From an uncultured Pelagibacteraceae bacterium (GTDB taxonomy: Bacteria > Pseudomonadota > Alphaproteobacteria > Pelagibacterales > Pelagibacteraceae), in assembly GCA_902537665.1 (NCBI GenBank), contig CACBCE010000009.1, forward strand, positions 1-47,670: DNA of 47,670 nucleotides, written 5' to 3'. The number at the start of each line of letters is the position of its first letter. The stretch's first letter is position 1. The position numbers were made by a program, and so were the translations under genes. The notes beneath the pieces are model-generated. The model searched no databases and was not told where the DNA came from. It saw only the letters and a list, made by a program, of their open reading frames with translations. Shown here in pieces: positions 1 to 47,670 of this stretch.

Positions 1-396
1 TTTTTTATCTCAAACCCCATGACTATTTCTGAGAAAGAAAAATATTTAAATGCACAATATTTTCATTGGGATAATGATTTTACAAAATTTTTAAAACTTT
101 ACATTTACCTTACAGATGTTGAAGATGGGTGTGGTCCACACATATATATACCTTTTACCCATAGAAAAAAAAAACCAGAGCATAAATTATGTAGATTATA
201 TTCAGACGAAAATATTTTTAATTCATATGATAAAAAAAAAATTTTCTATGGAAAAGCTGGATCATGTTTTTTTGTAGACGGATATGGTTTACACAAAGGA
301 GAGACTCCATATTTGAAACCTAGGCTTATGATTAATATTCATTTTGGAAGAGGAAAGATCTTATATTCTAAAAATGATAAATATATAAAAATTTAA
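1..396 (+). CDS. PhyH-type 2-oxoglutarate/Fe(II) dioxygenase, 5' end cut off by window
   Basis: The reading frame is open to the first base of the window, so the ATG at 19 is probably internal and the gene is truncated by the window edge. Counting from that ATG, the remainder shows an iron-binding HxD pair (H16, D18), a GCGPH turn at 37-41, a distal histidine in LHKG (H92) and a following arginine (R102) suited to 2-oxoglutarate binding. This layout is typical of the phytanoyl-CoA dioxygenase superfamily. Such enzymes hydroxylate small molecules, and relatives occur in polysaccharide and secondary-metabolite loci; the substrate cannot be told from sequence. It stands 26 nt upstream of a sugar dehydratase paralogue on the same strand, so a role in sugar modification is an inference. 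Confidence 0.7.
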   Translation, partial: FFISNPMTISEKEKYLNAQYFHWDNDFTKFLKLYIYLTDVEDGCGPHIYIPFTHRKKKPEHKLCRLYSDENIFNSYDKKKIFYGKAGSCFFVDGYGLHKGETPYLKPRLMINIHFGRGKILYSKNDKYIKI

Positions 397-422
397 ACAT
401 CTAATTTCGTAATTAGTTTATA

Positions 423-1364
423 ATGTTGAATAAAAAAATTTGCCTGATTTTTGGTGCCGCTGGACAAGATGGCTCTATAATGACAAGGTATTTATTAAAA
501 AAAAATTATACTGTTTACGCCTTATATCAAACAAAAAGATGGAACTTAAAAAAATTTAAGGGAAATAAAAAGCTAAAATTAATAAAAATAAATTACAATG
601 ATTATAACCAAATTATTAAAATCGTAAAAATTTCTAATTGTAGTGAAGTATATTTTTTTGGAGGAAAATCCTCACCACGCTACTCAGTTTTGAATTTTAC
701 TGAGGCATTAGTTTCACATGTCTTACCTGTTTTTAATATTTTGGAGGCTATATTAATCGTGAATAAAAAGATTAAATTTTTTAACACAAGTTCATCAGAA
801 ATTTTTGAAAAAAACCGAAAAAGATTAAATGAAAATTCAGTGAAAAACCCCCAAAATCCTTATGGTTTAGCTAAACTTGATTCTTATTTATTGGTTAAAT
901 TTTATAGAAAAAATTTTAAGTTAAATTGTTTTTCAGGAATATTATTCAATCATGAGTCTAAGTTAAGGCCTAAAAATTTCATAATTCCTAAAGTAATGAA
1001 ATATATTAAAGATCGCAACTTTAATAAAAAACTTCTTTTGGGTGACTTATCAGCAATCAAAGATTTTGGATGGGCAGAAGAATATATCAAAATTATCTAT
1101 AGTTTGATGAAAAAAAATTTTAATGAAGACATTGTAATTGCCACAGGAAAATCTCAAAAATTGAGTAATATCGTAAAGGATATTTTTAAAAAATTTGATT
1201 TAGATTGGAAAGAACATGTCAAATTCTCAAATAAATTGGCAAGACCACATGAGAATAAATACGTTTATGCCGATATTTCAAAACTTAAAAAATTGAAAAT
1301 AGCTCCAAAATTTACCATTCCACAAATAATAGAATCTTTGACACAAAATGATTTTAATAAGTAA
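423..1364 (+). CDS. GDP-mannose 4,6-dehydratase-like SDR protein (divergent paralogue)
   Basis: Extended short-chain dehydrogenase of 313 residues. The NAD(P)-binding glycine motif GAAGQDG is at 11-17, a Ser-Ser-Glu catalytic segment at 124-126 and a Y-x-x-x-K pair at Y147/K151. An LFNHES segment and a GDLSAIKDFGWAEEY stretch match the LFNHES and [15 protein letters not shown] segments of the genuine gmd at 20250 in this window. The key dehydratase residues are therefore present, yet the protein is shorter (313 against 346) and lacks much of the conserved N-terminal half (for example the [11 protein letters not shown] nucleotide loop). It may act on a different NDP-sugar. It overlaps the next glycosyltransferase by 17 nt, which indicates co-transcription. 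Confidence 0.7.
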   Translation: MLNKKICLIFGAAGQDGSIMTRYLLKKNYTVYALYQTKRWNLKKFKGNKKLKLIKINYNDYNQIIKIVKISNCSEVYFFGGKSSPRYSVLNFTEALVSHVLPVFNILEAILIVNKKIKFFNTSSSEIFEKNRKRLNENSVKNPQNPYGLAKLDSYLLVKFYRKNFKLNCFSGILFNHESKLRPKNFIIPKVMKYIKDRNFNKKLLLGDLSAIKDFGWAEEYIKIIYSLMKKNFNEDIVIATGKSQKLSNIVKDIFKKFDLDWKEHVKFSNKLARPHENKYVYADISKLKKLKIAPKFTIPQIIESLTQNDFNK

Positions 1365-2109
1365 AACAAAAAAAAAAGAACCTCTTGTTTCAATTATTAC
1401 AGTAACATTAAATTCTGAAAAGTATTTAGAGGAGACACTTAAAAGCATAGAAAATCAGAAAAACAAAGATTATGAAGTAATTATTATTGATGGTCATTCA
1501 GTAGATTCTACTATCGAAATTATTAAAAAATATGAAAACTTAGTTAATTTTTGTTTAACAGAAAAAGATAATGGTATTTATGATGCATTCAATAAAGGAT
1601 TAAAATATGCTAAAGGTAAGTATATAGTATTTGTAAATTCTGATGATGTCCTTACTCCTGAGGCTTTAGAGTTGTTATCTGCATACGATAAAAAATATAA
1701 AGACATAGATTTTTTATTTGGTTCAGTAAAAAAACACTGGGGTGTATTATATGGATATAAACCTTATAAAATAAAATTTACTTGGGGCTTTTACTCTAGT
1801 CATTCCACTGGATTTTATATAAAAAGAGCTTCTGCAAAAAAAATAGGTAATTATAATCTTAAATATAAATTTCATGCTGATTTTGATTATTTTTATAGAA
1901 TGATAATTAAACATAAAATGAAAGGAATAGGGACTAAAAAAGATGAATTATTTGGAATTTTTAGACGTGGAGGTTTTTCAAGTAAAATAGACTTTAAAAA
2001 ATCTTATCTAGAAGATTTAAGAATAAGAATAGATAATGGTCAAAGTTATCTTACAGTTGCTGTTTTAGCTTTTTTCAAATTCATTAAAAATTTTCAAAGA
2101 TTCTTTTAA
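1348..2109 (+). CDS. Glycosyltransferase family 2
   Basis: A 253-residue GT-A fold transferase. The N-terminal VSIITVTLNSEKYL segment (14-27) is the GT2 nucleotide-binding strand, IIIDGHSVDST (46-55) follows, and a metal-binding SDD lies at 98-100. The EKDNGIYDAFNKG stretch (72-84) is typical of the WcaA/WfgS-like branch that adds sugars to O-antigen or colanic-acid-type repeat units at the cytoplasmic membrane. There is no membrane segment. The start ATG lies inside the end of the dehydratase-like gene, and the UDP-glucuronate epimerase-like gene begins 3 nt after the stop, so the three look like one operon. Donor and acceptor are unknown. Confidence 0.85.
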   Translation: MILISKTKKKEPLVSIITVTLNSEKYLEETLKSIENQKNKDYEVIIIDGHSVDSTIEIIKKYENLVNFCLTEKDNGIYDAFNKGLKYAKGKYIVFVNSDDVLTPEALELLSAYDKKYKDIDFLFGSVKKHWGVLYGYKPYKIKFTWGFYSSHSTGFYIKRASAKKIGNYNLKYKFHADFDYFYRMIIKHKMKGIGTKKDELFGIFRRGGFSSKIDFKKSYLEDLRIRIDNGQSYLTVAVLAFFKFIKNFQRFF

Positions 2110-2112
2110 TAT

Positions 2113-3072
2113 ATGAAATATTTGATAACTGGTTCTGCTGGATTTATTGGGTTTCACTTAGCAAAAGAATTATTAAAAAATAAAAAAAATAAAATTTATG
2201 GATTAGATAATTTAGATAATTATTATTCTACAAAGCTAAAGAAAAAAAGAGTAAACATATTAAAAAAACAAAGTAACTTTAAATTTTTAAAACTTGATCT
2301 TTCTAATATTAAAGAAATAAAAAAATTGTATAGAATTGATGTGGATATTTTATTTCATTTAGCTGCTCAAGCAGGGGTCAGATACACAGCAATAAATCCA
2401 TCTAAGTATATAAAATCTAATATTGTTGGATATTACAATCTCTTAAATTATATTAAAAAAAGTAAGGTTAAATATATATTTTATGCATCTTCTAGTTCTA
2501 TTTATGGAGATAATAAAAAATATCCTGTAAATGAAAAAATGGAAGCAAAACCAAAAAATATTTATGCTTTCTCAAAAGTTTCAAACGAAAATTGCTCTAA
2601 ATTATTTTCAAAAATATTCGGCAAAAAATTTATAGGTTTAAGGTTTTTTACAGTCTACGGTGAATGGGGGAGGCCAGACATGTTGATTTACAAATATTTA
2701 AATTTTGCAAGAAAAAAAAGATTATTCTATGTAAATAATTTTGGAAAAGATTATAGAGATTTTACTTATGTTGGTGATGTTATTTCAATGTTAAAACTTT
2801 TAGTAAAAAAAAGAAGCAAATTTAAAGATCACGATATCTTTAATATTTGTTCAAATAAACCTATTGAAACAAAAAAAATAATTCAACTTTTATTGCAGTC
2901 TTTTCCAGGGAAAGTTAAATATGTTAAAGCTAATAAAATTGAAATGTTGAAAACACATGGTAATAATAAAAAAATATTAGCTTTTACAAAGTTTAAAAGA
3001 ATTTCTGATTTTGAAGAAAAATTTTTTGCATGTATAAATTGGTTTAAAAAAAATAAAAATTTATTTAATTAG
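2113..3072 (+). CDS. UDP-glucuronate 4-epimerase-like NAD-dependent epimerase
   Basis: A 319-residue extended SDR. GSAGFIG (7-13) binds NAD, a serine-rich strand sits at 126-129, and Y151/K155 form the Y-x-x-x-K catalytic pair. The FHLAAQAGVRY (81-91) and RFFTVYGEWGRPDM segments are hallmarks of UDP-glucuronate 4-epimerases (CapI/LspL type), which interconvert UDP-glucuronate and UDP-galacturonate. That would supply galacturonate to the surface glycan. A relaxed 4-epimerase on another UDP-sugar cannot be excluded. The 3' end overlaps the converging glycosyltransferase on the other strand by 4 nt (3069-3072), leaving no room for a classical terminator. Confidence 0.8.
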   Translation: MKYLITGSAGFIGFHLAKELLKNKKNKIYGLDNLDNYYSTKLKKKRVNILKKQSNFKFLKLDLSNIKEIKKLYRIDVDILFHLAAQAGVRYTAINPSKYIKSNIVGYYNLLNYIKKSKVKYIFYASSSSIYGDNKKYPVNEKMEAKPKNIYAFSKVSNENCSKLFSKIFGKKFIGLRFFTVYGEWGRPDMLIYKYLNFARKKRLFYVNNFGKDYRDFTYVGDVISMLKLLVKKRSKFKDHDIFNICSNKPIETKKIIQLLLQSFPGKVKYVKANKIEMLKTHGNNKKILAFTKFKRISDFEEKFFACINWFKKNKNLFN

Positions 3073-4181
3073 ATATATTTTTTCAAAACTTTTAAATAAG
3101 CTTCACACTTGTCGTTATGGTCGTAGATTTTAATCGTTTTTAATCCATCAGAAATCTTTTTTTTGGCTGAACTATCTAGTTTAAAATCAACTAAAATTTT
3201 TGCTAATTGTCTATAATCTTGTAGTTTAAATAAACTACCATATTTTCCATTTCCCAAAATTTCTTTAGGTCCTGTCGGACAATCAGATGAGATTACATAT
3301 TTTTTAAGTGATAGAGCTTCAACCAAAACGTTTGGATGCCCTTCAAAAATAGAGGATAGAACAAAGACATCACATAATCTCATAAATTTAAATGGATTTT
3401 CTTGATAATCAACTAATTTTACAAATTTACTTAAATCATTATTGTCAATGTAATTTAATAATCTATTTTTAAATGCTCCTTTGCCAACTATGACTAATTG
3501 AATTTTTCTAGATTTTTTTGCTAAATTTATTGCTTTAAGAAGTGTTAAATGATCTTTTTGGTCTGTTAATCTTGCAACATTTAAAACTTTAAGTGAGTTT
3601 TTTTTAAAGAAACTAAATTTAAATTTCTCTTTTGATTTTTTTCTTATTTCCTTAAAGTTGAATGGATTTAAAATTAATATACTTTTTAATTTAAATTTCT
3701 TATCTAATTCATTTTTAAAATCAATGCTATTTACAATTATTTCATCTGCTCTTTTTAAGAAAAAATTAAATATAATATTTTTCAAAAAATTTTTAGACCA
3801 ACCAGAAGGGGATGAATTTGATCTGGATATTATCTTTACGTTAAAAATTTTACAAATTATAATTACATAAATATTGGCTTGAAAAGATAATACTACAAAT
3901 TTGTTATTTCTTAAAATACAGTAAATTGATAAATATAAAATACACAAAAAGTACTTTATTGGTCTACCAGAATTTTCGTCAATATTGAAAAAAGGTCTTA
4001 TAATATTAACTTTTTTTGAAAATTTATTTCTTTTTTTATCACAAGTGATCAGTGAGACTTTTTTAAGTTTTTGCGAAAGATAATTTGTGATTAGATAAAG
4101 ATTTTTTTCTACCCCAGCTCCTTCATTAGATGGATGAAAAACAACTACCTCTTTACTTTTAATTTTTTTTTTAATATTCAT
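3069..4181 (-). CDS. Glycosyltransferase family 4 (GT-B fold)
   Basis: A 370-residue GT-B transferase. The N-terminal half has the GAGVEKNLYLI loop (21-31) found in acceptor-binding domains. The C-terminal donor domain carries NVARLTDQKDH (201-211), VGKGAFKNRL (232-241) and the E-x7-E pair E280/E288 within FEGHPNVLVEAL, followed by a CPTGPKEIL segment. These mark family GT4 retaining enzymes that use NDP-activated sugars. It is the only minus-strand gene between two plus-strand runs and is transcribed divergently from the GT4 gene at 4223. Sugar specificity is not visible. Confidence 0.85.
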   Translation of the reverse strand: MNIKKKIKSKEVVVFHPSNEGAGVEKNLYLITNYLSQKLKKVSLITCDKKRNKFSKKVNIIRPFFNIDENSGRPIKYFLCILYLSIYCILRNNKFVVLSFQANIYVIIICKIFNVKIISRSNSSPSGWSKNFLKNIIFNFFLKRADEIIVNSIDFKNELDKKFKLKSILILNPFNFKEIRKKSKEKFKFSFFKKNSLKVLNVARLTDQKDHLTLLKAINLAKKSRKIQLVIVGKGAFKNRLLNYIDNNDLSKFVKLVDYQENPFKFMRLCDVFVLSSIFEGHPNVLVEALSLKKYVISSDCPTGPKEILGNGKYGSLFKLQDYRQLAKILVDFKLDSSAKKKISDGLKTIKIYDHNDKCEAYLKVLKKYI

Positions 4182-4222
4182 TAGTAAGCTGAAAAGATAA
4201 CAATGAAGCTACTTATATTAAT

Positions 4223-5377
4223 TTGAAAAAAAAAACAATATATTATTGGTCACCTTTCTTAACTGAGATCGCCACATCTAAAGCAGTAATTAACTCTGCC
4301 TATTCATTACAAAAATATTATTCAAATTATGAAACTATAATAGTTGATGCTGTAGGTGAATTTTCTAAAAAAATAGATGAGATAAACGAAAAAAAGATAA
4401 AGATAATTAAGCTACAAAAATATGATTTAGTAAAGTTTTTACCAAAACTTGGAAAATTGAAAAGCAGAATTTCATTTTTAATAATTTTTATAACAAGTTT
4501 TTTTGGTTTAAAAAATATTTTACAAAAAAATAAACCTGATTTTCTAATAATTCATTTAATTACAATACTTCCTCTCATATTATTTTTTATGTTTAATTTC
4601 AAAACGAAATGTATCTTAAGAATATCTGGATTTCCAATAATGAGTCCGTTGAGAAAATTTTTATGGTCATTTTTATTAAAGAAAGTTGACATCATAACGT
4701 GTCCAACAAAAAATACCTTGCAATATATGAAAAATTTGAAAATTACAGATGAAACAAAATTAAAACTTCTTTACGATCCAGCAATTTCAATAAGAGAAAT
4801 AGCTAAAAAAAAAGTTCAAAATATCTCAAACTATAATGACGATTTTATAGCAGTTGGTAGACTTACTAAACAAAAAAATTTTGAATTTTTAATTAGAAAC
4901 TTTATTGAAGTTGTTAAAATTAACAATGGTATAAAATTATCAATTTTCGGTGACGGAGAGGAAAAAAAGAAATTAACGAGTCTGATAACGAAATATAATT
5001 TAGAGCAAAATGTAACTTTAAGATCATTTAAACAAAATATATTTCCATATATGTTAAAAAGTAAAAGTTTAGTTCTCACATCTGACTGGGAAGATCCTGG
5101 ATTTGTGCTCATAGAGTCAGCGATTTGTAGGACTTTTTTAATAAGCAGTAATTGCAAAAATGGACCTGTAGAGATTTTAGATAACAATAAAGCAGGATTA
5201 TTATTTGAGAAGAATGAAAGCGATGATTTTGTGAGAGCATTTAAAAATTTTTTTAGCATGTCCAATGAAGAAATTACGTATAAAAAAAAAAACGCAATGA
5301 AAAAAGCAAAATTATTTACGATTTTTAATCATTCCAAAGATTTACACCGAATAATAAATGAATTGACATCTAAATGA
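4223..5377 (+). CDS. Glycosyltransferase family 4 (GT-B fold), TTG start
   Basis: A 384-residue GT-B transferase. The donor domain shows AVGRLTKQKNFEFL (210-223), FGDGEEKKKL (242-251) and the E-x7-E pair E290/E298 in a DWEDPGFVLIES segment. The hydrophobic stretch at about 105-125 is probably a membrane-associating helix of the N-terminal domain. The reading frame starts with TTG. An ATG at 4203 is out of frame and opens only a seven-codon peptide whose TGA overlaps the TTG, so re-initiation is possible. The stop overlaps the next GT2 gene by 4 nt, placing it first in a three-gene plus-strand unit (4223-7142). Confidence 0.8.
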   Translation: MKKKTIYYWSPFLTEIATSKAVINSAYSLQKYYSNYETIIVDAVGEFSKKIDEINEKKIKIIKLQKYDLVKFLPKLGKLKSRISFLIIFITSFFGLKNILQKNKPDFLIIHLITILPLILFFMFNFKTKCILRISGFPIMSPLRKFLWSFLLKKVDIITCPTKNTLQYMKNLKITDETKLKLLYDPAISIREIAKKKVQNISNYNDDFIAVGRLTKQKNFEFLIRNFIEVVKINNGIKLSIFGDGEEKKKLTSLITKYNLEQNVTLRSFKQNIFPYMLKSKSLVLTSDWEDPGFVLIESAICRTFLISSNCKNGPVEILDNNKAGLLFEKNESDDFVRAFKNFFSMSNEEITYKKKNAMKKAKLFTIFNHSKDLHRIINELTSK

Positions 5378-6132
5378 CAAGCAAAATTTCTGTTATAATA
5401 CCATCTTACAATAACTTTATTTTTTTTGAAAGATGCATTAGTTCAGTCATTAATCAAACTTATAAAAATATAGAAATAATAATTATTTTTGATCATGGAA
5501 ATAAAAAAGATTTAAAAACTTTAAAATCAATTCTAAAAAAAAAACAAAAAAAAATTAAATTAATTATCAATTCTAAAAACCTGGGTGCTGGACTATCAAG
5601 GAATAAAGCAGCGAAACTTGCTAAAGGGAAATATATAGCATTTTTAGACTCTGATGATGTTTGGACACGAAATAAATTGAAGCACCAGTTAGCATTTATG
5701 AAAAAAAGAAAAATAACAATTTCACATACTTCATATTATATCATTGATGAGAATGATGTAAAAATTGGATCCCAAATAGCAAAATACAAACAAACTTATC
5801 AAAATTTATTAAATTCATGCGATATAGGCTTATCTTCTTTGATGATTGAAAAAAATCTTTTTTTAAGAAATAAATTTACTTCAAATAAAACTAAAGAAGA
5901 TTATGCTTCATGGTTAAAAATTGCCAAAAAAATGGATATTTATGGTTTAAATAAACCCCTTTTATTATGGAGAAAAACTAGAAATTCTCTTTCTTCAAAT
6001 ACTACCCAAAAAGTAATAGATGCTTTTGATATTTATTATAGAAAAGAAAGATTTAATTTTTTGAATTCCACTTACAGAGTTATCATTTTATCATTCAATT
6101 ATTTTATGAAAAAATTAAAACAAAAATTATGA
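5374..6132 (+). CDS. Glycosyltransferase family 2
   Basis: A 252-residue GT2 transferase with ISVIIPSYNNF (5-15) at the N terminus, the conserved SVINQTYKNIEIIII run (24-38) and the metal-binding DSDD at 92-95 (AFLDSDDVW). It is soluble or peripheral at the inner face of the membrane. It overlaps its upstream GT4 neighbour by 4 nt (5374-5377) and the downstream WecA-like gene by 4 nt (6129-6132), so translation is likely coupled. It is predicted to add one sugar to the lipid-linked repeat unit started by the adjacent phosphoglycosyl transferase. Confidence 0.85.
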   Translation: MTSKISVIIPSYNNFIFFERCISSVINQTYKNIEIIIIFDHGNKKDLKTLKSILKKKQKKIKLIINSKNLGAGLSRNKAAKLAKGKYIAFLDSDDVWTRNKLKHQLAFMKKRKITISHTSYYIIDENDVKIGSQIAKYKQTYQNLLNSCDIGLSSLMIEKNLFLRNKFTSNKTKEDYASWLKIAKKMDIYGLNKPLLLWRKTRNSLSSNTTQKVIDAFDIYYRKERFNFLNSTYRVIILSFNYFMKKLKQKL

Positions 6133-7142
6133 TTTATGTATTTTTAATTGGAATAATTTTAATTAATGAGATTATAATAAAGAAAAAATTTTTATCTGAT
6201 AATATAAAGTTTTCAAAACATAAATCATTAGTAAGTTCAATTAATACTCCAACATCTGGAGGTTTATTTTTAATCTTATTTATTTTAATTTTTAAATCTC
6301 AGTTAGGTTTGGTTAACATATTCTATTTATTTTTAATTTTTTTAGTTGGATTGAGTTCAGATAGAATTAGGAATGTTTCGCCCATAAATAGACTATTTTT
6401 TCAAATTTTCATTACCTTTTTGTTTGTAGTAAATACCCAAACTTTAATAATTGATGTGAGAATTGACAATATTAATCAGTTATTAACTCAAAATAATTAT
6501 TTATCTATAATATTTACAGTCTTTTGCTTTATTGTATTGATGAATGGAACAAATTTTATTGATGGTGTAAATTTAAATACAATTGGTTTTTATATACTAG
6601 TTTACTCAGTAATTTTAATTGTTTCAAATAATAATGATCTTTTCATAGATAAGTCTTTTAATATAAAGATAATATTTTTTTTAATAGTAATTTATCTGAT
6701 GAATTTTTTTAATAAATTACAATTAGGTGATGGAGGATCATATTTAATCGGTTTTTTTACAGCTTTTTATGTTATAGATTTTATTTCCCAAAATCCTTTG
6801 GCATCACCTTATTTTGCTGTCCTAATTTTATGGTACCCTTGTTTCGAAAATTTATTTTCTATTTCACGAAAGATATACCAAAAAAAGAGTATATCTCATG
6901 CTGACAATCTACATTTACATCATAACATCTTTTTATATTTAAAGCTTAAAAATTTTAAAAATTTAAATAATTTAAGTGGCTTAATTTTAAACTTAAGCAA
7001 TTTTCTTTTAATTTTTATAGGTTTAAATATTTTTAATTCAACAAAGTACTTAATCTTATTAATTTTTATAAATGTGTTTATTTATATTTTGTCTTATAAT
7101 ATTTTAATAAAAATTATTTTATCAAAAAAATTCAAAAAATAA
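6129..7142 (+). CDS. WecA/MraY-family undecaprenyl-phosphate sugar-1-phosphate transferase
   Basis: A 337-residue polytopic membrane protein of the PF00953 family, which transfers a sugar-1-phosphate from a UDP-sugar to undecaprenyl phosphate and so starts O-antigen-type repeat units. The visible motifs are PTSGG (41-45), a cytoplasmic SSDRIRNVSP loop (76-85), NFIDGVN (142-148, the NxxDGxNG region), LGDGGSYLIG (199-208) and HADNLHLHH (257-265, the HxDRxHLHH family signature with N in place of R). About ten hydrophobic segments span the length. Being the last gene of a GT4-GT2-WecA unit suggests it starts the glycan that the neighbouring transferases extend. Confidence 0.85.
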   Translation: MIYVFLIGIILINEIIIKKKFLSDNIKFSKHKSLVSSINTPTSGGLFLILFILIFKSQLGLVNIFYLFLIFLVGLSSDRIRNVSPINRLFFQIFITFLFVVNTQTLIIDVRIDNINQLLTQNNYLSIIFTVFCFIVLMNGTNFIDGVNLNTIGFYILVYSVILIVSNNNDLFIDKSFNIKIIFFLIVIYLMNFFNKLQLGDGGSYLIGFFTAFYVIDFISQNPLASPYFAVLILWYPCFENLFSISRKIYQKKSISHADNLHLHHNIFLYLKLKNFKNLNNLSGLILNLSNFLLIFIGLNIFNSTKYLILLIFINVFIYILSYNILIKIILSKKFKK

Positions 7143-7151
7143 ATCTATAAG

Positions 7152-8378
7152 CTATTTACTTATATATGTATAAATAAGACCTACGTTTATAAAGAAAATG
7201 GTAGCTCCAAAGCTAGTAAAAAAACTTCCAGTGGGTAGCAAGGGAATTAATTGTAAAACAAAAAAAGTCCCAGCACTTAAAAGTATAAAGTTTTTAGTAG
7301 AAAAAAAACTATTAATAATTCTATAAATTAAGTAGAAAAAAAATGAAATAAATAAAATAAATCCAACTAAGCCTAAAGCTGACAATATTTCAAAATAATA
7401 TTGATGTGGGTGAGTGCTGCATCCAGATTTAGACTTTATATCATTAACACCGTAATATTTTTCTAAAGAAACATTTTTACATGCGGTCCTAAAAGTTTTA
7501 ATACCAGTTCCAAATAACATATTTTTTTTAAATATTTCTATACTTGAGAGATAATGTGGTCCATAATTTGATAAAATCACATAGTTTTTTATTGAATTAT
7601 TTACCTGCATTTCGGCTATTTCAGTTATGAACCTGTCTTTAATGGGTTTAATAAAAAATAACATTGATGAAAAAATTAATATCAGTAATGATGAAAAAAT
7701 AACTTTAGATTTGATTTTTAAAGTTGGAAGAAACATAAAAAATATCAAAAGGGCAAAAGAACCCCTTATGATGTTTGCTCTCTCGTTTGTTAAAATTAAA
7801 ATTGAAAAGTAAAGAAAAAGAAAAAAATATAAATAAAGATTTTTCATATTTTTTTGAAAAAAATAAGCAAAACTAGGCAAGAAAAAACCAATCAATAAAT
7901 GTGCCACTTTTAATTCTTGATCAAAAAATCCTGATAATCTCGCATGCCATGGACTTTTAAATCCGAGTAAATTTTGCCCAAAGAAAAATTGTACATACAG
8001 ATCTATTATAGTTATCAAAATAATGGCCATCCACAACTTAAAGACAATATCAATGTTTTTGGAATATTTTTTTAAAAAATAAGTTATAGAAAGAATAATC
8101 AAAATAAATCTAATAAAAAAAATTGATCTATTTAAACTTAGTTGAAAATCTATTGAATTAAAAAGATTAATTAATAAATATCCCCAAATTATAAATAAAA
8201 AATAAATCACGGGATCTTTAAAGAATAAAAATTTTCTATTTTTAAAACATTCGGCTATAAATAATATTGCTAATGTTATTGTAATTATTTCAGAAATTAA
8301 TGTACCAATGATTAGAGCTGCAGGGTATAAACCAATTAAGTATAAAGGAAGTAAATTTTTATTTATCATATTAAACAT
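7152..8378 (-). CDS. O-antigen ligase/polymerase-like membrane protein (WaaL/Wzy superfamily)
   Basis: A 408-residue protein with about ten transmembrane segments and one large polar loop (roughly 245-330). The loop holds FGTGIKTFRTAC (289-300) and THPHQYYFEILSALGLVG, with H323 and H325, the signature of the PF04932 O-antigen ligase/polymerase superfamily. An RLSGFFDQE turn (147-155) and a TNERANIIRG arginine-containing loop (197-206) also fit. Such proteins polymerise lipid-linked repeat units or ligate them to lipid A core in the periplasm; sequence alone does not separate the two. It converges on the WecA-like gene, with 9 nt between the stop codons. Confidence 0.8.
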   Translation of the reverse strand: MFNMINKNLLPLYLIGLYPAALIIGTLISEIITITLAILFIAECFKNRKFLFFKDPVIYFLFIIWGYLLINLFNSIDFQLSLNRSIFFIRFILIILSITYFLKKYSKNIDIVFKLWMAIILITIIDLYVQFFFGQNLLGFKSPWHARLSGFFDQELKVAHLLIGFFLPSFAYFFQKNMKNLYLYFFLFLYFSILILTNERANIIRGSFALLIFFMFLPTLKIKSKVIFSSLLILIFSSMLFFIKPIKDRFITEIAEMQVNNSIKNYVILSNYGPHYLSSIEIFKKNMLFGTGIKTFRTACKNVSLEKYYGVNDIKSKSGCSTHPHQYYFEILSALGLVGFILFISFFFYLIYRIINSFFSTKNFILLSAGTFFVLQLIPLLPTGSFFTSFGATIFFINVGLIYTYISK

Positions 8379-8435
8379 ATCTTTTTCTTAATGTCTTTTT
8401 AAGTGGAATTTCTTCACTCAAGATGTAAATTATAA

Positions 8436-9554
8436 TTAAAAGTTAAATCTCTTTTTTATTCTTTTTACACATTTGCATACATAATTAATATCTTTATCAC
8501 TAGTGCCTAGTCCCGATGGAAGATATAAACCATATTTGCTAATATATTCTGAATTTTTGTAACTTTTCTTTAACCTTAAATTATATTTTTTTAATGCATC
8601 TTGTTTATTCATAGGCCAGAAAAATTCTCTAGTCTCAATTTTATATTTCTTCAATTCATTTCTAAATTTTGTTGCAGTCATTTTTTTGTTTAAAATTAAA
8701 ATGCCTACAACCCAATAAACATTTTCAATATTATTTAGCTTTGGTTTTTGAATATAAATATTTTTACAGTCTTTAAGATTATTATAATATTTTTTTCCAA
8801 TTTCTTTTTTTTTCAAAATTATCTTATTTATTCTACTAATTTGACTTATTCCTAATGATGCTTGCAAATTTGTATATCTATAATTCCAACCAATATCATA
8901 ATGATTAAATCTATTTTTTTTTCCAAAACATAAATTTTTATAATCAAATATTTTTTCCTTAAAATTTCGATTATTTGTTAGGACCATTCCACCTTCTCCA
9001 GTGGTAATATGTTTATTAGAATAAAGACTGAAAATACTTAAATCCCCAAAGCTACCACATTGTTTACCTTTGTATTTGTGTCCCAACATTTCAGCAGCAT
9101 CTTCAATTAAAATTATTTTATGCTTATTGCATATTTGTCTTATTTTATCTATTTGGATAGGGTATCCATAAATATGTGTAGCTATTATTGCTTTTGTTTT
9201 TTTTGAGATATTTTTTTCTATTTCATTTATTTTCATGTTCCAATTGTAGAAATCACAATCTATTGGGACTGGAATTCCACCTAATTTGATAATAGAGATT
9301 GCAGGCGATATTATTGTAAAGTTAGGAATTATAATTTCGTCACCTTTTTTAATACCAATTACTTTCAAAGCAATATCTAAGGCGGCTGATCCACTCGATA
9401 CTGATGAACAATATTTTTTACCAATTAGTTTTTTAAAATTATCCTCAAATTTTTTAACTTCTGGACCAGCAGAAGATATCCAGTTTCTTTTTAGGGCATT
9501 TAATATTATTTTTCTGTCAGATGTTAAAAGTTTAAATTTGTTTACTGGAATCAT
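8436..9554 (-). CDS. DegT/DnrJ/EryC1 sugar aminotransferase, GDP-perosamine synthase-like
   Basis: A 372-residue PLP-dependent aminotransferase. The N terminus MIPVNKFKLL and the WISSAGPEVKKFE segment (25-37), the EDAAEMLGHKYKGKQCGSFGD run (151-171), Schiff-base lysine K181 in LYSNKHITTGEGG and IGWNYRYTNLQASLG are all typical of RfbE/Per enzymes, which make GDP-perosamine from GDP-4-keto-6-deoxymannose. That ketosugar is the product of the gmd encoded at 20250, so substrate supply is consistent. A different 4-keto-sugar substrate is possible. The gene overlaps the cupin gene upstream by 4 nt and belongs to a minus-strand unit of four genes (11962 to 8436). Confidence 0.75.
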   Translation of the reverse strand: MIPVNKFKLLTSDRKIILNALKRNWISSAGPEVKKFEDNFKKLIGKKYCSSVSSGSAALDIALKVIGIKKGDEIIIPNFTIISPAISIIKLGGIPVPIDCDFYNWNMKINEIEKNISKKTKAIIATHIYGYPIQIDKIRQICNKHKIILIEDAAEMLGHKYKGKQCGSFGDLSIFSLYSNKHITTGEGGMVLTNNRNFKEKIFDYKNLCFGKKNRFNHYDIGWNYRYTNLQASLGISQISRINKIILKKKEIGKKYYNNLKDCKNIYIQKPKLNNIENVYWVVGILILNKKMTATKFRNELKKYKIETREFFWPMNKQDALKKYNLRLKKSYKNSEYISKYGLYLPSGLGTSDKDINYVCKCVKRIKKRFNF

Positions 9555-9976
9555 TTTATTTTAACAAATTTATCATCTATAGAATTAAAAACTTTTTTAT
9601 CGGTTTTAATATTATAGGGACCTTGCTTAACTTCGATCATTTCAACGGTTTCTAACACTTTAAAACCATGCCCACCACTATTGAGAATAATAATGTCGTT
9701 TTTTTTTATTATTTTACTAAATAAATATTTTTCTGTATCAGAATAAAAATCAACTCTTAATTTACCTTTTAATATAATTAATACTTCAGATGTATATTCT
9801 ACTCTTCTGACATTTTTGAAATGTTTATGAGGCTTTATCAAATGTTTAGATTTATGCTTTATAAATCCTACCTGATGACTTAATTTTTTTGGAGTATAAA
9901 AGTTAACACCTAACTTTCTTGTATATTTTATAATATATCCAAATGTTTTACCCTTGTACGATATTGGTTTAATCAT
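9551..9976 (-). CDS. Cupin-fold protein of polysaccharide locus
   Basis: I chose the ATG at 9976 (141 residues), because the longer frame (start at 10006) would overlap the upstream membrane-protein gene by 38 nt and add only a basic, non-conserved stretch. The core is a small single-domain beta-barrel: KPHKHFKNVRRVEYTSEVLIILKG contains paired histidines and a glutamate suited to a cupin metal site, and a second half has SGGHGFKV followed by EMIEVKQGPY. Similar cupins occur beside sugar aminotransferases in O-antigen clusters, where some are 3,4-ketoisomerases or epimerases, but the exact reaction is not recognisable. It overlaps the aminotransferase by 4 nt. Confidence 0.65.
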   Translation of the reverse strand: MIKPISYKGKTFGYIIKYTRKLGVNFYTPKKLSHQVGFIKHKSKHLIKPHKHFKNVRRVEYTSEVLIILKGKLRVDFYSDTEKYLFSKIIKKNDIIILNSGGHGFKVLETVEMIEVKQGPYNIKTDKKVFNSIDDKFVKIK

Positions 9977-11252
9977 TTTTTTTAATTTTATTAAATAAAT
10001 AAACAATTGTTAATAAATAAAATCCTGAACTTTCGAACATTACTCTTTTTAAACCCACTCTAACTTGCCAATAAACGTTTTCCATAGTTAACATAAATGC
10101 TGCAAAGATAAACAAAACGTTCAGTAGTAAATAAAAAATTATAAATAATTGAATTTTATCAATTTTAAACAAATAAATGTTTAATAAAAGTATTAATAAA
10201 CTAAATGAGATTAAAGGTAAAGATAAAGAGTAAACAATTGAATAAAAAGAGATAGTTTTTAAATTCAATAATAAATTTTCAAAAAAACTATAATTAAAAG
10301 TTTTTTCAAATTCGAAACTTTCTAATTCTGAATTTAAAAAATATAATATTATAAATCTTGTAGCTATTAAAAATACAGAAAATAGCAAAACAAATTTTTT
10401 ATGCTTTAAATTTAAATTTCCAAACAATAAGATTATAAATAAAATAAATCCTAATAAAAATAATCCTTCCATTTTTATCCATAATGCTGCATTGAAAGAT
10501 AGAAGTAAAAAAATTAAATGGTTCATTGGATTTTTTATTTTCTGAGCAACCAATTCATAACTTAATTTTGCTGCTACTAATATTAAACTAAAAATAAGAA
10601 TTTCTTGATTTCCATTAAATAATTCAATGTCGAATGTAACTAAAATAATTAAGCTACTTAAAATTATTTTATAAGTTTCATTAGATTTGAAAATTTCACA
10701 GAAATAAAAAATGCTAAGGATATATAAAAATACATAGAAAATTCTGCCTAGATACTCATATGAATCAAATGGAAATCTCCAAAAAAAAGACCAAATATAG
10801 GATCCTAAGTGAGGGTAGTCAGTCGCAGGGAGCTTTTCTAAATTTAATAATGAGTTATCCTGATAAAAATTAATCGTTTTTAAAAACCAAAAAAATTTTG
10901 CATCCCAACCTAATTGAAGATCATATGTTAATACAATTGATACTATAAATATATAAATAAAAATTAAGAAATTTTTAAAATTAAAATTAAAATTAAAATT
11001 AATTTTAAATTTTTCTTTTTCTTTTAGGATAAGAATTAAACTAATAACTATTAAAGAAATGATTAAGTAATTTAGACTAATATTTAATAAAGAAAAAACT
11101 AACAATAGATTGATAAAAATAATTGATTTTAATATTAAAGATTCTGTTAAAGATGTTGTCAATACAGAATTAATTTTAATATTTGGGATAGTTAATTTAA
11201 TTAAAAATCCGATAAAAAAAATCTGAAAAAAAATCAATATAATTTCTGTCAT
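9969..11252 (-). CDS. Polytopic membrane protein, possible GT-C type glycosyltransferase
   Basis: A 427-residue protein with about ten to twelve hydrophobic helices. An early extracytoplasmic loop after the third or fourth helix reads LQLGWDAKFFWFLKT and is followed by PATDYPHLGSYIWSFFWRFPFD. The acidic residue near the first loop plus aromatic-rich periplasmic loops resembles lipid-phosphate-sugar-dependent GT-C enzymes (ArnT/PMT-like), but no decisive motif was recognised. A run of four perfect AAAATT hexamers (10977-11000) encodes an alternating Asn-Phe segment just before a helix. It overlaps the single-pass protein gene upstream by 4 nt, so the two may act together. Confidence 0.6.
   Translation of the reverse strand: MTEIILIFFQIFFIGFLIKLTIPNIKINSVLTTSLTESLILKSIIFINLLLVFSLLNISLNYLIISLIVISLILILKEKEKFKINFNFNFNFKNFLIFIYIFIVSIVLTYDLQLGWDAKFFWFLKTINFYQDNSLLNLEKLPATDYPHLGSYIWSFFWRFPFDSYEYLGRIFYVFLYILSIFYFCEIFKSNETYKIILSSLIILVTFDIELFNGNQEILIFSLILVAAKLSYELVAQKIKNPMNHLIFLLLSFNAALWIKMEGLFLLGFILFIILLFGNLNLKHKKFVLLFSVFLIATRFIILYFLNSELESFEFEKTFNYSFFENLLLNLKTISFYSIVYSLSLPLISFSLLILLLNIYLFKIDKIQLFIIFYLLLNVLFIFAAFMLTMENVYWQVRVGLKRVMFESSGFYLLTIVYLFNKIKKND
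10977..11000. repeat. Hexanucleotide tandem repeat AAAATT x4
   Basis: Four perfect tandem copies lie inside the GT-C-like membrane protein gene. On the coding (minus) strand they give alternating Asn-Phe codons in a lysine/phenylalanine-rich linker. Copy-number change would alter the protein by two residues per unit without a frameshift. Confidence 0.85.
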
Positions 11253-11962
11253 TTAATATAAAAACAATTTTTTTTAGAGAACAATACGTCTTCATCGCTA
11301 AATTGGTATTTATTTTTGAAATTTAGTATTAGTTCACCTATTTTACTATTATTATTAGCATTATCTAATTCAAGATAAAATCGTTCCCATCTTGAATTAA
11401 ATACTTCTGTTTTAAAATTAGTATAAATTTTTTTTTGATTTTTAATATTTTCGTTAATATATTTTTCAAAAATTAATTTCTTTTTACTATTAATAACTTT
11501 ATATATTTTAATTTTGTCATTTATATTAAAGTTACCATTTTTAGTTTTAAAAGTTATACTTTCTAAAAAATTTGTGTATTGAACGTGACCTGCACTTATG
11601 AAACCTTTTCCTAAATTGTTAAATTTTAAAGATTGATCTTTTCGATAATTTAAAAATATTCTAGGTCTTTTTTCAAAGTCTTGGGATGAATTATAAATAA
11701 TCCAATTAGATGGGGGCAACACATCATAATTAATTATTTTTGGATTTACGTCAAATTTAAATTTTTTTTTTAAATCCATAAGAAATCCATAAGATTCTTT
11801 AGAACAGTATCCGTATTGATCTACCATTCTCTTCGTATAATTATCTTGTATTAAAAAATACAACTTTTTAAAAAAATCAGATTTATTTAAGAAAATAATA
11901 AGTAAAAATATAACTATTAAATTTAAATGAATATTTTGTTTAATTTTATTTTTTTTGGGCAT
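11249..11962 (-). CDS. Hypothetical membrane-anchored extracytoplasmic protein
   Basis: A 237-residue protein not assigned to a family. Residues about 10-27 form one hydrophobic helix after a lysine-rich start, so the rest is probably periplasmic and anchored by its N terminus. The body alternates polar and hydrophobic residues with many aromatic, Asn and Lys positions, and ends with KIGELILNF-type strands, suggesting a beta-sandwich similar in style to carbohydrate-binding domains. Two cysteines (C53 and C233) could pair. It is the first gene of the minus-strand unit with the GT-C-like protein, cupin and aminotransferase, so a role in assembling the same glycan is inferred only from position. 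Confidence 0.55.
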   Translation of the reverse strand: MPKKNKIKQNIHLNLIVIFLLIIFLNKSDFFKKLYFLIQDNYTKRMVDQYGYCSKESYGFLMDLKKKFKFDVNPKIINYDVLPPSNWIIYNSSQDFEKRPRIFLNYRKDQSLKFNNLGKGFISAGHVQYTNFLESITFKTKNGNFNINDKIKIYKVINSKKKLIFEKYINENIKNQKKIYTNFKTEVFNSRWERFYLELDNANNNSKIGELILNFKNKYQFSDEDVLFSKKNCFYIK

Positions 11963-11990
11963 AAAAGCTTATTTATATATAAATCAATTA

Positions 11991-12749
11991 ATGAATAATG
12001 AGAATAGTTATAGTGTAATTTTACCAACATTAAATGAAGTTGGTCATATCAATTCCTTGATAGAGGATATATCAAATAATTTTGACAAATTTAATATTGA
12101 GTATGAAATTATAATTGTCGATGACAATTCAGTCGATGGTACGGTAAAAGAAATATTAAAAATAGATGATCCTCGTATTATTATTCACAAAAGAATAGGT
12201 AAAAAAAAAAGTCTTGTAGAATCATTAAATGAGGGAATTAATATTTCAAAGAACGAGAATATAATATGGATGGATGCCGATTTTTCGCACCCACCAAATT
12301 ATATAGAGAAATTTATAAAAATAAAAAATGAAAAAAATATTGATGTGATAGTTTGTTCAAGATTTTTAAAAGAGAGTATTAGATACTATAATGTTCAAAA
12401 TAAAAAAAAAGCTGGCATCGATTTTTTAAGCAACTTCTTAAATAAAATTTGTAAATTATTTTTATTCAGTGATTTTACAGATTATACAAGTGGATTCATA
12501 TGTATAAGAAAAAAAATAATTAAGAATATTAAATTAAAAGGATATTATGGTGATTATTTCATAACATTAATAACAAAATGTAAATTAGCTAATTATAATG
12601 TTTTGGAAATACCTTTCGAAGAAAAAGAAAGAGCTAGTGGAAATTCTAAAACCACTGGTAGTAAAATAAGTTTAATAATAAAGTGTTTCTTTTATTTAAT
12701 AGCACTTAACAAATGTATATTTAAAAAAATTTTCAAAGTTTCTTTTTAA
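11991..12749 (+). CDS. Glycosyltransferase family 2, dolichol-phosphate-mannose-synthase-like
   Basis: A 252-residue GT2 protein counted from ATG 11991. The alternative TTG at 11955 would overlap the divergent gene's start by 8 nt and adds nothing conserved. SVILPTLNEVGHI (8-20), IIVDDNSVDGT (41-51) and the metal-binding DAD at 95-97 (WMDADFSHPP) place it in the DPM1/polyprenyl-phosphate glycosyltransferase branch. ERASGNSKT near the C terminus corresponds to the R-x-x-G-x-S-K segment of that branch. Such enzymes make polyprenyl-phosphate sugars, which could feed the GT-C-like proteins nearby. It ends in a 17-nt tail-to-tail overlap with the GMD paralogue at 12733. Confidence 0.8.
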   Translation: MNNENSYSVILPTLNEVGHINSLIEDISNNFDKFNIEYEIIIVDDNSVDGTVKEILKIDDPRIIIHKRIGKKKSLVESLNEGINISKNENIIWMDADFSHPPNYIEKFIKIKNEKNIDVIVCSRFLKESIRYYNVQNKKKAGIDFLSNFLNKICKLFLFSDFTDYTSGFICIRKKIIKNIKLKGYYGDYFITLITKCKLANYNVLEIPFEEKERASGNSKTTGSKISLIIKCFFYLIALNKCIFKKIFKVSF

Positions 12750-13665
12750 CAAATGAAAAAAAAACATTTTTTTTAAAAATTTCTTGGGCAGCAAAAAAAA
12801 TATTTTTTTTAATTTTCCACTTCAAAGTTTTTTTTGCGTAAGTATTATTCCCAATTAAACAATTTCTTTTTTTAGTATTATTATAATTTAATTTTAAGTC
12901 TAATTTATTTTTTTTAATCAGATATTTGATGATATCATTTACATAAGTTTTTTTACCTGAACTAAGTATAATATTTTTTATTTTTTTTTTTGAAAATAAG
13001 ATTTTTATAAGAGCATCACAAATATCTTCTGCATGACTATAATCCATTACAATATTTTCTTTTACAATTTGGTTTAAAAATTTTTGATTTTTAGAAATTA
13101 ACGCAAAAATCGTCCTTGGTAGAAGAAATCTGTTACTTCTGAATAATGAATCATGATTAAATAAAATTACATTTGTAAAATCAAAATTTTTATTTCTTTT
13201 TTTAGTCTTAATAAGATAATCATTAGTTTCTATTCTGAATTTACTATAAAAATCATTTATAGAAATATTAGAATTTTCATTTACTAGCCCGTTTTTCTTT
13301 CTAAAAATTCTGGATGAACTACAAGATATAAATTTAACCTCATTTTTATATTTTATTAGATTATCAATTAAGTTTTTAAAATTATTTATATTTTCTAGGT
13401 AGTGTTTACGATAGCTATTTTGACGGTAATTTGGGTTATTTGAGGCAAGGTTTAGTACTACATCTACTTTATAAAACTTAAACAATTTTTCTAATTTTTT
13501 CTTATCTTTAAGATTAATTTCAAAATAGTTTATGTTTTTTCTTTTAATTTTTTTTTTAAATCTTTTGTCAATTAATATTAGATTTATTTTTCTCTTATAT
13601 AATTTTTGTAAGATAATTTTTCCATCTTGACCATTAGCTCCAGTTATAAGAATATTTTTAATCAA
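12733..13665 (-). CDS. GMD-like SDR protein with altered catalytic residues
   Basis: A 310-residue extended SDR clearly related to GDP-mannose 4,6-dehydratase. It has GANGQDG (9-15) as the nucleotide loop, LFNHDSLFRSNRFLLPRTI in the place of the [21 protein letters not shown] segment, and MDYSHAEDICDAL matching [13 protein letters not shown]. The TSE catalytic segment of GMD is SSR here (117-119), so the glutamate is replaced by R119. The Y-x-x-x-K pair reads Y140 ... R144, so the lysine is replaced as well. Classical 4,6-dehydration is therefore doubtful. It may be a reductase or epimerase of a GMD product, or a non-catalytic partner of a true GMD. It is divergent from the C-methyltransferase gene. 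Confidence 0.7.
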   Translation of the reverse strand: MIKNILITGANGQDGKIILQKLYKRKINLILIDKRFKKKIKRKNINYFEINLKDKKKLEKLFKFYKVDVVLNLASNNPNYRQNSYRKHYLENINNFKNLIDNLIKYKNEVKFISCSSSRIFRKKNGLVNENSNISINDFYSKFRIETNDYLIKTKKRNKNFDFTNVILFNHDSLFRSNRFLLPRTIFALISKNQKFLNQIVKENIVMDYSHAEDICDALIKILFSKKKIKNIILSSGKKTYVNDIIKYLIKKNKLDLKLNYNNTKKRNCLIGNNTYAKKTLKWKIKKNIFFAAQEIFKKNVFFSFVKKKL

Positions 13666-13686
13666 TTGTAATTTAATTTAATTTAG

Positions 13687-13722
13687 TATATTTAAGTTTT
13701 ATTTATTATATCTAAGTTTTAT
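13687..13722. repeat. Direct repeat with 20-bp period in a divergent promoter region
   Basis: TATATTTAAGTTTTAT (13687-13702) recurs as TATATCTAAGTTTTAT (13707-13722) with one mismatch in 16. The period is 20 bp, about two helical turns. It lies between the divergent starts of the GMD-like gene (13665) and the C-methyltransferase gene (13735). Confidence 0.7.
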
Positions 13723-13734
13723 AAAGACATAAAA

Positions 13735-14946
13735 TTGAAAATTAAATTTTGTAGAATCTGTAAATCAAAAAATCTAGAGAACGTATATAATTTAGGTGTT
13801 ATGTCTTTTACTGGGATTTTTACTAGTTCTATTAAAGATAAAGTTCCTAAAGGAGAATTAAAACTGATTAGATGTAAAAGATGCACTCTTTTACAATTGC
13901 AAAACAATTTTGACTCAAATTTAATGTATGGAAAAAACTATGGGTATATGTCTTCATTGAATACGGCAATGGAGTTTCATCTAAAATTAAAATCAAAGTA
14001 TTTGTTTGATACATATAAATTAAAAAAAGGAAATTCAGTTTTAGATATAGGAAGTAATGACGGAACTTTTTTAAGTTTTTTTAAAAAAAATTTAAAATTA
14101 TATGCTTGTGATCCAACTATTAAGAAATTTAAAAAATATTATAGAAAAGATATTAATTTAACTGCTGATTTTTTTACAGGTGAAAAGTTTAAAGGTTTAA
14201 AGTTTAATTTAATAACATCAATTGCTATGTTCTATGATTTACCTGACCCATTAAAATTTGCTAATGACATAAATAGTGTTTTAGCTAATAATGGAATATG
14301 GCATATTGAGATGAGCTATATGCCTTCAATGTTAAATAACAATTCTTATGACACAATTTGCCATGAACATTTAGAATATTATTCAGTTAAATCTTTGAAA
14401 TATTTGATGGATCTTGCAAATTTAAAAATAATAAATATTTCGTTTAATCAAATTAATGGTGGAAGTATTTCATTAGATATCGCTAAAAAAAAATCAAAAT
14501 ATCGTGAAAATAAAGTTTTATTAAATTGGTTACTTTTAAGAGAAAAATCCAATGGATTTAATAAATTAAAAATTCAAAAAAATTTTTTTATTCATTGTAA
14601 AAGGCATAAATTTTTACTCAATAATTTGTTAAAAAAATTAAAATCACAAGGAAAAAAAATTTATGGCTATGGGGCATCTACCAAAGGTAATGTAATTTTA
14701 CAATATTGTAAAATGAATAAAAAATTATTGGATTGTATTATTGAAGTAAATAGTTTTAAATATAATAGATATACACCTGGCTCTAAGATAAAAATTGTTT
14801 CTGAAAAATATTTAAAGAAAAACAAACCGGATTATCTTTTAGTTCTACCATGGCATTTTAAAGATCATATAATTAAAAAAGAAAAAAAATTTTTAGATAA
14901 TGGTGGAAAATTAATATTTCCTCTGCCAGAAATAGAAATAATTTAA
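13735..14946 (+). CDS. SAM-dependent NDP-sugar C-methyltransferase
   Basis: A 403-residue three-domain methyltransferase. The N-terminal zinc domain has C6/C9 and C47/C50. The SAM-binding domain has VLDIGSNDG (102-110). A CHEHLEYYS segment (about 205-215) carries the histidine pair used by this family, and the C-terminal domain has YGYGASTKGNV. This order (PF08421, class I SAM fold, PF08484) defines deoxysugar C-3 methyltransferases such as TylC3/TcaB9, which methylate NDP-4-keto-deoxysugars. The start is TTG, with no better ATG nearby. The product ends in a 4-nt tail-to-tail overlap with the next gene. Its 4-keto substrate could come from the dehydratases in this island. Confidence 0.8.
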   Translation: MKIKFCRICKSKNLENVYNLGVMSFTGIFTSSIKDKVPKGELKLIRCKRCTLLQLQNNFDSNLMYGKNYGYMSSLNTAMEFHLKLKSKYLFDTYKLKKGNSVLDIGSNDGTFLSFFKKNLKLYACDPTIKKFKKYYRKDINLTADFFTGEKFKGLKFNLITSIAMFYDLPDPLKFANDINSVLANNGIWHIEMSYMPSMLNNNSYDTICHEHLEYYSVKSLKYLMDLANLKIINISFNQINGGSISLDIAKKKSKYRENKVLLNWLLLREKSNGFNKLKIQKNFFIHCKRHKFLLNNLLKKLKSQGKKIYGYGASTKGNVILQYCKMNKKLLDCIIEVNSFKYNRYTPGSKIKIVSEKYLKKNKPDYLLVLPWHFKDHIIKKEKKFLDNGGKLIFPLPEIEII

Positions 14947-15644
14947 TAGATTAAATTTTTTATAGAATATTTAAATAAATAAAAAAGTGATCCAATAATA
15001 TCTCTCATTGTCATTTTTGAACTTCCAACTTTTCTGTAAGGTAAGTAAATTGGAATTTCTTTAATAGAATATTTTTTTTTATTTAATAAATATAAACTTT
15101 CCCAGAAAAATGAGTAACCGTCATTTTTTGCACCTAAAACATCTTTTAATTTAATATTTTTTGCATTGTAACATCTATAAGCACCTGATGAATCGTAATT
15201 AATATTTAAAAGAATGTTAATTAAGTAAAATCTTATTTTTGTAAGAAATCTTCTGTGCATTGGCCATTCGATTAAAGAGTCCTTGTTTTTAAACCTGTTG
15301 GTTGAAATTAAATTATATTTCGAGGAATATTTAATTAAGTTTCTAATGTATTTAGGATTGTGCGTTCCGTCTGCATCCATAGTTAAAATTATTTTATATT
15401 TTTTCTTATAAGCAAATTTCAAACCATCTTTGTGTGCTGAACCAATACCAAGTTTTCTTGGTCTAAAAATATAATAGATCGATTTACTTCTTTTCTTTAA
15501 ATATAAGATTTCTTCTCTTGTTCCATCAGTTGAATTATCATCAACAAAAAGAATATCAATTTCTTGATCAATCTTTCTTATTTTCTTAAAGAGTGTAGTG
15601 ATATTTTTTCTTTCGTTTAATGTTGGTATGATTAATAATTTCAT
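14943..15644 (-). CDS. Glycosyltransferase family 2, dolichol-phosphate-mannose-synthase-like
   Basis: A 233-residue GT2 protein with IIPTLNERKNI (5-15), LFVDDNSTDGT (32-42), the metal-binding DAD at 90-92 (TMDADGTHNPKYI) and a C-terminal LPYRKVGSSKMT stretch matching the R-x-x-G-x-S-K-M signature of polyprenyl-phosphate mannose/glucose synthases. Unlike long DPM1 forms it has no clear C-terminal membrane pair. It would move a sugar from an NDP donor to polyprenyl phosphate for use by a periplasmic GT-C enzyme. The polytopic protein upstream on the same strand (15725-16951) is a candidate partner, separated by 80 nt of T-rich sequence. Confidence 0.85.
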   Translation of the reverse strand: MKLLIIPTLNERKNITTLFKKIRKIDQEIDILFVDDNSTDGTREEILYLKKRSKSIYYIFRPRKLGIGSAHKDGLKFAYKKKYKIILTMDADGTHNPKYIRNLIKYSSKYNLISTNRFKNKDSLIEWPMHRRFLTKIRFYLINILLNINYDSSGAYRCYNAKNIKLKDVLGAKNDGYSFFWESLYLLNKKKYSIKEIPIYLPYRKVGSSKMTMRDIIGSLFYLFKYSIKNLIY

Positions 15645-15724
15645 TTTTTAGCTATAAAAAAAATGTATATTTTTTGTCCCTTTTTTTGTTAATTGATTTT
15701 TTTTTAATTTAAAAATTTTTAAAT

Positions 15725-16951
15725 TCATAAGGCTAATGAGTAATACAAATTAGAGATAATTAGAAAAAATACAAAATAACTATATATATAAATCAAATTT
15801 ATCTTATTAAGATTTAAAATTCTATTTAACATTCCATCTTTTGTTAATGTTAATACAGCCATAATTAAAAGAGGATCAAAATATTTTTGATAAATTATAA
15901 TTGTTGGAAAAGCAAAAATTAAGCATAAATAAACAATAAAATTATTTTTATTTAAATTTATTAAAATTAGCAAAGTTCCCAAAAAGGATGCTACTAAAAA
16001 AATAATTTTACTATTTAAAATGTTTGAAATTTTAATAAAAACACCGCCGCCAAAAGTATTTAGAGATATTGGGTAATAAAAATATATACATCCAAAAATA
16101 AAAAAAATAATTAAGCATTTATCTAAATTTTTGATGATTTTTTTTTTAATTTCCGAAAAATTATTAATGTAAAATGGGATTGTGTAAAATAAATATAAAG
16201 ATGAAAAAATTAATATATTATTTAATATATCAATATCAAATGTATTCCCCCCAAAACTTTGATCAATAATATTTGTTTTAAAAAAATAATAATAATATAC
16301 AACAAAAGGAATAAAGATTATTGTTGTTAAAAATATTAGATTAAATATCTTTATTAATTTTAAAACTCGCAAAAATTTCAAAAAATAAAAAAGAAAAAAA
16401 ATAATGTAATATTGTCTTATGTATACAGCAATTGAAATGTAGAAAATACAAAGAAGTATATTCTTGTTAGTATTTTTTTCCTCAAAATCAAGATATTTGC
16501 TTACTGATAAAATAAAAAAAATAATTGCAAAATTATCTGTAGTTACCCATACGGCAGAAGATCTAAAATATGGTGACAAAAAAATAATTAATGACAACAT
16601 AAACAATATATTTTCATTAATTCTTATGAATTTCTTTTTTAAAGATATGTAAAAAATTGCCGGAATTAGTGAAGAAATGAAAAGATATAAATATTTAAAA
16701 AAATTAAACCCTAAAATTTTTTCAATAAATGAAGCAAGTATATAAAATACTGGAGACTGAACTTGTCCAGTACTTATAAAATATTTAATTCCATTATCAA
16801 AACTAATTAAAAAATTATCTATAAATTGTCTTGTAACTTCATTGTCAATTTTAGAGCCGCCACTAGAATTCTCCCCCATTATTGAGGAAATTACTAAGGA
16901 AAAAATACCTAATAAGTAAAAGTAAATTTTTTGATTTTTATTTAGGATCAT
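15725..16951 (-). CDS. Polytopic membrane protein, possible GT-C glycosyltransferase
   Basis: A 408-residue protein with about ten to twelve hydrophobic helices. After the first helix comes a periplasmic loop with GGSKIDNEVTRQF and then STGQVQSPVFY, an acidic, aromatic loop arrangement seen in many GT-C enzymes. No family-defining motif was recognised, so the assignment rests on topology and on the neighbouring polyprenyl-phosphate sugar synthase-like gene. It is transcribed divergently from the GT2 gene at 17036, and the 84-nt gap carries an 8-bp inverted repeat 15 nt before this start codon. Confidence 0.5.
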   Translation of the reverse strand: MILNKNQKIYFYLLGIFSLVISSIMGENSSGGSKIDNEVTRQFIDNFLISFDNGIKYFISTGQVQSPVFYILASFIEKILGFNFFKYLYLFISSLIPAIFYISLKKKFIRINENILFMLSLIIFLSPYFRSSAVWVTTDNFAIIFFILSVSKYLDFEEKNTNKNILLCIFYISIAVYIRQYYIIFFLFYFLKFLRVLKLIKIFNLIFLTTIIFIPFVVYYYYFFKTNIIDQSFGGNTFDIDILNNILIFSSLYLFYTIPFYINNFSEIKKKIIKNLDKCLIIFFIFGCIYFYYPISLNTFGGGVFIKISNILNSKIIFLVASFLGTLLILINLNKNNFIVYLCLIFAFPTIIIYQKYFDPLLIMAVLTLTKDGMLNRILNLNKINLIYIYSYFVFFLIISNLYYSLAL

Positions 16952-16965
16952 TAAATTTTATTGAT

Positions 16966-16986
16966 ATTATGTATGTTATACATAAT
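16966..16986. promoter_or_regulatory. Operator-like inverted repeat between divergent genes
   Basis: ATTATGTA (16966-16973) and TACATAAT (16979-16986) form a perfect 8-bp dyad with a 5-nt centre. It lies 14 nt from the start codon of the minus-strand membrane protein and 49 nt from the plus-strand GT2 start. This is the geometry of a repressor site or of overlapping -10 elements. Confidence 0.4.
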
Positions 16987-17035
16987 TTAAATAATCCTTC
17001 AAATTTTAACGATTATTAAAATTTAAATTTAACAA

Positions 17036-17812
17036 ATGAAATTCACAATATTAATTACTTCCTACAATAAAGGGAAATATTTAAAGAAATGTATTCAATC
17101 ATGTTTAAATCAAAATAAAAGTGATTATGAAATAATATTATGTGATAATTATTCAAATGATGGAACAAAAACAATTTTAACTGAATTTGAAAATAAAATA
17201 AAAATCATAAAAAAAAAGAGAGTAAGTAAGTATGCTCCGGTAAACCAAATGGATCTTATTCAAGAAGGTTTACATATTTCTAAAGGTGATTACATCTGTT
17301 TATTAGATGGCGATGATTATTTTTATTCAGATAAACTTAAAACTTTAGAGAAGTATTTAAATATCAATAAAAATTTGAATATAATCTTTGATCTTCCCGA
17401 AATAAAAAAAGATCATAATTTGACACAATTAAAATTAAAAAAAAAATATCAAAAAAATATTTGGCCAACCATCATTAATACTAGTTCAATCACAATAAAA
17501 AAAGACTTTTTAAAAAATTTTTTTCAAAAAAAATTTTTTGAAAATTTTAATCTGCTTGAAATTGATTTTAGATTAAATGTTTATTCAAGATGTATAGATA
17601 AAAAATTTCTAATAATTTCGGATAAAACTACTGTTTATAGGTATGTTGAAGGATCTATCATTACTAGTATTAAAAAATTTTCTAAAAAATGGTTAATTAA
17701 GAGACTTCAAGCTCACGAATATATGAGTTATATTTTTAAAATTAATAATTTACATTACAAATATGGTATTGATTGGTTTTTTACAAAAATCTTATCAATT
17801 TTTCTAAAATAG
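17036..17812 (+). CDS. Glycosyltransferase family 2
   Basis: A 258-residue GT2 transferase with FTILITSYNKGKYL (3-16), the QSCLNQNKSDYEIILCDN run (21-38) and the metal-binding DGDD at 91-94 (LLDGDDYFY). The C-terminal third is basic and has no membrane helix. Its stop codon is followed directly by the start of a large membrane protein, so they are co-transcribed in a plus-strand unit that continues through an FkbM methyltransferase. Donor sugar and linkage are unknown. Confidence 0.85.
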   Translation: MKFTILITSYNKGKYLKKCIQSCLNQNKSDYEIILCDNYSNDGTKTILTEFENKIKIIKKKRVSKYAPVNQMDLIQEGLHISKGDYICLLDGDDYFYSDKLKTLEKYLNINKNLNIIFDLPEIKKDHNLTQLKLKKKYQKNIWPTIINTSSITIKKDFLKNFFQKKFFENFNLLEIDFRLNVYSRCIDKKFLIISDKTTVYRYVEGSIITSIKKFSKKWLIKRLQAHEYMSYIFKINNLHYKYGIDWFFTKILSIFLK

Positions 17813-19468
17813 ATGAGTTTCTTTTACTTTATTTCATTTTATTTTTTATTTCTATTTTCAATAGTTGGATATGGAAATTTATTTAAAAGTATTTTTAGTC
17901 AAAAAGAAAATAATCTGGGCTACCTTGGTATTTTCGGAATATTAACTTTAATAATTTTCACGTATTTTATAAATTTTTTTATTCCAATTTATCCTATTTT
18001 AAGTTTATTTTTATTAGTTTTTGGTGTTTGTTTATTTATCAATTTCTTAATAAATAATTTTAAAGTTTTAAAAAAAGATCTTATAATTTTAATCCTTATA
18101 TTTATATTTTTAATAATTTTCATTTTAAGTGCAAAAAATCATGACGATTTTCCTTATTATCATTTTTCATACATAAACATCATTACACAATTAGAAAGTG
18201 TTTTTGGATTAGGCAATTTCAATCACGGATTTAGAACTTCTTCATCTATATTTTATTTATCATCGGTATTTAATTTACCAGGCACTGATTATAATTTAAT
18301 TCATCTATCTCCAGTTTTTTTCTTAGGTTTTGCTAATTTTATTTTTTTAAAGAAAATTTATTTTAATTTAAAAAACAAAGAAAATTTTTCAGTAATTTTA
18401 TTATCATTAATGTCTCTTGCACTAATTAATATTTTTTTTTACAGAATGGCTGAGCATGGAACAGATAGATCAGCTCAAATAATAATATTACTAATATTTA
18501 TAGAAATTATTGAATTTATAAATAAAAAATATTTAGCTGAAGATCAGCTTAATAAATTGATTATATTAATTACATTAGCTGTTTCTTTAAAAGCATTTTA
18601 TTTAATTTATATTATTCTTTTTTTTCCTTTGTTTATTTTCCAACAAAATAAAAAAAAATTTTTAATAAAATTAATTAGAAGTAAAATATTTTTTATTTGT
18701 TCTTCATTTTTTTTCATTTTAATTACAATCAATTTTATAAACACAGGATGTTTTGTTTATCCACTTGCAATGACATGTAATGAAAATTTAGTATGGTCAA
18801 TAAGTTTAGTAGAGGTAAATCACATGAATGAGTGGTATCAGCTTTGGTCGAAGGGAGGAGCAAGTCCAAATTATGTCGTTGATAACAGGGCAGACTATAT
18901 CTCTGGTTTTAACTGGTTGAATAATTGGATTGATGTATATTTTTTTAACAAAGTTACTGATTATGTCCTAGGTTTAATATTTCTAATAATAATTATTTTC
19001 ATTTTATTTTTTAAGAAAAAATTAAATTTTAAATCTTTTGTTAATAAAAAAATTATTATTTTATATTTAATCTTGATTTTGTTGTTTGCGGAATGGTTTT
19101 ATAACCATCCTGCACTTAGATATGGAGGATATCATTTGATTGCATTACTAATTTTTATTCCTTCTGCATTATTTTTAGGTTCAAAAGTTAAATTTGATAA
19201 AACCTTAACTTTAAAAATTAATGTTATTTTATTAATAATTTTGTTAGTTTTTGTTGCAAGAAATTTTAATAGAATCTCTAAAGAAATCAAACTCTACAAT
19301 TATGATATTTTTAAAAATGCGTCATACAACAAAGAATTTAAAAATTACGAAATACTTAATAGAATTTTAGAAATTAAAAAATGTAACTTATCGGCAGATT
19401 CATGTGGAAAAGAAACAATTAAATATAAAAGGTTTATGAATAAAGACTTATTTTATAAAGAACGATGA
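17813..19468 (+). CDS. Large polytopic membrane protein of polysaccharide locus
   Basis: A 551-residue integral membrane protein with about twelve to fourteen hydrophobic helices. The early periplasmic loop has NHDDFPYYHFSYIN (about 109-122) followed by GLGNFNHGFRTSSSIFYLSS, a layout seen in large uncharacterised membrane proteins of Bacteroidetes, Leptospira and alphaproteobacterial polysaccharide loci. Two cysteines flank a WxxxW-rich loop in the middle (CFVYPLAMTC, then WYQLWSKGG). A soluble tail of about 60 residues ends the protein. A GT-C transferase or a repeat-unit polymerase would fit, but neither is demonstrated. Its stop overlaps the FkbM methyltransferase start by 4 nt. Confidence 0.55.
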   Translation: MSFFYFISFYFLFLFSIVGYGNLFKSIFSQKENNLGYLGIFGILTLIIFTYFINFFIPIYPILSLFLLVFGVCLFINFLINNFKVLKKDLIILILIFIFLIIFILSAKNHDDFPYYHFSYINIITQLESVFGLGNFNHGFRTSSSIFYLSSVFNLPGTDYNLIHLSPVFFLGFANFIFLKKIYFNLKNKENFSVILLSLMSLALINIFFYRMAEHGTDRSAQIIILLIFIEIIEFINKKYLAEDQLNKLIILITLAVSLKAFYLIYIILFFPLFIFQQNKKKFLIKLIRSKIFFICSSFFFILITINFINTGCFVYPLAMTCNENLVWSISLVEVNHMNEWYQLWSKGGASPNYVVDNRADYISGFNWLNNWIDVYFFNKVTDYVLGLIFLIIIIFILFFKKKLNFKSFVNKKIIILYLILILLFAEWFYNHPALRYGGYHLIALLIFIPSALFLGSKVKFDKTLTLKINVILLIILLVFVARNFNRISKEIKLYNYDIFKNASYNKEFKNYEILNRILEIKKCNLSADSCGKETIKYKRFMNKDLFYKER

Positions 19469-20181
19469 AAATTTTTTTTAAGATATTCATATATTTAATT
19501 GATTCAAATCATAAAAATAAAATTGTATCTTTTTTAAAAAGTAAGTTTAAAAATAAGTTGATTAATGTAATTGATGTTGGAGCTCACAAGGGTGAGACAA
19601 TACAAATGTTTTCAAAAAACTTCAATTTAAGTTCAATTATTTGTTACGAGGCTAGCAAAAAAAATTTTAAAAGCTTGAGTAATTTCAAAAAAAAAAGATA
19701 TAATTTTAATTTAGAAATTTATAATATTGGTTTAGGATCAGAAGAAAAAGAATTAGATTTTTTTCAAACATCTGAAAGTTCTTCATCAACATTCTGTGAG
19801 ATAAATTTTCAATCAAATTATTACAAAAGAAAAAAAAAAATTTTAGATATATTTAAAAAGGAAAATTATATAACAAACAGAGAAAAAATTAGATTAAATA
19901 CCTTGAATAATCAATTTAAAAATTTTTCATTTGACTCTGTTGATATATTAAAAATTGATACAGAGGGTTTTGAATTTGATGTCATTAAAGGGGCCTCTAA
20001 TTATTTGAAGAAAATAAGATTTATTTATTTTGAGCACCATTTTGATTCAATGATTATAAAAAACTATAAATATTCAGAAATACATGAGTATTTAAAAAGT
20101 AACAATTTTAAAAAAATTTTCAAAATTAAAATGCCTTTAAGAAAGACATTTGAATACATTTATGAAAATAGAACTGATTAA
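19465..20181 (+). CDS. FkbM-family SAM-dependent methyltransferase
   Basis: A 238-residue class I methyltransferase. VIDVGAHKGE (35-44) is motif I for SAM, CYEASKKN (59-66) binds the ribose, and DILKIDTEGFEFDVIKG in the C-terminal half is the hallmark of the FkbM family (PF05050), which O-methylates hydroxyls of sugars or polyketides. In a glycan island the likely acceptor is a sugar in the repeat unit or its terminus, where capping methylation can stop chain growth. The start overlaps the preceding membrane-protein gene by 4 nt. A 68-nt gap with a candidate promoter separates it from gmd. Confidence 0.85.
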   Translation: MKIFFKIFIYLIDSNHKNKIVSFLKSKFKNKLINVIDVGAHKGETIQMFSKNFNLSSIICYEASKKNFKSLSNFKKKRYNFNLEIYNIGLGSEEKELDFFQTSESSSSTFCEINFQSNYYKRKKKILDIFKKENYITNREKIRLNTLNNQFKNFSFDSVDILKIDTEGFEFDVIKGASNYLKKIRFIYFEHHFDSMIIKNYKYSEIHEYLKSNNFKKIFKIKMPLRKTFEYIYENRTD

Positions 20182-20202
20182 TTTTAAATTTTAAATATAA
20201 GA

Positions 20203-20231
20203 TTGTTGCTAAATTTTAAATAAAGTATAAA
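20203..20231 (+). promoter_or_regulatory. Candidate sigma-70 promoter of gmd-fcl
   Basis: TTGTTG (20203-20208) and TATAAA (20226-20231) are separated by 17 nt, which predicts transcription starting near 20238, about 12 nt before the gmd ATG. The spacing is ideal, but in DNA this A/T-rich such matches arise often by chance. Confidence 0.35.
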
Positions 20232-20249
20232 AAAATTGCTAATTATCTT

Positions 20250-21290
20250 ATGAAAAAAACTGCTTTAATTTTTGGAATTACTGGTCAGGACGGATCTTAC
20301 TTAGCCGAGTTTTTAATAAGTAAAGGATATATAGTCCATGGTGTTAAAAGAAGATCATCATCATTCAACACCTCTAGAATTGATCATATTTATCAAGACC
20401 CTCATGAAAAAAATAAAAATTTTTTATTACACTATGGAGATATAACTGATGCGATATCAGTATCAACGCTCATTAAAAAGATTAAACCAAATGAAATTTA
20501 TAATTTAGCAGCACAATCTCATGTTTCTGTTTCCTTTGAAGTTCCTGAGTATACTGCAAATGCAGATGCAATTGGTGCCTTAAGAATTTTAGAAGCTATA
20601 AAGTTTCATGGATTTGAAAAAAAAACAAAATTTTATCAAGCAGGCACCTCAGAAATGTTTGGAAAAGTTCAAGAGACGCCTCAAAATGAGAATACCCCAT
20701 TTTATCCAAGAAGTCCTTATGGGGTAGCCAAAGTTTATGCTCACTGGATAACTGTAAATTACAGAGAGGCATATAAAATATTCGCATGTAATGGAATTTT
20801 ATTTAATCATGAAAGTCCAAGAAGAGGAGAAACTTTTGTAACAAGAAAGATAGTTATTGCTCTATGCAAAATTAAACTAGGTTTACAAAAAAAATTATTT
20901 TTAGGTAATTTAGATGCAAAGAGAGATTGGGGACATGCTAAAGATTACGTTGAAGCAATGTGGAAAATGTTACAAAAAAAAACACCGTCAGATTATGTGA
21001 TAGCTAGCGGCAAACAATACAGTGTTAAAGAATTTGTAAATTTAACTCTAAATGAACTTAAAATTAAATATTCTTGGAAAGGTAAGGGTATTAAATCAAA
21101 GTGTTTTGATGAAAAAGGAAGATGTATTATAGAGTGTGATAAAGAGTACTTTAGACCATTAGAAGTGGATACATTGCTAGGTAATTCGAGAAAGGCTTTA
21201 AAAGAGTTAAAATGGAAACCAAAAATTCATATAAAGCAACTCGTTAAAGAAATGGTAGAAAGCGAGACATCTTCAATTAAAAATGATTAG
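20250..21290 (+). CDS. gmd: GDP-mannose 4,6-dehydratase
   Basis: A 346-residue enzyme that converts GDP-mannose to GDP-4-keto-6-deoxymannose, the branch point for GDP-fucose, GDP-rhamnose and GDP-perosamine. Every signature is present: [12 protein letters not shown] (9-20), the NADP-contacting [11 protein letters not shown] loop (34-44), catalytic T133/S134/E135, Y157/K161 in [39 protein letters not shown] and [12 protein letters not shown] near the C terminus. It overlaps fcl by 8 nt, the classical gmd-fcl pair. The same ketosugar could supply the perosamine-synthase-like aminotransferase at 8436. Two degenerate relatives of this gene lie in the same island. Confidence 0.95.
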
Positions 21291-22221
21291 TCTAAAATCA
21301 AAAATTTATGTTTCAGGACATAAAGGCTTGGTTGGTAGCGCTATAGTCCGACAACTAAAGTCCAGAGGTTACAAAAACATAATTTGTAAAACTCGTAAAG
21401 AGCTTGATTTAACAAATCAAAAAAAGGTACTTGTATTTCTTAAAAAAACAAAACCAGATTTTATTTTTTTAGCTGCAGCAAAAGTTGGGGGTATTTACTC
21501 AAACAACAAATATAAGGCAGATTACATTTATGAAAATTTAACAATTCAAACAAATATTATTCATTCAGCATATTTGTGTGGGATTAAAAATCTTATTTTT
21601 TTAGGATCTAGTTGTGTCTATCCAAGAAATTGTAAACAACCTATAAAAGAAAAATATCTATTGACTGGAAAACTTGAAAAAACAAATGATGCTTATGCTA
21701 TAGCAAAAATCGCAGGAATTAAAATGTGTGAAAGTTATAATTTACAATATAATACTAACTATAAATGTTTGATGCCAACAAATACATTTGGGCCAAATGA
21801 TAATTACGACAAATTAAATTCACATTTTTTACCAGCATTACTAAAAAAAATTTATGAGATTAAAAAGTATAATAAAAGTGAAATAAAATTATGGGGGAAT
21901 GGATTAGCAAGAAGAGAAATTGTATATGTTGATGATATAGCTGATGCATGTCTTTTCTTCATGAAGAAGAAAACTGTTGATCATCTTATAAATATTGGCA
22001 CAGGTGAAGACTACACAATAAAACAGTACGTTCAAATGTTATTAAAAATATTGATACCAAATAAAAAGATTAAAATTAAATATGATTTATCCAAACCTAA
22101 TGGTACACCAAAAAAAGTTTTAGATATTGGCCTGGCTAAAAAATATGGATGGAAGCCAAAAAGTAACCTTAAAAAAGCAATTGAATTAACTTACAAAGAT
22201 TTTCTAGGAAAAAAAATTTGA
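21283..22221 (+). CDS. fcl: GDP-L-fucose synthase
   Basis: A 312-residue 3,5-epimerase/4-reductase that turns GDP-4-keto-6-deoxymannose into GDP-L-fucose (also called wcaG). It shows [14 protein letters not shown] (10-23) for NADP binding, the LGSSCVYP segment (107-114) with S109/S110/C111, Y138/K142 in [16 protein letters not shown], and the [11 protein letters not shown] and HFLPALL blocks of this family. It overlaps the upstream gmd by 8 nt, so the two form one pathway unit giving GDP-fucose from GDP-mannose. The ATG chosen leaves four residues before the first beta strand, as usual. Confidence 0.95.
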
Positions 22222-22225
22222 AAAT

Positions 22226-23623
22226 TTAATCTTTTAATCTTAATTTGTAAAAAGAGTAAATTACTATCCAAAACATTCTTGAGGCATTAGCAATAACGTT
22301 TGTCATTTTAGTTTTACCCTCTGTCCTTTCAAAATAAGTTACAGGAACTTCCAAAATTTTTAAATTATTTTTGTAAGCACTTATTAGTAAATCAAAATCA
22401 CCCCACAAATCTTTTGCACCCCAACAAGATATATCTTTTTTAATTTTATACCAATCTTTTTTATAAAAAATTTTAGTACCACACAAAGTATCTGTGATTT
22501 TCTTTTTGAATAAAACACTAAATAAAAATGCAAAGAAACTATTTCCAAGAAAATTAAATTTTTTCATAGCCCCATCTTTTTGAGGGTATATCATCCTTGT
22601 ACAATTTATAAAATCTGCATTAGAATTATTAAGAATATTTATTGCAAAATTTATATCATCAAAACTTACTGTAAGATCGGCATCATATATGACTATCACA
22701 TCACCATTTGCATATTCAACTCCTTTATAAACATTTTCAGCCTTACAAATACCAGGACCTTCATAAAGTTTAATTTGTTTACTTTTAAGTTCATTTTTTA
22801 TTTTAGTAATCTCCTCCTTGGTAAGATCAGACGAGTTATCATCTCCAAATAAAAATTCATAGTTTTCATTTTGATCTTTTAAATGGTTTTTAAAAAGAGG
22901 AATATTTTTTTCCTCATTTTTGCAAGGAACTATAAATGAAACTTTTGTACTCTCATCGATAGGAGTTGTTTTAATTTTCTTTAAAATTGTAATATTTAAA
23001 ATGCAAAACCAATTTAAGATTGGTAACCTAAAAATCTTGTTGAAAAAACTCGTAAAAAAAGGAATCTTAATTGGTAATGCAATTATTTTTTCTGATCTGA
23101 CTATTTCTAAATTACAGCTAGAATATAAGTTTGAAAGATAAGATGATGGTAGAAAATTATTTTGTTTGGGCGAAAAATTAAAAAAAAATTTAAGCATTTT
23201 TATTATAAACATCCAAAAAAAATTTTTCGATAAAACTATAATTCTTGCATTATCATTAATCAAATTTGATAGTTTTAGTAAATTCAAAGTCGGATTATTT
23301 TGATGCTCTATATCAGCAATTATTAGATGATCACATTTTTCGATATCCTTTTTTTCATATTCATTTTTATAAGCAATGTTTTCATCAAAATTTTTTTCAT
23401 AATTTTTATCTATTTCTTTAATATTAATTTTATCTGACTTTAAGTTTCTTGATATTATTGAATTTCCTGCACAAAATAAAAAAATCTCTTTTGAATTGTT
23501 AATACAATTATTAATGAATTTTGAAATTTCTAGAAACAAAAATTTTTTTTTATTTATAAATTTTAGTCTTGTATCAATATTTTTTTTAAAATATTCTTCG
23601 CTAGATTTAAGATAATATTTCAT
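22226..23623 (-). CDS. Glycosyltransferase family 2 with degenerate methyltransferase-like N-terminal domain
   Basis: A 465-residue two-domain protein. The C-terminal half (about 225-465) is a DPM1-like GT2: FIVPCKNEEKNIP (230-242), FGDDNSSDLT (259-268), metal-binding DAD at 314-316, TDTLCGTKIF and ERTEGKTKM near the end. The N-terminal half resembles a class I SAM methyltransferase in order of elements (IFLFCAGNS at 47-55, an acidic strand end, HLIIADIEHQ at 99-108, RIIVLSKNFFW), but the glycine-rich SAM loop is not intact. It may be inactive or bind something else. It is transcribed towards fcl, with 4 nt between the stops, and is the last island gene before the 5S rRNA gene. Confidence 0.75.
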   Translation of the reverse strand: MKYYLKSSEEYFKKNIDTRLKFINKKKFLFLEISKFINNCINNSKEIFLFCAGNSIISRNLKSDKINIKEIDKNYEKNFDENIAYKNEYEKKDIEKCDHLIIADIEHQNNPTLNLLKLSNLINDNARIIVLSKNFFWMFIIKMLKFFFNFSPKQNNFLPSSYLSNLYSSCNLEIVRSEKIIALPIKIPFFTSFFNKIFRLPILNWFCILNITILKKIKTTPIDESTKVSFIVPCKNEEKNIPLFKNHLKDQNENYEFLFGDDNSSDLTKEEITKIKNELKSKQIKLYEGPGICKAENVYKGVEYANGDVIVIYDADLTVSFDDINFAINILNNSNADFINCTRMIYPQKDGAMKKFNFLGNSFFAFLFSVLFKKKITDTLCGTKIFYKKDWYKIKKDISCWGAKDLWGDFDLLISAYKNNLKILEVPVTYFERTEGKTKMTNVIANASRMFWIVIYSFYKLRLKD

Positions 23624-23730
23624 TTTTCTTACTCAAATTATTCATTAAGTTTTAAAATTTACTTACTTAAATTAATCAAATAGTAGTCTATATTATTAAT
23701 TTTTAGCGCATTATTACTAAAAAATTAATA

Positions 23731-23758
23731 TTTACAAACATAGATATTATTATATAAA
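23731..23758 (+). promoter_or_regulatory. Candidate promoter of 5S rRNA gene
   Basis: TTTACA (23731-23736) and TATAAA (23753-23758) are 16 nt apart, which would start transcription close to the mature 5' end of 5S rRNA at 23763. No 16S or 23S gene lies upstream in the window, so the 5S gene needs its own promoter or a very long read-through. The match is modest. Confidence 0.35.
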
Positions 23759-23762
23759 AACG

Positions 23763-23878
23763 TGCTGGCAATTATTGCGAAAGTGTTATACCCGATCCCA
23801 TCCCGAACTCGGCAGTCAAGCCTTTCAGCGCCGATGGTACTTTGTCTTAAGGCATGGAAGAGTAGGTCGTTGCCAGCA
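23763..23878 (+). rRNA. rrf: 5S ribosomal RNA
   Basis: A 116-nt gene. The first and last eight bases (TGCTGGCA and TGCCAGCA) pair perfectly as helix I. The interior has the conserved CCCGATCCCATCCCGAACTCGG helix III/loop C region and the GATGGTACT and GGAAGAGTAGGTCG segments of loop E and helix V. It is separated from 16S and 23S genes by at least the 23 kb island upstream. As I recall, this is the documented SAR11 arrangement in which hypervariable region 2 lies between 23S and 5S. It is followed after only 14 nt by rpmJ, with no hairpin terminator between. Confidence 0.95.
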
Positions 23879-23892
23879 TTTACTTGAAAATT

Positions 23893-24018
23893 ATGAAAAT
23901 TAAAAGTTCATTAAAATCCCTTAAGAAAAGAGATCTTAACTCTAAGTTGGTTAAAAGAAGAGGGCGAGTTTACATAATTAATAAGACAAATCCCAAATTC
24001 AAAGCAAGGCAAAAATAA
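23893..24018 (+). CDS. rpmJ: Ribosomal protein bL36
   Basis: A 41-residue basic protein of the large ribosomal subunit. It has the family's [14 protein letters not shown] start, an [22 protein letters not shown] core and the expected length. No cysteines are present, so this is the zinc-free (C-minus) form common in alphaproteobacteria. It begins 14 nt after the 5S rRNA gene and ends 6 nt before the next small gene, so it is probably read from the 5S promoter or one inside the 5S gene. It is too short for most gene-length cut-offs. Confidence 0.93.
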
Positions 24019-24024
24019 TTTTTT

Positions 24025-24135
24025 ATGGATAACGAAGACCATAAGAATACGTGGAATAATTTTACAAAGTTTGTTCTGTGGGGAACTGTCGCTGTCGTGG
24101 TAGTTTTGGTTTTAATGGCAGTTTTCTTGTTATAA
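24025..24135 (+). CDS. aa3-type cytochrome c oxidase subunit IV-like peptide
   Basis: A 36-residue single-helix membrane peptide. The N-terminal polar part has HKNTWNNFTKF (6-16), then WGTVAVVVVLVLMAVFLL forms the helix. The TWxxFTKxxxWG pattern is the signature of bacterial aa3-type cytochrome c oxidase subunit IV (PF07835), a small peripheral-contact subunit of the alphaproteobacterial terminal oxidase. It is shorter than most family members. Location between rpmJ and pntA recurs in alphaproteobacteria, which supports the call. It would sit in the inner membrane with the polar end inside. Confidence 0.75.
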   Translation: MDNEDHKNTWNNFTKFVLWGTVAVVVVLVLMAVFLL

Positions 24136-24144
24136 GTTTCTGGA

Positions 24145-25236
24145 ATGAAAGTAGGTTCTATCTTAGAAAATCAGAGTTTAGAGAAGAGAATAGCTGTAAC
24201 TCCCGAAATAGTTAAAAAATATCTCTCTCTTGGTTTTGAAATTCTCTTGAGTAAAGACTACGGATTGCATTTAGGAATTAATGATAAGGAATATTTAGAC
24301 CTTGGAGCTAAAATTTCAAATGATGATAAAGAAATCTTAGCTAATTCAGATGTAATCATTCAATTAAGAATGTTATCTGATGAAAAAAGTTCTTTAATCA
24401 AGGAAAATCAAAATTTAATTGGTATTTTTAATCCCTACGAAAATAAAGATATAATAGAAAATTTATCCAAAAAAAAAGTGAATGTTTTCTCATTGGAGAT
24501 GCTTCCTAGGATTACTAGAGCACAGTCCATGGATATATTATCATCTCAAGCTAATCTTGCAGGATATAAAGCTGTCATTGAGGCATTTTCAAATTTTGAA
24601 AAAGCTGTGCCAATGATGATGACTGCTGCAGGAACGATTCCAGCAGCAAAAGTTTTAGTTGTGGGAGCAGGTGTTGCGGGGCTTCAAGCAATTGCAACTG
24701 CTAAAAGAATGGGTGCGATAGTGTTTGCTACTGATGTAAGAATGGCTTCAAAAGAGCAAGTGGAGAGTTTGGGTGGAAAATTCCTAACTGTAGAGGGATC
24801 TGAAAACCTTGAAACTGACGGAGGATATGCAAAAGAGGCATCTGAAGAATTTAAAAAAAAACAGGAGAACTTATTGGCAGAAACTTTAAAAAAAATAGAT
24901 ATTGTAGTTTGTACAGCTTTAATCCCTGGAAAAAAAGCACCATTAATTATAAAAGAAAATATGTTAAACAATATGCAACCTGGTTCAGTAATATATGATT
25001 TAGCAGCTGTCCAAGGAGGAAATACAGCATATACAGAAGCAGATAAAGTAATTGAAAAAAATGGAATAAAAATAATGGGCGAGAACAATATTTTAAATAA
25101 ATTACCTATTTCTGCCTCTAATTTATATGCAAAAAATATTTTTAATTTTGTCAATAATTTATTGGATAAAGAAAAGAAAAAAATAAATATAAATTTAGAT
25201 GATGAGATAATTAAAAAGACATTGATGAGACAATAA
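24145..25236 (+). CDS. pntA: NAD(P) transhydrogenase subunit alpha, NAD-binding part (alpha1)
   Basis: A 363-residue domain I of the proton-translocating transhydrogenase, which moves hydride between NADH and NADP+ while protons cross the membrane. The N-terminal half has the alanine-dehydrogenase-like GSILENQSLEKRIAVTPE segment, a MLPRITRAQSMDILSSQAN block, and the NAD fold VLVVGAGVAGLQAIATAKR (about 171-189). It ends before the membrane helices, which are encoded by the next gene. This split into alpha1 and alpha2 is usual in alphaproteobacteria such as Rhodospirillum and is not a frameshift. It likely helps supply NADPH in an organism with a reduced central metabolism. Confidence 0.95.
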   Translation: MKVGSILENQSLEKRIAVTPEIVKKYLSLGFEILLSKDYGLHLGINDKEYLDLGAKISNDDKEILANSDVIIQLRMLSDEKSSLIKENQNLIGIFNPYENKDIIENLSKKKVNVFSLEMLPRITRAQSMDILSSQANLAGYKAVIEAFSNFEKAVPMMMTAAGTIPAAKVLVVGAGVAGLQAIATAKRMGAIVFATDVRMASKEQVESLGGKFLTVEGSENLETDGGYAKEASEEFKKKQENLLAETLKKIDIVVCTALIPGKKAPLIIKENMLNNMQPGSVIYDLAAVQGGNTAYTEADKVIEKNGIKIMGENNILNKLPISASNLYAKNIFNFVNNLLDKEKKKININLDDEIIKKTLMRQ

Positions 25237-25237
25237 T

Positions 25238-25546
25238 ATGGAAATAGACCCTTTAATATTTAGACTTAGTATTTTTATTCTTTCAATATTTGTGGGATAT
25301 TATGTTGTCTGGAGTGTGACACCATCATTACATACTCCATTAATGTCGGTTACAAATGCAATTTCATCAGTAATTATTGTTGGAGCAATTATTGCAGGTT
25401 TGTCAGGAAATTCTGAAAGTATATTTAATACATCAAGTGTTTTTGGATTTATAGCAATAGCACTGGCAGCAATAAATATATTTGGAGGGTTTCTTGTGAC
25501 GCAGAGAATGTTAGCAATGTATAAAAAAAAGAAAAAAGATAAATAA
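25238..25546 (+). CDS. pntAB: NAD(P) transhydrogenase subunit alpha, membrane part (alpha2)
   Basis: A 102-residue protein that supplies the alpha-side membrane helices of transhydrogenase. Three hydrophobic segments are visible (about 7-27, 42-61 and 67-90), with the conserved HTPLMSVTNAISSVIIVGAI stretch between the first and second, and it ends in a lysine-rich cytoplasmic tail. The start is 1 nt after the pntA stop and the end overlaps the pntB start by 1 nt, so the three subunits are translated from one message. Confidence 0.95.
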   Translation: MEIDPLIFRLSIFILSIFVGYYVVWSVTPSLHTPLMSVTNAISSVIIVGAIIAGLSGNSESIFNTSSVFGFIAIALAAINIFGGFLVTQRMLAMYKKKKKDK

Positions 25547-26943
25547 TGATATCTGCAAACTTATCAGCAATTTTTTATTTAGTATCTGGGGTATTATTTA
25601 TACTTGCTTTGAGAGGTCTATCTTCACCTGAGACTTCTAGACAAGGAAACTTATTTGGAATTTTAGGCATGTTTATTGCAGTAACGGTAACCTTTTTATC
25701 AGTGGGTAACTTTTCAAGTGGATTTATTTTTGTTTTAGTCTTCATTTTAATAGGCGGATCTATTGGTGCTTTCATAGCATACAAAATACCAATGACAGCA
25801 ATGCCAGAGTTAGTAGCAGGCTTCCATAGTTTAGTTGGTCTTGCAGCTGTATTTGTTGCAATTTCAGCTTTTTTAAATCCTGAGGCATTTAATCTGGGAA
25901 AACCTGGAAATATTAAACTTGGAAGTTTAATTGAAATGTCTATAGGTGCAGCAGTCGGAGCGATAACATTTTCAGGCTCAATAATAGCTTTTTTAAAACT
26001 TCAGGGAATTATGTCTGGTTCACCAATTACATTCAAAGGTCAACATCCTTTGAATGCTATAATTTTAGTTTCAATAGTAATTTTGATTTACTTGCTATGC
26101 TCTACTCAATCATCTAATTTATTTTGGATATTGTTAGCCGTTTCTTTTTTAATAGGATTTCTTTTAATCATTCCAATAGGTGGGGCAGACATGCCAGTAG
26201 TGATATCAATGCTTAACTCTTACTCAGGTTGGGCAGCAGCCGGAATAGGGTTTACCTTAGAAAATACTGCCCTGATTATTACCGGCGCTCTTGTGGGTTC
26301 TTCTGGTGCGATTTTATCTTACATAATGTGCAAAGGTATGAACCGTTCATTTTTTAATGTAATTCTTGGAGGCTTTGGAGCAACAGAGGATAATTCTGGA
26401 GCTACAAAAAAGGAGCAAAGACCTGTTAAAAGTGGCAATGCGGATGATGCAGCTTTTCTAATGAAAAATGCCTCTTCAGTTATTATTGTCCCAGGATATG
26501 GAATGGCTGTTGCTCAAGCTCAACACGCTCTTAGAGAAATGGTGGACACTTTAAAGAAAAATGACATTAAAGTTTCCTATGCAATTCATCCTGTTGCAGG
26601 GAGAATGCCTGGACACATGAATGTTTTATTAGCTGAGGCAAATGTCCCGTACGATGAAGTTTTTGAATTAGAGGAAATAAATAATGATTTTGCAAATGCG
26701 GACGTAGCTTTTGTAATTGGTGCTAATGATGTTACAAATCCAGTAGCAAAAACTGATCCGCAAAGTCCTATTTATGGGATGCCTGTTCTTGATGTCGAGA
26801 AATGCAAATCAGTTTTATTTGTTAAAAGAAGTTTGTCACCTGGATATGCAGGTATAGATAACGATCTATTTTACAAGGAAAATACACTGATGTTGTTTGC
26901 AGATGCAAAGAAAATGACAGAAGATATTACAAAAAACTTATAA
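25546..26943 (+). CDS. pntB: NAD(P) transhydrogenase subunit beta
   Basis: A 465-residue beta subunit. The N-terminal two thirds is a bundle of about nine membrane helices, including AYKIPMTAMPELVAGFHSLVG and a GGADMPVVISMLNSYSGWAAAGIGF block, both strongly conserved parts of the proton channel. The C-terminal domain III binds NADP(H): PGYGMAVAQAQHALREM, HPVAGRMPGHMNVLLAEA, GANDVTNPVAK and VKRSLSPGYAGIDN are all present. With the two upstream genes it forms a complete enzyme in the inner membrane. The transaldolase gene follows after 6 nt. Confidence 0.96.
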   Translation: MISANLSAIFYLVSGVLFILALRGLSSPETSRQGNLFGILGMFIAVTVTFLSVGNFSSGFIFVLVFILIGGSIGAFIAYKIPMTAMPELVAGFHSLVGLAAVFVAISAFLNPEAFNLGKPGNIKLGSLIEMSIGAAVGAITFSGSIIAFLKLQGIMSGSPITFKGQHPLNAIILVSIVILIYLLCSTQSSNLFWILLAVSFLIGFLLIIPIGGADMPVVISMLNSYSGWAAAGIGFTLENTALIITGALVGSSGAILSYIMCKGMNRSFFNVILGGFGATEDNSGATKKEQRPVKSGNADDAAFLMKNASSVIIVPGYGMAVAQAQHALREMVDTLKKNDIKVSYAIHPVAGRMPGHMNVLLAEANVPYDEVFELEEINNDFANADVAFVIGANDVTNPVAKTDPQSPIYGMPVLDVEKCKSVLFVKRSLSPGYAGIDNDLFYKENTLMLFADAKKMTEDITKNL

Positions 26944-26949
26944 GTTAAA

Positions 26950-27648
26950 ATGACCATCAAAATCTTTTGTGATATTGCAGATTTACAAATCATAAAAAAA
27001 TTTAATAAAAAAAAGATTGTAAAAGGCTTTACAACTAATCCTAGCTTAATGAGAAAAGCAGGTGCTAAAAATTATCAATTATATTCAAAACAATTACTAA
27101 AAGTTTGTAATAAAAAGCCTATCTCTCTAGAGGTTTTTGCTGATGACCATAAGTCAATGTTAAAACAAGGAAAAAAAATAAGCGAATGGGGAAAAAATGT
27201 TTATGTTAAAATTCCTGTAGTAAATTCAAAAAACAGATTTAGTGGAAAAATAATTAAAGAATTAAATAGTCAGAATATTAAACTTAATATAACAGCAGTT
27301 TACACATCCAATCAAACAAAAAAAATTTTAAAAGTTATAAATAGAAAATCAAAAGTAATAATATCTATTTTTGCTGGAAGAGCGGGTGACACAGGTAAAG
27401 ATCCTGTACCAGAATTTATAAAAAGTATTAAATTAGCAAAGAATTTTAAGAACGTCGAAATATTATGGGCAAGTGTCAGAGAGCCATATAATTATGTTCA
27501 AGCAAAACAATTAGGTTGTCATATAATTACTGTTCCGCCAGCAATTATTGAAAAAATTCAAAAATTTGGAAAATCATTTGGCCAACTAACACTAGAAACA
27601 GTCAGAGCTTTTTTAATTGATAGTAAGAAATCTAAATTTAAAATCTAA
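26950..27648 (+). CDS. tal: Transaldolase family protein (TalC/fructose-6-phosphate aldolase-like)
   Basis: A 232-residue TIM-barrel enzyme. FCDIADLQII (6-15) holds the conserved aspartate, GFTTNPSLM (26-34) is the family signature, and YVKIP (85-89) contains the Schiff-base lysine K87. ITAVYTSNQ, FAGRAGDTG and LWASVREPYN follow in family order. The short length fits the TalC/MipB group, so either transaldolase activity in the non-oxidative pentose phosphate pathway or fructose-6-phosphate aldolase activity is possible. Transketolase at 33934 would be the partner enzyme. The stop codon ends 1 nt before the converging tRNA gene. Confidence 0.88.
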   Translation: MTIKIFCDIADLQIIKKFNKKKIVKGFTTNPSLMRKAGAKNYQLYSKQLLKVCNKKPISLEVFADDHKSMLKQGKKISEWGKNVYVKIPVVNSKNRFSGKIIKELNSQNIKLNITAVYTSNQTKKILKVINRKSKVIISIFAGRAGDTGKDPVPEFIKSIKLAKNFKNVEILWASVREPYNYVQAKQLGCHIITVPPAIIEKIQKFGKSFGQLTLETVRAFLIDSKKSKFKI

Positions 27649-27649
27649 T

Positions 27650-27726
<77 letters not shown>

Positions 27727-27731
27727 ATAAT

Positions 27732-27938
27732 TTAAATTCTATTTTTAAGCTTATTTAATTTTTTTACTCTTTTGATATTCTCTTGCAGTATTCTTTTTTT
27801 TTTTTCAGATGGCTTTTCATAAGTATTTTTTAACTTAATTATTTTAAAAAAACCATCTCTTTGGAGTTTTCTTTTTAAAACTCTTAAAGCTTGTTCTACA
27901 TTATTATCTTTTACTTCGATCTTAATAAATACCTCCAA
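27732..27938 (-). CDS. rpsU: Ribosomal protein bS21
   Basis: The open frame from TTG 27938 gives 68 residues. VKDNNVEQALRVLKRKLQRDG and YEKPSEKKKR identify bS21, a small-subunit protein that contacts the 3' end of 16S rRNA and aids mRNA binding. The real start is probably AUU at 27926-27924 (64 residues). GGAGG at 27936-27932 lies 5 nt before it, and the resulting start xKIEVKDNN has the same length before DNN as other alphaproteobacterial bS21 proteins. With the TTG start the Shine-Dalgarno sequence would fall inside the gene. A 12-codon frame from ATG 27957 runs across this site and stops at 27922. tRNA-fMet follows 5 nt downstream. Confidence 0.92.
   Translation of the reverse strand: MEVFIKIEVKDNNVEQALRVLKRKLQRDGFFKIIKLKNTYEKPSEKKKRILQENIKRVKKLNKLKNRI
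27932..27936 (-). promoter_or_regulatory. Strong Shine-Dalgarno sequence deciding the rpsU start
   Basis: GGAGG, continued by T, is a near-perfect complement to the 16S rRNA 3' end, unusual in this window where most genes lack a clear site. Five nucleotides separate it from the in-frame ATT at 27926, and no ATG, GTG or TTG lies at a suitable distance downstream. Confidence 0.6.
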
Positions 27939-28006
27939 AAAAGGATGTAAATATCATCTTTATAATTTTATGTCTATTAAATTTATTCATATTCTTTTAA
28001 TTTTTA

Positions 28007-28582
28007 TTATGTGTTATTTTTCTCTTTCTCTTTCTCTTTTTCTTTTTTTTCTCTCTTAACTCTTCTTTCAGCTTTTGCAATTGCATCCAAGAGATCTTTT
28101 TGAGTAAATAAATTTAATGCAATTGGATCTTTTGAGCTTAAATTATTATAATTCCAATAGCTTTTATTTCTTATTGATGTGACAGAATTTTTGGTAATTC
28201 CTACAAGTTTTGCTATTTGAGAGTCTTTGAGAATATTGTGTTGCTTTATCAACCATAAAGCAGAATCTGGCTTATCTTGTCTTTTTGATAAAGGGATATA
28301 CTTTTTGATCTTTTTTTCTTCATTTGATATTTCAACATCAAGACTCTTAATTTGCAGAGGTCTATCTTTGTCTTTCGATGAAAGTTCAATTTCTTCTCTG
28401 GATAATTGTCCTGTCATGATAGGATTATAGGCTTTAATACCTTTCGCAACCTCACCATCTGCAATACCTTGAACTTCTACTTCATGTAATTTACAAAAAT
28501 CTGCAATTTGTTTAAATGTAAGTGTTGTGTTTTCAACGAGCCACACAGCTGTCGCCATTGGCATTAAAGGTGCATTAGACAT
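28007..28582 (-). CDS. trcR: DUF1013 cell-cycle regulator TrcR
   Basis: A 191-residue protein of the alphaproteobacterial DUF1013 family. The N terminus MSNAPLMPMATAVWLVENTTL is almost invariant in this family. KQIADFCKLHEVEVQGIADGEVAKGIKAYNP and the second helix-turn-helix-like block DSALWLIKQHNILKDSQIAKLVGITKNSVTSIRNKSYWN also match, suggesting two DNA-binding-type domains. In Caulobacter the homologue is linked to cell-cycle transcription. The C-terminal tail is a Lys/Glu repeat encoded partly by three TCTCTT hexamers (28021-28038). It follows rpmE with no intervening nucleotides. Confidence 0.88.
   Translation of the reverse strand: MSNAPLMPMATAVWLVENTTLTFKQIADFCKLHEVEVQGIADGEVAKGIKAYNPIMTGQLSREEIELSSKDKDRPLQIKSLDVEISNEEKKIKKYIPLSKRQDKPDSALWLIKQHNILKDSQIAKLVGITKNSVTSIRNKSYWNYNNLSSKDPIALNLFTQKDLLDAIAKAERRVKREKKEKEKEKEKNNT
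28021..28038. repeat. Hexanucleotide tandem repeat TCTCTT x3
   Basis: Three perfect copies encode Lys-Glu pairs in the C-terminal tail of TrcR, inside a longer pyrimidine tract that runs to about 28056. Unit changes would stay in frame. Confidence 0.75.
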
Positions 28583-28810
28583 TTATTTTTTTTCTGATTT
28601 AAAATTTTGAAATTTTTTATTAAACTTACTTATTCTGCCTTTATCCATTAACTTTTGTTTACCACCAGTCCAAGCAGAATGTGATTTTGGATCAATTTCT
28701 AGTTTTAGAACATCTCCCTCTGAACCCCAAGTAGATTTTGTTTCAAAAACAGTACCATCAGTCATTTCAACTTTAATTTTATGATAGTTTGGGTGAATTT
28801 TTTTTTTCAT
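28583..28810 (-). CDS. rpmE: Ribosomal protein bL31
   Basis: A 75-residue protein of the large ribosomal subunit. [19 protein letters not shown], the [30 protein letters not shown] core and RISKFNKKF identify bL31. The CxxC/C zinc ligands are missing, so this is the zinc-independent form, usual in alphaproteobacteria. It is followed directly by trcR and preceded by the suhB-like gene, which ends 35 nt upstream. Confidence 0.95.
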
Positions 28811-28845
28811 AGACAGTCTTATAGCAAAAGATTTTTTTAAAACAA

Positions 28846-29586
28846 TTAAAAGTTAACTACTTTTTTTTGAAATTCTTGGTTAATGTTTGAGTTTGAGGCG
28901 ATAATTTTTATATTTTTAAGATTGTTTAGATTTATATTATTTGTTATTCCCCCAGCTTCTCTAACTAAAAGTAATCCTGCTGCAATATCCCATAAATTGA
29001 GTTTTTTTTGAAAATAACCGTCATATCGACCGGCAGCAACATAAGCTAGATCAAGCGCTGCACAACCCGATTTCCTATTAATAAAATCAGCTTCTTTTTT
29101 TAAATTATCACCAATCGCAAATATACATTCATTCATGTCTTTCTTATTTGAAACTTTAATTCTTTGGTTATTTAAAAAAGCACCTTTGTTTTTTTCAGCA
29201 AAAAAAATCTCATCTTTTATTGGATCAAAAATTAATCCAGATACAATTTCATTAGATGATAAAAGTCCAATTGAAATAGCAAAATGTGGAATTCCATGTA
29301 AGAAATTAGTGGTTCCATCAATCGGATCAATTATCCATGTATTTTCAATATCTTTATTTTTTTTTTGTCCTCTTTCTTCACTAATAAATGAAAAATTTGG
29401 TCTTGCTTTTCCTAGCTCTTCAATAATTATTTTTTCTATTTTTAGGTCTGCATTGGTAACAAAATCTCTTTGACTTTTTTTAGAAACTTGCAATTTTTCT
29501 ATTTCTCCAAAATCTCTTATTAAAATTTTTGAGGCTTTCTCACTAGCTTTAATCATGACATTTAGATTTGCAGAAATAGAGTTCAT
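28846..29586 (-). CDS. suhB: Inositol monophosphatase family protein (SuhB-like)
   Basis: A 246-residue magnesium-dependent phosphatase. SEERG (68-72) and [19 protein letters not shown] (88-106) carry the metal ligands, and [15 protein letters not shown] near the C terminus completes the family signature. In bacteria these proteins hydrolyse inositol monophosphate or related sugar phosphates, and E. coli SuhB also takes part in rRNA antitermination. Which role applies here is open, though its position among ribosomal protein and efp genes fits the latter. The efp gene ends 4 nt upstream on the same strand. Confidence 0.88.
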
Positions 29587-29590
29587 TTTA

Positions 29591-30151
29591 TTAAATTTTT
29601 TTAATATACTCTAAAGTTCGGGTATCTAAAATGATTTCATCTCCAGACTCAATGAAAGGAGGCACTTGGATACTAAGACCGTTATCCAATGTTGCGGGTT
29701 TATACGATGAAGAAACTGTTTGACCTTTTAAAGCAACATCTGTTGTTTTTATCTTACAACTAACTTGATTAGGTAAATCTATGGAAATTGGCTTGTTGTC
29801 ATAGAAGTTTATAGACACTTCTAAGTTTTCTGATAATAATTTTCCTTTCTCTCCAATTATTTTTTTTTTTATTTCTATTTGCTCAAAAGATTTTGGCTCC
29901 ATAAAAAAATGGTTATTTTCATCCTCGTATAAATAATTATATTTTGTCTCCTCTAAGGATGCCTTTTCAACTGTTTCACTTGATCTGAATCTTTCATTTA
30001 ATTTTGTATTTTTGTTTAAGCTTTTCATTTCGACTTGTGCAAATGCTCCACCTTTGCCAGGTTTTACATGTTGTGTTTTGAGCACTTGCCATAAGTCGTT
30101 TTTATATTCTAAAAGCATGCCAACTCTAATTTCTCCTGCATTTATTTTCAT
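29591..30151 (-). CDS. efp: Translation elongation factor P
   Basis: A 186-residue factor that relieves ribosome stalling at proline runs. The three-barrel architecture is evident from INAGEIRVGMLLEYKNDLWQV at the N terminus, the loop HVKPGKGGAF with the modifiable lysine K33, the GRR-like middle domain and the C-terminal VPPFIESGDEIILDTRTLEYIKK signature. A lysine at the loop tip suggests EpmA-type beta-lysylation or an unmodified form. No modification gene lies in the window. Its ATG overlaps the thiE stop in an ATGA arrangement, so translation may be coupled. Confidence 0.95.
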   Translation of the reverse strand: MKINAGEIRVGMLLEYKNDLWQVLKTQHVKPGKGGAFAQVEMKSLNKNTKLNERFRSSETVEKASLEETKYNYLYEDENNHFFMEPKSFEQIEIKKKIIGEKGKLLSENLEVSINFYDNKPISIDLPNQVSCKIKTTDVALKGQTVSSSYKPATLDNGLSIQVPPFIESGDEIILDTRTLEYIKKI

Positions 30152-30762
30152 TTTAATTTTTTAATTGCTTCTAATGGTTTTAATTTTTTATTATTCCAAA
30201 CGTAGCCTGAGATAGCTAAAAAGTTTGCTTTATTCAATAAAAGTTTTTTATAATTATCAGAATTAATACCGCCTATAGCAACAACTGGAATTTTTGTGTT
30301 TTTTTTCACTTTTCTTATTAAATCAGTATGAGCTTTAAATTTTATTATTTTTGTTTTTGAGTGATGAAAAGCCCCAAGCGCTATGTAATCAGCTCTATTT
30401 TTTACAGCTACTTTTGCTAATTTTACAGAGTTATGACAGGTAACTCCAATTATCTTATCACCAATTAACTCTCTTGCTTTTATAATATCCATATCATTTT
30501 GACCCAAATGACAACCATCTGCATTTAATTTCTTGGCAACTAAAACATCGTCATTAACAAGAAATTTGACTTTAAATTTTTTACAAATTTTCTTAATTTT
30601 TTCACCAATGATTATTTTTTTTTTAAAAGTTTCTTTTTTGAGCCTTAATTGAAAAAAACTCACTTTTTTTTGTTGAAGAACCTTGGTTAAATCTCGATAG
30701 AAAGAGTTATTAATTTTTTTTGGCGAAATGAGATAAATGAATTTTTTTTTATTGATTCTCAA
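30148..30762 (-). CDS. thiE: Thiamine-phosphate synthase
   Basis: A 204-residue TIM-barrel enzyme that joins HMP pyrophosphate and HET phosphate into thiamine phosphate. FFQLRLKKE (35-43), LVNDDVLVAKKLNADGCHLGQNDMD (substrate and pyrophosphate site), GVTCHNS and VVAIGGINSDN match the family. The usual FPTxTK loop reads FHHSKTK, a divergent form. SAR11 cells are known to lack de novo HMP synthesis and to import precursors, so a retained thiE fits. It overlaps fba by 14 nt and efp by 4 nt. No TPP riboswitch is possible in these overlaps. Confidence 0.85.
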   Translation of the reverse strand: MRINKKKFIYLISPKKINNSFYRDLTKVLQQKKVSFFQLRLKKETFKKKIIIGEKIKKICKKFKVKFLVNDDVLVAKKLNADGCHLGQNDMDIIKARELIGDKIIGVTCHNSVKLAKVAVKNRADYIALGAFHHSKTKIIKFKAHTDLIRKVKKNTKIPVVAIGGINSDNYKKLLLNKANFLAISGYVWNNKKLKPLEAIKKLK

Positions 30763-31759
30763 GTTCTTTAGACCATTTACCCTGAGCAGCTAATGTGTTC
30801 ATTTTTGCTCTTTGGTTAAAAATTTTTTGAGTTCCTTCAACATTTTTTGTGTCCTGGGACCAAAATTTTAATGCGCTTTGCTGAAGAGCTCTTCCATAAG
30901 AGTAACTCATTATAAAGTCGGTATCATTGCATTTATTAATCAAATTTAAATTTTCCGTTGCCTCTATTTCTGATTGACCACCAGATAAAAATGCTATTCC
31001 TGGTACTTCCGATGGAACAGAGTCTTTTAAACATTTAAGAGTTAACTTTGCTACCTCTTCTTTTGATATTTTATTTTTACATTTATTACCTGCTAAAATC
31101 ATATTCGGCTTTAATATAATTCCTTTCAAATCAACTTTATGTAAGATTAATTCTTCAAAACATCTTTTTATCACTTCAGAAGTCTTTTCATGACACTCTT
31201 TAGCTGAATGCTCGCCATCCATTAAGACTTCAGGTTCAACAATTGGAACCATATTACATTCTTGGACTAATGCAGAGTATCTAGCCAAGGCATGTGCATT
31301 AGATTGTATTGAGAGTCTACTTGGATGATTTTTTGATATATTATAAACACCTCTCCATTTTGTAAACTTAGCTCCTAATTTATAATATTCTTTTAATCTT
31401 TCTCTTAATCCATCCAAACCCTCGGTAATTTTTTCATTTGGTGAACCAGCTAAAACTTTTGCTCCAGTATCAACTTTAATACCAGGGGTACTGCCCATAT
31501 CAGAAATCAATTCTGGGATTTTGTTTTTTTTTGAGGTTATTTGTTTTATAGTTTCATCGTATAAAATTACCCCTCCGATACACTCAGTCATACTAGACGC
31601 ACTAAACAATGTTTCTCTAAATAATAAACGGTTTTCAGCTGTTGATTTAACTTTAACCGACTCTAATCTCTTAGTCATGGTTGTGGTACTCTCGTCAGCT
31701 GCAAGAATACCTTTTCCATTATTAAGTATTTTTAGTGCTATGTTATTTAATTCAGACAT
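30749..31759 (-). CDS. fba: Class I fructose-bisphosphate aldolase
   Basis: A 336-residue Schiff-base aldolase of the animal/plant type. GILAADEST (17-25) supplies D22, VPIVEPEVL (171-179) supplies E175 and E177, and ILKPNMILAG (215-224) contains the Schiff-base lysine K217. YGRALQQSALKFW is also present. It cleaves or forms fructose 1,6-bisphosphate in the cytoplasm. It is in one unit with tkt, gap and pgk; the stop of pgk lies 1 nt before its start. The C-terminal tail ends in QGKWSKELENQ and lacks the regulatory tyrosine of animal enzymes. Confidence 0.95.
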   Translation of the reverse strand: MSELNNIALKILNNGKGILAADESTTTMTKRLESVKVKSTAENRLLFRETLFSASSMTECIGGVILYDETIKQITSKKNKIPELISDMGSTPGIKVDTGAKVLAGSPNEKITEGLDGLRERLKEYYKLGAKFTKWRGVYNISKNHPSRLSIQSNAHALARYSALVQECNMVPIVEPEVLMDGEHSAKECHEKTSEVIKRCFEELILHKVDLKGIILKPNMILAGNKCKNKISKEEVAKLTLKCLKDSVPSEVPGIAFLSGGQSEIEATENLNLINKCNDTDFIMSYSYGRALQQSALKFWSQDTKNVEGTQKIFNQRAKMNTLAAQGKWSKELENQ

Positions 31760-31760
31760 G

Positions 31761-32939
31761 TTAGTTTAGAGCTTTTATACCAGGTAACTCTTTTCCTTCA
31801 AGATATTCTAAAAATGCTCCACCGGCAGTTGAAACAAAGTTAAAATTTTCTATTAATTGAATTTTATTGATAAGAGCTATTGTATCTCCACCCCCTACAA
31901 CTGAGTAAATCGAGTTATTTCTATTTTTTTTTGTAATAGCTTTTGCAATATTGTAACTGCCATTAGCAAAATTTGGATTTTCAAAATAACCTGCTGGTCC
32001 ATTCCAAAGAACTGTTTCACTATTTTCAATAATACTTTTTACCTTATCTAATGTTTTAGGACCAATATCCAAAATGATGTCATCATCTTTGATATTATTT
32101 AGTTCTTTTATTTGAGGTTTATCATCTAAATTTTTTCCAATCAAAACGTCCTCTGGGAAAATAATTTTACAAGAGTGACTTTTTAAAGTTTCAAAAATCT
32201 CTTTTATCATTAGATCACAATTTTCTTCTTTAATTGATTTACCTATTTGGTTCCCTTTGTATTTAATAATATTGTTAGCCATTCCACCAACAATGATAAT
32301 ATTATCAAATTTAGATATTAAATTTTTGATTATTCCAATTTTTGTTGAAATTTTTGATCCCCCAATAATACAAGTAATCGGTTTTTTTATTTCTGTTGTA
32401 ACTTTTTTTAAAGCACTAATTTCAGTTTCCAACTGTAGTCCAGCAAATGAGGGAAGAAATTCAGTAATTTTACTCACCGAGGCGTGCGCTCTATGTGAGC
32501 AAGAAAAAGCATCATTTACATACAGATCAGCTAGTTTAGCTAAATGTTGTGCAAAGTTAGTGTCATTTTTTTCCTCCTCTTTGTAAAATCTAATATTCTC
32601 TAAAAAAACTATTTGATAGTTTGGATCTTTAAACAAATCCTCTTTTTTTAATTTAAAAATATCTTCTTTTACTAGTCTAATTTTTCTATTAATTTTTTTT
32701 TCAATATTTTCACAAATTGGTTTAAGTGAGAGATCTGTAATTACCTTACCTTTTGGCCGTCCCACGTGAGAAATTATTATGATTTTCGATTGTTTTTTTA
32801 TTAAAAAATCTATGATTGGAATAATCTTATTTATTCTTGTTTCATCAGTAATTGACCCATTTTTTAATGGGACATTTAAATCCAATCTTAGCAAAACTTT
32901 TTTTTTATCAAGATTTTTCTGGTTTTTTATACTATTCAT
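31761..32939 (-). CDS. pgk: Phosphoglycerate kinase
   Basis: A 392-residue two-domain kinase that interconverts 1,3-bisphosphoglycerate and 3-phosphoglycerate with ADP/ATP. LLRLDLNVPLKNG (16-28), the SHVGRPKG basic patch, NIRFYKEEEKND, and CSHRAHAS in the N-terminal domain, then IIGGSKISTKI and the GGGDTIALI and STAGGAFLEYLEG nucleotide-site blocks are all intact. The start codon overlaps the gap stop by one nucleotide (TAATG), and fba follows. The length is normal for bacteria. Confidence 0.97.
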   Translation of the reverse strand: MNSIKNQKNLDKKKVLLRLDLNVPLKNGSITDETRINKIIPIIDFLIKKQSKIIIISHVGRPKGKVITDLSLKPICENIEKKINRKIRLVKEDIFKLKKEDLFKDPNYQIVFLENIRFYKEEEKNDTNFAQHLAKLADLYVNDAFSCSHRAHASVSKITEFLPSFAGLQLETEISALKKVTTEIKKPITCIIGGSKISTKIGIIKNLISKFDNIIIVGGMANNIIKYKGNQIGKSIKEENCDLMIKEIFETLKSHSCKIIFPEDVLIGKNLDDKPQIKELNNIKDDDIILDIGPKTLDKVKSIIENSETVLWNGPAGYFENPNFANGSYNIAKAITKKNRNNSIYSVVGGGDTIALINKIQLIENFNFVSTAGGAFLEYLEGKELPGIKALN

Positions 32940-33937
32940 TAAGAAATCTTATGAAGATATTCTGCTATATCACACATCCTATTAGAAAAACCCCATTCAT
33001 TATCATACCAAGCTGAGATTTTTCCCATATTTTTGCCAACCACATTTGTTAAACTTGCATCAATAATTGATGAGGCAGGATTATGATTAAAGTCAATCGA
33101 CACAAGTTTTTCTCTTGTGATTTCAATAATTTTATTTTTTTTACTAAAATCTTCAAATACTGAATTTATTTTTTCAATACTCAAATCTTTTTTTGTACAG
33201 AAGACAAGTTCAATTAATGAAACATTAGGGGTTGGCACTCTCATTGCTATACCCTCTAATTTTCCTTTAAGGGAAGGAATTATTTCACCTATAGCTTTTG
33301 ACGCACCAGTAGAAGTTGGTACGATTGATTGACTAGCGGATCTAGCTCTTCTAGGATCTTTATGTGAATTATCCAAAATTCTTTGATCGCTTGTAAATGC
33401 ATGTATGGTTGTCATAAAACCTTTTTCTATTCCAAAATTTTCATTTAAAATATAAGCAACTGGTGCTAGGCAGTTTGTTGTGCAAGATGCAGCAGAAACG
33501 ATTTTATCTTCTTTTTTTAATTCGGACTCATTTACTCCAAAGACAATAGTTTTATCTGCATCTTTACATGGAGCTGAGACAATCACTTTTTTTGCTCCAT
33601 TATTAAGATGTGGTTGCAATTTATCTTTAGAATTAAATTTTCCAGTACATTCAAATACATAATCAACACCATATTTTTTCCAATTAATTTCATTTAAATC
33701 TGTTTCTTGACCAAAAGAAATTTTGTTTTTATTTACAATAAGATTATTCTGATCATAGCTTATATCAGCTTTAAATTTTCCATGGATTGAATCATATTTT
33801 AAAAGAGTTGAGCATGTCTCAGAATTTGTTCTATTGTTAATATGTTTAATTTCTATTTTTTTGTTTCTTTCAAAAATAGAGCGAAGTATCATTCTTCCTA
33901 TTCTTCCCATTCCATTAATACCAATTTTTATTTTCAT
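32939..33937 (-). CDS. gap: Type I glyceraldehyde-3-phosphate dehydrogenase
   Basis: A 332-residue enzyme with [14 protein letters not shown] (6-19), catalytic C152 in [12 protein letters not shown] and H179 in [11 protein letters not shown], and a normal [14 protein letters not shown] end. At the end of the second strand, where NAD-specific enzymes have an aspartate (the NDL/NDP motif), this protein reads N34-N35-R36. Loss of the aspartate and gain of an arginine suggest NADP can be used, which is inference. The start overlaps the tkt stop by 4 nt (ATGA). Together with pgk and fba it covers the reversible lower part of glycolysis or gluconeogenesis. Confidence 0.95.
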
Positions 33938-35865
33938 ATTTTTTCTTTAATTTTTTTTACTATACTTTCAGAATTTAATTTAAAGTGATCATAAATTTTT
34001 TTATACGGGGCACTTTTCCCAAAATCGTTAATTCCAAAATTTAAACCATTTGTACCAGTATATTTTTTCCAGTAATTCGTTTCCGAGGCCTCTATAGATA
34101 CAATAAGTTCAGTTTCGCCTAATATTTTGTCTTTATATTCTTCACTTTGATTATCAAATATTTTTTGACAAGGCATTGATACGATTTTGGAATAAATACC
34201 ATCTGTGGCTAATTTATGACCCACATCACTTGCTAAACTTGTTTCAGACCCAGTTGCTAAAATTGTTACACTTATATTATCCCCAGTTCTCAAAACTTCA
34301 TAAGCACCCAAAGACGATTTATTTTTTAGAGAATTTTCAAGTCTAATAGGATTGACACCTTGTCTAGTTAGTGAAATTACACTTGGAGTATTATTACTTT
34401 CTAAAGCCAACTGCCAACACTCAAAAGTTTCAATGGTATCTGAAGGTCTAAAAACATTTAAATTTGGAATAGATCTCAAACTTGTTAGCTGTTCAATTGG
34501 CTGATGAGTTGGGCCATCCTCACCTAAGCCAATAGAGTCATGAGTAAAAACATATATAACTTGTTGTTTCATCATTGCCGCTAGTCTGATAGAGGGTTTG
34601 CAATAGTCACTAAATATTAGAAAAGTTCCACCATAAGGGATTAGGCTACTGTGTAAGGCTATTCCATTCATTATTCCACACATCGCGTGCTCTCTAACTC
34701 CATAATGAATATAATTTCCTGAAAAATTCCCTGGTTTGATTATTTTATGATCTTTAGTTTTAGTATTATTTGATCCAGCTAAATCAGCTGAACCACCAAT
34801 TAAGTAAGGAAATTTTGCTATGATGTCCAAAAATATTTCAGAAGATTTCCTTGTAGCAATTGGTTTAGTATTTTTAGAATACTTAACTTTTGCTTTTTCA
34901 ATTAATTTTTTAAATGAATTTAAACTTTTAAACTTTGAAAAGTTTGCTTTATTTTTCTGAGCTTTTTGCGAGGCTTTTTGTCCAATTTTTCTCCATTCAC
35001 TTAATAATTCATTCGGGATCTTGAATGGCTCATATTTCCATTTTAGTTTTTTTCTAACCAGTTTTATTTCTTCATCACCTAATGGACTTCCATGAGATGA
35101 AGCCTTACCCCCTTTGTTTGGAGATCCATAACCTATTGTTGTTTTACATGAAATTGCGATAGGTTTTTTTGAGTTCTGTGCTTTTTTTAGAGCTTTTGAT
35201 ATTTCTTTGAAATCATGACCATTAATTCTTAAGAAGTCCCATCCGTAGCTTTTAAATCTTTTTTCGTGATCATCTGAAACAGCTAAATTAGTGGGACCAT
35301 CAATTGATATAGAATTATTATCAAATAATAAAATAAGATTCTTTAATTTTAGATGTCCAGCTAAGCTCAATGACTCATGACTAATACCTTCCATTAAGCA
35401 TCCGTCGCCAGCGAGAACATATGTTTTATGATTGATCTTTCCTTTCCCTAATTGTTTTTTTAAAATTTCCTCTGATATTGCAAAACCAACTGCGTTTGAG
35501 ATTCCTTGTCCCAATGGACCTGTAGTAGTCTCAATACCGGTATTTGGATGATATTCGGGATGTCCAGCACATATGGACTCTAATTGTCTAAAATTTTTAA
35601 TATCTTTTAGAGAAACACTTTTGTAACCAGTTAAATAAAGAAGAGAATAAAGCAACATTGATCCATGCCCAGCAGAGAGAACAAATCTATCTCTATTAAC
35701 CCAGCTAGGATTTTTTGGATTAAATTTTAAAAAATCTTTAAAAAGCACTGTAGCAACATCTGCCATTCCCATCGGCATTCCAGGGTGACCTGAGTTTGCT
35801 TTTTGAACAGCATCAATTGAGAGAAATCTAATACAATTAGCTAATTCTTTATAAAATTTACTCAA
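33934..35865 (-). CDS. tkt: Transketolase
   Basis: A 643-residue thiamine-diphosphate enzyme of the pentose phosphate pathway. [13 protein letters not shown] (26-38), [17 protein letters not shown], the ThDP/metal motif [19 protein letters not shown] and the middle-domain [18 protein letters not shown] with its catalytic glutamate are present, followed by a normal C-terminal domain. It uses thiamine, made by the thiE product downstream in the same unit. It is the first gene of the minus-strand run to rpsU/tRNA-fMet, and the 53-nt gap to the divergent coiled-coil gene must hold its promoter. Confidence 0.96.
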
Positions 35866-35918
35866 ATTTATCCTGTCTAGACTTAGAAGATTCTATTTAA
35901 TAATATAAACATATATAT

Positions 35919-36242
35919 ATGAATTCTATTCTTGAAAAAGAAAAAAAGCTTAATATCGCATTGGCAAAACTAAAAAATTTAAACCTAGAGAATCCAGATA
36001 TAAATAAAAATATTGAAATTCTTGGAGAACAAAAAAATCAATTAGAAATTGAAAAATCAGAATTAGAGAAAAAATATAAAACCTTAGTGGATGAGCATGA
36101 TAATTTATCAAGAAAATTAGATGAACTACAAAATAGAGAAAAAATTGAAGAAAAAAAAAGATTAGAATTTTCGGAAAAAATAGATGAATTAAACCAAGAA
36201 ACTAATATTTTAATGGACGAAATCGATAAATGGCAAACGTAA
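35919..36242 (+). CDS. Small coiled-coil protein (DUF4164-like)
   Basis: A 107-residue protein, almost entirely alpha-helical by composition, with leucines in heptad spacing from about residue 5 to 100 and many Glu/Lys pairs. It has no cysteine, signal peptide or membrane helix. A short coiled-coil protein of the DUF4164 type directly upstream of zapA is common in alphaproteobacteria, so a link to division-ring assembly is reasonable but unproven. It overlaps zapA by 13 nt, showing co-translation. Confidence 0.7.
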   Translation: MNSILEKEKKLNIALAKLKNLNLENPDINKNIEILGEQKNQLEIEKSELEKKYKTLVDEHDNLSRKLDELQNREKIEEKKRLEFSEKIDELNQETNILMDEIDKWQT

Positions 36243-36673
36243 CTATAAAATTCAATGGTAAAGAGTTTTTGTTGTCTTGTGATGATGGACAAGAAGAACA
36301 TCTTGAAGAATTATTAATACAAATCAATCAAAAGTTTAACGATTTAAAAAATGATTTAGGAAATATTGGTGAAAATAAACTGTTACTGATTACTGCAGTA
36401 AAAGTGATGGATGAATATTATGAAACCAAGAAAAAAGTTGAGCAGAAAAAAATAGAATTAAAAGAACTTTCAAATAAATTTAGAGAATTAAAATCATTAA
36501 TCTATGAATACAGAGATAGAAAAGAAGAAGAAATTAAAAATTTGAATAAAAATCACATTGAATTAAAAGATGAAATTGAGATTAACCAAAAACATTATGA
36601 AAAGTTAATTAATGCTGCTGCAGATGAAATTTCAAATTTCGTAGAAAAAGCAAGTACAGGTAAAATATCTTAA
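36230..36673 (+). CDS. zapA: Cell division protein ZapA
   Basis: A 147-residue FtsZ-ring accessory protein. The N-terminal domain begins MANVTIKFNGKEFLLSCDDGQEEHLEEL, matching the ZapA beta-strand pair and first helix. LLLITAVKVMDEYYE (50-64) is the conserved helix after it, and a long coiled coil of about 70 residues makes the tail that forms dimers or tetramers. ZapA cross-links FtsZ filaments at midcell. It overlaps the upstream coiled-coil gene and precedes ygfA by 9 nt, a zapA-ygfA order seen in many proteobacteria, though without space for the 6S RNA gene often found there. Confidence 0.85.
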   Translation: MANVTIKFNGKEFLLSCDDGQEEHLEELLIQINQKFNDLKNDLGNIGENKLLLITAVKVMDEYYETKKKVEQKKIELKELSNKFRELKSLIYEYRDRKEEEIKNLNKNHIELKDEIEINQKHYEKLINAAADEISNFVEKASTGKIS

Positions 36674-36682
36674 TAGAACTTT

Positions 36683-37216
36683 GTGAACAAATCTCAAATT
36701 AGAAAAAAAATCTTAAAAATTAGAAAACAAAAAAAAATTAAAAAATTCAATTTTAATTTTGATTTAATTTTGAGTATTTTAAAAAAAAAAAAGGTTCAAG
36801 GTAAAATAATTGGGAGCTATTACCCATATAATTATGAAATAGACATTTTACAAATCTTAGAAAAATTTGAAAAGAAAAACTTTATTATTACATTGCCAAA
36901 AATTAAAAAAAATTCACAAATGAACTTTTTTCAATGGTCAACAAATGATCCTTTAGCTATAAATAAATTTGGAATACCAGAACCAATTTCAAAAATAGTA
37001 AAATATCCAGATATTTTGTTAGTACCTCTTGTAGCGTTTGACAAAAATTACGACAGAATTGGTTATGGTGGAGGATTTTATGATAGGTATATTAAGAAAG
37101 TTAAAAAAAGAAAAAAAGTTCTAACAATTGGATTTGCTTACTCTTTTCAAAAAGTAAAAAAAATACCAACTAATAAATATGATATTAGGTTAGATTTTAT
37201 TATAACAAACAAATAA
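36683..37216 (+). CDS. ygfA: 5-formyltetrahydrofolate cyclo-ligase
   Basis: A 177-residue enzyme that uses ATP to convert 5-formyl-THF to 5,10-methenyl-THF. SYYPYNYEIDI, LPKI, PDILLVPLVAFDKNYDRIGYGGGFYDRYI (the ATP/folate signature with YGGGFYDRY) and the C-terminal IGFAYSFQ follow family order. The start codon is GTG, and the N terminus is extremely lysine-rich. A run of 12 adenines at 36781-36792 codes for four lysines. It sits between zapA and the ymdB-type gene in a plus-strand unit. Confidence 0.9.
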   Translation: MNKSQIRKKILKIRKQKKIKKFNFNFDLILSILKKKKVQGKIIGSYYPYNYEIDILQILEKFEKKNFIITLPKIKKNSQMNFFQWSTNDPLAINKFGIPEPISKIVKYPDILLVPLVAFDKNYDRIGYGGGFYDRYIKKVKKRKKVLTIGFAYSFQKVKKIPTNKYDIRLDFIITNK

Positions 37217-37222
37217 TTTTTA

Positions 37223-38026
37223 ATGAAAATTTTATTTTTAGGTGATGTTGTCGGATTATCTGGATGTAGAAAGATTGCTAATGATTTATTAGATCAGATC
37301 AAAAAAAAAGATATCGATTTTGTAATTATAAATGGTGAGAATGCTGATGATACTGGTGTTGGTTTAACCAAAGAAATTTGTAAAATTTTTTTTGATAACG
37401 GAGTTGATGTCATTACAACTGGAAATCATGTTTGGGATCAAAAAGATATAATGAATTTTATTGATAAGGAAAACAGATTGTTAAGACCAAAAAATTTATT
37501 TGAACCTGCTCCTGGTAGAGGATTTGAGATTTATAAAACAAAAAAAAATTACAAGGTAGGTGTTTTAAATTTAATGGGGAATGTCTTTATGAAGAAGTGT
37601 GACGATGTTTTTAAAATTTCAAAAGAATTTTTAGCAAAATATAACTTAAAAAAGGATTATGATTTTCTGATTGTTGATTTCCATGGAGAAATAACAAGTG
37701 AAAAAAATGCTATCGGTCATTATTTTGATGGAAAAGCAACACTTGTTATTGGAACTCACACTCACATACCTACTAATGATGCAAGAGTTTTAAAAAATGG
37801 CACTGCTTATCAAACAGATGCAGGGATGTGTGGAGATTATGATTCAGTTATAGGTATGAATAAAGATAATTCTATTGATAGATTTATGAAAAAGGACTCA
37901 GTTAAACATTTTCCAGCTATTGGGGAAGCTTCTTTAAGTGGAGTTATAGTAAATTGCAATTTAGAAACTGGCTTAGCAGATAGTATCGAAAGTTATATAT
38001 TTGGAGGTCTTTTAAAAAATACTTAA
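37223..38026 (+). CDS. YmdB-type metallophosphoesterase (TIGR00282)
   Basis: A 267-residue calcineurin-like phosphoesterase. The metal ligands are visible in order: GDVVG (6-10), NGENADDTGVGLT (37-49), TGNHVWDQKD, the DFHGEITSEKNAIGHYFDGKATLVIGTHTH block and TDAGMCGDYDSVIGM. This is the signature of the TIGR00282 family, whose Bacillus member YmdB hydrolyses 2',3'-cyclic nucleotides and affects biofilm and RNA turnover. The alphaproteobacterial role is not known. It lies 6 nt after ygfA and 6 nt before yebC. Confidence 0.88.
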   Translation: MKILFLGDVVGLSGCRKIANDLLDQIKKKDIDFVIINGENADDTGVGLTKEICKIFFDNGVDVITTGNHVWDQKDIMNFIDKENRLLRPKNLFEPAPGRGFEIYKTKKNYKVGVLNLMGNVFMKKCDDVFKISKEFLAKYNLKKDYDFLIVDFHGEITSEKNAIGHYFDGKATLVIGTHTHIPTNDARVLKNGTAYQTDAGMCGDYDSVIGMNKDNSIDRFMKKDSVKHFPAIGEASLSGVIVNCNLETGLADSIESYIFGGLLKNT

Positions 38027-38032
38027 TTTTTT

Positions 38033-38755
38033 ATGGCAGGGCATTCTCATTGGGCGGGTATAAAACATAAAAAAGGTAAAGCTGATAAACAAAGATCAAA
38101 AATTTTTTCAAAACTATCAAAAGAGATTACTGTAGCGGCTAAGCTAGGAGATAAAGATCCGGCTACAAACCCAAGATTGCGTTCTGCTGTACAAGCTGCT
38201 AGATCAGCAAATATGCCTAAAGATAATATAGCTAGAGCTATAGATAAGTCTTCAATGAGTAATCAGTTAAATTTTGAAAATTTGAGATATGAAGGTTTTG
38301 GACCTGATAGAGTTGCTGTTATAGTTGAGACTTTGACTGATAATAAAAATAGAACTGCTTCAAATATAAGAACAATTTTTCAAAAATCAGGAGGAAGTTT
38401 AGGAACTCAAGGCTCAGCATCACATAACTTTACTCAATTAGGTGTAATTAAAATTGATAAAAAAGAGATTTCAGAGGAGGATATTTTAGAACTAGCTATT
38501 GATGCTGGTGCAAATGAGTGTAAATCGGATAAAGAATTTCATGAGATACAGTGTTCAATAAATGATATTTACAATGTTAAAAAAGAGTTGGAGAAAAAAA
38601 TAAGTAATTTTATTTCGACAGGGATTGAGTGGGTGCCTTTGAATGCTGTAGAGATTTCAGAAGAGAAAAAAAAGGAATTGATTAGTTTTTTTGAGACATT
38701 AGAAAATGATGACGATGTACAAAATATTTATTCAAATGTTAAATTTTCAAACTAG
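38033..38755 (+). CDS. yebC: YebC/PmpR family protein
   Basis: A 240-residue member of the YebC/PmpR family (TACO1-like). MAGHSHWAGIKHKKGKADKQ, IFSKLSKEITVAAKLGDKDP, NPRLRSAVQAARSANMPKDNI and RYEGFGPDRVAVIVETLTDNKNRT are almost invariant blocks. Members were described as transcription regulators, and more recently some YebC proteins were linked to translation through difficult motifs. Classical neighbours downstream are the ruvCAB genes; here a RuvC-like gene follows after 9 nt. Confidence 0.95.
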   Translation: MAGHSHWAGIKHKKGKADKQRSKIFSKLSKEITVAAKLGDKDPATNPRLRSAVQAARSANMPKDNIARAIDKSSMSNQLNFENLRYEGFGPDRVAVIVETLTDNKNRTASNIRTIFQKSGGSLGTQGSASHNFTQLGVIKIDKKEISEEDILELAIDAGANECKSDKEFHEIQCSINDIYNVKKELEKKISNFISTGIEWVPLNAVEISEEKKKELISFFETLENDDDVQNIYSNVKFSN

Positions 38756-38764
38756 ATACAGGAT

Positions 38765-39256
38765 ATGCTTATAATTGGAATAGATCCAGGTATTTCGGGT
38801 TCAATTTGTTTTTTTGAAAATGGAAAAATAATAGAAGTAATTGAAATGCCAGTAATGACAGAGGGTAAAAAAAATAAAAAACAAGTTAATGGTGCTCAAA
38901 TTTATAACGAATTTTTAAAAAGAATTAATAATAAAGATGATGAGATTAGAGTTGTGATAGAACAAGTTTCTGCAATGCCAGGACAAGGAGTAACTAGTAT
39001 GTTTAATTTTGGTCAGTCTTATGGGATTTTAAAAGGAATATGTTCTGCAATGCAACTACCAATGTTTTTTGTGAGACCAGCTAAATGGAAAAAATATTTT
39101 AACTTAATTAATTCTCAAAAAGATGCTAGCAGAACAAGAGCAATTGAAATATTTCCTTATTTTTCAGCACAACTTTCAAAAAAAAAAGACTCTAATAAAG
39201 CTGATGCTATTCTTATTGCAAGTTTTTACTATGAAACTCACCAAAAAGAGGATTAA
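38765..39256 (+). CDS. RuvC-like nuclease, phage-type branch
   Basis: A 163-residue RNase H-fold protein. GIDPGISGSICFFENGKI (5-22) holds D7, VVIEQVSAMPGQG (63-75) holds E66, and the C-terminal KDSNKADAILIA (141-152) holds D142 and D147, giving the four acidic residues of a RuvC-type active site. The GMS-like MFNFGQSYGILKGI and VRPAKWKKYF segments match phage and mobile-element RuvC relatives better than cellular RuvC, which begins GIDPGxxxTG. It occupies the place of ruvC after yebC and may resolve Holliday junctions. ruvA and ruvB do not follow. Confidence 0.7.
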   Translation: MLIIGIDPGISGSICFFENGKIIEVIEMPVMTEGKKNKKQVNGAQIYNEFLKRINNKDDEIRVVIEQVSAMPGQGVTSMFNFGQSYGILKGICSAMQLPMFFVRPAKWKKYFNLINSQKDASRTRAIEIFPYFSAQLSKKKDSNKADAILIASFYYETHQKED

Positions 39257-39308
39257 TCGTAGATTTTTGAAGTCAAATTCATGACACATTTAAGTGTGAG
39301 AAAACCCT

Positions 39309-39983
39309 ATGGAAGCTGATATTTCATCACAAGCAGTCGGACTAGCATCAAGCGCTGACTTTTCACTTATGAACTTATTTTTAAGGGCAGATATTATTGT
39401 TAAATCAGTAATTATCATTCTTATTGCATGCTCAGTTTATTCATGGGCAGTAATCATTGAAAAATTTAAATTATTTAAAAAAATAAATCAAAGTTCAGAA
39501 GAATTTGAAACTAAGTTTTGGAATTCTAAATCTGCAGAGTCTTTTTACAATAATCTTCCAGGAAATATAAATGATCCAATGGCTCTTATTTTTAAAGATG
39601 CTATGCAAAATCTTCTTAAAAGAAGATCTAAAACAGATTTGAATGCTAGAATGACTTCAATGTTAGAAACTGGAATAGAAAAACAAATGTCTAAAATTAC
39701 AAAAGGATTTACTTTTTTAGCAACTGTAGGATCAACAGCACCTTTTATAGGATTATTTGGGACTGTTTGGGGTATAATGAATTCTTTTCAATCAATTGCA
39801 ATTTCAAGAAATACTAGTTTAGCAATTGTAGCACCAGGAATCGCAGAAGCTCTTTTCGCTACAGCATTGGGTTTATTAGCAGCGATCCCCGCAGTAATTG
39901 CTTACAACAAATTTAATAACGACTCATTAAAGTATTCCCAAAAATTAGAAAACTTTTCTAAAAGATTTTTAACAATTATTTAG
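39309..39983 (+). CDS. tolQ: Tol-Pal system proton channel subunit TolQ
   Basis: A 224-residue ExbB/MotA-family inner-membrane protein. Three transmembrane segments are visible (about 27-46, 130-153 and 170-193), separated by a long cytoplasmic loop. LATVGSTAPFIGLFGTVWGIMNSF and IAPGIAEALFATALGLLAAIPAVIAYN-type helices are the conserved proton-channel parts. With TolR it uses the proton gradient to drive TolA, which keeps the outer membrane invaginating with the septum. It starts a compact tolQRAB-pal-cpoB run, preceded by a 52-nt gap that must hold any promoter. The ybgC thioesterase gene usual in front of tolQ is absent. Confidence 0.95.
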   Translation: MEADISSQAVGLASSADFSLMNLFLRADIIVKSVIIILIACSVYSWAVIIEKFKLFKKINQSSEEFETKFWNSKSAESFYNNLPGNINDPMALIFKDAMQNLLKRRSKTDLNARMTSMLETGIEKQMSKITKGFTFLATVGSTAPFIGLFGTVWGIMNSFQSIAISRNTSLAIVAPGIAEALFATALGLLAAIPAVIAYNKFNNDSLKYSQKLENFSKRFLTII

Positions 39984-39984
39984 A

Positions 39985-40401
39985 ATGGCATTTAAGTTTA
40001 ATCGTTCATCAAAGGAACCAATGAGTGAAATAAATGTAACACCATTTGTAGATGTGATGTTAGTTTTATTAATTATTTTTATGGTAACAGCACCTCTATT
40101 AACAGTAGGAGTTCAAGTTGATTTACCAGAAAGTTCAGCAGACTCTCTTCCAGAGGAACAAGAACCTTTAACTTTAACAATAAATTCAAAAGGAGAAATT
40201 TTCATACAAGAGTCAAAAGTTGAATATGAAAAAATCATTGCAAAAGTGTTGGCAGTTTCAAAAAATCGAACTGATACAAGAATTTATGTAAGAGGGGATA
40301 AAACTATTAATTACGGCAGAGTTCTTGAAATTATGGGTTTACTTTCAGGTTCAGGATTTACAAAAGTAGCTCTAATTTCAGAACCATATAAAGAAAGGTA
40401 A
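39985..40401 (+). CDS. tolR: Tol-Pal system protein TolR
   Basis: A 138-residue ExbD-family protein. INVTPFVDVMLVLLIIFMVTAPLL (16-39) forms the single membrane helix, with the proton-carrying aspartate D23. The periplasmic domain follows, with VDLPESSA, LTLTINSKGEIFI and the VYVRGDK-like IYVRGDKTINYGRVLEIMGLL strand-helix. It partners TolQ in the inner membrane. The start lies 1 nt after the tolQ stop, and tolA starts 6 nt downstream. Confidence 0.95.
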   Translation: MAFKFNRSSKEPMSEINVTPFVDVMLVLLIIFMVTAPLLTVGVQVDLPESSADSLPEEQEPLTLTINSKGEIFIQESKVEYEKIIAKVLAVSKNRTDTRIYVRGDKTINYGRVLEIMGLLSGSGFTKVALISEPYKER

Positions 40402-40407
40402 TTTTTT

Positions 40408-41217
40408 GTGAATAGGAGTATTGCTATTTCATCTGTTTTACACCTATTTATTATTTTTATAACGGCAATGAGCCTTCCTTTTTTGGCAAAAAAACCAATC
40501 GATCTTCCTCCGATTGTTTCGGTTGAATTAATTCAAATAACTGAAAAAACAAATATTCCATTTGCACCAAAGGCAAAAAAAATAATTGAAAAAGTGAAAG
40601 AAAAAGAAAAAAAATTAGTATCTGAACAAGCTCCTCCAAAAAAAGTTAAGAAAATCAAGCCTGATGCTGTTCCGATGCCAGAGGATAAAGTAAAGAAAGT
40701 TGAAAAAATAAAAGAGGATAAACAAAACCCTGAAAAAATTGAAAATGAGGTTAAGCAAGTATCAGAATTTGAAAAAGAGGAATTATTTGATCCAAATAAT
40801 ATTGCAGCTTTAATTGACAAATCTAAAGAGAGTAAAGCGGAAACTTCAAAGAAAAATCCTGATTTAAGCCAAGACCAAAATAAAAATTTTGAAAATTCAG
40901 GTTTATCTTTAAGTGAAGAGGATGCATTAAAAGCACAAATTTTTGGATGTTGGAGTATTCCGCTCGGGTTACCATATAATGAGAATTTACTTGTTAGAAT
41001 AAAACTTCAATTAAAACCTGATGGATCAGTGATAAATTCTGAAATTTTAGATCATGCAAGAATGAATAAACCAGGACAAGGCTTTTATAAAGTATTAGCA
41101 GAAAGCGCTTTAAGAGCTATTAAATTATGTCAGCCTTTAAGAGTTCCCAGCACTGGTTACGAAAGATGGAAGGAATTACAATTGAATTTTGATGCTAGAG
41201 AAATGCTTGAAGGATAA
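40408..41217 (+). CDS. tolA: Tol-Pal system protein TolA
   Basis: A 269-residue protein with one N-terminal membrane helix (about 5-25), a Lys/Glu/Pro-rich stalk (about 50-115) and a C-terminal globular domain. [31 protein letters not shown] followed by [16 protein letters not shown] carries the paired cysteines of the TolA C-terminal fold. It spans the periplasm and links TolQR to Pal. The start codon is GTG. The stalk is shorter than in enterobacteria, consistent with the small SAR11 cell. Confidence 0.9.
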
Positions 41218-41230
41218 TATAGTACGAAAA

Positions 41231-42571
41231 ATGAAAAAATTTTTAACAATTTTAATTTTTATCTTAATACCTGTTAAATCATTTGGTTTAATAGAGGTTG
41301 ATATCACTAGAGGTAATCTAAACCCATTACCTATTGCAGTTTCCCCACTGTCTATTGATGAAGAATCGAGAAAAAATTTTCAGAATATTCTCAAAAAGAA
41401 AAATATTGGTTCAGAAATATCTTTAATTGTAGAAAATAATTTAAAAGTCTCAGGTTTATTTAATCCATTAAATAAAGATGCGTTTTTACAAGAACCAGAT
41501 ATTGCAAATTTAAAGCCTAGATTTGAAGATTGGAACTTAATCAAAGCCCAGGCTTTGATAACCGGAAAGGTTACTTATGTGGAAGAAAAATTAAGAGTAG
41601 AATTTAGATTGTGGGATGTGCTTGCAGGTAAAGAAATGATGGCGCTAGCATTCACAACTGTTCCAAATAATTGGAGACGTGTTGGTCACATCATTACAGA
41701 TAAAGTATATGAGAGATTAACTGGTGAAAAGGGTTACTTTGATACTAGAATAATCTATGTTGCAGAAGAGGGACCTAAAACTCAAAGAGTAAAAAAATTA
41801 GCTATCATGGACCAAGATGGTGCTAACAATAAATTTTTAACATTAGGAAATGAACTTGTTTTAACCCCAAGATTTAATCCAACCAGTCAATTGGTAACTT
41901 ATCTTTCATATTTTAGAAATTTACCAAGAGTTTATTTATTGGATATTGAAACAGGAACCCAAGAAGTTGTGGGTGATTTTCCTGGCATGACTTTTGCACC
42001 AAGATTTTCTCCAGATGGAAAAAAAATAATTATGAGTTTTGCTAAAGATGGTAATTCTGAAATTTATACAATGGATTTAGAAAATAGAATAGTCGAAAAA
42101 ATTACCAATCATCCATCTATAGATACATCACCTTCATATTCTCCAGATGGAAAATTTATTTCTTTTAATTCTGACAGAAGTGGTTATCAACAAATTTACG
42201 TGATGAAGAGTGATGGAAGTAATGTTAAAAGAATATCTTTCGGTAAAGGAATTTATGGCACCCCGGTTTGGTCTCCAAGAGGAGATTTAATTGCATTTAC
42301 CAAATTACATAAAGGAAAATTTTATATTGGTGTAATGAGAACTGATGGAAGCGGAGAAAGGTTATTAACTGAAAATTTTTATCAAGAAGCTCCATCCTGG
42401 TCACCTAATGGGAGAGTATTGATTTTTTATAGGGAGACAAAAACAGATTCCAAAGGAAAGGGTTTTTCTGCAAAATTATGGTCTATAGATTTAACAGGCT
42501 ATAATGAGAGGCAGGTTCCTACTCCTACTGATGGATCAGACCCATCATGGTCATCTTTATTAAGTAATTAA
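41231..42571 (+). CDS. tolB: Tol-Pal system periplasmic beta-propeller TolB
   Basis: A 446-residue protein when started at ATG 41231, chosen because [19 protein letters not shown] is a clear signal peptide; an upstream in-frame ATG at 41189 would bury it and overlap tolA. The mature part has the N-terminal alpha/beta domain ([15 protein letters not shown]) and a six-bladed propeller with repeated SPDGK-type blades: [37 protein letters not shown] and [11 protein letters not shown]. It acts in the periplasm, where it binds Pal. It starts 13 nt after tolA. Confidence 0.95.
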
Positions 42572-42582
42572 TAATTAATTAG

Positions 42583-42652
42583 CTTGATTTTTAGTCTTGA
42601 AAGATCTAATTAGTTGTGAAAAACTAAGACTAAAGAAATATTGATCAAGGAG
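42583..42652 (+). promoter_or_regulatory. Nested hairpin overlapping the pal ribosome-binding site
   Basis: Two nested perfect stems occur in the tolB-pal gap. The inner stem is TTAGTCTT (42591-42598) with AAGACTAA (42626-42633). The outer stem is CTTGAT (42583-42588) with ATCAAG (42644-42649). The outer right arm shares AAG with the pal Shine-Dalgarno sequence AAGGAG (42647-42652), which lies 5 nt before the ATG. Folding would therefore partly hide the site. No T tract follows, so it is not a terminator. Confidence 0.45.
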
Positions 42653-42657
42653 TAATA

Positions 42658-43137
42658 ATGAAATTAAGCAAAATTCTAAAAAATGGATTTTTAATAGTAG
42701 TTGCGTGTTTAGCACTTTCTGCATGTGCTACATCAAAAAAATCTACAGGACAAATGCAAGGTGATGTTTATACTGGAACAGATACAGTTGAGTATTTAGC
42801 TTCAGGTGTTCCTGATAGAGTATTTTTTGCAACTAACGAGTCAGTTCTAACAACAGCTTCTAGAGAAACTCTTAGAAAACAAGCTGCATGGTTAAGAAAA
42901 AATTCTAAAATTACAATTGTTTTAGAAGGTCATGCTGACGAAAGAGGAACAAGAGAATATAACTTAGCATTAGGTGAGAGAAGAGCTAATGCAGCCAAAG
43001 ATTATTTAATGACTTACGGAATATCTTCTGACAGAATTTCAGTTTTGAGTTATGGTAAAGAAAGGCCAGTTGACTCTGGGTCTAACCCATTAGCTTGGTC
43101 AAAAAATAGAAGATCTGTAACAGTTAAAGCAAATTAA
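42658..43137 (+). CDS. pal: Peptidoglycan-associated lipoprotein Pal
   Basis: A 159-residue outer-membrane lipoprotein. The signal peptide ends in the lipobox LSAC with C23 as the lipidated residue. The OmpA-like domain has RVFFATNESVLT, LEGHADERGTREYNLALGERRANAAKDYL (the peptidoglycan-binding loop) and ISYGKERP-like VLSYGKERPVD. It ties the outer membrane to peptidoglycan and to TolB. The Shine-Dalgarno AAGGAG is strong for this genome, consistent with an abundant protein, and the leader can fold. A terminator hairpin follows 17 nt after the stop. Confidence 0.96.
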   Translation: MKLSKILKNGFLIVVACLALSACATSKKSTGQMQGDVYTGTDTVEYLASGVPDRVFFATNESVLTTASRETLRKQAAWLRKNSKITIVLEGHADERGTREYNLALGERRANAAKDYLMTYGISSDRISVLSYGKERPVDSGSNPLAWSKNRRSVTVKAN

Positions 43138-43154
43138 ATACTCAATTAATATTT

Positions 43155-43195
43155 AAGACCTCTTAAATTATAATAATTTAAGAGGTCTTTTTTTT
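43155..43195 (+). terminator. Rho-independent terminator after pal
   Basis: A perfect 16-bp stem (43155-43170 with 43174-43189) encloses a TAA loop and is followed by a run of Ts that continues to 43195. It is the clearest terminator in the window and ends the tol-pal transcript before cpoB. The stem plus its A-rich left flank could also serve the other strand. Confidence 0.88.
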
Positions 43196-43223
43196 GCCAT
43201 TATTTTAGACATAACCTTATTGA

Positions 43224-44213
43224 ATGAAATACTTTAAAGAATTATTAAAATTCAAAATTTTTTTTTTATTTAATTTTTTAATTTGTTTCCCCTCTTTCTC
43301 AGACAATCATAATATTTACGATACACTTGAGTTGATCAAAAAAGATTTGAAAACTCTCGAAAAAGCCGTTTACTCAAATTCAAGTGAATTCAATAATTCT
43401 AATTCAGCTTCATCAAGAGTTGACAGTAACTCTGAAGATGTACTTACAAGACACTTGTTGAAATTATCTGAAATTGAAAATCAATTTCAGGAACTTACTA
43501 ACAAATTTGAAGAAATAAACTTTAAGCTAGATAAGTTATCAAATAGACTTTCTAAAGTTCAATCAGATAATCAACTTAGATTTCAAGATTTAGAAACTGC
43601 TCTATCAAATGGTGAAACTATAAATTTGACTTCAAAAAAAAGTTTAGAAAAAGATACAGAAATTTTACCAGGCTCATCTCAACCACAAGACTTAGGGTCA
43701 ATATCTTATAAAGATAATTCTACAAGTGATACCTCTCAAAAAATACAATCAGTCGAAACGACTGCCACAATTGTTACTGAGACATTTCAAGCAGAAGAAA
43801 AAATTTTACCAGATGTTTCAGCGCCTGAACAATATGAATTTGCAACAAGTTTTTTAAAAGTTGGTGATTACCCAACCGCTGAAAGAGCATTTAGAGAATT
43901 TGTGATTTCAAATCCTGATCATAAATTGGCAGGTAACGCACAATATTGGTATGCTGAAACATTTAGAATAAGACAACTATATACTGATGCTGCTTCAGCT
44001 TATTTAGAAGGTTATCAAAAATATCCAAAAGGAGAAAAAGCTCCTATTAATTTATTAAAGCTAGGTGTATCAATGATACAGATTGGAGAAAAAGATCAAG
44101 GCTGTAAAATGATAAGTGGTGTTGAAAAACAATACCCAGACGCAAATCAGTCTGTTATTCAAAAAGCAAAGTATGAGTCTCAAAAATTTGAGTGTAAGAA
44201 AAAAAATTCCTGA
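43224..44213 (+). CDS. cpoB: Tol-Pal system coordinator CpoB/YbgF
   Basis: A 329-residue periplasmic protein. An N-terminal signal peptide (about 1-27, ending near FPSFSD) is followed by a coiled coil with leucine heptads (about 30-135), a Ser/Thr-rich linker (about 140-190) and a C-terminal TPR domain. The TPR part begins EQYEFATSFLKVGDYPTAERAFREFVISNPDHKL, followed by AQYWYAETFRIRQLYTDAASAYLEGYQKYPKGEKAP. This is the CpoB layout, which links outer-membrane constriction with peptidoglycan synthesis. It lies 86 nt after pal beyond a terminator, so it may have its own promoter. It overlaps tilS. Confidence 0.88.
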   Translation: MKYFKELLKFKIFFLFNFLICFPSFSDNHNIYDTLELIKKDLKTLEKAVYSNSSEFNNSNSASSRVDSNSEDVLTRHLLKLSEIENQFQELTNKFEEINFKLDKLSNRLSKVQSDNQLRFQDLETALSNGETINLTSKKSLEKDTEILPGSSQPQDLGSISYKDNSTSDTSQKIQSVETTATIVTETFQAEEKILPDVSAPEQYEFATSFLKVGDYPTAERAFREFVISNPDHKLAGNAQYWYAETFRIRQLYTDAASAYLEGYQKYPKGEKAPINLLKLGVSMIQIGEKDQGCKMISGVEKQYPDANQSVIQKAKYESQKFECKKKNS

Positions 44214-45201
44214 AATCTATAGATCAAAACTTTTAAATCAAAAAGTAAATAAAATTTTTAAAAAATTTGAAAAGTTATTCAAAATAGACACCAATTTTAT
44301 AGTTGCAGTATCTGGAGGGGCAGATAGTTTGGCTTTAGCTTTTTTAACGAAATTATACTCTTTAAAAAAAAACTTAAATCCAAGATATTTTATTGTAGAT
44401 CATAAGCTTAGAAAAGAGTCTACTTATGAGGCTCATAAAGTAAAAAGAATTCTTAAATCTTTAAAAATCAATTCTCAAGTTCTTACTTGGAAAGGCAAAA
44501 AACCTAGGAGCAATATTCAATCCTTAGCTAGGAATAAAAGATATGAGCTTTTATTCTCTAAATGCAAAAAACTTAATATAAGTAACCTAATTTTAGGTCA
44601 TCACATGGATGATTTAATTGAAAACTTTTTTCTAAGAATGGCTAGAGGGAGTGGTCTAAAAGGACTTGTATCATTTGGGACAAACACTCAAATAAAAAAT
44701 ATAAATTTGATTAGACCTTTGATAAAATTTGACAAAAAAGATTTAATGTTTTTATCAAAATTTATATTTAATTTTTATGTAGATGACCCAACTAATGATG
44801 ATATTAAATTTAATAGAATTAAAGTAAGAAACTTAATTAAGGAATTTGAGGATTTTGGTCTTGATAAGAAAAAATTTCAATTAACGATAGAAAATTTGAA
44901 AAAGTCGGATCAATCAATTAAGTTTTATGTAGAAAAGAATAAGAGAGTGAATTCGATTTTTAACTATAAAAAAAATCAAGTTTTATTAAAAGAAAACTTT
45001 TTTGAAAATTCACATGAGGTCATTTTTAGATCTTTCTCCGATTTAATTCATTTATTGGGAAAAAAGCCTAATTTTGTGAGAGGTAAAAAAATAGAGAATA
45101 TTTTGAATAAAATTAAAAAGCGAAAATTAAGAAAAGAAACATTAGGAGGATGCGTCATTAAGATGGTAAATCATACTATGATTTTGACAAAAGAAGGCTA
45201 A
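44173..45201 (+). CDS. tilS: tRNA(Ile)-lysidine synthase
   Basis: A 342-residue N-type ATP pyrophosphatase that puts lysidine at C34 of tRNA-Ile(CAU), so that it reads AUA. The P-loop FIVAVSGGADSLALAFL (42-58) has the SGGxDS motif, then FIVDHKLRKESTYEA, NIQSLARNKRYELLF and LGHHMDDLIENFFLRMARGSGLKGL give the tRNA and ATP sites. I chose ATG 44173, which overlaps cpoB by 41 nt, over the ATG at 44116, which would overlap by 98 nt without gaining conserved sequence. The protein is short, with only a reduced C-terminal region. ftsH follows after 42 nt. Confidence 0.9.
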   Translation: MSLKNLSVRKKIPEIYRSKLLNQKVNKIFKKFEKLFKIDTNFIVAVSGGADSLALAFLTKLYSLKKNLNPRYFIVDHKLRKESTYEAHKVKRILKSLKINSQVLTWKGKKPRSNIQSLARNKRYELLFSKCKKLNISNLILGHHMDDLIENFFLRMARGSGLKGLVSFGTNTQIKNINLIRPLIKFDKKDLMFLSKFIFNFYVDDPTNDDIKFNRIKVRNLIKEFEDFGLDKKKFQLTIENLKKSDQSIKFYVEKNKRVNSIFNYKKNQVLLKENFFENSHEVIFRSFSDLIHLLGKKPNFVRGKKIENILNKIKKRKLRKETLGGCVIKMVNHTMILTKEG

Positions 45202-45243
45202 AAATAGACTTGTTTAATTTATAATAATTCTTATCTTACACAT

Positions 45244-47145
45244 ATGAATCTTAAAAACTTAGCAATGTGGGCAATAATCGTTTTTTTAACGATTGGTCTT
45301 TACAATATGTTTAAGAATCCTCAATCAAACACAAGAAGCTCTAATCAGGTAATTTTCTCAGAATTTTTGGAGTCTGTAGAACAGGGTGAGGTATTAAAAG
45401 TTGAGATTCAAGGAAACAATATAAATGGAGTGTATGCAAACGGAAAAAGTTTTAAAACTTATTCACCAAATGATCCTAATTTGATAGAAAAACTTTCAGA
45501 GAAAGGTGTAAGTATATCTGCGGCACCAATAGAGGAAAAAATGCCTTCATTATTCGGTGTCCTACTTTCATGGTTTCCAATGTTATTATTAATAGCAGTT
45601 TGGATTTTCTTTATGAGACAAATGCAAGGTGGAAAAGGTGGAGCGATGGGCTTTGGAAGATCTAAAGCAAAAATGATGAATGAAATGAAAGGCAAAGTAA
45701 CCTTTAATGATGTTGCAGGAGTAGAAGAAGCAAAAGAGGAAGTTGAGGAAATTGTTGAATTTTTAAAAGATCCAAAAAAATTTAGTAGATTAGGTGGAAA
45801 AATACCTAGAGGCGCACTTCTTGTTGGTCCCCCAGGCACAGGAAAAACTTTATTAGCAAGAGCAATTGCTGGTGAAGCAGGTGTCCCTTTCTTTACTATC
45901 TCTGGATCAGATTTCGTAGAAATGTTTGTTGGTGTCGGAGCATCAAGAGTGAGAGACATGTTCGAGCAAGGAAAAAAAAATTCGCCTTGTATAATTTTTA
46001 TTGATGAAATTGACGCTGTTGGAAGAAGTCGAGGTGCAGGTCTAGGAGGAGGAAATGACGAAAGGGAACAAACTCTTAATCAGCTTCTTGTGGAGATGGA
46101 TGGTTTTGACACTAACGAAGGTGTCATTATAATCGCAGCAACAAATAGGCCTGATGTTCTTGATCCCGCATTATTAAGACCTGGTAGATTTGATAGACAA
46201 GTTGTAGTTTCTAATCCAGATATAATTGGGAGAGAAAAAATCCTAAAAGTACACGTTAAAAAGATTAAGATGGCTCCTGATGTAAATTTGAGAACTATAG
46301 CAAGAGGAACTCCTGGATTTTCTGGTGCTGATTTAGCTAATTTAGTAAATGAGTCTGCGCTATTAGCGGCTAGAAAAAATAAAAGAATTGTTACTTTAAA
46401 TGAATTCGAAGAGGCAAAGGATAAAGTAATGATGGGAGCTGAAAGACGATCAATGGTTATGACTGAAGATGAGAAGAAATTAACGGCATATCATGAAGGT
46501 GGACATGCTTTAGTTTCATTTAATATGCCAAGTTATGACCCAATACATAAAGCAACAATTATACCAAGAGGTCGAGCTTTAGGGATGGTAATGAATTTAC
46601 CTGAAAGAGATAAGCATGGCCATTCAATAAAATATTTGAAAGCAAGATTAGCTGTATGTTTTGGTGGAAGAGTGGCAGAGGAAGTAATTTTTGGAAAAGA
46701 TAATATTTCAACAGGTGCAGGTGGAGGAAGCGGTTCAGATATAAACCAAGCAACTCAACTTGCAAGAGCCATGGTTACAAAATATGGGATGAGTGAAGAA
46801 ATGGGTCCAGTTGAGTATGGTGAAAATCAAGAAGAAGTTTTTTTAGGAAGATCTGTAACCCAAACACAATCAGTATCAGAGGAAGTGGCTCAAAAAATAG
46901 ATAAAGAAATCAGAAAATTAGTTGATGAAGGTTATAACAAAGCTAAAGAAATATTAACAGAAAAAATTGATGATTTGCATAAAATCGCAAAAGCTCTTAT
47001 GACATACGAAACATTAACAGGTGAAGAAATAGAAAATATAATTACTAAAAATATATACCCTGCTGATAAACAAGATCTTAAAGTTGATGATGATAAGAGC
47101 TCAGCTTTAGGTGCCATGGGACTTAAACCTAAAATTGTTCATTAA
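45244..47145 (+). CDS. ftsH: ATP-dependent zinc metalloprotease FtsH
   Basis: A 633-residue membrane-bound AAA+ protease that forms hexamers and degrades misfolded membrane and regulatory proteins. Helix 1 is at about 4-21 and helix 2 at about 103-124, flanking a small periplasmic domain. Walker A GPPGTGKT is at 195-202, Walker [12 protein letters not shown] at 250-260, the second region of homology [20 protein letters not shown] at 299-318 and the zinc site HEGGH at 417-421. All are intact. A perfect TATAAT lies at 45220-45225, though with no good -35. tilS is upstream and folP follows within 6 nt, as in other alphaproteobacteria. Confidence 0.97.
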
Positions 47146-47150
47146 TCTTA

Positions 47151-47670
47151 ATGTCTGGATATTACACAAAATTGTGTAATTTCTACTACGGAAATAGCTC
47201 AAAAAAGTTAGTCAAAAGAAATAAAACTATACCACTTAATGGAATCAAAGAAATTTCATTTGATCAAATAGAGGTAATAACAAGAAATTCAAAAAAAAAG
47301 ATATTTGTTAATCAAATAAAATATTTGCCTAAATTAATTAGGAGAAAAGTAAATTCTGATTTAAAAAAAATTAGATCAAAAAAAAAAAATTTTTCAAATC
47401 TAAATTTTAAAAAAATACCTAATATTATGGGTGTTTTAAATTTGACACCTGATAGTTTTTCAGATGGTGGAAGATTTAATTCAAAAAAAAAAGGAATTGA
47501 TCATGCGATTAGTTTACTAAACAGTGGCGCAAATCTAATTGATATTGGTGGTGAGTCGACACGCCCAGGATCAAAAATAATTAGAGAAAATTTAGAGTGG
47601 CAAAGAATTGAAAAAATCCTAAAATTATTAATTAAGAAAAAAATACCAATTTCTCTAGATACCAGAAAGT
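47151..47670 (+). CDS. folP: Dihydropteroate synthase, 3' end cut off by window
   Basis: The gene runs off the right edge; 173 codons are visible from ATG 47151. About 93 residues of basic N-terminal extension come first, then the DHPS core: IMGVLNLTPDSFSDGGRF (about 94-111), LIDIGGESTRPGS and ISLDTRK, which bind the pterin pyrophosphate. The enzyme joins p-aminobenzoate to dihydropterin pyrophosphate in folate synthesis. An N-terminal extension is common in alphaproteobacterial forms. A 20-nt perfect inverted repeat lies at codons 4-10 and a run of 12 adenines within the extension. ftsH ends 5 nt upstream. Confidence 0.93.
   Translation, partial: MSGYYTKLCNFYYGNSSKKLVKRNKTIPLNGIKEISFDQIEVITRNSKKKIFVNQIKYLPKLIRRKVNSDLKKIRSKKKNFSNLNFKKIPNIMGVLNLTPDSFSDGGRFNSKKKGIDHAISLLNSGANLIDIGGESTRPGSKIIRENLEWQRIEKILKLLIKKKIPISLDTRK
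47161..47180. repeat. Perfect inverted repeat at the 5' end of folP
   Basis: ATTACACAA, AA, TTGTGTAAT: a 20-nt perfect palindrome starting 10 nt after the A of the folP ATG. In RNA it would form an 8-bp hairpin with a four-base loop close to the start codon. Confidence 0.6.

What the first reader, a model, noticed from the sequence alone, without database searches (positions are those of the whole stretch)
23763..24135. 5S rRNA gene probably leads an mRNA for bL36, an oxidase peptide and transhydrogenase
Only 14 nt separate 5S from rpmJ, with no terminator, and the following genes are 6, 9 and 1 nt apart. A precursor joining a stable RNA to ribosomal-protein and energy genes would tie their synthesis to rRNA output. 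Processing at the 5S 3' end would then set the rpmJ leader.
Basis: partly seen in the sequence, partly recalled or inferred. Interest (0 to 1): 0.5.

Follow-up and report, generated by a model that had tools for sequence, protein, structure and literature searches.

The report
5S rRNA gene heading an mRNA
In the ocean bacterium group SAR11 the 5S ribosomal RNA gene seems to have its own promoter and no stop signal and runs straight into protein genes, so one transcript probably gives both a ribosome part and a message; a listed 'RNA motif' in the same stretch turns out to be a small protein gene.

Summary
The window is SAR11 (Pelagibacteraceae). 5S (23764-23878) ends 14 nt before rpmJ; later gaps are 6, 9 and 1 nt, and no terminator-like site separates 5S from rpmJ. 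The layout is conserved: a same-strand ORF starts 6-28 nt after 5S in 112 of 117 family genomes examined; the next gene alternates between rpmJ and an epimerase. A promoter-like motif (TTTACA-N16/17-TATAAR) ends just before 5S, so transcription should start near its first base; none of 64 genomes has one as good in the 60 nt before the downstream ATG. Co-transcription with RNase-E-type release of 5S is the best reading; I had no RNA data.

The regulatory claim is weaker. In one SAR11 genome 10 of 17 stable-RNA genes with a same-strand ORF next lie within 30 nt of it, so compaction could explain the layout. The split of 5S from 16S-23S is in print, and a 2009 paper noted 5S near pntA.

Extra: Rfam RF01810 'pntA sRNA' (24021-24082) is the COX4_pro_2 coding sequence: 54 of 57 Rfam places overlap the Pfam hit, pN/pS is 0.11 there, and synonymous codon choice explains most of the pairing.

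The parts
23731..23758 (+). promoter-like motif TTTACA-N16-TATAAA, ending 5 nt before 5S
   Evidence: sequence; such a motif scores >=10 of 12 in 88 of 116 family genomes, with the -10 end 6 or 7 nt before 5S in 77 and 5 nt in 6 of the 88; 50 of 69 genus genomes against 7.0% of shuffles. The generic single-sequence scan does not list this pair; it lists an overlapping 9-of-12 pair at 23725-23753, with no excess of sites in the region
23764..23878 (+). 5S rRNA gene, only copy found in this genome
   Evidence: RF00001 91.1 bits; one match in G000
23879..23892 (+). 14-nt A/T-rich spacer, inferred site of 5S 3'-end cleavage and rpmJ leader
   Evidence: sequence; spacers 90% A+T over 112 genomes; cleavage inferred
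23893..24018 (+). rpmJ, ribosomal protein bL36, type B (no cysteines)
   Evidence: PF00444 E 1.5e-16; NF002021 76.7 bits
24025..24135 (+). 36-aa aa3-type cytochrome c oxidase subunit IV-like peptide (COX4_pro_2)
   Evidence: PF07835 E 1.9e-11 (no NCBIfam match); pN/pS 0.175 over 52 genomes
24021..24082 (+). Rfam RF01810 'pntA sRNA' match; re-read as the start of the COX4_pro_2 coding sequence
   Evidence: 71.2 bits, cut-off 54; coding test; overlap count
24145..25236 (+). pntAa, transhydrogenase alpha, NAD-binding part
   Evidence: PF05222, PF01262
25238..25546 (+). pntAb, transhydrogenase alpha, membrane part
   Evidence: PF12769
25546..26943 (+). pntB, transhydrogenase beta
   Evidence: PF02233
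26950..27648 (+). transaldolase/fructose-6-phosphate aldolase-like gene, likely last of the unit (next is tRNA-Met on the other strand)
   Evidence: PF00923; tRNA

Best explanation
The single 5S gene of Pelagibacteraceae, cut off from 16S-23S by the O-antigen island, is transcribed from its own sigma-70-type promoter that starts at or within about two bases of mature 5S. There is no terminator, so RNA polymerase runs on into the next gene (here rpmJ, COX4 peptide, pntAa-Ab-B, transaldolase). An RNase-E-type cut in the A/U-rich 6-28 nt spacer would free 5S and leave an mRNA with a very short leader and no full Shine-Dalgarno site, which is usual in these genomes. Shown: the anatomy, its conservation, the promoter-like motif, the lack of an equally good internal promoter-like site or of a terminator-like site, and the presence of RNase E/G. 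Inferred: the joint transcript, the cut and the short-leader translation. Whether this coupling regulates anything is open; compaction may be the whole cause.
For: Same-strand ORF 6-28 nt after 5S in 112 of 117 family genomes (64 of 69; 28 of 28; 20 of 20; pooled). Promoter-like score >=10 of 12 before 5S in 50 of 69, against 7.0% of 3450 shuffles and 3 of 33 other stable-RNA genes of G012; same score in the 60 nt before the downstream ATG in 0 of 64. -10 end 6 or 7 nt before 5S in 77 of 88. Where an epimerase comes first, a start matching rpmJ's lies between 14 nt before and 5 nt after the epimerase stop in 32 of 39 cases (14 of them a 4-nt overlap), leaving no intergenic room for a promoter of its own. 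The next gene changes at least 7 times on well-supported branches while spacing stays short. Sister-family genomes keep 5S 89-96 nt after 23S in 4 of 4, with a complementary pair visible in the printed flanks, and none of the 11 fetched has an ATG-started ORF closer than 44 nt. RNase E/G in 5 of 5.
Against: No RNA data. The promoter motif is a consensus match; the generic scan of this window found no excess (19 against 21.9 expected). 28 of 116 genomes score under 10. In 90 of 114 genomes with a readable upstream neighbour that neighbour is co-directional, so read-through into 5S is possible there (not in this window). 5 of 69 genus genomes lack the tight layout: three close relatives have a convergent gene abutting 5S, one has rpmJ divergent, one has an 81-nt gap; in a sixth, G047, the epimerase is close to 5S but an opposite-strand 235-aa ORF separates it from rpmJ. 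A 3-base AGG-type match, supplied by the 5S end itself, stands before 74 of 112 downstream ATGs (background 26%), so translation of uncut RNA cannot be ruled out. Rho-dependent stopping was not tested. Tight spacing is ordinary in G012.
Confidence: 0.75

Rival explanations
1. Compaction without regulatory meaning: 5S and mRNA are co-transcribed only because intergenic space and terminators were lost across the genome. (This rivals the regulatory reading, not the joint transcript.)
For: In 1.2 of 1.343 Mb of complete genome G012, 27 of 34 stable-RNA genes are followed by an ORF, 17 on the same strand, 10 within 30 nt (nine tRNAs and 5S); ORF-ORF same-strand gaps have median 2 nt and 75% are <=30 (simple ORF caller).
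Against: The next gene changed at least 7 times on supported branches with spacing and direction kept, but the swaps mostly involve one epimerase family, so they are weak evidence for selection.
Confidence: 0.6
2. 5S is terminated or fully cut off at its end, and rpmJ-pnt mRNA comes from a separate start within 5S or the spacer.
For: Not excluded by sequence; in the three convergent exceptions a promoter-like TTGACC...AGTAAA stands before rpmJ, read by eye, so rpmJ can probably have its own promoter there.
Against: 0 of 64 score >=10 in the 60 nt before the downstream ATG (highest 9, mean 6.75); spacers of 6-28 nt cannot hold a promoter; no terminator-like site between 5S and rpmJ in the window; only 10 of 112 have TTTT in the first 12 nt after 5S.
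Confidence: 0.12
3. A structured RNA (RF01810, the 'pntA element') between rpmJ and pntA controls pntA, as proposed in 2009.
For: The match is above Rfam's cut-off; weak residual pairing beyond the codon null (0.874 against 0.869, 6 of 1000 shuffles as high; 14 two-sided cells against 9.7, 12 of 1000), which ignores relatedness.
Against: It lies in a 36-aa COX4_pro_2 gene: 54 of 57 RF01810 places overlap PF07835 hits on the same strand; pN/pS 0.114 in the motif part, and 0.82 and 3.16 for the whole gene read in the other frames; 16 of 69 genomes lack the gene, with rpmJ 3-41 nt from pntA.
Confidence: 0.05

Closest known systems
Split rRNA operon / HVR2 of SAR11 (Wilhelm 2007, PMC2217521, passages read; also PMC11898729, PMC3815206, PMC6018831, passages read)
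   Same: Sole 5S separated from 16S-23S by a ~48 kb cell-surface gene island; seen here as 44-49 kb between 16S and 5S in four genomes.
   Different: The passages that I read do not mention a 5S promoter, a missing terminator, or 5S running into an mRNA.
pntA element, Rfam RF01810 (Meyer 2009, PMC2704228, passages read)
   Same: Same locus; the paper notes rpmJ before it in HTCC1062 and 5S or rmlB as the most frequent upstream genes in metagenomes.
   Different: Read there as a candidate structured RNA; here it is a protein gene.
Stable RNA-mRNA operons such as E. coli tRNA-tufB, and mitochondrial tRNA punctuation (recalled, no call)
   Same: Stable RNA and mRNA share one transcript and are separated by processing.
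   Different: Here the leading RNA is 5S rRNA, at the very start of the transcript; demonstrated in those systems (recalled), inferred here.

Membership tests
Stable RNA-mRNA transcription unit | stable RNA gene directly followed by a same-strand ORF without terminator | tested here: met
   112 of 117 genomes; no terminator-like site in the window between 5S and rpmJ
Stable RNA-mRNA transcription unit | promoter before the RNA gene and none between | tested here: met
   consensus level only: score >=10 in 50 of 69 before 5S, 0 of 64 in the 60 nt before the downstream ATG
Stable RNA-mRNA transcription unit | joint transcript detected | not testable with these tools
   no RNA data held
Canonical rrn operon | 5S directly downstream of 23S | tested here: not met
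   G000: 16S-23S on contig C1, 5S on C9
Rfam RF01810 pntA RNA | match above gathering score | tested here: met
   71.2 against 54 bits
Rfam RF01810 pntA RNA | non-coding, with covariation beyond coding constraint | tested here: not met
   in-frame CDS, pN/pS 0.114 in the motif part; pairing 0.874 against codon null 0.869; the small excess is not corrected for relatedness
COX4_pro_2 (PF07835) | profile match above cut-off | tested here: met
   44.4 against 22 bits
bL36 type B | NCBIfam PRK00831 match above cut-off | tested here: met
   76.7 against 70 bits

The most novel reading that the evidence does not exclude
In SAR11 stable RNAs serve generally as removable 5' leaders of mRNAs ('stable-RNA punctuation', as in mitochondria). 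The 5S gene is a strong promoter-leader slot into which different genes are placed, and it ties bL36, a sugar-nucleotide epimerase and transhydrogenase to ribosome output.
Probability: 0.25. Interest if true: 0.7.

Novelty: new variant of a known kind. Interest (0 to 1): 0.5.

Why it matters
SAR11 are among the most abundant cells in the sea (general knowledge), and how they make balanced ribosome parts with one rRNA set and hardly any intergenic DNA is open. A family-wide 5S-mRNA fusion is directly testable in cultured strains. Re-reading RF01810 as a protein gene removes a supposed regulatory RNA and restores an oxidase peptide gene that lies in what the 2009 paper listed as an intergenic region of HTCC1062.

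Tried and rejected
RF01810 as a regulatory RNA: rejected by the coding tests, apart from a small pairing excess told above. A promoter inside 5S: none at score >=10. A Shine-Dalgarno role for the AGG at the 5S 3' end: spacers are shorter when 5S ends in CAGG (median 9 against 13 nt, n 85 and 27, p 5.5e-5) and a 3-base match precedes 74 of 112 ATGs, all but about one owing to 5S itself. The 5S end type seems to follow clades, and AGG is paired in helix I of the window's 5S, so I put little weight on it. PMC9514032 (terms matched) has no 5S-rpmJ link in the passages read. PMC11109978 names a different 'pntA motif' in Streptomyces (passages). Paper searches gave listings in which I saw no report of this co-transcription or of the misfiled motif. 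I read passages only of the papers named in this report; seven of the twelve papers listed and those were seen as listings only, and the library lacks most subscription journals.

Rows dropped or chosen: the first spacing and promoter counts use the 69 genus genomes in which both 5S and rpmJ were found (of 71 with any of three features). I added 28 of the 30 loci that one search gave (its best 5S scores; two were repeats) and 20 genomes that I picked for completeness or other genera; neither is a random sample. One genome with under 60 nt before 5S was left out of the pooled promoter count (116 of 117). Of 30 sister-family 5S places I fetched 11. The coding test uses the 52 CDS of exactly 36 aa, G048 included; G004 (40 aa, changed end) was left out. 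The rpmJ start after the epimerase was found by a short DNA pattern, with 2 of 39 not found. In one search I gave 17 of the 30 loci to the Rfam scan.

Full report
What the window is. The window is contig C9 of a 1.04-Mb, 81% complete genome. Its closest matches among named records are Pelagibacteraceae, so it is SAR11. The 5S gene lies at 23764-23878. It is followed on the same strand by rpmJ (14 nt), a 36-aa COX4_pro_2 peptide (6 nt), pntAa (9 nt), pntAb (1 nt), pntB (1-nt overlap) and a transaldolase-like gene (6 nt), then by tRNA-Met on the other strand. The gene before 5S is a glycosyltransferase on the minus strand. So in this window 5S is not in an operon with its upstream neighbour and should need a promoter of its own.

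Where the rest of rRNA is. In this genome 16S and 23S are on contig C1, at 134639-136113 and 136510-139262. Each genome with a 5S match had one (102 of 150 relatives; 174 of 198 of the order). In four genomes with 16S and 5S on one contig (G004, G009, G012, G029) the 5S lies 44-49 kb downstream of 16S on the same strand. This fits the published split operon around HVR2, the cell-surface island (PMC2217521, passages). In the sister family the 5S follows 23S by 89-96 nt in 4 of 4 genomes, and the printed flanks show a complementary pair (TTCACGTTTTGTTGA before, CTACTAAACGTGAA after) of the sort that forms a processing stem. 23S was not found in 7 of the 14 genomes searched, two of them single-contig genomes; in G012 a 5-kb run of N covers the expected place.

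Conservation. Of 69 genus genomes with both genes, 40 have 5S-rpmJ gaps of 6-25 nt. In 24 more, an epimerase gene starts just as close after 5S and rpmJ comes later on the same strand; in one of these, G047, an opposite-strand ORF lies between. Together 64 of 69 have a same-strand ORF 6-25 nt after 5S. A further 28 of 28 genomes from five genera and 20 of 20 picked ones, which add a sixth genus, agree at 8-28 nt; pooled, 112 of 117. The epimerase (one example, G082: PF01370 E 1.3e-32, no NCBIfam equivalog cut-off reached) ends between 14 nt after and 5 nt before an rpmJ-like start in 32 of 39 cases, 14 of them a 4-nt overlap; in 5 the gap is 20-56 nt and in 2 the start was not found. On a pntA tree (193 columns, quick method) the next gene needs 14-15 changes, at least 7 forced by well-supported branches; recombination at this island edge may inflate that. 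The five exceptions are three close relatives with a convergent gene abutting 5S, one with rpmJ divergent and one with an 81-nt gap.

Start signal. Aligned on 5S, a motif TTTACA-N16/17-TATAAR stands out. It scores >=10 of 12 in 50 of 69 genomes, against 7.0% of shuffles, and the same test passes 3 of 33 other stable-RNA genes of G012. Pooled it is 88 of 116; the -10 box ends 6 or 7 nt before 5S in 77 of those 88. That puts the expected start at about 5S +1. In the window the motif is at 23731-23758. A generic scan does not list that pair, since it asks for T at the last -10 base; it lists an overlapping 9-of-12 pair and finds no excess of promoter-like sites in the region, so the comparison carries the argument. 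In the 60 nt before the downstream ATG no genome of 64 reaches the same score.

Stop signal and processing. The spacers are 90% A+T and only 10 of 112 have TTTT in the first 12 nt after 5S. No terminator-like site lies between 5S and rpmJ in the window. RNase E/G is encoded in 5 of 5 genomes tested; that this enzyme matures 5S in E. coli is recalled. The downstream genes lack Shine-Dalgarno sites of 4 or more bases (1 of 112), as do most genes of G012 (11% have one, 3.5% in shuffled leaders), so a very short leader is no obstacle. A 3-base match stands before 74 of 112, owing to the 5S end (1 of 112 within the spacer alone; 26% of G012 genes); this would matter only if uncut RNA is translated.

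How special is it? In 1.2 of 1.343 Mb of G012, 34 stable-RNA genes were listed; 27 are followed by an ORF, 17 of them on the same strand, 10 within 30 nt. ORF-ORF spacing is as tight. So 5S leading an mRNA may be one case of a genome-wide habit, and compaction could explain it without any regulatory gain. One genome was checked for this. What goes beyond compaction is the promoter-like motif fixed at 5S and the kept direction through gene swaps; both speak for co-transcription, neither proves regulation.

The Rfam motif. RF01810 matches 24021-24082 (71.2 bits), starting 4 nt before the ATG of the COX4_pro_2 gene. Of 57 RF01810 places in relatives, 54 overlap PF07835 hits on the same strand; a 55th (G048) is a diverged 36-aa gene in the same place. 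The two others are weak and were not followed. All 54 genus genomes with PF07835 have RF01810, whereas 43 sister-family genomes with PF07835 do not, so the RNA model follows one clade of the protein gene. Over 52 genes of exactly 36 codons, pN/pS is 0.175 (0.114 in the motif part), against 0.82 and 3.16 in the other frames; codon third positions carry most variation. Rfam's stems are paired in 87.4% of cells, against 86.9% when synonymous codons are dealt anew (6 of 1000 as high), and two-sided changes are 14 against 9.7 (12 of 1000); relatedness is not corrected, so a small RNA effect is not excluded. In 16 of 69 genomes the gene is absent and rpmJ lies 3-41 nt from pntA. In three other alphaproteobacteria (G144, G146, G147) the PF07835 hit likewise stands just before an ORF that is pntA by eye, so the pairing looks old. 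The 2009 paper's remark that PntA protein rises while its transcript does not (passage) would then need another cause.

Verdict. Observation confirmed; joint transcript likely (0.75); a regulatory tie to rRNA output open. Novelty: a new variant of stable RNA-mRNA units, plus a correction of an Rfam entry.

Noticed in passing
window 24021-24082: Rfam RF01810 'pntA sRNA' is the COX4_pro_2 coding sequence; the Rfam entry appears misfiled.
   Followed up: yes
window 23893-24018 and 28583-28810: bL36 here is the cysteine-free type B and the only L36 match in this 81% complete genome; the L31 gene 4.5 kb away (PF01197) also lacks cysteines by eye, which would suit zinc sparing.
   Followed up: partly
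G012: tRNA-Gln 139712, Leu 484979, Pro 607235, Glu 611260, Trp 703351, Leu 706639, His 1126561, Arg 1183209, Leu 1190047: Nine tRNA genes stand 3-18 nt before a same-strand ORF, hinting at widespread tRNA-mRNA joint transcripts in SAR11.
   Followed up: partly
G009, G020, G023, G025, G026, G031, G037, G044, G047, G063, G066, G073, G079, G083, G084, G087: These 16 of 69 genomes lack the COX4_pro_2 gene before pntA, and the family search gave no match elsewhere in them; most of them are incomplete.
   Followed up: partly
sister family f2, e.g. G092, G104, G115: rpmJ lies about 1.7-2.6 kb before the COX4 gene, with alpha/beta-hydrolase-like and other ORFs between by eye; the 5S lies 34-78 kb upstream of rpmJ on the same strand in 9 of 9 same-contig cases, so the island seems to sit after 5S there and before 5S in SAR11.
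   Followed up: partly
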